DNA of 38,630 nucleotides from Balneolaceae bacterium (GTDB taxonomy: Bacteria > Bacteroidota > Rhodothermia > Balneolales > Cyclonatronaceae): contig RECM01000117.1 in assembly GCA_007694035.1 (NCBI GenBank), forward strand, positions 1 to 38,630. The letters run 5' to 3'. The notes beneath the pieces are model-generated. The model made no database searches. It saw nothing but the letters and a program-made list of their open reading frames with translations, and was not told the origin of the DNA. Below are positions 1 to 38,630 of this stretch, one piece after another (position 1 is the first letter of the stretch; each line of letters opens with the position of its first letter). A program made the position numbers and the translations under genes.

Positions 1-1201
1 TGAGTTTCCAGTTCGACATCACATTTACCTTGTTCTCTTTGTGGAAATTGCTGTCCACATAGTCGAAGCGTTTGATGATGGGTCTGTTTTGATCAACCCA
101 TTCAAAGTAACGGAAAAAGTTGCGGTCAAACGACTTAAAGCTGGTCGAGTGGCCAACTGTAGTGATGCTCGATAAGCTCCTTTTCCCAAAATTTGCGTTT
201 CTGCCGATAGTAAAACCTATTGAGTGATCGGCCTGGGCCGTAGTTTCGACCGGCAGAAAATTATTGGCTAAAGAATGGGCCGCGTCAATCCTCAACTGAT
301 CATTCCGGGGCGAACTCTGTAACGTTCTTGAATCCGGAAACCCCGAAGGCAGCCTTCTGAAACCGTTATCAAAACCGAGAAAGTCGGTGCCCGAGCCATC
401 CGATTGCATATACTGACGGCCTGTTGTACCAAATCTGTACCCACCTCCGATGCTTACCCTCAGGTAATTGCTGGCTACTTCATCTACCGTAAACAGCTTG
501 ATAACGCCACCTGCAAAATCACCCGGCAGATCGGGCGAACCCGATTTAAATACCAGCAGCCGGTCGAGCGCCCCGCTCGATATAAGGTCGAACGAAAAGG
601 TGCGCTTGTCTACTTCCGTACTCGGTGCCATCACGTTATTGATCATCACATTATTGTAACGCTCGCTCAACCCCCTGATAATCACAAACCTGTTTTCACT
701 GATGGTTATCCCGGGTATTCTCTGCATCACCTGGGCCGCGTTATTATCCTGCGAGCGCGAAATTTGCTGGGCCGATACACCACTCACCACCTGCGAAAGA
801 TTCTGCACCTCGACCAGTACCGACTCAATAGTACTGGTAACCCGGTACGACACGACTGTTATATCATCCAGCTCCTGTGTACCCCTCTCCATCACAAGAT
901 CAATACTGATTCTTTCATTGTCGTTAACAACAACATCATTCATTGAAACAGCTTTATACCCGATGTAGGTAAATGTGAGGGTATATACACCCGGTGGCAC
1001 ATTACGAAGGATATACCTGCCATCGATATCTGTTGCCGTAACAAAATGGGTATCATCGATTTTCACATAGGCACCAATGATACTCTCTTTGTTCTCTTTA
1101 TCCAGTATTATACCGGATATTGTACCATTTCGGGCGCTTACTCCCGAAAACGAAACTGAGATAATGACTATGCTGAGAATTAAAATTACAAAAGGTTTCA
1201 T
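1..1201 (-). CDS. TonB-dependent receptor, N-terminal part (runs off window start)
   Basis: Reading the minus strand from an ATG at 1201 gives an uninterrupted frame of 400 residues to the window edge, so the C-terminal barrel is missing here. Residues 1-24 are a signal peptide. A carboxypeptidase-D regulatory-like beta-sandwich follows at about 27-105 (GTISGIILDKENKESIIGAY, then a DIDGRYIL strand). A TonB plug domain follows at about 125-240, with RIPGITISENRFVIIRGLSERY, NNVMAPSTEVDKRTFSFD and PDLPGDFAGGVIKL segments. This plug style belongs to large outer-membrane receptors that import ligands with TonB energy; the ligand cannot be read from the sequence. It is the third gene of a minus-strand operon behind two lipoproteins, 79 bp after the second. 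I am sure of the family but not of the substrate. Confidence 0.9.
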   Translation of the reverse strand, partial: MKPFVILILSIVIISVSFSGVSARNGTISGIILDKENKESIIGAYVKIDDTHFVTATDIDGRYILRNVPPGVYTLTFTYIGYKAVSMNDVVVNDNERISIDLVMERGTQELDDITVVSYRVTSTIESVLVEVQNLSQVVSGVSAQQISRSQDNNAAQVMQRIPGITISENRFVIIRGLSERYNNVMINNVMAPSTEVDKRTFSFDLISSGALDRLLVFKSGSPDLPGDFAGGVIKLFTVDEVASNYLRVSIGGGYRFGTTGRQYMQSDGSGTDFLGFDNGFRRLPSGFPDSRTLQSSPRNDQLRIDAAHSLANNFLPVETTAQADHSIGFTIGRNANFGKRSLSSITTVGHSTSFKSFDRNFFRYFEWVDQNRPIIKRFDYVDSNFHKENKVNVMSNWKL

Positions 1202-1280
1202 ATGGGTCCGGAATGATGATTTATAGTCGTTAATAATGGATTCCGTTAACTGGTGCTTGCCTGTGTCACGAAATCTGAAT

Positions 1281-1901
1281 TCACAATTCCGCATTTGATG
1301 TGGTTAATGCATGGTAAAAAACCTCTTTCGGATTCATCAACCTGCTTACCCAAACCCTTTCGTCCGTATCGAAGTACGTATCAGAATTCGGGAATTCGAT
1401 ATACTCTTCTTTGCCTGAATTTTCAGGGTAATAGGGTGAGAGGTCTTCATTATTGATCATTTTCATGAACAGCATCCCCCCTTTTTCAAAAAGATCTTTA
1501 TCCGGCATTCTCCACGTGCGAAAAAGCTCTTCATAGTGCGTGATTTCGCCGGATTCATTTACACTCATCCTGCCGCCAATACCGATACGGCGCACATGCA
1601 GGCTTGGGGCTATCCTGCTGGCCAGAAAGAATGTGAAACCGGTTGCATCATCGGTATGAAACAGGTCCAGCCGGTGATCCGATGCAATCGACCGGTAAGC
1701 TTCATCGAACCGGTCTTCCAGTTTATTCAGGTGATCTGCCTGCGGTGCCAGTTTTCCCATATACCGAATGATCTCATAGATGAATTTTTCCTGTTCTGCA
1801 TCATTCAGGCTGTTCAGGGCAGCGTATCTGTTTACATCTGCGTTATTACTGCATGCGAATGCAGCCAGTAGTAATAGGCACATTGCTAATCGTTTTAACA
1901 T
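1281..1901 (-). CDS. small lipoprotein of unknown function (206 aa)
   Basis: The protein starts with a short lipoprotein signal and lipobox (LLLLAAFAC, Cys near residue 17), followed by SNNAD, so it should be a lipid-anchored envelope protein. The rest is soluble, charged and mixed alpha/beta, with no domain that I recognise and no obvious catalytic motif. It lies between a beta-helix-like lipoprotein and a TonB-dependent receptor on the same strand, 112 bp after the former and 79 bp before the latter, so co-transcription and a role as accessory to the receptor are plausible inferences. The family is unknown to me. Confidence 0.8.
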   Translation of the reverse strand: MLKRLAMCLLLLAAFACSNNADVNRYAALNSLNDAEQEKFIYEIIRYMGKLAPQADHLNKLEDRFDEAYRSIASDHRLDLFHTDDATGFTFFLASRIAPSLHVRRIGIGGRMSVNESGEITHYEELFRTWRMPDKDLFEKGGMLFMKMINNEDLSPYYPENSGKEEYIEFPNSDTYFDTDERVWVSRLMNPKEVFYHALTTSNAEL

Positions 1902-1958
1902 GATCCGAATCGAACTCTCTTTTATTGGGTTTTAAAATGGGTGCAGGTAATTAAACCG

Positions 1959-1991
1959 AACAAGACCTGCCTTATAAGGTCAGGTCTTGTT
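1959..1991 (-). terminator. hairpin after the beta-helix lipoprotein gene
   Basis: An 11 bp perfect inverted repeat (AACAAGACCTG at 1959-1969 and its complement at 1981-1991) with an 11 nt loop starts 22 bp after the stop codon of the 470-aa lipoprotein gene. The trailing minus-strand sequence (CGGTTTAATT) has only a weak U-run. It could be a partial terminator or attenuator that reduces transcription into the two downstream genes, or a 3'-end stabiliser. Confidence 0.5.
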
Positions 1992-2013
1992 GTCCGGTAC
2001 AGATACTGTGCTT

Positions 2014-3426
2014 TTAATACTCGCGATTAACCGGATCAAATTCTGTCCAGCCGGCAGCCCAGTTTTCACTTCCGAATCCGCCTATAAAGGAAACCGACGT
2101 GTCGAAGAATCCTGCACGGTTGGTTTCACTGAATTTGGGATTGGCAAAAGACGCCCCGGATGTGAGTGTGCCTGAGGTTACACGGAAATCGGGATTACTG
2201 CCATAATTATCGGCCAGTCGTGAACCGTAGAACAGATCGGGGTTCAAGCCAAGTGCATTGTGAATGGTGTCGCCGAACGGACCCGGTACTACCGAATTGG
2301 AGGCTTCCCAGAAATCGCGTACCGCCTGTGCATCCACACCCGAACCGGCCAGAAATGCATTGCCTTCGGTGGCATATACCATAATGTTGTTTGCCAGTAC
2401 ACCCCTGCCGTCGAGATAATTCTGCAAAACGGATGGCTGGTTCATTCGAATTCCGCGGGGGAATCCGGTGAATACCGAATTGAAAATGGATACGGCAGTG
2501 CGCCTGCGAAGGTCGATGGCATGGGCGTAGTTTCCGTTTGATATAGTAGAACCACTTTTGATGGGGCCAATCACTGTGATGTTGGAAAATGCGCCTGTTG
2601 TATAGGGTTCCACATCGGTATCGTTCGGGCCGTTGTCGCATTCAAAAGCGTTCGACTGTGACTGATCTGCAAAACCGGGATACCTGATGACCAGACCGAA
2701 CTGTACATTTCCAGACCAGCCGTAATCGCAGTCAAAGTCATCGTCCCACATGGCATGAGAGATGAAGTATTTTCCGTTAACCGTGCCTCCAAACCATTCA
2801 AAGCCGTCATCGCCACCGAAGGATACCATATTGTATTCCATCACCGTGCCACGGCCAACGCCACCCATTGTAATTGAATTGGTTTCATTATTCGGCGAAA
2901 GTTCAATTCCCCCGAATTCCACACGTACAAACCGCAGTATTCCGGAGCTTTCATTGTCGAACTGGCTGCTTCCGGTTGTACCGAAATTTACTTCTGGTGT
3001 GATACCCTCAATGGCCGGATTTGGCTGGTTTACATTGGCGCGGCCAAGAATTACGAGGCCTCCCCAGTCGCCACGGTCGCGTACGCCGGGTTCCTGGGCT
3101 GAAGTAAATACGATCGGTTTCTCCCTGGTACCATCGGCAATTATCTGTCCGCCCTTATCGATCACCAGAGTTGCACGCGTGCGTTTATCGCCGAAAATTA
3201 CAGTTCCCGGCTCAATCGTGAGTACCTGACCGTCGCGTACAAAAACCTGGCCCTTGAGCAGGTATTTTTTATCGGCAGTCAGTGTTTGTGTTGAAAGGTT
3301 TCCGGTCAGTTCGATAAATGCGGAGGGATCTTCATCATCGTTGGAACCGGTGGAGTTATCACTGCATGATATGACTGTAATAGCCAAAAGCAGATATAGC
3401 GCCGGGAATAGTACGTTGGATTTCAT
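2014..3426 (-). CDS. exported lipoprotein with right-handed beta-helix-like repeats (470 aa)
   Basis: Residues 1-21 form a lipoprotein signal ending in ITVISC, followed by an acidic SDNSTGSNDDEDP linker, so the mature protein is probably anchored at the cell surface. The body has the pattern EPGTVIFG, LVIDKGGQIIADGT, KPIVFTS and RGDWGGLVILGRA, followed by many short Gly/Asn-rich strands. This is typical of a Bacteroidota lipoprotein family that looks like a parallel beta-helix, often encoded beside TonB-dependent receptors of the RGLSERYN plug type. The C-terminus (FIGGFGSENWAAGWTEFDP) is a recurrent end of that family. No catalytic residues can be assigned. As first gene of the operon with the 206-aa lipoprotein and the receptor, it may bind the ligand at the surface; that is inference. 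Confidence 0.82.
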   Translation of the reverse strand: MKSNVLFPALYLLLAITVISCSDNSTGSNDDEDPSAFIELTGNLSTQTLTADKKYLLKGQVFVRDGQVLTIEPGTVIFGDKRTRATLVIDKGGQIIADGTREKPIVFTSAQEPGVRDRGDWGGLVILGRANVNQPNPAIEGITPEVNFGTTGSSQFDNESSGILRFVRVEFGGIELSPNNETNSITMGGVGRGTVMEYNMVSFGGDDGFEWFGGTVNGKYFISHAMWDDDFDCDYGWSGNVQFGLVIRYPGFADQSQSNAFECDNGPNDTDVEPYTTGAFSNITVIGPIKSGSTISNGNYAHAIDLRRRTAVSIFNSVFTGFPRGIRMNQPSVLQNYLDGRGVLANNIMVYATEGNAFLAGSGVDAQAVRDFWEASNSVVPGPFGDTIHNALGLNPDLFYGSRLADNYGSNPDFRVTSGTLTSGASFANPKFSETNRAGFFDTSVSFIGGFGSENWAAGWTEFDPVNREY

Positions 3427-3498
3427 ATGTAATGTTGAGTTGGAGATTTTAATGGATTGCTGGTTACTGCAATCACTAAGTCTCGCTTCAGCATTACC

Positions 3499-3511
3499 GG
3501 AATGTTATTCC
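3499..3511. promoter_or_regulatory. 13 bp palindrome upstream of the lipoprotein/receptor operon
   Basis: GGAATGTTATTCC is a perfect 5+3+5 dyad, 73-85 bp upstream of the minus-strand ATG at 3426, in the promoter region. It could be a regulator binding site. A related dyad with a longer spacer lies upstream of the ECF sigma gene (37997-38017). No clean TAnnTTTG element was found here, so this is only a candidate operator. Confidence 0.25.
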
Positions 3512-3667
3512 CATATTAAATAATTGTGTCCGGATTCAATTTGCTATCCTCCTGTGTTTTAACAGGGTGGCCTGACACGTCTTAATCATTAGACTTCATT
3601 AATAATAGTAATCTCAGGGACCTTTTCAGGCATTGGAGCGTATTTACCATATAAACAATAAAATGTC

Positions 3668-3763
3668 ATGGAAAATATCTTCGCCTGGATCATATTGGCA
3701 GTGGCCATAATCATGTTCAACATAACTACGGAAGTCTGGAAGGACTATCTGAAGAACGGTTGA
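3668..3763 (+). CDS. tiny single-span membrane protein (31 aa), paralogue of the one at 6319
   Basis: An ATG at 3668 opens a 31-codon frame ending in TGA at 3761. The protein begins MENIFAWIIL, has one hydrophobic span (about residues 4-19), and ends in a hydrophilic tail with EVWKDYLKNG. It aligns without gaps to the 33-aa protein at 6319-6420: Met1, Ile4, Trp7, Ile9, Leu10, Ile14, Met16, Ile19, Glu22, Trp24 and Lys25 are identical, and Glu/Asp at 2 and Asp/Glu at 26 are conservative. Two independently placed copies with the same charge and Trp pattern argue for real coding. No Shine-Dalgarno is visible, which is normal for this phylum. Function is unknown; it would be an inner-membrane peptide. 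Confidence 0.6.
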   Translation: MENIFAWIILAVAIIMFNITTEVWKDYLKNG

Positions 3764-3818
3764 CCGGCCCGGGGGTGTGCCATACACACAGATGCACCTG
3801 ATTTCCGCGAACGGAAAA

Positions 3819-4082
3819 GGCCATCTCACCCATATCTTGCCATCCATCAGATGGACACATGGGGCGTATTCGAGCCATCTGAATGCCTATTTCACCCCTA
3901 TTCTGCCATCCATCAGCCGGTCTCATGGAGCGTTATCGGCCCATCTGATAAGGCATCTCACCCCTGTTTTGCTATCCATTAGCCGGTCACATGGAGCGTT
4001 ATCGAGCCATCTGACAGGCCATCTCACTCATACCCTGCCATCGATCAGATGGACACATGGGTCGTTATTCAGCCATGCGTCA
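3819..4082. repeat. four tandem 66 bp repeats
   Basis: Four consecutive units start at 3819, 3885, 3951 and 4017, all exactly 66 bp with no indels. Units 1 and 4 share the block CATCAGATGGACACATGGG; units 2 and 3 instead share AGCCGGTC(T/A)CATGGAGCG, so the array has an A-B-B-A order. Because 66 is a multiple of three, one plus-strand frame stays open through the whole array (22-residue units such as GHLTHILPSIRWTHG). That frame runs antisense into the S9 peptidase gene and has no homology that I know, so I do not call it a gene. A small hairpin (TTTCCG CGAA CGGAAA, 3802-3817) precedes the array. This fills the 323 bp gap between the tiny gene and the peptidase stop. Confidence 0.85.
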
Positions 4083-4086
4083 TGTT

Positions 4087-6135
4087 TTATTCACCCAGAT
4101 ACCTCTCCAGCCAGTCGTGTACCTCCCTGAACCAGTAAATGGAGTTCTGGGGCGATAAAATCCAGTGGTTTTCGTTCGGGAAATAGACCAGCCGTGCATC
4201 CAGCCCCATGCCTTTGTACACACCGTAAACCTCAAGCCCCTGGGTAACAGGTACCCGGTAATCGAGTTCGCCGTGGATGACGAGCATTGGGGTTTTAAAG
4301 TTTTCGGCATGCAGGGCCGGGTTCCACCGCTGCATCGATTCCAGGCCATCCCAGGGTGCCCCTGAATAGGCCGCTACCCTGTGGTAGGTACCATCGGAGG
4401 CAAACTGCCCCATGATATTGTACACACCTGCGTGGTTTATCAATGCGGCATAGCGGTCGGTATGTCCGGCTATCCAGCTTACCATGTATCCGCCGTAGCT
4501 ACCGCCGGCCGCCGCCATTCTGGTTTCATCAATATACCCGCGGCCGATCATATAATCGGTGGCATTCATAATATCGATATACGGCTTTTCGGAATGAGCA
4601 CCATGAATCGATTCTGTAAACGCCTGGCCAAAGCTGGTCGACCCGTGAAAATTGGGCAGAATGGTCACATAGCCGGGAGCGGCAAACAGATGGGCGTTCC
4701 ACCTGAAATGGAAGCTGTCGCCGAAAATGCCATGCGGACCGCCGTGTATTTTCACCACCATCGGCCATTTTTTCTCCGGATCGAAATCAGGCGGATATAC
4801 AATGTACATCTGAATATCGGCCCCCTCAGCGCCGGTATAGGTCACATTTTCGACCTTCCCGAATTTCAGCGACGCCAGCCTTTCGTCGTTCAGCCTTGTC
4901 AGTTTTTTGAGGTCCCGGCCATTCCGGCGGATCGTATAGAGTTCAGGCGGGTTTGAAAAATTGGTATGGGTAAATACAAGTCTGTTGCCGGCAGCAACAC
5001 TTACATTGCTGTTTGTGCCGCCTTTATGAATCGTTCGCACCTCACCACCTGCTGATGGCATTGCGAACAAAGGTTGCGCCCCGTCTTGTTCGGAGTGGAA
5101 GAAAATGGTGCGCCCATCTTCCGACCATATCCATTGAGAAAAACTCAGATCAATATCTTCCGTTAGCACGTTGCGCTCGCCTGTGTCACGATTGTAACGG
5201 ACCATGCGAACATTATCGGCATAGAAGTCGGTCCTGGTCTGTTTACCGTACATAATGTACCGGCCATCGGGGCTGTAAACCGGATTCTGATCGTTGGCAG
5301 GATTGTGTGCGGTGATGTTCCTGATATCCCCTGAACCATCCGTTTTAAGAAGCCAGATATCGTAGTTCAGGTATTCATACGGTGGTTCGTTGCTGTTTGC
5401 CGAGACCGCTATTTCGGTGCCGTCAGGCGAAATATCGTAACCGGGTGCACCCATCATGGCGAAATACCGTTGTGAACCGGGCATGAGGTCTGTTACCTTG
5501 CCCGACCCGATATCCACGGAGAATAACCGGGGGTACATGACATCGGTGAGCCAGCGGTCCCAGAAACGGTATGTCCGGTTCTCGGTTACCTTCGCCGTTA
5601 CCTTACTGTCGTTTCTCTCTTTCAGAATCGATTCAAGTTTGTCGAAATCACCGTTATAATCCGGGTAAATAGTGGCAGAGAAAGCAATTCTTTGCCCATC
5701 GGGAAACCATTTTGGTGCTGAAACTGCTACCGGAAGGCTGGTAATTTTACTCGCTTCACCACCTTCGGCCGATACAATGTACAATTGTGCCGGACCGTTG
5801 TGCCTTCTTGATGTGAATGCTATCGTCTTACCGTCGGGGCTCCATACCGGAGACGAATCACTGTTTCCCCTTGTAAACCGCCTTGCCGTTCCTCCCTCAG
5901 CGGAAATCAGGTAAATATTGGTCTCAGATGAATTTTTCACGATATCATATTCCGTAACCGTAAAGGCAACCGTTCTGCCATCCGGCGAGACTGCCGGCGA
6001 GCCGGGCCGGTTCATCTCCCAAAGGTCGACAGCTGTAATAGCACGTGTTTCTGCCTGCGTGTTTTGTGCGTAAACAGGCGTGCTTATTACAGCCAGAAGC
6101 AAAAGAATCACAAAATATTTTACCGGGTTTTTCAT
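4087..6135 (-). CDS. exported S9 family (DPP5-like / acylaminoacyl) serine peptidase
   Basis: The ATG at 6135 gives a 682-aa protein with a signal peptide of about 24 residues ending PVYAQ. An upstream in-frame ATG at 6294 would bury this signal, so I reject it. Residues about 35-410 contain beta-propeller repeats of the PD40 type (SPDGRTVAF, SPDGKTIAF, SPDGRYIMYG). The C-terminal alpha/beta-hydrolase has the nucleophile motif GGSYGGYM with Ser546, Asp625 in HGELDYRVP and His657 in NENHW, which is a complete triad. Family S9 peptidases of this kind release short peptides in the periplasm. The gene stands alone on the minus strand; two tiny membrane protein genes flank it on the plus strand. 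Confidence 0.93.
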   Translation of the reverse strand: MKNPVKYFVILLLLAVISTPVYAQNTQAETRAITAVDLWEMNRPGSPAVSPDGRTVAFTVTEYDIVKNSSETNIYLISAEGGTARRFTRGNSDSSPVWSPDGKTIAFTSRRHNGPAQLYIVSAEGGEASKITSLPVAVSAPKWFPDGQRIAFSATIYPDYNGDFDKLESILKERNDSKVTAKVTENRTYRFWDRWLTDVMYPRLFSVDIGSGKVTDLMPGSQRYFAMMGAPGYDISPDGTEIAVSANSNEPPYEYLNYDIWLLKTDGSGDIRNITAHNPANDQNPVYSPDGRYIMYGKQTRTDFYADNVRMVRYNRDTGERNVLTEDIDLSFSQWIWSEDGRTIFFHSEQDGAQPLFAMPSAGGEVRTIHKGGTNSNVSVAAGNRLVFTHTNFSNPPELYTIRRNGRDLKKLTRLNDERLASLKFGKVENVTYTGAEGADIQMYIVYPPDFDPEKKWPMVVKIHGGPHGIFGDSFHFRWNAHLFAAPGYVTILPNFHGSTSFGQAFTESIHGAHSEKPYIDIMNATDYMIGRGYIDETRMAAAGGSYGGYMVSWIAGHTDRYAALINHAGVYNIMGQFASDGTYHRVAAYSGAPWDGLESMQRWNPALHAENFKTPMLVIHGELDYRVPVTQGLEVYGVYKGMGLDARLVYFPNENHWILSPQNSIYWFREVHDWLERYLGE

Positions 6136-6180
6136 ATGATTAAAATTAGACTTTTCCATTATCTGGTGAAATTTGGGGCA

Positions 6181-6188
6181 TATTTTTG
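6181..6188 (+). promoter_or_regulatory. possible -7 element for the tiny gene at 6319
   Basis: TATTTTTG matches the Bacteroidota -7 consensus TAnnTTTG exactly, but no TTG lies 19-21 bp upstream and the leader would be about 125 nt. A 10 bp palindrome TAACCGGTTA (6262-6271) lies between it and the gene. Only a weak candidate. Confidence 0.25.
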
Positions 6189-6318
6189 ATGCATAATTAA
6201 TGTAGCTAAAGCCGTACTTATCTGCCCCGGAATTTTTTTTACGAATATTATTAGAACTTTTTAACCGGTTAGAGGTATACAGGTCTAACAACAAACATCA
6301 ATTGACAGGAAGACTATT

Positions 6319-6420
6319 ATGGATTCAATAGCTATTTGGTTTATTCTTTCGACTTTCATAGTAATGGTCAGCATCATTGCGGAAGCCTGGAAAGAACACA
6401 GAAATACTGAAGAGAGCTAG
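6319..6420 (+). CDS. tiny single-span membrane protein (33 aa), paralogue of the one at 3668
   Basis: ATG at 6319 and TAG at 6418 enclose 33 codons. The product starts MDSIAIWFIL, has a hydrophobic span at about 4-20, and then a charged tail EAWKEHRNTEES. It aligns without gaps to the 31-aa product at 3668 (11 of 27 aligned positions identical, including both Trp and the Glu-x-Trp-Lys motif). The gene is followed after 17 bp by a strong intrinsic terminator and divergently faces the S9 peptidase gene, so it is probably a monocistronic transcript. Function is unknown. It could be a small regulator or subunit of a membrane complex; the sequence alone does not say. Confidence 0.65.
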   Translation: MDSIAIWFILSTFIVMVSIIAEAWKEHRNTEES

Positions 6421-6437
6421 AGCGTATAGGTAACAGA

Positions 6438-6461
6438 CCCCGGCATACCGGGGTTTTTTTT
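6438..6461 (+). terminator. intrinsic terminator after the tiny gene
   Basis: CCCCGG-CATA-CCGGGG forms a 6 bp GC-rich stem with a tetraloop (6438-6453), followed directly by eight T residues. It is the clearest rho-independent terminator in the window and supports the 33-aa gene being transcribed. Confidence 0.9.
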
Positions 6462-6621
6462 CGATGCCCGGCAATTGACCGGGAAAAACAATTTCACAAT
6501 ACATGAGAGTAACAAATGCTGGTACTGCCGACAGATTAATTCAGATAATCTGCCGCTGAATGCCTGCCACTCAAACAGTATCGTTATTTCAAAATAATAA
6601 GGTGGCTTTTAGGTCCCATCT

Positions 6622-7326
6622 ATGAAATATACTTACATATACAATCTGAATGATGGTACCGAACAGTCATTTGAGATCAATCTGGAACCAGATACTCTCA
6701 AACTGATCAGCAGGCCACATGATGATTTGCCAGAGTGGACCAGGCTTGATCACATGCAGTGCAGTAACTGTCCTCTCAGGATAGAAGACCAGCCACACTG
6801 CCCGGTTGCAGCTAATATTGTGGATATTGCCGACTTCTTCAAAAACCGGCATTCATACGACGATGTGCAGGTGACCGTTGTAACGGAGTCGCGCACCTAC
6901 TCAAAAAAGACCTCCCTCCAGAACGGGATCAGTTCCCTGATGGGCCTTTATATGGTTACCAGCGGCTGCCCTGTTATGGACAAACTCCGGCCACTGGTGC
7001 ATACTCATCTGCCTTTTGCCAGCCTTGAAGAAAGCATGTTCAGGATTGTATCCATGTACCTGCTTGCCCAGTACTACCGCTTCAGAAAAGGAGACAACCC
7101 CGATTGGGAGCTTCACGGCCTGAGCGACCTTTTCGAAGACATAAGCACCGTGAACAGAGCCTTTGCCAACCGGCTGCTTTCGATTGTGAGCAAGGATGCA
7201 AACCTGAATGCGCTTATTATTCTCAACTGTGTTGCTGATATGGGAAAAATGGCCTTTGAAAGCGAAGACATGGATGAACTGGAATACCTGTTCAGCGCTC
7301 ACATGAACCCGAAAATTACGGTATAA
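6622..7326 (+). CDS. conserved-looking protein of unknown function with Cys motif (234 aa)
   Basis: I do not recognise an established function. The N-terminal 45 residues form a beta-rich part (MKYTYIYNLNDGTEQSFEIN). A Cys cluster C47-x2-C50-x9-C60 (CSNCPLRIEDQPHC) follows, then a segment with C116 in TSGCPVMDKLRP and His127/His129 in VHTHLPF, and a helical C-terminal half. Four Cys and two His could bind a metal or FeS cluster; this is inference from spacing. No signal peptide or membrane span is seen, so it is cytoplasmic. It lies alone, after a terminator and before a repeat block. It could equally be a structural or sensory protein. Confidence 0.8.
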   Translation: MKYTYIYNLNDGTEQSFEINLEPDTLKLISRPHDDLPEWTRLDHMQCSNCPLRIEDQPHCPVAANIVDIADFFKNRHSYDDVQVTVVTESRTYSKKTSLQNGISSLMGLYMVTSGCPVMDKLRPLVHTHLPFASLEESMFRIVSMYLLAQYYRFRKGDNPDWELHGLSDLFEDISTVNRAFANRLLSIVSKDANLNALIILNCVADMGKMAFESEDMDELEYLFSAHMNPKITV

Positions 7327-7350
7327 TACCAGTGTTATGTCGTGCGATTC

Positions 7351-7369
7351 ATAAGTCGTACCGACTTAT
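7351..7369. repeat. short hairpin at start of the repeat block
   Basis: ATAAGTCG-TAC-CGACTTAT is a perfect 8 bp stem 25 bp after the stop of the 234-aa gene. It shares sequence (GATTCATAAG..CG, CGACTTATCGAT) with the larger element that begins 30 bp further on. It may serve as a 3' end structure for the upstream gene. Confidence 0.5.
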
Positions 7370-7385
7370 CGATCTCCCCCAATCA

Positions 7386-7705
7386 CATCGAATATCGCCC
7401 GGTCGCTACGTCTCATGAATCGTATATCAAAGAGACGCGATCCCGGCCAAATCCTTATTCATTTGATTTGGCGATTCATAAGACGTAACGACGTACCGAC
7501 TTATCGATTTATTCAAAATTCCACCGCCGATTGTTGTGCAGTGCGCCGCACTGCACACATACTTCGACTTCATTTCGTGCTGCGCCCGAAATTGCGCCCT
7601 TCGACTCCGCCCTTCGTCTCCACTCCGCTGCGTACTTCGACTCCGGCTTCGCTATGCTCAGCCTGCGCTCAGTACATGCTCAGGCCATGCTCAGTATGAC
7701 GAAGC
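7386..7705 (+). repeat. dispersed ~310 bp repeat, copy A
   Basis: This stretch is repeated in inverted orientation at 22340-22660. Its first part is a MITE-like hairpin: 21 bp arms at 7402-7422 and 7472-7492 (19 of 21 match) around a 49 bp core that also contains ATCAAA/TTTGAT. The second part is rich in the words TTCGACTTC, GACTCCGC and GCTCAG that make up short repeats common between Bacteroidota genes. It separates two convergent genes. The open frames across it are not convincing genes. No transposase is present, so if mobile it would depend on a partner elsewhere. Confidence 0.8.
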
Positions 7706-7725
7706 AAAACACTTCGCGGTTCAGT

Positions 7726-7757
7726 TGTTCAACTGTTCAACTGTTCAACTATTCACT
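7726..7757. repeat. octamer tandem repeat overlapping the rluA-family stop codon
   Basis: Three perfect TGTTCAAC units (7726-7749) and a partial fourth unit form an array. The minus-strand stop codon of the pseudouridine synthase gene (TGA, 7753-7755) lies inside the last unit. Similar octamers border ribE and lptD. Confidence 0.8.
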
Positions 7758-8493
7758 TCTCTCTTCTGTTTTTCCGGTAGAAATTGATCAGGTTCTGGAT
7801 GTCGCCGGGAACTGGCGCGCGAAACATAACTTTATCGCCGGTTGACGGGTGATCGAATGAAAGCTCGAGCGCGTGCAGTGCCTGCCGGTCGATACGCGGC
7901 TCGTCAATTTCCCTGGCATGGTAATGACGGTCGCCGACCATCGGGTTGCCCAAGGCCTCGAATTGTACCCTGATCTGGTTTTTGAGGCCGGTATCCAGGT
8001 TGATATGTACCAATGTGGTATCCGGAAACCGTTCAATCACTTTGTAGTGGAGCCTCGCAAGCGATCCTCCTTCTTTCTCGCCTTTCACCACCACATTGCG
8101 GAAGCCTTTATCCACCTTCTTAAGATAGTGTTCAAGTGTGCCGGCATCGTTTTTCACATTGCCTCTTACCAGTGCCAGATAGGTCCGTACAGGCGTATGG
8201 GCCAGAAACTGTTTTACCAGGTTTTTATGGGCCTTGCTGTTTTTGGCGAACACCACCAGCCCGGATGTGTACCTGTCGATCCGGTGCACTGTAATGGCTT
8301 GTTCCCTGGTCTTTGCAAGTTCCTGTTTCAGATGCTCGAGCAGGTTCAGCGACTGCATCTTAGGAATCGGCACTGTAAGCATGCCGGCCGGTTTGTTCAT
8401 TACAATCAGGTCGCGGTCCTGGTAGATCACCTCTACTCTGCGCAGCAGTGCCCCCTTGAAATAACGCTTGTTGGGCTCTTTTTTTTCAGGCAT
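7753..8493 (-). CDS. RluA-family RNA pseudouridine synthase
   Basis: The 246-aa protein carries the RluA catalytic motif HRIDRYTSG (catalytic Asp73 counted from the ATG at 8493), the preceding NKPAGMLTVP block, and the C-terminal GLKNQIRVQFEALGNPMVGD segment. It should convert specific uridines of tRNA or 23S rRNA to pseudouridine in the cytoplasm. There is no N-terminal S4 domain; the target is not predictable. An in-frame upstream ATG (8547) would add 18 residues that do not look conserved, so I prefer 8493, although the choice is not certain. It is the last gene of a minus-strand cluster, 73 bp after a hypothetical gene, and its stop codon lies in an octamer repeat. Confidence 0.9.
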   Translation of the reverse strand: MPEKKEPNKRYFKGALLRRVEVIYQDRDLIVMNKPAGMLTVPIPKMQSLNLLEHLKQELAKTREQAITVHRIDRYTSGLVVFAKNSKAHKNLVKQFLAHTPVRTYLALVRGNVKNDAGTLEHYLKKVDKGFRNVVVKGEKEGGSLARLHYKVIERFPDTTLVHINLDTGLKNQIRVQFEALGNPMVGDRHYHAREIDEPRIDRQALHALELSFDHPSTGDKVMFRAPVPGDIQNLINFYRKNRREK

Positions 8494-8566
8494 AGCGGAT
8501 GGGAACTGGATTATAAACCGCCCGACACGTATCAGACGGCCCTGCAAAAGGAATTCCGGTCAGAAG

Positions 8567-8923
8567 TCAGAGCGACATTTCAACTTCATGAACGTTTTTG
8601 AGGATGGCCTGGGCTTCCTTGTCCTTGTTCTGCATAACCCGGTGCTCAAGGTTGGTAATAAGGTTGGCACGGGATTCCTCGAAAGCGAGCAGTTTGGCTT
8701 CCTTTGCATTTCCGGTACGTATCAGGGCATAGATTTCATCCGCTCTGATCACGCTGAAAAGTCCATCCTTGTTGAACGCGTGGCTTCTGAGGTCCTCATA
8801 TTGTTTGAAAACACGGGGAAAGTCCTCCGTATTATCGGCTTTCGTGATCACTTCAACATCATCGGCGCCTTCTGCACTGAGCGGCACACGGCATATGAAA
8901 TAAAATTTATCGCTGTATATCAT
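8567..8923 (-). CDS. hypothetical protein (118 aa)
   Basis: The product begins MIYSDKFYFICRVPLSAEG, has no signal peptide or membrane span, and is mostly helical and charged in its second half (ALIRTGNAKEAKLLAFEESRANLI). I recognise no family. It lies between the SixA-like phosphatase gene (48 bp upstream) and the pseudouridine synthase on the same strand. The length, regular codon use and lack of a credible opposing gene support coding. It is probably cytoplasmic. Confidence 0.7.
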   Translation of the reverse strand: MIYSDKFYFICRVPLSAEGADDVEVITKADNTEDFPRVFKQYEDLRSHAFNKDGLFSVIRADEIYALIRTGNAKEAKLLAFEESRANLITNLEHRVMQNKDKEAQAILKNVHEVEMSL

Positions 8924-8971
8924 GTTTTTTATCAGGTTTTTTTAGACGGTGCTAATATACGCAAAGCCCGC

Positions 8972-9499
8972 TTATGATACAGACCCCTGCCCGCCTCGAA
9001 TTTTTTTTAACATCTTCGGTATCAGAAACCATTTCAGCATTCCCGATCCGGGGTAAATTTCGCTGATTGCAGGGGCTGTGAGCTCCAGGCAGGCGAGCGC
9101 GGCCGTCGGCATCCGTACCGGTGTCGAGACGTGCCCGGTGCACATCACCCCGACAAACTCCTCAATAACGGGATTATGGCCGATCAGCATAACAGTCTGC
9201 GAACCGGAACAGGCGGATATTATCTTTCTGTAGGTTTCAGCCGTTCCACCGTACAGATGCTCCTCGAAAATCAGATCTCCTTTAAAGCCGGCTCCTTTGG
9301 CAAACAGCTCCGCCGTCTCTTTGGCCCTCCGGGCAGGTGAACTGATGATCTTGTCGGGCACCATATCCATCTCCCTTACCATTTCCCCCATCATTGGGGC
9401 ATCCTTGAGTCCGCGCGGGGCAAGCGGCCTCTCAAAATCGCTCAGGCCAAAGTCGCTCCAGTCCGATTTTGCATGACGTAATACAAGCAGGTGTTCCAT
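8972..9499 (-). CDS. SixA-type histidine phosphatase
   Basis: The ATG at 9499 gives 175 aa starting MEHLLVLRHAKSDW, where RHA is the catalytic histidine motif of the histidine phosphatase superfamily. IISSPARRAKETAE supplies the second Arg region and MLIGHNPVIEEF the second catalytic His. SixA proteins dephosphorylate phosphohistidine on phosphotransfer proteins; related members act on small phosphomonoesters. An upstream ATG at 9550 would add residues without conservation before the motif and is rejected. It lies 112 bp downstream of the metallopeptidase gene on the same strand. Confidence 0.88.
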   Translation of the reverse strand: MEHLLVLRHAKSDWSDFGLSDFERPLAPRGLKDAPMMGEMVREMDMVPDKIISSPARRAKETAELFAKGAGFKGDLIFEEHLYGGTAETYRKIISACSGSQTVMLIGHNPVIEEFVGVMCTGHVSTPVRMPTAALACLELTAPAISEIYPGSGMLKWFLIPKMLKKIRGGQGSVS

Positions 9500-9611
9500 A
9501 GCGGTTTTTATGATTGATTGTTTCCGTAAATATACAACCTTGATTACCACATACGTGCAATGCCCCCCGCAACCATGAAGGAGGTCATGGCCAGCCGCAG
9601 AATCTTCTTAT

Positions 9612-10469
9612 TCAAGCATCAAGCCCCTTAAACGATTCCAGAAAGGCCTGAACGGTTTTCAGAACACGATCAATATCGCGTATATAAACCCGCTCATCTT
9701 TCTGATGGTAGGGGAATATGGCGGGTTCTATGGCCACAGAAGGGATGCCGCCGTTCAGCGAACCCAGTTCGCGTCCGTAGGTCAGGTAGTCGTTGGTATT
9801 ATTGGCGGGGCGCATATGCGGATCGATCCGCATGAGCATATCCTTCAACCGGTCCGTACGCTCCCTTTCGCCGGGGCCGGGATATTTCTCCGTGAATTCC
9901 CAGTGGCCTGTGTACAGTGCCACCCCGGGCTCCCCCTTAAACAGCGGTGTAGTATCGAGTGTAATCACCGCTTCGGGCAGCATATCTTGTTCAATGAGAA
10001 ACCGTGATACCCGCTCAGCGCCAAGGCCGTGGTACAGATCCCTGCCGCCGTTTTTCATAAGGTGGGGGTGTTCACGCAGCCCCATGCCCTCTTCCATTTC
10101 CGTGAGCAGGATGTACAGTGTGCAGGTCCTCACCCCGGTCATCCATTCGCCCAGGGCCAGGCAGAGTCCAACCCCGGCGGCATCATCCATCTGCCCTGTA
10201 ATCTGATCACCGTCGGTACTCACCGGAAGCTGCCCGGGCGGGTTTTCCCCGAAATGGTTGATTTTGTCGATGTGGGATGAAATGGCCAGACTGTGCCCGT
10301 TGTTTCCGGGAATTTTCACGATCAGGCTGTTGCCCGGCGGGCGGAACAGTTCGATGCCCTGCCATGTGCCGAATTTTCCGAGCAGGTAGGGATGGTACAC
10401 CTCCTCAAATGAACTGAAGCCCGGTATCCGGGCTGTTTCCATGATGTATTGCACTGTTTTCTGTAGCAT
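9612..10469 (-). CDS. M28/M42-like zinc aminopeptidase
   Basis: The 285-aa protein has the ligand set of co-catalytic metallopeptidases: His66 and Asp68 in SSHID, Asp95 in GQMDDAAG, Glu126-Glu127 in TEMEEG, Asp172 in TLDTT, and a C-terminal His in YHQKDERVY. It has no signal peptide, so it is probably a cytoplasmic exopeptidase. It is shorter than many M28/M42 members but has both halves of the site. It starts a minus-strand run toward SixA and faces the methyltransferase gene divergently across about 100 bp. I am sure of the fold but not of the substrate. Confidence 0.85.
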   Translation of the reverse strand: MLQKTVQYIMETARIPGFSSFEEVYHPYLLGKFGTWQGIELFRPPGNSLIVKIPGNNGHSLAISSHIDKINHFGENPPGQLPVSTDGDQITGQMDDAAGVGLCLALGEWMTGVRTCTLYILLTEMEEGMGLREHPHLMKNGGRDLYHGLGAERVSRFLIEQDMLPEAVITLDTTPLFKGEPGVALYTGHWEFTEKYPGPGERERTDRLKDMLMRIDPHMRPANNTNDYLTYGRELGSLNGGIPSVAIEPAIFPYHQKDERVYIRDIDRVLKTVQAFLESFKGLDA

Positions 10470-10569
10470 AAACCTTGTTTTCCGAAAAATATAACGGAAG
10501 ATGCGGCGATATTCACCCCTTGCCTTGTGCCCGGCAATACACGAATTTAACCGTTCATCAATAAAAACT

Positions 10570-11226
10570 ATGGAACTAAGTTACTGGCACAGCCGCTGGA
10601 TCAATAACCGGATCGGTTTTCACTCTGCGGAAGTAAATCCACAACTGGTGCGCTATTCCGCTCAGGCCGGGGCCACACCCCGCTCGAACGTACTGGTGCC
10701 CCTGTGCGGGAAATCGGTCGACATGAAATGGCTGGCCGACCGGGGTTGCCATGTGACCGGTGTTGAGGCATCGGAGCTGCCGTGCAGGTCGTTTTTCGAT
10801 GAACAGGGCCTGGAGTACACAACAAGCAGGGAAGGTGCCTTTACCGTGTACAGGTCGGGCAGCATCGCAATCTGGCAGGGCGACTTTTTCAAATTTCCGG
10901 CGGCCGGCAACGGTACATTCGATATGGTTTTCGACCGTGCGGCGCTGGTGGCCCTGCCTGCCGGTAAACGTGCGGCCTACGTGCAGAAAACAGCAGACCT
11001 CTGCAAGCCCGGCGCACAGATACTGCTCATCAGCTACGACTATCCGCCCCATGACATGCCCGGGCCGCCTTTCCCGGTGCCCGAATCCGAAATCCGGTCG
11101 CTTTACAACGGTACAATGATCCCGCACCTGATCGAAAAAGAGCCGGTTGATCCTCTGCCCGCGCGCTTTGTCAGCAGGGGACTAACATCCTTGCATCAGC
11201 TCACATTTATCATACGGCGGCAATAA
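10570..11226 (+). CDS. tpm: thiopurine S-methyltransferase family protein
   Basis: The ATG at 10570 gives 218 aa, the typical length of the bacterial family. The N-terminus (SYWHSRWINNRIGFH) and the SAM-binding block VLVPLCGKSVDMKWLADRG followed by VTGVEASEL are characteristic. DMVFDRAALVALP and LLISYDYPP mark the later Rossmann strands. Family members methylate thiols and, in bacteria, selenium or tellurium compounds. A longer in-frame start at 10501 is rejected because the conserved region begins at 10570. The gene is transcribed alone, divergent from the metallopeptidase. Confidence 0.93.
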   Translation: MELSYWHSRWINNRIGFHSAEVNPQLVRYSAQAGATPRSNVLVPLCGKSVDMKWLADRGCHVTGVEASELPCRSFFDEQGLEYTTSREGAFTVYRSGSIAIWQGDFFKFPAAGNGTFDMVFDRAALVALPAGKRAAYVQKTADLCKPGAQILLISYDYPPHDMPGPPFPVPESEIRSLYNGTMIPHLIEKEPVDPLPARFVSRGLTSLHQLTFIIRRQ

Positions 11227-11378
11227 TGCTTGATTTAATGTGATCTGAATACGATCATCAAAAATTAATAAGCTGTGTTTCAGGTGCCGGATGTTTGCTT
11301 ATCTTACCAGTTGACAATATATTCGCTAATCATTTTCAGGTAATCCACCAACAACAGCTTCACAAGTTTTCATACGCG

Positions 11379-11846
11379 ATGAACATTGACAAAAGGAATA
11401 ACATCATAAGCGTTATCCTGACTATTGCCATATTGGTATTAGGCTATATTCTGTACCGCTCTATTACTGCACCATGGGAAGAAGTTGAGCAACGCAAAGA
11501 AGTAACCGAACAGGTTCGGCAACGGATGAGCAATGTCCGTACCGCCCTTGTAGAATTTCAGAGGAACAACAACCGGTTTCCACCATCGCTCGACTCCCTT
11601 GTTGTATATCTCAAGACCGACGATCGGATGATTCAGCTCGGGGATTCGCTCTTTAAAGAACGCCGCCCGCTCAGGTACCATCCCGATTCGCTTATCTATT
11701 CGCCACGGCCTCCGCACAACCGGTTCCTGTACGAACTTAACGATACGCTCAGGCCGAACATCTATCTGCTGTCAGATCCTGATTCCAGAGACCGGATTGG
11801 CAGCCTGGAACGTACTACGCTCCTTAACGCATCCAGCTGGGAATAG
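11379..11846 (+). CDS. membrane-anchored pseudopilin-like protein (155 aa)
   Basis: The ATG at 11379 is preferred because the hydrophobic span then lies at residues 9-26 (IISVILTIAILVLGYILY). A helix and the segment VRTALVEFQRNNNRFPPSLDSL follow, which resembles the start of the globular domain of major pseudopilins (an N-rich turn then a Y/FP motif). There is no prepilin-peptidase cleavage motif (no Gly-Phe-Thr-x-x-Glu type signal), so this would be a bitopic periplasm-facing protein rather than a processed pilin. It is 9 bp upstream of the DUF3822 gene, so the two are probably co-translated. Function is unknown. Confidence 0.75.
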   Translation: MNIDKRNNIISVILTIAILVLGYILYRSITAPWEEVEQRKEVTEQVRQRMSNVRTALVEFQRNNNRFPPSLDSLVVYLKTDDRMIQLGDSLFKERRPLRYHPDSLIYSPRPPHNRFLYELNDTLRPNIYLLSDPDSRDRIGSLERTTLLNASSWE

Positions 11847-11855
11847 TGGTCTCCT

Positions 11856-12716
11856 ATGGAGCAACCTGAGGGCCTGCTTGGTCTCTGTATAAACAGAAAC
11901 AAGCTGTATTACGCGCTGACGAACAAGGGAAACGCCAGCCATCTGCACCATATAGGCAGCATGGAACTGGCGAGCGACCTTCCTGCAGCCATCCGTAATG
12001 ACGAGGCCTCAAAGCTCGAAAGCCTCAGCAAGGTAATCAAGCGGCTCCGCGACAACTTCCGTCCGGCCCAGGTGCGCATGCTCACGCTGCCCGATCTCGA
12101 ATGCTGGACCACTTTCCCGAAACTTGTATACGATGATTCGGTGGAGAGGGAAGCCCATCTGAACGCCCTCACCAAAGGATTCACCCGCGACTCTGTGGAA
12201 CCGTACTGGTTCGAACTGAGCGGCAGGGATTTCCGCTTTCTCACGCTCAGGAACCGGACGGTGATGTCTGTTTTTGACAAGTTGCTCGGGCCATTCCCTT
12301 CAATCGAATACTGCAGCGATTTTGAAATCGGCTCGCAATGGCTCACCCACACCAGGCACAAAGGCTCGTTCATGACGCTGGCTCTTTACGACAACTGCCT
12401 GTGTGCGGCATCTTTTATGCTGGGCAAAATGCGCGCCGCCACCTATATCCCGTTTACATCTGTCGACGACCTGCCCTACTTCTGGCTGCAGCAGTCGGCG
12501 CATCTGAAATGGCTGAAGGGCATCCACGAGGAGGTGCTGATTTACGGGCTGGATACACACAAACTCGTGAACCTGCTCAGGCCCTACCTGGATCCGTCGT
12601 CGGCGATAGTACGCATGGACAACCTTGCCAATATGAAAGTGGATGCGGATGAAAAGACGTATGGTTTCAACCTTGAAGAAGCCTTCCCTGCCATAATTTT
12701 ATCGCTGGGCCACTGA
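11856..12716 (+). CDS. DUF3822 family protein (286 aa)
   Basis: Length, the start MEQPEGLLGLCINRNKLYY and the position directly before rsmD and coaD match the DUF3822 family of Bacteroidota. The protein has two similar halves with short beta-strand runs (FMTLALYDNCLCAASFMLG; EEVLIYGLDT). Together with the neighbouring context this suggests an actin/PilM-like fold. No catalytic motif is apparent. It is soluble and cytoplasmic. The function is unknown; linkage to a pseudopilin-like membrane protein is suggestive of a PilM-PilN-like pair, which is inference. Confidence 0.82.
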   Translation: MEQPEGLLGLCINRNKLYYALTNKGNASHLHHIGSMELASDLPAAIRNDEASKLESLSKVIKRLRDNFRPAQVRMLTLPDLECWTTFPKLVYDDSVEREAHLNALTKGFTRDSVEPYWFELSGRDFRFLTLRNRTVMSVFDKLLGPFPSIEYCSDFEIGSQWLTHTRHKGSFMTLALYDNCLCAASFMLGKMRAATYIPFTSVDDLPYFWLQQSAHLKWLKGIHEEVLIYGLDTHKLVNLLRPYLDPSSAIVRMDNLANMKVDADEKTYGFNLEEAFPAIILSLGH

Positions 12717-12756
12717 ACCTTACGGATTAACGGCAAATCATGTACCTTATCGTGAT

Positions 12757-13344
12757 ATGCGAATTATTACAGGAACATTAAAAGGGCGAAAACTGGAAGT
12801 CCCCGGAATTGATGTGGTAAGGCCGACATCCGACCGCACCAAAGAGGGGATGTTCAATGTTATTGATATCCACAAAGGCCTGAACGGCATGAGCATACTC
12901 GACCTGTTTGCGGGTTCGGGCAACCTGGGTTTCGAGTCCATCTCGCGCGGGGCATCAAGTGTATTATTCGTCGATTCCGACCGGCATTCCATAGAATATA
13001 TCGAAAGGACCTCCCGCAAATTCGGAGTCGAAGCGAAGTGTTCAACCAGGCTGCTGCCGGTCGAGACCTACATCAATCTTGCCGCAAAGCCCTTCGACAT
13101 TGTCTTTGCGGATCCACCCTACGACTATCCCGACATGGTATTGCTGGTGGAGGTTATCCTGGAAAAAGGCTGGCTTAACGATGACGGCTGGTTCATTCTG
13201 GAGCACGATGTGAGGCATAATTTTGCCGGACATCCCAACTGCTTTTTCAGCCGGCCGTACGGCAGGACCATCGTAACCATCTTCTTCAATCACCCTCTCA
13301 AAACCGAGGAAAAACACTCATCCGTCAAAAAAGCATTAAAATGA
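12757..13344 (+). CDS. rsmD: 16S rRNA (guanine966-N2)-methyltransferase RsmD
   Basis: The 195-aa protein starts MRIITGTLKGRKLEVP and has RPTSDRTKEGMFNVI, the SAM-binding motif LDLFAGSGNLGFE (48-60), and the catalytic motif DPPY (119-122) of N2-guanine methyltransferases. It methylates G966 of 16S rRNA during 30S assembly. Its stop overlaps the coaD start by 4 bp (ATGA), indicating translational coupling. It follows DUF3822 by 40 bp, the usual arrangement in this phylum. Confidence 0.95.
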   Translation: MRIITGTLKGRKLEVPGIDVVRPTSDRTKEGMFNVIDIHKGLNGMSILDLFAGSGNLGFESISRGASSVLFVDSDRHSIEYIERTSRKFGVEAKCSTRLLPVETYINLAAKPFDIVFADPPYDYPDMVLLVEVILEKGWLNDDGWFILEHDVRHNFAGHPNCFFSRPYGRTIVTIFFNHPLKTEEKHSSVKKALK

Positions 13345-13841
13345 TTGCCTTATATCCCGGTTCATTCGACCCGTTCACCTACGGGCACCTCGATATTCTT
13401 GAACGTGCCGCCAGCCTGTTCAACAAGGTGGTAGTAACCGTGGCTGTAAATACGAGGAAGGCATCCGTTTTTACGGCCGACGAACGCGTGGAGATGATTC
13501 GGGAGTGCATAAAAGACAAACCCTGGGCCGGCCGTGTGGAGGTGAACCATTTCACCGGGCTGCTTGTAAATCACGCAAATGAGGTAGGCGCACACACGCT
13601 CATTAGGGGCGTGAGGCAGGTATCCGATTTTGAGTACGAATTCCGAATGGCGCTTATGAACCGCCGCCTTGCCCCGTCTGTTGATACCGTTTTTCTGATG
13701 CCCCGCGAAGAACTGACATTCGTTTCGGCCACACTGGTCAAAGAAGTGGCTTACTGGGGTGGGGACCTGACCCACTTTCTGCCTGACAGTATTGCGCGGA
13801 AGCTGCTCGAGAGGGTCAGGAAAGAAGATGCGAGCGACTAA
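13341..13841 (+). CDS. coaD: phosphopantetheine adenylyltransferase CoaD
   Basis: The 166-aa protein shows YPGSFDPFTYGHLDIL, the nucleotidyl-transferase T/HxGH motif, followed by LIRGVRQVSDFEYE and the C-terminal TFVSATLVKEVA, all expected for CoaD. It makes dephospho-CoA from 4'-phosphopantetheine and ATP, the penultimate step of CoA synthesis. The usual ISS at the third motif is VSA here, a mild substitution. It is translationally coupled to rsmD through an ATGA overlap. Confidence 0.96.
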   Translation: MIALYPGSFDPFTYGHLDILERAASLFNKVVVTVAVNTRKASVFTADERVEMIRECIKDKPWAGRVEVNHFTGLLVNHANEVGAHTLIRGVRQVSDFEYEFRMALMNRRLAPSVDTVFLMPREELTFVSATLVKEVAYWGGDLTHFLPDSIARKLLERVRKEDASD

Positions 13842-13883
13842 ATCATTACTCCCGATGCATAGTGCTTATCAATATTACCAGAT

Positions 13884-14528
13884 ATGAGAATTGCCGAACT
13901 CGTTAAACAATCGGGCGTAAGCCGAACCACCATCCACTATTACCAGCGGCTCGGTCTGTTGCCCAAAGCCGAGAAAAAGTCGAAAAACTCTGCCATATAC
14001 GACCAGAAGCATCTCGACCGGCTTAAACTTATTACAAGGCTGCGCTCGGAGGCCGGCGGCGCCTATACGATGGACCACATACAGGCCATCATCACTCAGC
14101 TCGACAGCGGGTCGGAAAAAGCCCTGACCGAGGTATTGAGCGGGCAGAGGAGCGATAAAGCAAGCACGCTGAATCCCGGCGAGCTGTCATCCCGGTCGGG
14201 CCTGCCGCAGGATATCATCAACCGGCTCATCCGCGAAAATGTGATCCGTTTCCGCCCGGGCGACAGCCTGTACGACGAGCGGGATGTAGCCGCCCTCGAT
14301 GCGATTTCCAGTCTTCTCGAAATGGGAATTGAACTTGAATCGGTTATTCCGATAGCCAGGGTGGTCGAAAAGCTTGCGGCATTCGAAATAGATCAGTACA
14401 AAAAAGTGCGCGACACACTTACCCCTTCACAACGCCGTGCATACCTGCTGAACCTGCAGCAGTCAACCGATGCGCTGCATGAGTATCTTTTCAACAGGAT
14501 CAGGCAGCACCTTCTTCAAAGGGGATGA
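13884..14528 (+). CDS. MerR-family regulator with duplicated DNA-binding domains
   Basis: The 214-aa protein begins with a canonical MerR winged helix (MRIAELVKQSGVSRTTIHYYQRLGLLPKA, residues 1-75). Residues about 93-165 look like a second, diverged MerR-type domain (LSSRSGLPQDIINRLIREN, then YDERDVAALDAISSLLEMGI). The C-terminal 50 residues are helical (EIDQYKKVRDTLTPSQRRAYL) and could be the dimer helix. No metal-binding Cys are visible, so it is probably a ligand-type sensor. It is 42 bp after coaD and 80 bp before the aminotransferase gene. Targets are unknown. Confidence 0.85.
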   Translation: MRIAELVKQSGVSRTTIHYYQRLGLLPKAEKKSKNSAIYDQKHLDRLKLITRLRSEAGGAYTMDHIQAIITQLDSGSEKALTEVLSGQRSDKASTLNPGELSSRSGLPQDIINRLIRENVIRFRPGDSLYDERDVAALDAISSLLEMGIELESVIPIARVVEKLAAFEIDQYKKVRDTLTPSQRRAYLLNLQQSTDALHEYLFNRIRQHLLQRG

Positions 14529-14560
14529 TAAATGACGGCATTTCAGGGCAGATTTTTTGT

Positions 14561-14568
14561 TATTTTTG
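14561..14568 (+). promoter_or_regulatory. -7 promoter element for the aspartate aminotransferase gene
   Basis: TATTTTTG is an exact match to the Bacteroidota -7 consensus TAnnTTTG, 40 bp before the ATG at 14609, which gives a leader of about 33 nt. No TTG is found at the expected -33 position (TTTC there instead), so this is a moderately supported promoter. Confidence 0.45.
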
Positions 14569-14608
14569 GCCATCCCCAAACAGACCATCATTTGACCCAT
14601 AATTTTTC

Positions 14609-15802
14609 ATGATATCAAAGCGCGCGGAGTCCCTCGCTCCCTCAGAAACCCTCAAAATTTCGGCACGTGCCAAAGAATTGCAGCGTGAAGGCCGTTCCGT
14701 TATATCGCTCAGCCAGGGCGAACCCGACTATAAAACCCCATCCTTCATCTGTGATGCCGCGATTAAGGCGATCAATGACGGCTTTCATGGCTACACCATG
14801 AATACGGGAACGCCCGAACTCAGGGAGGCGATCTGCAGCAAACTTCGGCGCGATAACGGATTTGACTACACCCCCGGCCAGATTGTAGTATCGAACGGCG
14901 CGAAGCAGTCGATTGCGTTCGCCCTGCTGGCAACCATCAACCCGGGCGACGAGGTGCTGATTCCTGCCCCCTACTGGGTTAGTTATCCGGAGATGGTAAA
15001 ACTGGCCGGCGGAACCCCGGTCATAATCCGGTCGGCTTTCGACAACGACTACAAGATCAAAGCCAGCGAGCTTGAAAATACCATAACCCCGAATACCAGG
15101 ATGCTCATTCTCTGCTCACCGTCGAACCCGACGGGAAGCTGCTACACTGCTGAAGAGCTCGGCGAACTGGCTGCGGTTCTGCGCAAACATCCCGGTATAT
15201 TGGTGCTTTCGGATGAGATCTATGAATACATCGTATTCGACCAGGCCCACGCGAGTATCGGGCAGGCCGCGCCTGATCTGTACGGGCGCATTATTCTCGT
15301 GAACGGTTTTTCAAAGGGTTTCGCCATGACCGGCTGGCGGCTGGGTTACCTGGCTGCGCCACAGGCTATCGCCTCGGCCGTGGCCAAGCTGCAGAGCCAG
15401 CTCACCTCGGCCCCTTCATCCATATCCCAGAAAGCCGGCGAGGCAGCCTACAACGGAAAAATGGATGAGGTGCATGCCATGGTTGCCGAATTCAAAAAGC
15501 GGCGCGACTACCTGGTAGGCGAGCTCAGAAGCATCCCCGGGGTTAAATGCTTTATGCCTGGCGGCGCCTTTTATGCCTATCCCGACATATCCGGTTACCT
15601 GGGTAAAACTGCCGCCGACGGCACCGCTATCGATACCAGTACCGACCTGTGCATGTACCTGATGGAAAAAGAAGGGCTGGCCGCCGTTCCGGGCGATGCA
15701 TTCGGAGAGCCCGACGGAATCAGGCTGAGTTATTCCACATCCATGGATCAGCTGCGTGAGGCCGTGAGCAGGTTGAAAAAAGCGCTCGCCTCCCTTCAAT
15801 GA
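14609..15802 (+). CDS. class I PLP-dependent aminotransferase, aspartate aminotransferase type
   Basis: The 397-aa protein has the class I fold landmarks: SQGEPDYKTP near the start, SNPTGSCYT (172-180), SDEIYEYIVF with Asp202 and Tyr205, and the PLP-lysine in FSKGFAMTGWRLGYL (Lys236). A C-terminal GIRLSY supplies the substrate carboxylate Arg. Length and motifs match the thermophile-type aspartate aminotransferase (AAT Ib). It interconverts aspartate/2-oxoglutarate and oxaloacetate/glutamate in the cytoplasm and may also accept other amino acids. It is probably transcribed alone from its own promoter; a 32 bp tandem repeat array lies after its stop. Confidence 0.93.
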   Translation: MISKRAESLAPSETLKISARAKELQREGRSVISLSQGEPDYKTPSFICDAAIKAINDGFHGYTMNTGTPELREAICSKLRRDNGFDYTPGQIVVSNGAKQSIAFALLATINPGDEVLIPAPYWVSYPEMVKLAGGTPVIIRSAFDNDYKIKASELENTITPNTRMLILCSPSNPTGSCYTAEELGELAAVLRKHPGILVLSDEIYEYIVFDQAHASIGQAAPDLYGRIILVNGFSKGFAMTGWRLGYLAAPQAIASAVAKLQSQLTSAPSSISQKAGEAAYNGKMDEVHAMVAEFKKRRDYLVGELRSIPGVKCFMPGGAFYAYPDISGYLGKTAADGTAIDTSTDLCMYLMEKEGLAAVPGDAFGEPDGIRLSYSTSMDQLREAVSRLKKALASLQ

Positions 15803-15804
15803 TC

Positions 15805-15942
15805 TTACAACATGCCCGCATCCCCTCTTTGGTTATACTACGTGCCCGGCATCCATTCATTGGTCATACAACATGCCAAGCATACCTTAATTGGTTTATA
15901 CGACGTGCCCCGCAGGCCTTCATTGGTTTATACCACACGATG
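15805..15942. repeat. tandem ~32 bp repeats downstream of the aminotransferase gene
   Basis: About four units of the pattern ATACnACRTGCCnnGCATnC followed by CTTnATTGGTTT follow each other at 30-32 bp spacing, ending in a truncated fifth ATACCACACGATGG. The array fills most of the 221 bp gap to the FmdB-like gene. A plus-strand frame crosses it but has no independent support. It could act at the RNA or DNA level. Confidence 0.75.
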
Positions 15943-16023
15943 GGGATTCACCGTTTTAGAGAACGCAAACTCACATTTTTATGTATTGTAAGTCAAAACC
16001 TTAAGATAAGTATCGGATAAATT

Positions 16024-16356
16024 ATGCCTACGTATGAATATTCCCGTGAAGATGGAACCGTGTTCGATTATTTCCAGGGCATCAACGATGCGGCTCTCGA
16101 TGTGTGTCCCACCACCGGCCAGAAAGTGAAGCGGATCATAAGCGGCGGAAGCGGTGTGATCTACAAGGGAGACGGCTGGTATGTGACCGATTACAAGAAC
16201 AAGAACAAAAACGGCAGCAGCAGTAAAGGTGATGTTGACGGTAGTGGTAGCGGTAATGGTAATGGTAAAAGCAGCAGCGATACCAAAGAGAGCAGTTCAA
16301 AAGCTGAGCCTGCCGCTTCAACCACCTCCGGCAGTCAGTCAGGCAGCGACAGCTGA
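16024..16356 (+). CDS. FmdB-like protein with lost zinc ribbon and low-complexity tail (110 aa)
   Basis: The first 52 residues follow the FmdB/zinc-ribbon regulatory family: MPTYEYSREDGTVFDYFQ, then DVCPTTGQKVKRIISGG with the ending VIYKGDGWYVTDYK. In the family the two knuckles are YxCxxCG and CPxCG; here the first is replaced by SREDG and the second keeps only Cys28 (CPTTG), so three of four metal ligands are absent. Residues 58-110 are a Lys/Ser/Gly/Asn tail encoded partly by hexamer runs (GGTAGT, GGTAAT). Its function is probably no longer zinc-dependent; the role is unknown. Confidence 0.85.
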   Translation: MPTYEYSREDGTVFDYFQGINDAALDVCPTTGQKVKRIISGGSGVIYKGDGWYVTDYKNKNKNGSSSKGDVDGSGSGNGNGKSSSDTKESSSKAEPAASTTSGSQSGSDS

Positions 16357-16506
16357 TGTGGTTAACGTACCTGGTCACATAGATTCCGACCGGTTTCATC
16401 GTACAGGTGCAGCAATACAATTTTTATACCCGATACGCAATGAACAGGTATATTGCGGACGGCAGTTGAGTAACCGCCCTCTGTAAACAGTATCAAACCC
16501 GGTACC

Positions 16507-17067
16507 ATGAAATCAGAAAGTTACCAGAACGCGCTCGACCAGTTCATCCTCTACTGGGGTGAGATGGCATCCGAATGGGGTATAAACCGCACCATGGCCC
16601 AGATCCATGCGCTGCTTTTCGCCGAAACCGAACCGCTCGACACCGATACTATCATGTCGCACCTGGACATCAGCCGGGGCAATGCCAACATGAACCTGCG
16701 CAATCTGATGCAGTGGGGCATTGTGCACAAGGTTCACATCAAGGGAAGCCGGAAAGATTATTACACGTCCGAAAAAGATGTATGGAACACGGCTGCCCGC
16801 ATCATCAAAGAACGGCACCACCGTGAAATATCACCCATCAAAAACAACCTTGCCCAGTGTGTTGAGCTGCTGAAAGACAACTCCGGGAAAGGTACCAAAG
16901 AGGCGGAATTCCGTCAGCGCATCGAGCAGTTTATCGCCTTCATGGACCTTTTTGAAGCTTTCATAGAAACCATGCTGCCCTATATCAACGAAAAAAACCA
17001 CAAAATGCTCAAGGTTCTCATGCAGGTGGCGGCCAACACCAAAGGCAATTCCGGAGGAAAATCCTGA
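16507..17067 (+). CDS. GbsR/MarR-family transcriptional regulator (186 aa)
   Basis: The N-terminal helices (QFILYWGEMASEWGINRTMAQ) precede a winged helix (ALLFAETEPLDTDTIMSHL, SRGNANMNLRNLMQWGIVHK, and the wing IKGSRKDYYTSEKDVW), the pattern of GbsR-type MarR proteins that respond to choline or envelope stress in other phyla. A helical C-terminus suits dimerisation. Its stop overlaps the yraN start by one base (TGATG), so both are co-translated. The ligand is unknown. Confidence 0.88.
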   Translation: MKSESYQNALDQFILYWGEMASEWGINRTMAQIHALLFAETEPLDTDTIMSHLDISRGNANMNLRNLMQWGIVHKVHIKGSRKDYYTSEKDVWNTAARIIKERHHREISPIKNNLAQCVELLKDNSGKGTKEAEFRQRIEQFIAFMDLFEAFIETMLPYINEKNHKMLKVLMQVAANTKGNSGGKS

Positions 17068-17438
17068 TGGCACGAGCAACCACTACCGAAACCGGCAGAG
17101 AGGGTGAGGATATTGCCGTACGGTACCTGGAGGAGAAACAGTGGACAGTTATTGACCGGAATTACCGTTTCATGAAAGCAGAGGCCGATATTGTGGCTTA
17201 CGATGGCAAACAGATCATTGTTGTGGAGGTGAAAACACGAAGAGGAGCGGGTTTCGGCGAGCCCGAAGAAGCTGTAACCGAACAGAAGAAAAAGCAGCTC
17301 TACAAGGCCACGCAAGCCTGGCTGTACGAGCGGAAGATGGAAGGGGCGCCGGTGCGATTCGATGTGATAGCAGTGATCCTGAGTAAAAATGAAGATCCCG
17401 TTATACGTCATCATGAAGGAGCGTTCTGGTATTTGTGA
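17067..17438 (+). CDS. YraN/UPF0102 family nuclease-fold protein
   Basis: The 123-aa protein shows the family signature TGREGEDIAVRYLEEKQW, NYRFMKAEADIVAYDG and IIVVEVKTRRGAGFGEP. The E/D-EVK residues match a PD-(D/E)XK-like nuclease core. Family function is not established; it is usually near rnhB or trpS-type housekeeping genes, here instead fused in transcription to a GbsR regulator. It is cytoplasmic. Confidence 0.92.
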   Translation: MARATTTETGREGEDIAVRYLEEKQWTVIDRNYRFMKAEADIVAYDGKQIIVVEVKTRRGAGFGEPEEAVTEQKKKQLYKATQAWLYERKMEGAPVRFDVIAVILSKNEDPVIRHHEGAFWYL

Positions 17439-17483
17439 TTGGCCGCATCGACGGCATTTCCGGTTAAAACGGAGGGGGGGGCG

Positions 17484-17664
17484 GTAGAACAGTAGAACAG
17501 TAGAACAGTAGAACAGTAGAATATGGAATATGGAATATGGAATGGGGAAGTGTTTTGGGGTGGAAAGTGGATACGCAATTTGGAAAGCGGCAATGACGGT
17601 GCTGTTTGTTGGCATTGAGTCTGGGATTTAGGGAGCAATAGAGCAATAGAGCAACTGAGCAATA
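17484..17664. repeat. composite tandem repeat block, copy 1
   Basis: The block holds four and a half GTAGAACA octamers (17484-17518), three GAATATG heptamers (17519-17539) followed by GAATGGGGAAGTG, an unordered spacer, and four GAGCAATA-type octamers (17633-17664). The same order of parts recurs at 22190-22326. It fills most of the 337 bp gap between yraN and the 86-aa gene. No gene is seen in it. Confidence 0.85.
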
Positions 17665-17775
17665 AAGTTTTGAAGTGGGTGGATGGGAAATTTCGGGTTC
17701 TTTGTGAAATCTTATTTGTTTTCTCCTTTTTTCTTATAGATTACTGATTATTACCTGTAAAAAGCGGAGGTTATC

Positions 17776-18036
17776 ATGAACCAGGTCATCAAAAGATCGA
17801 TCAACAGCAGCCAGATCAAACAGCTCTTCTCAAAATGGTTTAATAAGCACTACCGTCTTGAGCATACTTCAATTGGCTACATCGGGATGTTCGGAGTCTG
17901 GGATGTTATGGGCAAAAATGAACTCGACCAGCAGTTCTTCATTTCAGGAAGAACGGAACACCTCATCCAGATGAGAGACTACCTCAATGAAGCCATAGAT
18001 GAAGCCATTGCAGTGCGGCAGGAAAATTCGGTTTAA
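17776..18036 (+). CDS. hypothetical protein (86 aa) with strong ribosome binding site
   Basis: ATG at 17776 is preceded by GGAGG at 17766-17770, an unusually clear Shine-Dalgarno in a window where most genes have none. The protein (KQLFSKWFNKHYRLEHTSIG, then HLIQMRDYLNEAIDEAI) is basic at the start, helical at the end and soluble. I recognise no family. It is followed by a 129 bp gap and the FtsB-like gene. The SD suggests high expression. Confidence 0.8.
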   Translation: MNQVIKRSINSSQIKQLFSKWFNKHYRLEHTSIGYIGMFGVWDVMGKNELDQQFFISGRTEHLIQMRDYLNEAIDEAIAVRQENSV

Positions 18037-18111
18037 GCGCGAATTTGCTGCGAATTATCATCAACAGACAGGCACCATTCAGGGGCATGAGATATTATTG
18101 GCCATGCTATC

Positions 18112-18142
18112 TTGTTCCCAATGCAATTAAAGCCCTATTTTG
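18112..18142 (+). promoter_or_regulatory. possible promoter for the ftsB-like gene
   Basis: TTG at 18112-18114, a 21 bp spacer and TATTTTG (18136-18142) resemble the TTG / TAnnTTTG promoter with one T missing. The start codon is 24 bp downstream. Weak candidate. Confidence 0.25.
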
Positions 18143-18165
18143 CAGCAACCCAATAGCATAAGCAC

Positions 18166-18468
18166 ATGAATCCCGAACTTCTCAACCCTCTCCGCTGGAA
18201 AAAATCGTTCCTCCTGACCGTTCTTATCGGTTTCCTGGTGGTATGGTTCGGCTTCCTTGACTCATACAGCCTGTATACCCGCATCAGCCTTGAAAGAGAG
18301 AAAAGGCATTACATTGAGCGCACCATCCAGCTTCAGCAGGAAACTGAGATTTTAAACCAGAAAATAGAGGCCCTGAAAAACGATCCGGCTTACCTTGAGA
18401 AGATCGCCCGCGAAGATTACGGGATGCGCAAACCAAACGAAACCGTTTACCGTATACAACCTAAATGA
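18166..18468 (+). CDS. FtsB/DivIC-family septum formation protein
   Basis: The 100-aa protein has a short cytoplasmic N-terminus, one membrane span (about 16-33, FLLTVLIGFLVVWFGFLD), a coiled coil (about 40-72, with QLQQETEILNQKIEALKND), and the family end PAYLEKIAREDYGMRKPNE. FtsB/DivIC proteins bridge FtsL and FtsQ/DivIB in the division machinery. The genomic context is not a classic division cluster; it precedes a ROK kinase and lptD. Confidence 0.92.
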   Translation: MNPELLNPLRWKKSFLLTVLIGFLVVWFGFLDSYSLYTRISLEREKRHYIERTIQLQQETEILNQKIEALKNDPAYLEKIAREDYGMRKPNETVYRIQPK

Positions 18469-18540
18469 TCTGGCCATAAGCATGCCTGAAATGTTTATAT
18501 TGGGCGGTTAGAACACCTACAACCACCATCTGTTCAAACT

Positions 18541-19497
18541 ATGTTAGCTATTGGCATCGACCTGGGCGGGACTTCCATTAAAGGCGCACTTGTACACCGG
18601 GAAAAAGGTTTAATCGATCAACTCGCTATCGATACGGAGGCCGGCAAAGGCCTGCAGCACACGCTCGACCGTATTGCCCTTGCGATAAATATGACGGCCG
18701 AACGGGCACACGGGGCCGAAATTGCGGGGGTCGGAATTGGTGCGCCCGGGGTAATTTCTTTCGACCGCAAGTCGGTGAGCAATCCGCCCAACCTCACAGG
18801 CTGGACGAAGGTGCACCTTGCCAGTGAAATAACAGAGCGGACAGGGTATCCGGCCCTGCTTGAAAACGACGCGAATCTGATGGCGCTGGGTTCGGCCCGT
18901 TATGGCATTGGCAAAAATTACAACAGTTTCATCATGCTCACCCTGGGTACCGGTGTTGGCGGGGGTATCATTTTCAACAATGAACTTTTCAGGGGAACTA
19001 CAGGCGGCGCCGCCGAACTCGGCCATGTTATCATCGACTATAACGGGCCGGAATCGAACAGTGTAACCCGGGGAGGCATCGAGGCCTATCTGGGGCAGCG
19101 TTTTCTGAGCCATCACGCGGCACTAATTCTCAAGGAACACCCCGACAATGATCTCTTCAAACAATTTGATGGCAATTTCAGTGGCCTTGAACCGCTGCAT
19201 CTGAGCCAGGCCGCCGAAAACGGGAATGAACTTGCCAAATCCATTCTGGCCTGGGCCGGTGAAAAACTGGGTTATGCCATTGTCAATTACATCCATATTC
19301 TCGACATCCGCACCGTTATTCTGAGCGGTGGAGTGGCCCGGGCGGGGAACCTTATCATTAAGCCCGCTAGAAAAGCGGCCCTTTCGCGGCTGATGCCGCC
19401 ATTCCATCCCGGTTTCAACATTATTTACGAAGACCTCGGCAATGAAGCCGCCATGCTGGGTGCGGCCGCTCTCGCATTCGACGGATTTGAAAACTGA
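18541..19497 (+). CDS. ROK-family sugar kinase (glucokinase-like) lacking the zinc Cys cluster
   Basis: The 318-aa protein has the ATP-binding IGIDLGGTSIKG at the start, GIGAPG, the catalytic ENDANLMALG (Asp110), LGTGVGGGI, and AELGH with His162. In canonical ROK kinases the following segment is CNCGNRGCLE and binds zinc with the His; here it reads SNSVTRGGIE (172-181), so all three Cys are gone. It should still phosphorylate glucose or a related hexose. LptD starts 6 bp after its stop, so they are co-transcribed. Confidence 0.9.
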   Translation: MLAIGIDLGGTSIKGALVHREKGLIDQLAIDTEAGKGLQHTLDRIALAINMTAERAHGAEIAGVGIGAPGVISFDRKSVSNPPNLTGWTKVHLASEITERTGYPALLENDANLMALGSARYGIGKNYNSFIMLTLGTGVGGGIIFNNELFRGTTGGAAELGHVIIDYNGPESNSVTRGGIEAYLGQRFLSHHAALILKEHPDNDLFKQFDGNFSGLEPLHLSQAAENGNELAKSILAWAGEKLGYAIVNYIHILDIRTVILSGGVARAGNLIIKPARKAALSRLMPPFHPGFNIIYEDLGNEAAMLGAAALAFDGFEN

Positions 19498-19502
19498 GGA
19501 TT

Positions 19503-22187
19503 ATGGTACGGATGTGCAGAGATATCCGTATTTGTCTGTGGTTAATACCGATCCAGATTCTTCTGTTTTCCGGTCTGCCCGAGGGTGAGCTGAAGGCCCG
19601 GCAGACGGAAGGGCGGCTGAATGACCAGGTACAGTTCAGCGCGCGTGATTCCCTCACCTTCGAACTGAAAGATGAACGCATAGCCCGGCTGTTCGGCAAT
19701 ACACGCGTAACACATCCTGCAGGGGAACTCACCTCCGGCAAAATGGAGCTGAACCTCGACAGGAACCTGATGAGTGCACAGGCCGAAGCCAGACGCCGCC
19801 CCGACCGGGATACCGTTCTTACACTGCGTGAGTGGCTGGCCTTGCGCAATGAAATCGAGGCCAGCCCCGACACCCTGTCTGAACCGGTGCTGAAACGCGA
19901 GAACGACGAAATCCGCAGCCGCCGTATACAGTTCAACTATGTAACAGAGCGCGGGAAATTCGATAATGCACGGCTTCCCTTTGAACAGGGCACCGTGACC
20001 GGCGACGATGTAAAGAACGTGTCGCCGCATGTTGTATTTATTCAGGACGGGCGCTACTCGACCTGCGATCTCCCGCATCCGCACTATTATATCAAGGCCA
20101 GGCGCATGAAGGTGGTTGATGAAGATGAGGTCTTTTTCACCGGTGCACGGCTCTACATACTCGACATCCCCTATCCTATCGCATTTCCATTTGGTTATCT
20201 GCCATCCCAGCTCCAGAAAAAGCGTTCTGGCCTGCTCGAACCCCGGCTTGCCCGCCAGGAACAGGAACGGCGTGGCATAGGGCTGCAGAACCTTGGCTGG
20301 TTTCAGTATTTTAACGATTACCTTACGGGGCAGGCCAGTTTCGACATTTTCACATCGGGTACATTCTACGCCGACGGAAATTTGAATTACAGCAAGAGGA
20401 ACCGCTATAACGGCAGCGTTCAGCTGGCATTTTCGGTCGATCAGGGGCTGGAAAGTACCGATCCCGACTTCACCCGGCAACGTCAGCGGCGCATTGCGGT
20501 AAGCCATAACCAGACCCTGAACCCCTACGCAAACCTTTCGGCCAATGTGAACCTGCGCACCAGTGATTTTTTCCGCCGGAACTCCTACAACATCGACGAC
20601 CGTGCAGAAACCAGCACAAATTCGACCATGAGTTACAATTTCCGGCAGCCCGACGGGCTTTACACCTTTTCGGTATCTGCGCAGCACAATGAAAACTTCC
20701 GGAACAACACAGTGACCCTTGGCGGGCCTAATGCGACATTTACCCTGCGCCGGCTGTCGCCATTCCAGCGAAGTCAGCGAACCGGAGACCAGCGCTGGTA
20801 CGAAACGATGAACGTATCGTACAACAATCGTTTTCAGAGCAATTTCACCTACAGGCCGATCGACGGGGATTCTGCAACCGTTTCCTGGTACCAGGCCCTG
20901 TTTGATCCATCCCTTTACAGGGAGCAGACCGGTGAAATGGGCCACATCCGTTATGGATTGCTGCAGAACGCAGATGTAAGTACCCAGCTCACATCCAGCC
21001 AGTTCGTTAACCTTACCGCCAATTTCAGGATCACCGAATACTGGGTGCCGGAGACGGTCAGGCAGACGTTCAACCCGGAGACGAACCGGATAGATACACG
21101 TATTGAACAGGGTTTTGCCACGGCCCGCACATTCAACACAGGTGCGAGTCTTGGCACAACCCTCTATGGCATCTCAAATGCGCGGATTGGCAATCTGCAG
21201 GGATTCAGGCATACGCTCCGCCCATCGGTATCGTTCACATTCAGCCCCGACTTCAGCGATGCCTCCTGGGGTTACTTCAGGGAGGTGCAGACCGATACGC
21301 TAGGCAACACCCGCAAGTATTCCATCTTCCAGAGAAGCGTGATCGGTGGCCCAACGGCCGGTGAGCAGAGGTCGCTCGGTTTCAGTTTTGCAAACGTACT
21401 GGAGACCAAGCAGGTACGGCGCGACACAACCGGCGAACGCAAGGAGAACGTGATCCGCATCATCGACAACCTGGGGGTGAATTTCTCCTATAATTTTGCG
21501 GCTGAAAGCTTCAAGCTGAGCCCGGTAAACGCAAGCCTTTCTTCGAACATTCTGCGGCAGGTGCGGATTAATGCCAACGCCACGTTTAATCCCTACGCCA
21601 CCGATTCTCTGGGCCGTGCCATCGATACCTATCTTTGGGAAGAGGGTGGATTTCTGCGCCTCACCAATTTTTCGCTGAATGCCAGCACCAACTTCAGCAG
21701 TACAGGTTCGGGAGCGAGGATGCAGGCCGGCCGGCCCTACTACCCGCGCTATTACGATCCGCTCGACCAGGCAATGTTCGGCGCTGTTGATCCCGGCTTC
21801 TACGACGGCCCTGTGCAGCCGATCGCGGCTACCTGGTCGGTTAACCTGAATTTCCGGTACCAATGGACATATGTGGACATCAACACGACCCGGAAATCGG
21901 CCATTCTGAATGCCCAGAGCATCCAGTTCAGGCTCACGCCCGAGTGGCAGGTAGGCACCTCGCTGGGTTATGACTTTATCCAGAAAGACCTCACCCCTTC
22001 CCAGTTCAGCATCACGCGAACGCTGCATTGCTGGAACCTGAGCTTCCAGTGGAATCCGTTCGGAGATTTCAAGTACTATATGTTCAGCCTTACCGTGAAC
22101 GACAGCCAGATACAAGGACTGATTCAGAAACTGCCATTCCTCGACCGCCTGCAGTCCGGCTCATCGCCGATCAACAGGTTCAGGTGA
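19503..22187 (+). CDS. lptD: LptD-like LPS assembly outer-membrane protein (894 aa)
   Basis: The frame begins MVRMCRDI with a hydrophobic stretch at about 10-25 and GAGG 4-7 bp upstream of the ATG; Met4 is an alternative. Residues about 40-230 form an OstA/LptA-like jelly roll (FGNTRVTHPAGELTSGKMEL, GRYSTCDLPHPHYYIKARRM). The remainder is a long, aromatic-rich beta barrel with IPYPIAFPFGYLPS near the junction. LptD inserts LPS into the outer leaflet of the outer membrane; residue style is that of Bacteroidota LptD. It follows a ROK kinase with a 5 bp gap and is followed by repeats, not a gene. Confidence 0.88.
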   Translation: MVRMCRDIRICLWLIPIQILLFSGLPEGELKARQTEGRLNDQVQFSARDSLTFELKDERIARLFGNTRVTHPAGELTSGKMELNLDRNLMSAQAEARRRPDRDTVLTLREWLALRNEIEASPDTLSEPVLKRENDEIRSRRIQFNYVTERGKFDNARLPFEQGTVTGDDVKNVSPHVVFIQDGRYSTCDLPHPHYYIKARRMKVVDEDEVFFTGARLYILDIPYPIAFPFGYLPSQLQKKRSGLLEPRLARQEQERRGIGLQNLGWFQYFNDYLTGQASFDIFTSGTFYADGNLNYSKRNRYNGSVQLAFSVDQGLESTDPDFTRQRQRRIAVSHNQTLNPYANLSANVNLRTSDFFRRNSYNIDDRAETSTNSTMSYNFRQPDGLYTFSVSAQHNENFRNNTVTLGGPNATFTLRRLSPFQRSQRTGDQRWYETMNVSYNNRFQSNFTYRPIDGDSATVSWYQALFDPSLYREQTGEMGHIRYGLLQNADVSTQLTSSQFVNLTANFRITEYWVPETVRQTFNPETNRIDTRIEQGFATARTFNTGASLGTTLYGISNARIGNLQGFRHTLRPSVSFTFSPDFSDASWGYFREVQTDTLGNTRKYSIFQRSVIGGPTAGEQRSLGFSFANVLETKQVRRDTTGERKENVIRIIDNLGVNFSYNFAAESFKLSPVNASLSSNILRQVRINANATFNPYATDSLGRAIDTYLWEEGGFLRLTNFSLNASTNFSSTGSGARMQAGRPYYPRYYDPLDQAMFGAVDPGFYDGPVQPIAATWSVNLNFRYQWTYVDINTTRKSAILNAQSIQFRLTPEWQVGTSLGYDFIQKDLTPSQFSITRTLHCWNLSFQWNPFGDFKYYMFSLTVNDSQIQGLIQKLPFLDRLQSGSSPINRFR

Positions 22188-22189
22188 GA

Positions 22190-22326
22190 GAACAGATGAA
22201 CAGTTGAATATGGAATATGGAATATGGAATGGGGAAGTGGGCGTATAATTTGGGTCGTTATAATGATGGTGCCATTTATATGCCTGGAATCAGGGAATTA
22301 GGGATCCAGGGAGCAATAGAGCAATT
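22190..22326. repeat. composite tandem repeat block, copy 2
   Basis: The block begins 2 bp after the lptD stop with two GAACAGNT octamers (22190-22205), continues with three GAATATG heptamers (22206-22226), GAATGGGGAAGTG, a diverged spacer, and two GAGCAATA/T octamers (22311-22326). It matches copy 1 at 17484 in order and in parts of the spacer (GGGAATTAGGG / GGGATTTAGGG). With the element at 22340-22660 it fills the 475 bp gap between lptD and ribE. Confidence 0.85.
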
Positions 22327-22339
22327 GAGTTTGGAAGTA

Positions 22340-22660
22340 ATTGATTTGCTCAGTTATGCTGAGCAAGGCCTGAGCGCAGTCCTGAGCGCAGCGCAGCGGA
22401 GTCGAAGAGCGGAGTCGAAATACGCAGTAGGGCGGAGACAAAGGGCGCAATTTCGTGCGCAGTACGAAATGAAGTCGAGGTATGTGTGCGGTGCCGCGCA
22501 CTGCACTGTTCGCCTGTTTGATCTGGGGCCGAAACTTCGCTAAATCGGTACGTCGTTACGTCTTATGAATCGCCAAATCAAAGAGAACCCGTTTTGGCCG
22601 GGAACACGACCTTTTTGATATCCGATTCATGAGACGTAGCGACCCGGCGATATTCGATCT
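22340..22660 (-). repeat. dispersed ~310 bp repeat, copy B (inverted)
   Basis: The reverse complement of this stretch aligns along its length to 7386-7705. The MITE-like hairpin is at 22552-22643 with 21 bp arms 22552-22572 and 22623-22643. The GCTCAG/CTGAGC and TTCGACTCCGC words are present as in copy A. It lies between the convergent lptD and ribE genes, like copy A between convergent genes. No transposase and no convincing gene. Confidence 0.8.
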
Positions 22661-22662
22661 GG

Positions 22663-22680
22663 TCACTTGTTCACTTGTTC
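22663..22680. repeat. octamer array forming the ribE 3' end
   Basis: On the minus strand two GAACAAGT units and GA encode the last residues and stop of ribE. The same type of octamer array is at the RluA-family stop (7726-7757) and lptD 3' end. Confidence 0.7.
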
Positions 22681-23274
22681 TATCAGGTTTAATTTACTCA
22701 AATACTTCAGAACGTATTTGCCGAGGATGTCGAATTCGAGGTTTACGAGGTCGCCGGGTTTTTTTTGCGACAGGTTGGTATGATCCCAGGTGTAAGGGAT
22801 GATCGCTACGGTAAACCGGTTAGCTTGTTCACGGGCAACGGTGAGGCTGATCCCGTCGAGGGCGATACTGCCCCGGCCAACGATCTGGGTTTCGAATTCG
22901 GCCGGAAATTCGATTTCAAACAGCCAGTCGGTGCCCTCCTGATCAACGGAAACCACCGTGCCGACCGCATCCACATGGCCCTGTACGATGTGGCCGTCGA
23001 GGCGTTTGTCGAGGGTCATAGACCGTTCCAGGTTTATGGGGTCACCCTCTTTCAGCGCTCCCATTGACGTTTTCCGGAGGGTCTCCTCAACAGACTGTAT
23101 GGTGAAAGTTGCTTCATCACTGCGGACAACGGTGTGGCATGCTCCGTTGACCGACACGCTTTCGTCGGGTTTGAGCTCTGCGGCAAAACTGCAAGCAATA
23201 TTAAATTCGCGCCCGCCATCCAGCATTTTAACTTTTTCAATCCTCCCGGTTTCCTCAATAATTCCTGTAAACAT
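22663..23274 (-). CDS. ribE: riboflavin synthase alpha subunit
   Basis: The 203-aa protein has two lumazine-binding halves, each starting MFTGIIEETG or GHIVQGHVDAVG, with SVNGACHTV and ALDGISLTVA in matching places. It dismutates two molecules of dimethyl-ribityllumazine into riboflavin. In the first half the usual C-L is C-H, a small variant. It follows ribD by 76 bp on the same strand. The last four codons and stop (QVNK) lie in a GAACAAGT octamer array. The symbol ribE is used for riboflavin synthase (ribC in some species). Confidence 0.95.
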   Translation of the reverse strand: MFTGIIEETGRIEKVKMLDGGREFNIACSFAAELKPDESVSVNGACHTVVRSDEATFTIQSVEETLRKTSMGALKEGDPINLERSMTLDKRLDGHIVQGHVDAVGTVVSVDQEGTDWLFEIEFPAEFETQIVGRGSIALDGISLTVAREQANRFTVAIIPYTWDHTNLSQKKPGDLVNLEFDILGKYVLKYLSKLNLIEQVNK

Positions 23275-23350
23275 GGTTAATATCCTTTTATAAGTTTAAA
23301 AAAATCTTACTGTTGTATGTAATCCGGATGTAAATAAATGGTCCGGTCAA

Positions 23351-24481
23351 TTAAAAATATCCTGTGAAAAGTATGTCACTGCCCGAGGGCTGCCAGCTCG
23401 TGTTGTGCAGGTTCATCACCTCCTGCATGCGGTCGATGCCGAGGTTCATTACCGAGCGGGTTCCGCCGCCCAGCAGCTTCGGCGCGATGAATACATGAAG
23501 TTTGTCGACCATATTGCCGGCAATGAGAGCAGACGACAGGTCTCGTCCGCCTTCAACCAGAATGGAGCTGATTCCCGACTCCGCCAGCAGATCGAAAGCG
23601 TGGTCGAGGTCGCAGTGCCCGTTCAGGCGCGCCACCAAATGGGTTTCGCCGCGGAAGTAGTTCGGCTGCAGCATTTTGAGCATCGGGTCGGCAGTTTCGT
23701 TGAACTTTTCGCGGTTGTGTGTGATTACGATCGTCTTTTCCTCGAACTGATCCGAAAACAGGTTCAGGTTCCGGGGCAGAGAGAGGGGACCGTCGATCAC
23801 AATGCGCCGCGGCTGACGCCCCTCAATGAGCCGGACAGTGAGCCTTGGATTATCGAGAAGCGCGGTATTCCGGCCCACCAGAACGGCATCATACCGGCTG
23901 CGCCACTTATGCACGAGCCGGCGCGATTCATCACCCGATATCCACTCCGAATTGCCGTCGGGCGCGGCGATATAGCCATCAAGGGTCTGGGCGATTTTGA
24001 GGGTCACAAACGGCTTGTTATACCTGATATAGTGGATGAACGCCTCATTCAGTTTAACGGCTTCTTCTTCCATCAGACCGGTTTCGACCTGTATGCCTGC
24101 CTGTTCGAGCATCTTAAGCCCTCTTCCGCTAACGGCTGGATTCGGGTCGACCATGGCCACCACAATCCTTTTAATGGGCAGCTTTGAGAGCGCGGCCGCG
24201 CACGGCGGTGTTTTCCCCTGATGCGAGCAGGGTTCAAGGGTCACGTAGAGAGTGGAGCCCTTAAGGCCCGAATGATCTTTGACTGAATCGAGCGCGTTGA
24301 TTTCGGCGTGTGCTTTGCCGTAGCGTTCATGATAGCCCTGGCCAATCACCTTGCCCCCGGCCGATACAATTACGCAGCCTACCATCGGGTTTGGACTCAC
24401 ATAGCCGGCCCCTTTCTCCGCAAGCCTGAGGGCTTTCTTCATGAATGAGCGATCCTGATCTGAAAAACGGGCAGGGGACAT
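23351..24481 (-). CDS. ribD: bifunctional riboflavin deaminase/reductase RibD
   Basis: The ATG at 24481 gives 376 aa. The deaminase domain has the zinc site HAEINAL (His58, Glu60) and PCSHQGKTPPC (Cys85, Cys94). The C-terminal reductase follows from about residue 155 (FVTLKIAQTLDGYIAAPDGNSEWISG, then LVEGGRDLSSALI). RibD carries out the second and third steps of riboflavin synthesis. An in-frame upstream extension of 60 residues crosses a strong inverted repeat and has no family match, so I reject it. The gene starts a ribD-ribE operon. No FMN riboswitch-like sequence is visible in the leader. Confidence 0.94.
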   Translation of the reverse strand: MSPARFSDQDRSFMKKALRLAEKGAGYVSPNPMVGCVIVSAGGKVIGQGYHERYGKAHAEINALDSVKDHSGLKGSTLYVTLEPCSHQGKTPPCAAALSKLPIKRIVVAMVDPNPAVSGRGLKMLEQAGIQVETGLMEEEAVKLNEAFIHYIRYNKPFVTLKIAQTLDGYIAAPDGNSEWISGDESRRLVHKWRSRYDAVLVGRNTALLDNPRLTVRLIEGRQPRRIVIDGPLSLPRNLNLFSDQFEEKTIVITHNREKFNETADPMLKMLQPNYFRGETHLVARLNGHCDLDHAFDLLAESGISSILVEGGRDLSSALIAGNMVDKLHVFIAPKLLGGGTRSVMNLGIDRMQEVMNLHNTSWQPSGSDILFTGYF

Positions 24482-24524
24482 AGTGCTAAAAGGGTCTTTT
24501 GGGTATGGTTGGATGTCAGAACAA

Positions 24525-24580
24525 TATCTGCAGGCTGAACGTGCGGTTTTCGAGTGAATAATCAGTTCAACCTGCAGATA
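24525..24580. promoter_or_regulatory. 16 bp inverted repeat in the ribD leader
   Basis: Arms 24525-24540 (TATCTGCAGGCTGAAC) and 24565-24580 pair with one C/T mismatch (allowing a G-U pair) across 24 nt. It lies 44-99 bp upstream of the ribD start and 111 bp after the upstream receptor stop. No U-run follows on either strand, so it is not an ordinary terminator. It could be an operator or RNA structure for ribD. Confidence 0.6.
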
Positions 24581-24691
24581 AAAGATAGGGATATTTTGGC
24601 TATGAGGTTGCCCGCACATGCTGCCTGATACGCTTTTTAACAGCGGCCCTTTCCTGGCCATCCTGGGGAAAACCCGGGTTAATTCTACCGG

Positions 24692-27010
24692 TTAAAACTC
24701 GAACCGGTAGCTCAGGTTCGGCAGAATAATCGCTTCCCGGTGCCGGTCAACCCTGTTGGCCCTGAGATTGAAGCGGTAGCCATAGAACTCCTGAAACCCC
24801 GTGAGGTTGATGAACTGCAGCGACCATACTCCGGCCGTGCGCATACGGTTTATCCTGTATTCCAGCGTCATGTCGGCATAGAATACACCCGGTTCACGGC
24901 TGCTGAAGGCCATCGATTCATCGTAAACCACCTCTCGTGCCGCAAAAGTGGCGGCCATGTTAACCGGGCTGTATCTCCGCCCTCCCATCAGGTTTACCCG
25001 CCCGTTCAGGCCCAGGCTGCGGGCCTTTCCCTCCGATGTCCATGACCATTCCCTGCCCCCGAGAAGTACCAGGGAATAATTCCTGTTATTGCGGGTATCC
25101 CTCCAGATGCCGTCGCCACCACGGTATTCCGACTTAAAGACCGATCCAGACAGAAGGGCGTACCAGCCCGCCGAAAAATAGCGTTCGATGGTGATGTCAA
25201 TACCGTAATTCCGCCCTTTCCCGTCATTAATCAGGCGGTCGCGGATGAACCAGTCCTGCTCAAGATTAAGGGTGGAGAACGATGAATCGGGGATAACCGG
25301 CACATCTGTAAGAAACTGATAATAGACTTCCATATTAAGATTCAGGTTGGGTGCCAGCAATTGCCGGAAGCCTGCCACCAGGTGATCGGCCTTTGTGAAG
25401 CCCAGGCTCCTGTTGCCCGGATGTGCAAAATAGAGCGGCAAGTGCTCAATACGGGTATGACGGCCGTATGCCAGCTGCAGACTGCTCAGATTACCTGTGC
25501 GGATAGTGAGGCCGGCCCTGGGTTCGGGCGATAACCTGCCGTTCAGGTTGAAATAGTGCATATGGATGCCGGCAAGAAGCGTGGCCCGGCCAATTGTATA
25601 CGACGATTGTGAAAAGGCCTGCAGCTGCCATGTTTGTCCGCTTTCGTCGATCAGGGTATCCAGCAGGTAATCGGGCGATTCTGCAATACTGATCTTCTGG
25701 TTGTAGAACAGGCGTGCGGCTGTAAATCCTGAAACATGAATGTGGGCAGGGCTCAATTTATAGTTCAGCGTGGACGAAACCGCGGCCCTGCCGGCTGAAT
25801 TGCGGACCCTTTCCCTGGGAACAAGTACGCCCTCGTCGGTGTAGCGGTCCATGGTGAACCTGAGCCCGTTCCCTGAAAGCGCCAGGGATGTTGAAAGAAA
25901 GGCCGTATTGCTCAGATTCTGCCTGACTTGGAGGCCAATGGCACCAAAACGGGTAGGACTTTCCAGATCTTCCCGGTCCTGATCATATACCCAGGCTGCC
26001 GGATCGGGATCGGCACTCTGGCCCGACCAGTCTGTGGCCCCGATGCCCCACAGGCCGACAGATCCGGTTCGGCCAGTTGCCAGGTTCAGCCTGAAAGCCA
26101 GGTTCTGATAGTTGATCCCGTCCGCATCGTCGGGCAGCAGCGGTCCCATCAGTGAAAAGGTTGAGTAGCGGTAGTTGAGCAGATAGGTCGCCGAACCCGC
26201 ACTGTTGAATGGTCCTTCGGCGGCTGCATCCAGCCCCAGAATACCGGCTTTCAGGGTTTGTTCCCTTCTGCGGTTATTGCCGTTACGCAGCCGCATATCA
26301 AACACACCTGAGAGTGCATTTCCGAATTCAGCTGGAAATGCCCCGGTGTAAAAGTCGGAGTCGGCAAGCAGGTGACTGCTCAGGGCGGTAATTCCGCCAC
26401 CACCAAATGTGAGCAGATTTGCAAAATGGGTCGGCGTGGGGATCTCGATGCCCTCCATTCGCCATAACAGACCCGAAGCAGCGTTGCCCCTAACCACGAT
26501 GGCATTGTTCGCCAGGTTACCGGCAACACCGGCAAAAGAAGACGCAAGCCGGGCCGGATCGTCGAAGCCGCCTGCGTAGCGGGATGCCTCTTCCATGCTT
26601 AACAGGCGGGCGCTGGCCGCTGCCATTGTGTTCATTGCGATATCTTTACGCAGGCCGGGTGTAACGATAACCTCATCCAGGCCGCCAACAGTCTCCTTCA
26701 TACCGATATCCAGAACAGTTTCACGGCCGGAACCGATCAGGATTTCACGCACGAACAGCGTTTCGTACCCCACATAACTGAATTTCAGTGTCTGCCGGCC
26801 TGCCGGAACCCTCGTAAGAGTAAACTCACCATCCAGATCGGTTGATGTGCCAATGATCGGATCGGTACCGGTCACAATTACTGTGACACCTATCAACGGA
26901 ATTTTCGTATCACGGTCGGTAACCACGCCCCTCACCGTCTGAAAGGGCTGTGATACTGCCTCCAGTACCGGGCAGATGACCAGAATTAGTATGAACAGGG
27001 ATGTTTTCAC
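24692..27010 (-). CDS. TonB-dependent receptor with CarboxypepD-reg-like domain (772 aa)
   Basis: Start codon is GTG at 27010. Residues 1-20 are a signal peptide. A carboxypeptidase-regulatory-like domain follows (TVRGVVTDRDTKIPLIGVTV to YETLFV, about 24-100). A plug domain (DEVIVTPGLRKDI, IVVRGNAASGLLWRMEGIEI, GAFPAEFGNALSGVFDMRLR, about 115-250) precedes a barrel to the C-terminal aromatic residue (NLSYRFEF). It imports an unknown ligand across the outer membrane. It is divergent from a PAS-LuxR regulator across 91 bp, which suggests local regulation. It is shorter than SusC. Confidence 0.9.
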   Translation of the reverse strand: MKTSLFILILVICPVLEAVSQPFQTVRGVVTDRDTKIPLIGVTVIVTGTDPIIGTSTDLDGEFTLTRVPAGRQTLKFSYVGYETLFVREILIGSGRETVLDIGMKETVGGLDEVIVTPGLRKDIAMNTMAAASARLLSMEEASRYAGGFDDPARLASSFAGVAGNLANNAIVVRGNAASGLLWRMEGIEIPTPTHFANLLTFGGGGITALSSHLLADSDFYTGAFPAEFGNALSGVFDMRLRNGNNRRREQTLKAGILGLDAAAEGPFNSAGSATYLLNYRYSTFSLMGPLLPDDADGINYQNLAFRLNLATGRTGSVGLWGIGATDWSGQSADPDPAAWVYDQDREDLESPTRFGAIGLQVRQNLSNTAFLSTSLALSGNGLRFTMDRYTDEGVLVPRERVRNSAGRAAVSSTLNYKLSPAHIHVSGFTAARLFYNQKISIAESPDYLLDTLIDESGQTWQLQAFSQSSYTIGRATLLAGIHMHYFNLNGRLSPEPRAGLTIRTGNLSSLQLAYGRHTRIEHLPLYFAHPGNRSLGFTKADHLVAGFRQLLAPNLNLNMEVYYQFLTDVPVIPDSSFSTLNLEQDWFIRDRLINDGKGRNYGIDITIERYFSAGWYALLSGSVFKSEYRGGDGIWRDTRNNRNYSLVLLGGREWSWTSEGKARSLGLNGRVNLMGGRRYSPVNMAATFAAREVVYDESMAFSSREPGVFYADMTLEYRINRMRTAGVWSLQFINLTGFQEFYGYRFNLRANRVDRHREAIILPNLSYRFEF

Positions 27011-27050
27011 AGAATTACAATTTGAATAAATACGTAACTTGAACGCACTT

Positions 27051-27082
27051 CAAATATCCCCCTGTTTTCCCTACGGCATCAA
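27051..27082 (-). promoter_or_regulatory. possible promoter of the TonB-dependent receptor
   Basis: On the minus strand TTG (27080-27082), a 21 bp spacer and GATATTTG (27051-27058) resemble TTG / TAnnTTTG with one mismatch, 40 bp before the GTG start. Confidence 0.35.
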
Positions 27083-27101
27083 TACCGATAAATGAGTATT
27101 T

Positions 27102-27878
27102 ATGATGGAAACCCTGAATGAAATCTATTCGCAGTATCAGGCTTTGATGCATCAACTGAAACCGTCAGTTCAGGAATCAGATTATACCGTACTGCAAAAA
27201 CACATCCCTTTCCTGGAGCGGCTCGATGCCATAGACAGGTCGTCGATCTCCATATTTGACCTGAACCGCAAGTCTCATGTATATGCATCCCCATCCTACA
27301 GGAACAGGCTTGGCATCCGCGACGATGACAACCTTGGACTTGAGGGTTTTGACCGGTTGATGCACCCGGACGATTATCTCAGCGCGCTGCGTAGCAGTGT
27401 TCATTTCATGCGGCTGATGCTGGATATTCCGGCAGACCGGGCCCGGAACTACAAGCTGATACAGGATTTCCGTATTCAGAACGGAACGGGAGGATGGCAC
27501 AGGGTGGTTGAGCAGTTTACCTGTCTGGAAACCGACCATACCGGCAAACCGTGGCTCGCACTCTCTATCCTCGACATATCACCCGATCAGGATGTACATG
27601 CTGTGCACCGGGCGACTTTGATCGATACCCTGACCGGGGAGCTCTACACAATACCTGACGCCAACAAAACCGGGACAAATGATAACGAACCATTATCTGG
27701 CCGTGAACGGCAGGTACTTTCCCTGATTTCGGAGGGTTTCGTTAGCAAGCAGGTGGCCGACAAGCTCTTTCTGAGTGTGCATACTGTGAATACCCACCGC
27801 CGGAACATCATCGGTAAAATGAATGTAAGCAATACGGCCGAGGCCATCCGCCAGGCCCGTGATATGGCCCTGATTTAG
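27102..27878 (+). CDS. PAS-like sensor with LuxR-type DNA-binding domain
   Basis: Residues about 40-165 look like a PAS-type sensor (SISIFDLNRKSHVYASPSYR, FDRLMHPDDYLSALRSS, WLALSILDISPDQD). Residues 196-257 are a LuxR/GerE helix-turn-helix (LSGRERQVLSLISEGFVSKQ, SVHTVNTHRRNIIGKM). It lacks a receiver domain, so it likely binds its signal directly. It is divergent from the TonB receptor gene and convergent with ppiD (19 bp gap). Its target is probably the receptor or itself; that is an inference from position. Confidence 0.88.
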   Translation: MMETLNEIYSQYQALMHQLKPSVQESDYTVLQKHIPFLERLDAIDRSSISIFDLNRKSHVYASPSYRNRLGIRDDDNLGLEGFDRLMHPDDYLSALRSSVHFMRLMLDIPADRARNYKLIQDFRIQNGTGGWHRVVEQFTCLETDHTGKPWLALSILDISPDQDVHAVHRATLIDTLTGELYTIPDANKTGTNDNEPLSGRERQVLSLISEGFVSKQVADKLFLSVHTVNTHRRNIIGKMNVSNTAEAIRQARDMALI

Positions 27879-27897
27879 ATTCTGACCTGCATTATGT

Positions 27898-29985
27898 CTA
27901 TCTGGCAACCAGCCGTCCGCGGTAGTCTTTCACATTTGCGCGTTCCCTGAGCTGTTCAACCCATACTTCACCAAATACCATACCCTTCTCCTGCTCAAGG
28001 CGGGATCTGATACTTGCACGGTCGCCCGATGTAATCTGATCGGCCGTAGCCATGGTACGCGAGGTGACTTCAATAAGGTAAACGGCTGTTTCACCAGCAA
28101 CAGGTCCGGCCAGCGTTTCAAGCGGGGCTCCGAAAGCGGCACCCACCACCTGCGGTTCACGTCCGGCACCCGGTACGGTGGCACTGCTCATGCGAACATT
28201 GCTGGCATCACGGATCTGGCGTTCCTGAGCTTCTGCAAAGGCTTCGAGTGATTCAGCACCTGAAACAAGGTTCCTTACCTGATTGAGCATGGCTGTTTTT
28301 CTTTTTTCATTTCTCACAAGTGAGATAATTTGATCGCGGACCTCATCGAGCGGGGCTACACCCGCTTCGGTAATTTCATCGACCTTGAGTACCACAAAGC
28401 GATCATCGAGTTCGATCACATCGGAGATTTGTCCTCTTCGCATGAACCTGATCTGATTGAGCAGGTTCTGGCTCTGGCCGAATCCGGGAATAACGGGGTT
28501 ATCTTCGGTGGCAAAAGCCTCCTGAACGCGGTATTCGTTCCGCTCTGCCTCATCCTCAAAACCGTCGAGGTTGGCATAGGCTGCAAAATCGTCGGCCAGT
28601 CTTTCCTGGGCGCCAACGGTCATGGTCGGATCGGCATAAACCGACCGTGTGAGGGCGGCATACCGGATTTCGGTGGTATTGCGTTCGCCTGAACGGAAGA
28701 TGTAAAAGCTGTTGCCTTCCTCGATCGGACCAACGATTGCTCCGCTGCGGGCGTTAAAAATGGGGGTAGTTACAGATGCCGGCCTGTCGCCACGGGCAAT
28801 GAAGCCAAGATCGCCGCCGCGTTGAGCGCTGCGTGTATCGGCAGAGTGCAGCATAGCCAGTATGGCGAAGTCTTCACCGCTGCGGGCCTGTTCCGCAATC
28901 TCATTTGCACGATTGCGGATATCTTCTTTGTTGTTGGGTGTAAACCGGAACTGTATCTGGCTTACCCTTACGTATGTTTCGGGGGCACGGCGGGAATCAA
29001 TCCGCTTGAGTACCGTTGCCCTGCCATCCTGTACAAAGGCTTCGCTAACTTCGCCGTCGGCAAGATCGTACAGAGGGTAAAATTCACGGCGGAGCTCTGA
29101 TGGGGTCAGAAATTCTCCGAAATATGTGGATTCGCTGTTGTTGAATAGAAGGAACAGGGAGTCGTTTTCGGCCTCGGCGAACTCTGTGCGCAGGGCGGCA
29201 AGTTCCTGCTTAACCCTCACGGTATCATCGGCCGTCGGGGTTTTATCAAAGCTCACGTAACGGAACCGGATCGATTTTTTGCGCTCAAAACGCTTCTGGT
29301 TGTCGCGGTAGTAATTACGGATCTCTGAATTGCTGACCTCGATATCGTCGAGGCTCATATCAGAGTACGGGAAACGGACATAACGGAAAGTAGCGGTAGA
29401 GTTTTCACGGATAAATTCCTGCTCAACTTCCGCCCTGCTCACAACCAGTGAGGACTGGAGATAATCATTCAGTTTTTCACGTGAGCGGCGTTCGCGAAGC
29501 TGCCCTTCCAGATAAATCCATTCATTTGTGGCCTCGGTTGCCTGTACAGCGGCATTGAGGGCGGCACGGTCGATGGTTCCGTCTTCACGCATGAACAACT
29601 GGGCTACCATAGGATCGGGACGCGGGCCGAGTACCATTTCCCTGAGTTCGGCATCGGTTACCAGTATTCCAAGCTCTTCCATTTTCTGTTGCAGCACAAT
29701 ATCGAGTACCATTTGGTCCCAGACCAGTTTTTCGTACTGAGCGCGCTGTTCCATGCTCGGTGCATCGCCGGTTTGGCGGCGGTGCTGTTCCGTGAGGAAA
29801 CTCAGCCTTTGGTTATACTCATTCTGATCGATAGCAACACCGTTGACACTTCCCATTCCTGACGGGCCAACCATGATAGCCGAGAAGAAATCGGTATCCT
29901 GAAGCATGAAAAGAATTCCGAACGAGAAAATCAGCACCCATAACACGACGGGGGTACTGCTTCTCATTTTATCCATAAATCCCAT
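27898..29985 (-). CDS. PpiD-type membrane-anchored peptidyl-prolyl isomerase/chaperone
   Basis: The 695-aa protein has a short cytoplasmic start, one membrane span at about 12-31 (TPVVLWVLIFSFGILFML), a SurA/PpiD N-terminal helical region (QNEYNQRLSFLTEQHRRQTG and on), and a parvulin-like domain (about 340-440, RVSQIQFRF to GGDLGFIARG and GPIEEGNSFYIFR). A second C-terminal part (VAPLDEVRDQI) completes the family architecture. PpiD helps fold secreted proteins at the periplasmic face. A good promoter lies before it. Confidence 0.92.
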   Translation of the reverse strand: MGFMDKMRSSTPVVLWVLIFSFGILFMLQDTDFFSAIMVGPSGMGSVNGVAIDQNEYNQRLSFLTEQHRRQTGDAPSMEQRAQYEKLVWDQMVLDIVLQQKMEELGILVTDAELREMVLGPRPDPMVAQLFMREDGTIDRAALNAAVQATEATNEWIYLEGQLRERRSREKLNDYLQSSLVVSRAEVEQEFIRENSTATFRYVRFPYSDMSLDDIEVSNSEIRNYYRDNQKRFERKKSIRFRYVSFDKTPTADDTVRVKQELAALRTEFAEAENDSLFLLFNNSESTYFGEFLTPSELRREFYPLYDLADGEVSEAFVQDGRATVLKRIDSRRAPETYVRVSQIQFRFTPNNKEDIRNRANEIAEQARSGEDFAILAMLHSADTRSAQRGGDLGFIARGDRPASVTTPIFNARSGAIVGPIEEGNSFYIFRSGERNTTEIRYAALTRSVYADPTMTVGAQERLADDFAAYANLDGFEDEAERNEYRVQEAFATEDNPVIPGFGQSQNLLNQIRFMRRGQISDVIELDDRFVVLKVDEITEAGVAPLDEVRDQIISLVRNEKRKTAMLNQVRNLVSGAESLEAFAEAQERQIRDASNVRMSSATVPGAGREPQVVGAAFGAPLETLAGPVAGETAVYLIEVTSRTMATADQITSGDRASIRSRLEQEKGMVFGEVWVEQLRERANVKDYRGRLVAR

Positions 29986-30052
29986 GAAAAAATCCTTGAT
30001 TGAGAGGTTTTGTAAAATTGGGTTATAGCGCTGAAAATTCAGCGATAGCTTG

Positions 30053-30083
30053 CAAAGATAGCCTAATTCCCGACAATAATCAA
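30053..30083 (-). promoter_or_regulatory. promoter of the ppiD-like gene
   Basis: On the minus strand TTG (30081-30083), a 20 bp spacer (30061-30080) and TATCTTTG (30053-30060) match the Bacteroidota TTG-N19-21-TAnnTTTG promoter exactly. The leader would be about 60 nt. It is the best promoter in the window. The remaining 30084-30260 holds nothing that I recognise. Confidence 0.65.
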
Positions 30084-30260
30084 TGAAAACGGTACCGTTC
30101 TGTTCAGCGCATTGGCGTGTAAGGTTTCAGCAATGAACCATGTGGCCGATGCTGTATATCATCCGGGCCGGGAAGCCTGAAATATAAAGCGGGGCCGGCC
30201 AGGCACTCCTGATAGTGTACCGTTAACCTGTATTGTTTAAGTGGCTTGCACCTGGTTATC

Positions 30261-31190
30261 TCAGAATATATCTATCAGGCGGATGTGTTTGAGAAAATGC
30301 CTCGGATTATCGTTGAGTTCTTTAACCATCCTGCTCAGCTGGTACGACAGGCTGTCGAGGTTGTTGTAGAGCGACGGATCATTGATCAGCTTGCCCAGGC
30401 TGCCCTCGCCCTCATTGATTTTCCGCATCATCTCGTTAAGCTCTTTCGAGAAACTGTTGAGTTCTCCGGTCATTTCGTCCAGATCGGCCGACACGCTTTC
30501 CAGGTTGGTGATGAGTGAATCGATCCGGCCTTTCTGGTCTGTTGTAAGGGTATCCACATTGGCCATGATATTGTTCAGGTGGGATATAGTGGATTCAATT
30601 TCCCGGCTGCTGCGGGCCAGAAGCAGGTTTACCTGCGAGGTGGTGGCATTCAGATTGTCGAGAATATTCTCAAGGTCTTCGCTGCCCCCCTCTATCATTA
30701 CACGGTCCACTTCTCCCAGAATACGGTTCAGCCGTTCAGTCGATTGCAGTACATTTGAACCCGCATCTTCGCTCAGGTCCCGGAGGTGGCCCATTACACC
30801 CTCATCAAACACCCCTTCGATAAATCCGCCCTGGGGAATGGTCTCCGGGGATGTGCCTTTTTCAAGCACAATGGCTTTTTCGAGAAGGTCAACGGAGCGT
30901 ATGTAAGCGATCGATCCTACAGGTACACCACCATCCACATTGGCAGAAAAGAAGACCATTACACTGTCGTTGGCCATAAGGTCCATGCGGCGCACCGATC
31001 CCACATTGATACCGCGGGTATAGACAAACGTACCCGGCCCGATGCCATCAACGCGTTCAACTATGGTGTAGAACTGCATCGACTGGCGGAACAGTGGTGT
31101 ATCGAGCATAAACCGGTAACCGATAATACCGACGATAATTGCAACGAATACCGTCAGTCCGATTTTTAATTCATTAGCTATAGGTTTCAA
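30261..31190 (-). CDS. MlaD-type MCE domain protein (309 aa)
   Basis: The gene starts with TTG at 31190, overlapping the ATPase stop in TTGA. Residues 1-25 are an N-terminal anchor (LTVFVAIIVGIIGYRF); the MCE domain follows (about 35-115, YTIVERVDGIGPGTFVYTRG, VGSVRRMDL, SIAYIRSVDLLEKAIVLEKG). The rest is a long coiled coil (LTTDQKGRIDSLITNLESVS). MlaD forms the periplasmic lipid-binding ring of an MCE transporter. Other components besides E, F and D (MlaC, MlaB, MlaA) are not in the window. Confidence 0.9.
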   Translation of the reverse strand: MKPIANELKIGLTVFVAIIVGIIGYRFMLDTPLFRQSMQFYTIVERVDGIGPGTFVYTRGINVGSVRRMDLMANDSVMVFFSANVDGGVPVGSIAYIRSVDLLEKAIVLEKGTSPETIPQGGFIEGVFDEGVMGHLRDLSEDAGSNVLQSTERLNRILGEVDRVMIEGGSEDLENILDNLNATTSQVNLLLARSSREIESTISHLNNIMANVDTLTTDQKGRIDSLITNLESVSADLDEMTGELNSFSKELNEMMRKINEGEGSLGKLINDPSLYNNLDSLSYQLSRMVKELNDNPRHFLKHIRLIDIF

Positions 31191-31954
31191 AAAGTATCGC
31201 CTTTCCTGTTGTTTTCATCTGATATACTGTATTCACTGGCTGTTACGAACTCCTTAAGGCGTTTGTGATCACTTTTTCGCATTTCATCAATGGTTCCATA
31301 CCAGCTCAGCTTTTGCTCGTCGAGAAACGCTGCCTTGTCGGCAACCCTCAGCACACTGTGCATATCGTGGCTTACTACGATAGAAGTAATCTCGAGGCTT
31401 TCCGACATATGGATTATAAGATCGTTAATTTCGTCCGAAGTTTCAGGATCGAGCCCCGATGTGGGCTCATCGTACAGAAGATAATCGGGTTCGAGCACAA
31501 TTGCCCTTGCCAGGCCCACCCTTTTTCGCATCCCACCTGAAAGTTCAGCCGTTGTTTTATCACCGATGTCGGCCAGGTTCACCATTTCAAGGCAATCCAA
31601 AACCCGTTTTCTGATCTGCGGTTCTTTCCAGCGGGTAAAATACCGGAGCGGAAATGCCACATTTTCAAATGAGGTAATAGAATCGAACAGCGCGGCTCCC
31701 TGAAACAGGATACCGAATTTCTGCCGAACCAGCCTGAGGTCAACATAGCTCAGGTCGTTGATATCTTTTCCGTCAATTTCAACCTTTCCTTCATCGGGTA
31801 CCATCAGGGCGTTAATATGCTTCATCAGTACCGATTTCCCGCTTCCCGACTTGCCGATAATGGCCAGTGTTTCGGCATCCTCGATAGTGAGGTTAACATT
31901 CTCCCAGATCAGGGAGGTGCCGAAACTTTTTTTAAGATTGGTTATCTGGATCAT
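31187..31954 (-). CDS. MlaF-type ABC transporter ATPase
   Basis: The ATG at 31954 gives 255 aa. Walker A is GKSGSGKS (34-41), the Q-loop is FGILFQGAALFDS, the signature LSGGMRKR and Walker B LLYDEPTSGLD, and the H-loop VSHDMH. It powers lipid transport with MlaE and MlaD. An upstream in-frame ATG at 31990 overlaps the mlaE end and is rejected. It starts 10 bp after the MlaE-type permease gene and overlaps the MlaD gene by 4 bp. Confidence 0.94.
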   Translation of the reverse strand: MIQITNLKKSFGTSLIWENVNLTIEDAETLAIIGKSGSGKSVLMKHINALMVPDEGKVEIDGKDINDLSYVDLRLVRQKFGILFQGAALFDSITSFENVAFPLRYFTRWKEPQIRKRVLDCLEMVNLADIGDKTTAELSGGMRKRVGLARAIVLEPDYLLYDEPTSGLDPETSDEINDLIIHMSESLEITSIVVSHDMHSVLRVADKAAFLDEQKLSWYGTIDEMRKSDHKRLKEFVTASEYSISDENNRKGDTF

Positions 31955-31964
31955 TGTTTTACTG

Positions 31965-32702
31965 TTACAACAATATGGCTGCCAGGGCAAGGTCTGCCAG
32001 CAATACGTATATACAACTCAGAACCGCTGCGTTGGTTGTTGCGTTTCCCACACCCTCGGCGCCGCCTGAAGCATAAAAACCCTTGTAGCATGACACGGAT
32101 GTGATCACAAAACCGAACACGACCGATTTGATCAACCCAAAAACGATGTCCCAGGCAAAGAAATATTCCCTTGCTCCTTTCATGAAATCGGTAACAGGTA
32201 CGGTTCCCGAAATCACACCGGCAAGCAGTCCGCCACCCACACCTAACGTAGCAGCAGCCACATACAATACGGGAAACATCAGAATACCCGATAAAACCCG
32301 GGGCACAACGAGGAAAGATACTGAATTAAACCCCATAGATTCTAATGCATCGATCTGTTCCGATACCCGCATGGTTCCGAGTTCGGTGGCAATTCTGGCA
32401 CCAACCCTCCCCGCAAGCACCAGCCCGCTGATAACCGCAGCCAGTTCAATAATGGTGGATTGTGAGACAATAGCACCAATCGTAGACTTGGGAATGAGGG
32501 GGGATGTAAGCTGATATGAGGTCTGAATGGTAAGCACAGCACCGGTAAATACACCGGCCAGCATCACAATTGGAAGGGAATCGAACCCTGTTTTTACCAT
32601 TTCCGAAATCAGGTTTTTCCAGTAAGTTCTGTATTCGGTTGCCGAACGGATGGCCTCATACAGAAGCCTCGTATAGCGACCGAGATCAATAAAGATGTCC
32701 AT
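31965..32702 (-). CDS. MlaE-type permease
   Basis: The 245-aa integral membrane protein has the family segments SLPIVMLAGVFTGAVLTIQT, VLAGRVGARIATELGTMRVSEQIDALESMG, and RVLSGILMFPVLYV. The GRVGARIATELGTMRV motif is the interface helix with the ATPase. It is first in the E-F-D operon. Its start faces the porQ gene divergently across 75 bp. Confidence 0.95.
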   Translation of the reverse strand: MDIFIDLGRYTRLLYEAIRSATEYRTYWKNLISEMVKTGFDSLPIVMLAGVFTGAVLTIQTSYQLTSPLIPKSTIGAIVSQSTIIELAAVISGLVLAGRVGARIATELGTMRVSEQIDALESMGFNSVSFLVVPRVLSGILMFPVLYVAAATLGVGGGLLAGVISGTVPVTDFMKGAREYFFAWDIVFGLIKSVVFGFVITSVSCYKGFYASGGAEGVGNATTNAAVLSCIYVLLADLALAAILL

Positions 32703-32777
32703 AGGCCCGTTTGTGTTGAACGTTGTACTCTCGTGAATGATATTTTCAGGTGCCTAAATTTCAGTTATATTTAGCTC

Positions 32778-33785
32778 GTGATCAAATTAAAAAAAACAAT
32801 TCTGATTCAGGCTGTACTATTCGTCACGCTTGCCTTATTCATGGTAACCGGCAGCACGGCGTACGGTCAGTCGGGCACGAAAACCGTTTTCAGGTTTCTG
32901 GATGTACCCTCTTCACCGCGTACGGCAGCGCTCGGCAGTTACTCCGTTTCGCATCCTGCCTCCGGAATATCCCAGTTTTTCGATAACCCTGCCTATCCCG
33001 GTGCCCACGACCACCGCACCTTTTCGGCCTCCTACATCAACCTGATACACGATGTAAACATGTATTTCACAAGCGGGGCCTGGCACCTCGACGGCATCGG
33101 CACACTGGGAGCAGGTATCCGCTACATGAGTTATGGAAATTTCGACGAAACCGATGAGCAGGGCAACATCCTTTCCGAATTCAGCGCCTACGATTTTGCC
33201 CTTTCGGCCGGGCTGAGCAGGGAAATGATGACGGGGCTACAGGCCGGGGCAGCCGTCCATTTAATCCGGTCATCATACGCGGCCTATACATCCACCGCTG
33301 TGGCACTAAGTGCCGGTGCTTTCTGGAAATCACCCGACGGCTTCAATACGGCCGGTGTTACCATTCAGCATCTGGGAAGCCAGATCACCGAGTTTGACGA
33401 AGTGCGTGAACCCCTGCCCTTTGACCTGCGTGCCGGCTTCACACGCCGCCTCGAGAACCTGCCCCTTCGCCTGTCGCTGACCTTTCATAACCTAACCCGG
33501 TGGGAAATCCCCAATGCCAACGATGATGAAGAACCGGGGTTTTTCGGCACATTAATGCGGCATACAACGATCGGCGGCGAATTTTTGTTTTCGGAAAATG
33601 TGAACCTGAGGCTCGGCTACAACCATCTGCAAAACGCCGAGCTCAAAAGCCGGAGCCGGCTCGACACGTCCGGTTTCAGCTACGGCCTGGGCATTAAGTA
33701 CAAAAGCATAACCTTTGATGTGAGCCGGAATTCGTTCAGTGATCTTGGCGGGGTTACCCGTATCGGTATAACCGCCGCGCTGTAG
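32778..33785 (+). CDS. porQ: type IX secretion system protein PorQ
   Basis: Start codon is GTG at 32778, with a signal peptide to about residue 31 (TAYGQ). The mature protein opens with TVFRFLDVPSSPRTAALGSYSVS, the PorQ landmark, and is a FadL/PorV-like barrel (LGAGIRYMSYGNFDETDEQG, NLRLGYNHLQNAELK). PorQ is an outer-membrane component of type IX secretion, so the organism likely secretes proteins by T9SS. It faces the mlaE gene divergently. A hairpin repeat block follows. Confidence 0.88.
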   Translation: MIKLKKTILIQAVLFVTLALFMVTGSTAYGQSGTKTVFRFLDVPSSPRTAALGSYSVSHPASGISQFFDNPAYPGAHDHRTFSASYINLIHDVNMYFTSGAWHLDGIGTLGAGIRYMSYGNFDETDEQGNILSEFSAYDFALSAGLSREMMTGLQAGAAVHLIRSSYAAYTSTAVALSAGAFWKSPDGFNTAGVTIQHLGSQITEFDEVREPLPFDLRAGFTRRLENLPLRLSLTFHNLTRWEIPNANDDEEPGFFGTLMRHTTIGGEFLFSENVNLRLGYNHLQNAELKSRSRLDTSGFSYGLGIKYKSITFDVSRNSFSDLGGVTRIGITAAL

Positions 33786-33802
33786 GATTCGGGGTAGATG
33801 TG

Positions 33803-33985
33803 AGACACAAGAATCAAGACGCAAGACATGAGACATGAGACAGGCAAAAGGCAAAAAGCAAAAGGCGACGAAAAGGCAAAAAGCAAAAGGCAAAAGTTAG
33901 AAGGCGTGAGGCAAAAGGATGAGGCAAGGCTTAAGCCTTGCCTCACGTCTTTTGTCTTGATTCTTGATTCTTGATTCTTGTGTCT
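33803..33985. repeat. hairpin block with simple repeats between porQ and aroC
   Basis: Outer perfect 17 bp arms (33803-33819, AGACACAAGAATCAAGA; 33969-33985) enclose GGCAAAA/GCAAAAA heptamers and a 26 bp perfect palindrome (33920-33945, TGAGGCAAGGCTT half). It can form a long imperfect stem. The palindrome could end porQ transcription, although no strong U-run follows. It has no gene. It fills most of the 285 bp gap. Confidence 0.8.
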
Positions 33986-34070
33986 AAATCGCAGACTATT
34001 TGGCAGCAAATGCCTTATTTTGATCGCCAACCAACGAAAACGTTAAAAAACCTATCAGTTACAGGAATTA

Positions 34071-35255
34071 ATGATCCGATATTTAACAGCGGGTGAATCC
34101 CACGGGCCGGCACTTACAGGAATTGTTGAAGGCGTACCGGCAGGATTGCCCGTATCGGCCGGGTCCATATCACTGCACCTTGCCCGCCGGCAGGAAGGCT
34201 ATGGGCGCGGTGGCCGTATGGCATTTGAAAAAGACATGGTTACCATCACATCCGGCCTGCGCCACGGCCTGACCATGGGCAGCCCGGTTTCGATGAGCCT
34301 TGCCAACCGGGCTTTCCAGAAAGATGCCGATAACTGGCCGTTGGTGATGTCGGCCGAGCCGGTGGATGAAGCCGTTGAGCGCATCACCATACCCAGGCCG
34401 GGCCATGCCGATCTGATCGGGGTGCAGAAGTACCGCTTTAACGATGTACGGCCGGTAATTGAGCGCTCGTCGGCCCGCGAGACCGCCATGCGCGTGGCCT
34501 GTTGCGCCATAGCACGCGATTTCCTGAAGTATTTCGGCATCGAGATCGGCGGGCATGTAGTTCAGCTGGGCAATATCGGTTACACGGGCTGGGACGATAT
34601 CCGGGAAACCTCCGCTACGCTTATCGATGCCGGCGGCGAAAAACTGTTCCGGGAGGCCGACAAGTCGGAAGTGCGCTGCCTGGATCCGAAGCTCACGGAG
34701 CAGATGGTTGACCACATCAAGAAAAAACGGAAGCAGGGATCATCGCTGGGCGGCATCTATGAGATTGTAATAACCGGGGTACCGGCCGGGCTCGGAAGCT
34801 ATGTGCACTGGGACCGCAAGCTCGACGGGCTGCTGGCCCAGGCCATCCTGTCGACCCAGGCCATGAAGGGCGTTCAGGTCGGGCTCGGGTTCGAGGCCGG
34901 CAAACTGAGCGGCCACGAGGTTCACGACGAAATATCATGGGATGGCAGCACCTACCGGCGCAAAACCAACCGGGCCGGGGGCATCGAAGGAGGCGTTTCA
35001 ACAGGCATGCCCATCATCATTCAGGGCATCATGAAACCGATTCCCACCATGCTTACACCCATAAAAACGGTGGATATCGACACGAAAGAGGAAGTGGATA
35101 CCCGCTATGAGCGATCCGACGTGTGCGCGCTGCCGAGAGCGGTGGTAGTGGCCGAGAGTGTGCTCGCGCCGGTTATCGCGAACGCTTTCCTCGAAAAATA
35201 CGGCGGCGACTCGGTTGCCGAGATCAGTGAACGCTACAGCCGCGCCCGATCATGA
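34071..35255 (+). CDS. aroC: chorismate synthase
   Basis: The 394-aa protein has GESHGPALTGIVEGVPAG at its start, GRGGRMAFEKD, the PGHADLIGVQKY block with RSSARETAMRVA, and GGIEGGVSTGMPI near the C-terminus. It makes chorismate from 5-enolpyruvylshikimate 3-phosphate with reduced FMN, the last common step toward aromatic amino acids. Its stop overlaps the next start in ATGA. Confidence 0.96.
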   Translation: MIRYLTAGESHGPALTGIVEGVPAGLPVSAGSISLHLARRQEGYGRGGRMAFEKDMVTITSGLRHGLTMGSPVSMSLANRAFQKDADNWPLVMSAEPVDEAVERITIPRPGHADLIGVQKYRFNDVRPVIERSSARETAMRVACCAIARDFLKYFGIEIGGHVVQLGNIGYTGWDDIRETSATLIDAGGEKLFREADKSEVRCLDPKLTEQMVDHIKKKRKQGSSLGGIYEIVITGVPAGLGSYVHWDRKLDGLLAQAILSTQAMKGVQVGLGFEAGKLSGHEVHDEISWDGSTYRRKTNRAGGIEGGVSTGMPIIIQGIMKPIPTMLTPIKTVDIDTKEEVDTRYERSDVCALPRAVVVAESVLAPVIANAFLEKYGGDSVAEISERYSRARS

Positions 35256-35572
35256 GTGATTCGAGAATCGCACAGCTGAAAGCGTTCCTTGAAGAAGATC
35301 CGGGCGACAATTTCATCCTTTTTGCCCTGGCCCTGGAATACATCAAAAAAGGCGACACCGGCATAGCTGAAGACCTTTTCAAAAGCATACTGGCCCGTGA
35401 TCCGGCGTACGTTGGCGTGTATTACCACCTGGGTAAACTGTACGAGTCGGCGGGGGATTTCGACCGTGCAAAAGCCACCTATAACACGGGTATCGTTGTT
35501 GCCCGGAACGGCGGCGAGCTGCATGCCCTGTCGGAACTTGAAGCTGCCCTTACGGAGTGCGGCGACTCATAA
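35252..35572 (+). CDS. small TPR-repeat protein (106 aa)
   Basis: The protein holds about two tetratricopeptide units (FILFALALEYIKKGDTGIAEDLF, and YVGVYYHLGKLYESAGDFDRAKATY). No signal peptide is present, so it is cytoplasmic. It is translationally coupled to aroC by an ATGA overlap. It may be a protein-binding adaptor; partner is unknown. The 257 bp after it, up to 35829, hold a 12 bp palindrome TTCATATATGAA (35632-35643) but no convincing gene. Confidence 0.88.
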   Translation: MSDSRIAQLKAFLEEDPGDNFILFALALEYIKKGDTGIAEDLFKSILARDPAYVGVYYHLGKLYESAGDFDRAKATYNTGIVVARNGGELHALSELEAALTECGDS

Positions 35573-35829
35573 AACTTGTTGCTATCTTGCACTGTATACC
35601 TTTCATTGATACTTGTGCTGATTTTGTTTCATTCATATATGAACCGGGCACGTGCTTTTTCGTACATGAATGCGTTGTACTACCAAGATTACGTCCATAA
35701 ACCGGCACCATCCGGGCCGGCGGCACGTACACAATTCCTGAAAATCAACGTTACAACATCCGGGTATTTGCGGAAGATAGACCCGCAAACCTGTATTTTC
35801 GTATTGAACTGTCGTTTTAAATACCTGAT

Positions 35830-37080
35830 ATGACCATCATGAAGGCCCTAAGATCAACCCTCATCCTCGTTTTTATACTTCTGATCCCTGTATTATTACA
35901 GGCGCAGTCAGGAGACCGGATTCACACCGTACGGGCCGGGGAAACCCTGTTCAGTATCTCCAGGGAGTACAATATCACCGTTGACGAACTGCGGCGATGG
36001 AACAACATCCGGAACAACACCATCATTGTGGGGCAGCGACTGGTTGTGTCGGCACCCTCCCGTACAGCCACACCCGCACCCGGCGGCGACCCGCTTCAGC
36101 ATACGGTGAGGGCCGGAGAAACCCTTATGGCCATTTCGAGGCGCTATCAGTTAGATGTGAATGAGATACGGCGCGCCAACAACCTGCAGTCGGATGTGCT
36201 GAGGGTTGGGCAGGTACTGATGATACCGACCAGAAGTACGGCGCCGGAAGTTCCGCAGACAGAACAGCCCGTACGGCCGGTTCCACAGGATACACGCGAG
36301 ACGGTACCACCCCGTCCTGCAACAGAAACACGGCCGGCAACTGAATCACGGCCAGCCGTTCCGCAGGTTGAAGACCGTGAACGCTCCCTGGTTATCGAGC
36401 GCCGCGGTGGCAGTGCCTATTACACCGTACGGCCCGGCGACACCCTCTACCGGATTGCTTCGCGCCACAACATGACCATTAATGAACTTCGCAGCCTGAA
36501 CAATCTGACCAGCGATGTGATAAACGTGGGGCAGGAACTGCTTGTGCGTTCTGAAACCACCGCAGCATCTATCGGGACTGAAAGCCCGGCCAGTTTCGGC
36601 CGCTTCATCACCTACAACATCGACCGGAACGACAACCTGCAGAATCTGCTTGCGCGCTTTAACATGGACCGCGCCGACTTTGAATCCCTGAATCCGGGCA
36701 TCGATCCCGACAGGTTGAGGGCTGGACTCTCCGTTACCCTTCTTGAGCCGCCTGTTGCCCGTCAGCACAACCCTTACAGGGCAGGCGTTGACGTCGGCGA
36801 CAGTGAGATGACACCTGTTACCCGATACAGCGACACCCATACCGGACGTACCACAACCAACGGTGAGCTCTACAATCCAGATCACCTTACAGCAGCACAT
36901 GCCACCCTGCCGCTTGGTTCGGTCGTATTCGTACAGAACCCGGATAACGGGCGGGGCATCTATGTTATGATCAACGACCGGATTGTGGATGACAGCATCC
37001 GCCTGTCGCTAGCCGCCTACCGCTCGCTCGACTATGCTGGATCCTCACGGCAGGCTGCCATTATCATTCCCGGCAGATGA
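35830..37080 (+). CDS. LysM-repeat protein with C-terminal RlpA-like domain (416 aa)
   Basis: After a signal peptide (about 1-26, LLIPVLLQAQ), three good LysM domains at 32-73, 91-133 and 198-239 (HTVRAGETLFSISREYNITV is the first) and a degenerate fourth at about 259-304 follow. A Pro/Thr-rich linker (134-185) separates the second and third. Residues about 333-416 look like an RlpA-type double-psi barrel (TTTNGELYNPDHLTAAHATLP, VMINDR with Asp383). RlpA cuts or binds denuded peptidoglycan; LysM binds it. It is probably a periplasmic or outer-membrane cell-wall protein. The CPBP gene overlaps its stop by 4 bp (ATGA). Confidence 0.9.
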   Translation: MTIMKALRSTLILVFILLIPVLLQAQSGDRIHTVRAGETLFSISREYNITVDELRRWNNIRNNTIIVGQRLVVSAPSRTATPAPGGDPLQHTVRAGETLMAISRRYQLDVNEIRRANNLQSDVLRVGQVLMIPTRSTAPEVPQTEQPVRPVPQDTRETVPPRPATETRPATESRPAVPQVEDRERSLVIERRGGSAYYTVRPGDTLYRIASRHNMTINELRSLNNLTSDVINVGQELLVRSETTAASIGTESPASFGRFITYNIDRNDNLQNLLARFNMDRADFESLNPGIDPDRLRAGLSVTLLEPPVARQHNPYRAGVDVGDSEMTPVTRYSDTHTGRTTTNGELYNPDHLTAAHATLPLGSVVFVQNPDNGRGIYVMINDRIVDDSIRLSLAAYRSLDYAGSSRQAAIIIPGR

Positions 37081-37811
37081 ATACCGCCGGCGGGCTCAAA
37101 CACTACCACCGCACCAGCAGCAGCCTCACCTACAGTTACCTGATCAGTCTGCCGCTGCTCATCCTCTATGAGGTGCTGATCATTATCAGCCAGCCGGCCG
37201 GTGGCATACCGGTTCGCCTGGGAGCTGAAATGTGGATCAAGCAGCTGATGTTATTCATTACAGGCAACACCCTGCTGTTTACCGTGTTGCTGGTACTGGT
37301 GCTCGGCGCGTTCATCTTTTATAAAGAACGCAAAAGGGAGATCGACTGGCACCCCCGCTATCTTCTGTTCATGGTGGCCGAATCGGTGGTCTGGGCCCTG
37401 GTACTGGCAGTTATCATCTCCAACTTTGTGGGTTTTCTGTTCCAGTTCCAGGCAGCAGGCGGCGGGGGTGTTACCAGGCTTCAGATGCTGGCCCTCAGTA
37501 TTGGTGCAGGGTTGTACGAAGAGCTCGTATTCCGGGTAATATTAGTCTACGGACTCATCAAAGCGGGCGAACTGTTCTTCACGAACCGCAGGGCCGTTGT
37601 AACAGTATCCGTGATCTTCGCTGCCCTTGTGTTCAGTGCAGTACACTATACCGGATCGATGGGCGACAGCTTCGCATGGGCCTCCTTCATTTTCAGATTT
37701 CTTTTCGGGCTTGCCCTCAATCTGCTGCTGGTAATCAGGGGATTTGGCATTGCCGCTTGTACCCATTCGCTTTATGATGTAATACTTGTACTTTTTCTGT
37801 ACGACGGGTGA
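37077..37811 (+). CDS. CPBP family intramembrane glutamic protease
   Basis: The 244-aa protein has several membrane spans and the CPBP/Abi signature: EELVFR (Glu148, Glu149, Arg153), FSAVH (His190), and THSLYD (His230, Asp234). CPBP proteins include CAAX-type and bacterial intramembrane proteases; some are involved in bacteriocin immunity. It is translationally coupled to the LysM/RlpA gene. The substrate is not predictable. Confidence 0.9.
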   Translation: MNTAGGLKHYHRTSSSLTYSYLISLPLLILYEVLIIISQPAGGIPVRLGAEMWIKQLMLFITGNTLLFTVLLVLVLGAFIFYKERKREIDWHPRYLLFMVAESVVWALVLAVIISNFVGFLFQFQAAGGGGVTRLQMLALSIGAGLYEELVFRVILVYGLIKAGELFFTNRRAVVTVSVIFAALVFSAVHYTGSMGDSFAWASFIFRFLFGLALNLLLVIRGFGIAACTHSLYDVILVLFLYDG

Positions 37812-37996
37812 CACAATTGTTACCCGCTTGCAACAACACTGCATTTATGTTCTAAGTTTTTTTACCTATCTTTTTTGCTACGACAAATTATCACAAACGG
37901 CAATACCGGCAGACGTTATCAGGTTACTGAATTATTCAACCGAAAATGCGGTTTTTACCAATTTTCATTTTTTCAACCAGTTAAGTTTCATTAAGT

Positions 37997-38017
37997 TGGA
38001 ATGTAAAAAGTATTCCA
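37997..38017. promoter_or_regulatory. dyad upstream of the ECF sigma gene
   Basis: TGGAAT and ATTCCA (37997-38002, 38012-38017) form a 6 bp inverted repeat with 9 bp spacer, 81 bp before the sigma factor start. It may be an operator or an autoregulated promoter element; GGAAT is the -35 of some ECF promoters, but no matching -10 was found. The rest of 37812-38097 is AT-rich non-coding DNA. Confidence 0.3.
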
Positions 38018-38097
38018 TCCTAATCGATACTCATCACTCCATCTATTAAACAGCAACAAGTGTTCTTCAGGGTGGCAATCAAGCTACAATTACCCAT

Positions 38098-38630
38098 ATG
38101 CCAGAACTAACCAGCGAGGATATAAAAAAGCAGCAGGATTTTGAAGACGAGATGCTTCCACATCTTGATGCTATCTATAATTTCGCCTTGCGCCTTACCA
38201 CCGATCCCAACGATGCTGAAGACCTGGTACAGGATACCATTGTAAAAGCGTTCCGGTTTTTCAACAGTTATGAAAAAGGGACCAATGCCAAGGCCTGGCT
38301 TTTCCGGATTCTGAAGAACTCCTACATCAACAATTACCGTAAGAAATCGAAGCAGCCCCATCAGGTCGATTACGACGAGATATCGACATTCTATGAGACG
38401 ATACGCAGCGAACAGAGCAACACAACCGACATGGAAGACATCATGTACGGTCAGCTGCTCGACGACGACGTAACCCGGGCTCTTGAACGCATCCCCGAGG
38501 ATTTCCGCACCGTTGTTCTGCTCTGCGATGTGGAGGGGTTTACCTACGAGGAGATTGCCAATATGCTGGATGTACCCATCGGTACCATCCGCAGCCGCCT
38601 GCACCGGGGCCGGAACCTGCTCCGCGCCGA
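38098..38630 (+). CDS. ECF sigma factor (runs off window end)
   Basis: The frame from ATG at 38098 is open for 177 codons to the window end. Region 2 is LDAIYNFALRLTTDPNDAED followed by LVQDTIVKAFRFF and AKAWLFRILKNSYINNY; region 4 is ALERIPEDFRTVVLLCDVEG, FTYEEIANMLDVPIGTIRSR, LHRGRNLLRA. These match RpoE/SigR-like ECF sigma factors. A zinc anti-sigma factor would be expected immediately downstream, outside the window. No terminal extension or signal is visible. Confidence 0.93.
   Translation, partial: MPELTSEDIKKQQDFEDEMLPHLDAIYNFALRLTTDPNDAEDLVQDTIVKAFRFFNSYEKGTNAKAWLFRILKNSYINNYRKKSKQPHQVDYDEISTFYETIRSEQSNTTDMEDIMYGQLLDDDVTRALERIPEDFRTVVLLCDVEGFTYEEIANMLDVPIGTIRSRLHRGRNLLRA

What the first reader, a model, noticed from the sequence alone, without database searches (positions are those of the whole stretch)
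3668..6420. Two homologous tiny membrane proteins flanking an S9 peptidase
The 31-aa (3668-3763) and 33-aa (6319-6420) frames align without gaps, sharing 11 of 27 aligned positions with a hydrophobic span and a common E-x-W-K motif after it. One is followed by a textbook terminator. Both lie on the plus strand around a minus-strand exported S9 peptidase. I know no family like this; both are below usual gene-caller limits. They could be subunits or regulators of a membrane complex. Paralogy and placement are seen; function is inference.
Basis: partly seen in the sequence, partly recalled or inferred. Interest (0 to 1): 0.65.

Follow-up and report, generated by a model that had tools for sequence, protein, structure and literature searches.

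The report
Paired orphan tiny membrane proteins
Two very short genes that annotation normally skips encode related single-span membrane proteins on either side of a peptidase gene; they look real but are confined to one little-known bacterial genus, so they are a small new family of an already well-known kind.

Summary
Two plus-strand frames (3668-3763, 31 aa; 6319-6420, 33 aa) encode single-span hydrophobic peptides that align without gaps: 11 of 28 positions identical, including E-x-W-K just after the span. The resemblance is far above chance. The first frame is almost certainly a gene: its orthologue in the only other held genome of the genus has 11 synonymous against 6 non-synonymous codon changes, the same stop, and the same place beside the S9 peptidase's 3' end. 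The second has a conserved leader with a Shine-Dalgarno sequence and its own terminator; but in the sister species only its first 21 residues survive, joined in frame by a ~290-bp deletion to the neighbouring DUF6901 gene. No homologue turned up outside the genus (9 family genomes, the order, a phylum sample, an 84,980-species pattern scan). S9 orthologues elsewhere in the family lack such frames nearby. Best reading: a genus-restricted paralogous pair of N-out/C-in small membrane proteins, most likely regulators or accessory subunits of a membrane complex. The partner is unknown and a link to the S9 peptidase is not supported. A new orphan family of a known kind; modest interest.

The parts
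3668..3763 (+). sORF1, 31-aa single-span membrane protein MENIFAWIILAVAIIMFNITTEVWKDYLKNG
   Evidence: orthologue in the same-genus genome G001 (C153:180-275, minus), 25/31 aa identical, 11 synonymous / 6 non-synonymous codon changes, stop conserved
6319..6420 (+). sORF2, 33-aa single-span membrane protein MDSIAIWFILSTFIVMVSIIAEAWKEHRNTEES
   Evidence: paralogue of sORF1; first 21 codons 61/63 nt identical in G001, then deleted/fused there
6307..6312 (+). Shine-Dalgarno-like AGGAAG, 6 nt before the sORF2 ATG; the leader 6279-6318 is 38/41 identical in G001
6205..6268 (.). conserved block (57/64 identical, against about 73% in adjacent S9 coding DNA) between the divergent S9 and sORF2 genes; probable promoter region. 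Contains ATTATTAGA, also present in similar form upstream of sORF1 (CATTAGA, 3587-3593)
   Evidence: single copy in both genomes
6435..6456 (+). intrinsic terminator of sORF2 (AGACCCCGGCATACCGGGGTTT + T run)
4087..6135 (-). exported S9-family peptidase (signal peptide MKNPVKYFVILLLLAVISTPVYA), the gene between the two sORFs; no evidence that it works with them
6622..7326 (+). DUF6901 protein (234 aa), separate from sORF2 here but fused to the sORF2 N-terminus in G001

Best explanation
sORF1 and sORF2 are two real small genes, descended from one duplication, each transcribed on its own and each encoding a one-helix inner-membrane protein with a short acidic N-terminus outside and a polar E-x-W-K tail at the cytoplasmic face. 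They most likely work as small accessory or regulatory proteins: the helix packs against a larger membrane protein and the Trp/Lys tail sits at the cytoplasmic interface. The pair arose or became recognisable within this genus. Shown: coding of sORF1, the sORF1/sORF2 relationship, restriction to the genus at the sensitivity used, and the terminator. Inferred: translation of sORF2, orientation, and the regulatory or accessory role. The partner is unknown.
For: sORF1 against its G001 orthologue: the same 22 substitutions placed at random give 16.8/31 identities on average and a stop in 62% of cases; the observed 25/31 without a stop was reached in 0 of 20,000; dN 0.12, dS saturated. Frame 0 is by far the best-scoring frame for both the orthologue and the paralogue pair. 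sORF2 has a conserved leader and SD sequence, and a terminator. Paralogy statistics. Synteny: G001 C153 carries sORF1 next to the last S9 codons, and C12 carries S9, the sORF2 start and DUF6901. Net charge -1 to -3 with the only Lys/Arg in the C-tail fits N-out/C-in by the positive-inside rule. Regulation of membrane enzymes and transporters by such proteins is established in other bacteria (abstracts of PMC2789325 and PMC10576120, MgrB-PhoQ; PMC11539335).
Against: No expression data. Only one orthologue of each is known. sORF2 is truncated and fused in G001, so its free form is dispensable there. There is no conserved partner gene: S9 neighbours elsewhere lack the sORFs, and DUF6901 relatives elsewhere have no matching TM frame upstream.
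Confidence: 0.5

Rival explanations
1. They are type I toxin-antitoxin toxins: small hydrophobic peptides in duplicated copies, normally silenced by an antisense RNA.
For: Size, a single helix, duplication and autonomous transcription units fit. The sORF2 leader and its synonymous sites are unusually conserved (2 of 21 third positions changed against 80/216 in DUF6901, P about 0.005), as expected if the RNA itself matters.
Against: Net charge is -1 to -3, whereas most membrane type I toxins carry cationic C-terminal residues (PMC8309996; IbsC, ShoB and DinQ are exceptions). No antisense terminator was found beside either frame, and Rfam shows no antitoxin above threshold. sORF1 shows no extra synonymous conservation.
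Confidence: 0.15
2. sORF2 is tied to DUF6901: a membrane adaptor that tethers the DUF6901 protein, as suggested by the in-frame fusion in the sister species.
For: The G001 ORF of 237 aa joins sORF2 residues 1-21 to DUF6901 from about residue 18. The junction shares only about 1 base, so a repeat-driven assembly error is unlikely.
Against: A single case. The deletion removes the N-terminal beta-hairpin of DUF6901 (predicted strands 2-9 and 14-20; weak model), so it may be damage. DUF6901 elsewhere in the order has no TM partner frame, and sORF1 has no DUF6901 neighbour.
Confidence: 0.15
3. They are accessory subunits or regulators of the S9 peptidase between them.
For: The order sORF1 - S9 - sORF2 is kept in both species of the genus.
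Against: The S9 peptidase is exported. Its orthologues in the other family genomes (62-73% identical) have no such frame nearby. The sORFs lie on the opposite strand, so they are not in its operon.
Confidence: 0.08
4. sORF2 is a leader peptide / attenuator of DUF6901, not a functional protein.
For: The order peptide - terminator - gene, on one strand, resembles attenuators.
Against: The paralogue sORF1 has no co-directional gene right after it. No alternative antiterminator structure was seen. Amino-acid similarity between the paralogues shows protein-level constraint.
Confidence: 0.06
5. Chance frames or non-coding conserved DNA.
For: Short frames are common, and sORF2 against G001 alone does not prove coding (only 2 changes).
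Confidence: 0.06

Closest known systems
Small single-span regulatory membrane proteins of E. coli (such as MgrB, YohP)
   Same: Similar or only slightly larger size, one hydrophobic helix, separately transcribed small genes.
   Different: No detectable sequence relationship; partner and regulation unknown here.
Membrane-associated type I toxins (Ldr, TisB, Ibs, Fst)
   Same: Short hydrophobic helix, sometimes duplicated.
   Different: Acidic overall, no antisense RNA seen, no family match.
PF10808 DUF2542
   Same: sORF2 aligns to the first 29 profile positions (14.6 bits, E 0.047).
   Different: Below the curated cut-off (25 bits); the family is 79 positions long. sORF1 does not match. Probably generic TM-end similarity.

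Membership tests
Small single-span membrane proteins (descriptive class) | Under about 50 aa with one hydrophobic segment long enough to span | tested here: met
   (best mean hydropathy over 17 residues 2.5-2.7)
Small single-span membrane proteins (descriptive class) | Translated and membrane-located | not testable with these tools
   coding of sORF1 supported by substitution pattern only
Type I toxin | Antisense RNA antitoxin locus | tested here: inconclusive
   no minus-strand terminator beside the frames; nothing above threshold in Rfam; no transcript data
Type I toxin | Cationic C-terminus (usual, not universal) | tested here: not met
   net charge -1, -2, -3; tails mixed; rule and exceptions from PMC8309996
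Type I toxin | Toxic on overexpression | not tested
   needs experiment
DUF2542 (PF10808) | Score over the family's gathering cut-off | tested here: not met
   14.6 against 25 bits for sORF2, no match for sORF1
PHROGs / NCBIfam families | Significant match | tested here: not met
   best E 0.017, partial and uncharacterised

The most novel reading that the evidence does not exclude
The pair is a genus-specific module in which the sORF2 helix is a swappable membrane anchor: free in one species, it recruits DUF6901 to the membrane, and in the sister species a deletion has hard-wired it as the N-terminal anchor of DUF6901. That would be gene fusion caught in the act between a sub-40-codon gene and its partner.
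Probability: 0.12. Interest if true: 0.5.

Novelty: new member of a known kind. Interest (0 to 1): 0.27.

Why it matters
It shows that a real, duplicated gene family can sit entirely below gene-caller length limits in an uncultured lineage, and it gives a concrete pair to test. The in-frame fusion of one member's membrane helix to DUF6901 in the sister species offers a rare lead to a function for both. [quoted passage not shown]

Tried and rejected
Profile hits outside the genus (G019, G101, G031, G044, G120/122/124/126, G385 and others): those translated gave no short, properly started hydrophobic frame with the motif, and G385 lies in a 533-aa frame; all rejected as chance. Viral contigs: none. 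Plasmids with the sORF2 region: none. Solved structures: no match for the sORF profile or for DUF6901. Rfam: only a sub-threshold istR hit on the other strand (22 against 45 bits), rejected. Structured RNA in the sORF2 transcript: no excess stability except the terminator. Conserved sORF2 upstream block as a genome-wide regulatory element: single copy. AlphaFold model of DUF6901 was poor (pLDDT 54), so no fold search was made.

Full report
WHAT IS THERE. The window is a whole contig (C1) of a 4.0-Mb, 279-contig genome assembly. The only other held genome of its genus, G001, is the metagenome-assembled 'Rhodothermaceae bacterium isolate MAG3' (JAIVHB01; same 3,582-base contig with the same match). 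Between them on minus is an exported S9 peptidase (PF00326); after sORF2 comes a DUF6901 gene, 6622-7326.

IS IT MORE THAN CHANCE. The two peptides share M1, I4, W7, L10, I14, M16, I19, E22, W24 and K25 with the G001 orthologue in one register. Shuffling that preserves the hydrophobic core and the tails separately gave 0 of 20,000 alignments as good. Among 7,210 short frames the next best anchored score, apart from the orthologue, is 22 against 58. A DNA pattern of the shared positions, run on 395 genomes of the phylum, found only these two frames plus one unrelated non-hydrophobic stretch. Random placement of the observed paralogue differences gave as good a protein score without a stop in about 1 of 10,000 trials. 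The two are paralogues.

IS IT CODING. sORF1: G001 carries MEDIIYWILLAVLIIMFNISTEVWKDYLKNG in otherwise poorly conserved intergenic DNA, with substitutions 7/2/13 by codon position, 11 synonymous against 6 non-synonymous changed codons, dN 0.12 and dS saturated. Random placement of the same substitutions never gave 25/31 identity without a stop. In G001 a hairpin plus T run follows the stop. sORF2: SD-like AGGAAG, a leader 38/41 identical in G001, and a strong terminator at 6435-6456. Its first 21 codons differ from G001 at two third positions only, so that comparison alone shows strong nucleotide conservation rather than proof of translation; the evidence for coding is the paralogy.

THE SISTER SPECIES. 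In G001 the order sORF1 - S9 - sORF2 - DUF6901 is kept, split across two contigs that both end inside S9. There a deletion of about 290 bp relative to the window removes sORF2 codons 22-33, the terminator, the spacer and the first 17 or so codons of DUF6901, leaving one 237-aa frame that starts with the sORF2 helix. DUF6901 elsewhere in the order keeps its N-terminus, so the fusion is derived. The junction shares about one base, which makes an assembler artefact from repeated sequence unlikely, but reads could not be inspected. It may be a functional fusion or simple loss of sORF2.

DISTRIBUTION. A profile of the family finds nothing credible in the nine other family genomes, the order (129 genomes) or a phylum sample (395) (candidates translated). 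A pattern scan of 84,980 species genomes returns only the G001 sORF1. S9 orthologues in other genera of the family have no comparable frame nearby, though several of those contigs are short. DUF6901 is missing from the rest of the family and present in a few other genomes of the order without a matching frame upstream. Peptides this short diverge beyond detection quickly, so 'genus-restricted' means at this sensitivity.

HOW IT PROBABLY WORKS. Acidic residue at the N-terminus, one hydrophobic span, then Glu-x-Trp-Lys: by the positive-inside rule, N-out/C-in with Trp and Lys at the cytoplasmic interface (inference). Acidic net charge, no sign of an antisense RNA and separate transcription favour a small accessory or regulatory membrane protein over a type I toxin (usual toxin features: PMC8309996), without excluding the latter. 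No partner is established. Position alone links them to S9; a single fusion links sORF2 to DUF6901.

COMPARISON AND VERDICT. The pair works like the many known small membrane proteins but belongs to no named family in Pfam, PHROGs or NCBIfam (DUF2542 is below cut-off). It is a new orphan family of a known kind; genus-specific small families are the majority in the global catalogue (PMC11364881). Modest interest; the most useful lead is the sORF2-DUF6901 fusion.

Noticed in passing
3817-4076: Array of about four 66-bp degenerate repeats (about 76% alike) between sORF1 and the S9 3' end; found nowhere else in this genome or in seven related genomes searched. In G001 a hairpin followed by a T run is at the equivalent place.
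   Followed up: partly
6622-7326: DUF6901 protein with a conserved C-x2-C-x9-C motif (C47, C50, C60) and another invariant Cys (C116); looks like a possible metal-binding protein. Absent from the rest of the family, present in scattered genomes of the order.
   Followed up: partly
L106:1441-2154 (G001:C12 from 1785): In-frame fusion of the sORF2 N-terminus (21 aa) with N-terminally truncated DUF6901 in the sister species.
   Followed up: partly
6205-6268: Intergenic block between divergent S9 and sORF2 is better conserved (89%) than neighbouring coding DNA (about 73%), suggesting shared regulatory DNA.
   Followed up: partly
15787-15933: Second array of degenerate tandem repeats (31/63-bp unit) at the end of the 14609-15802 gene.
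   Followed up: no
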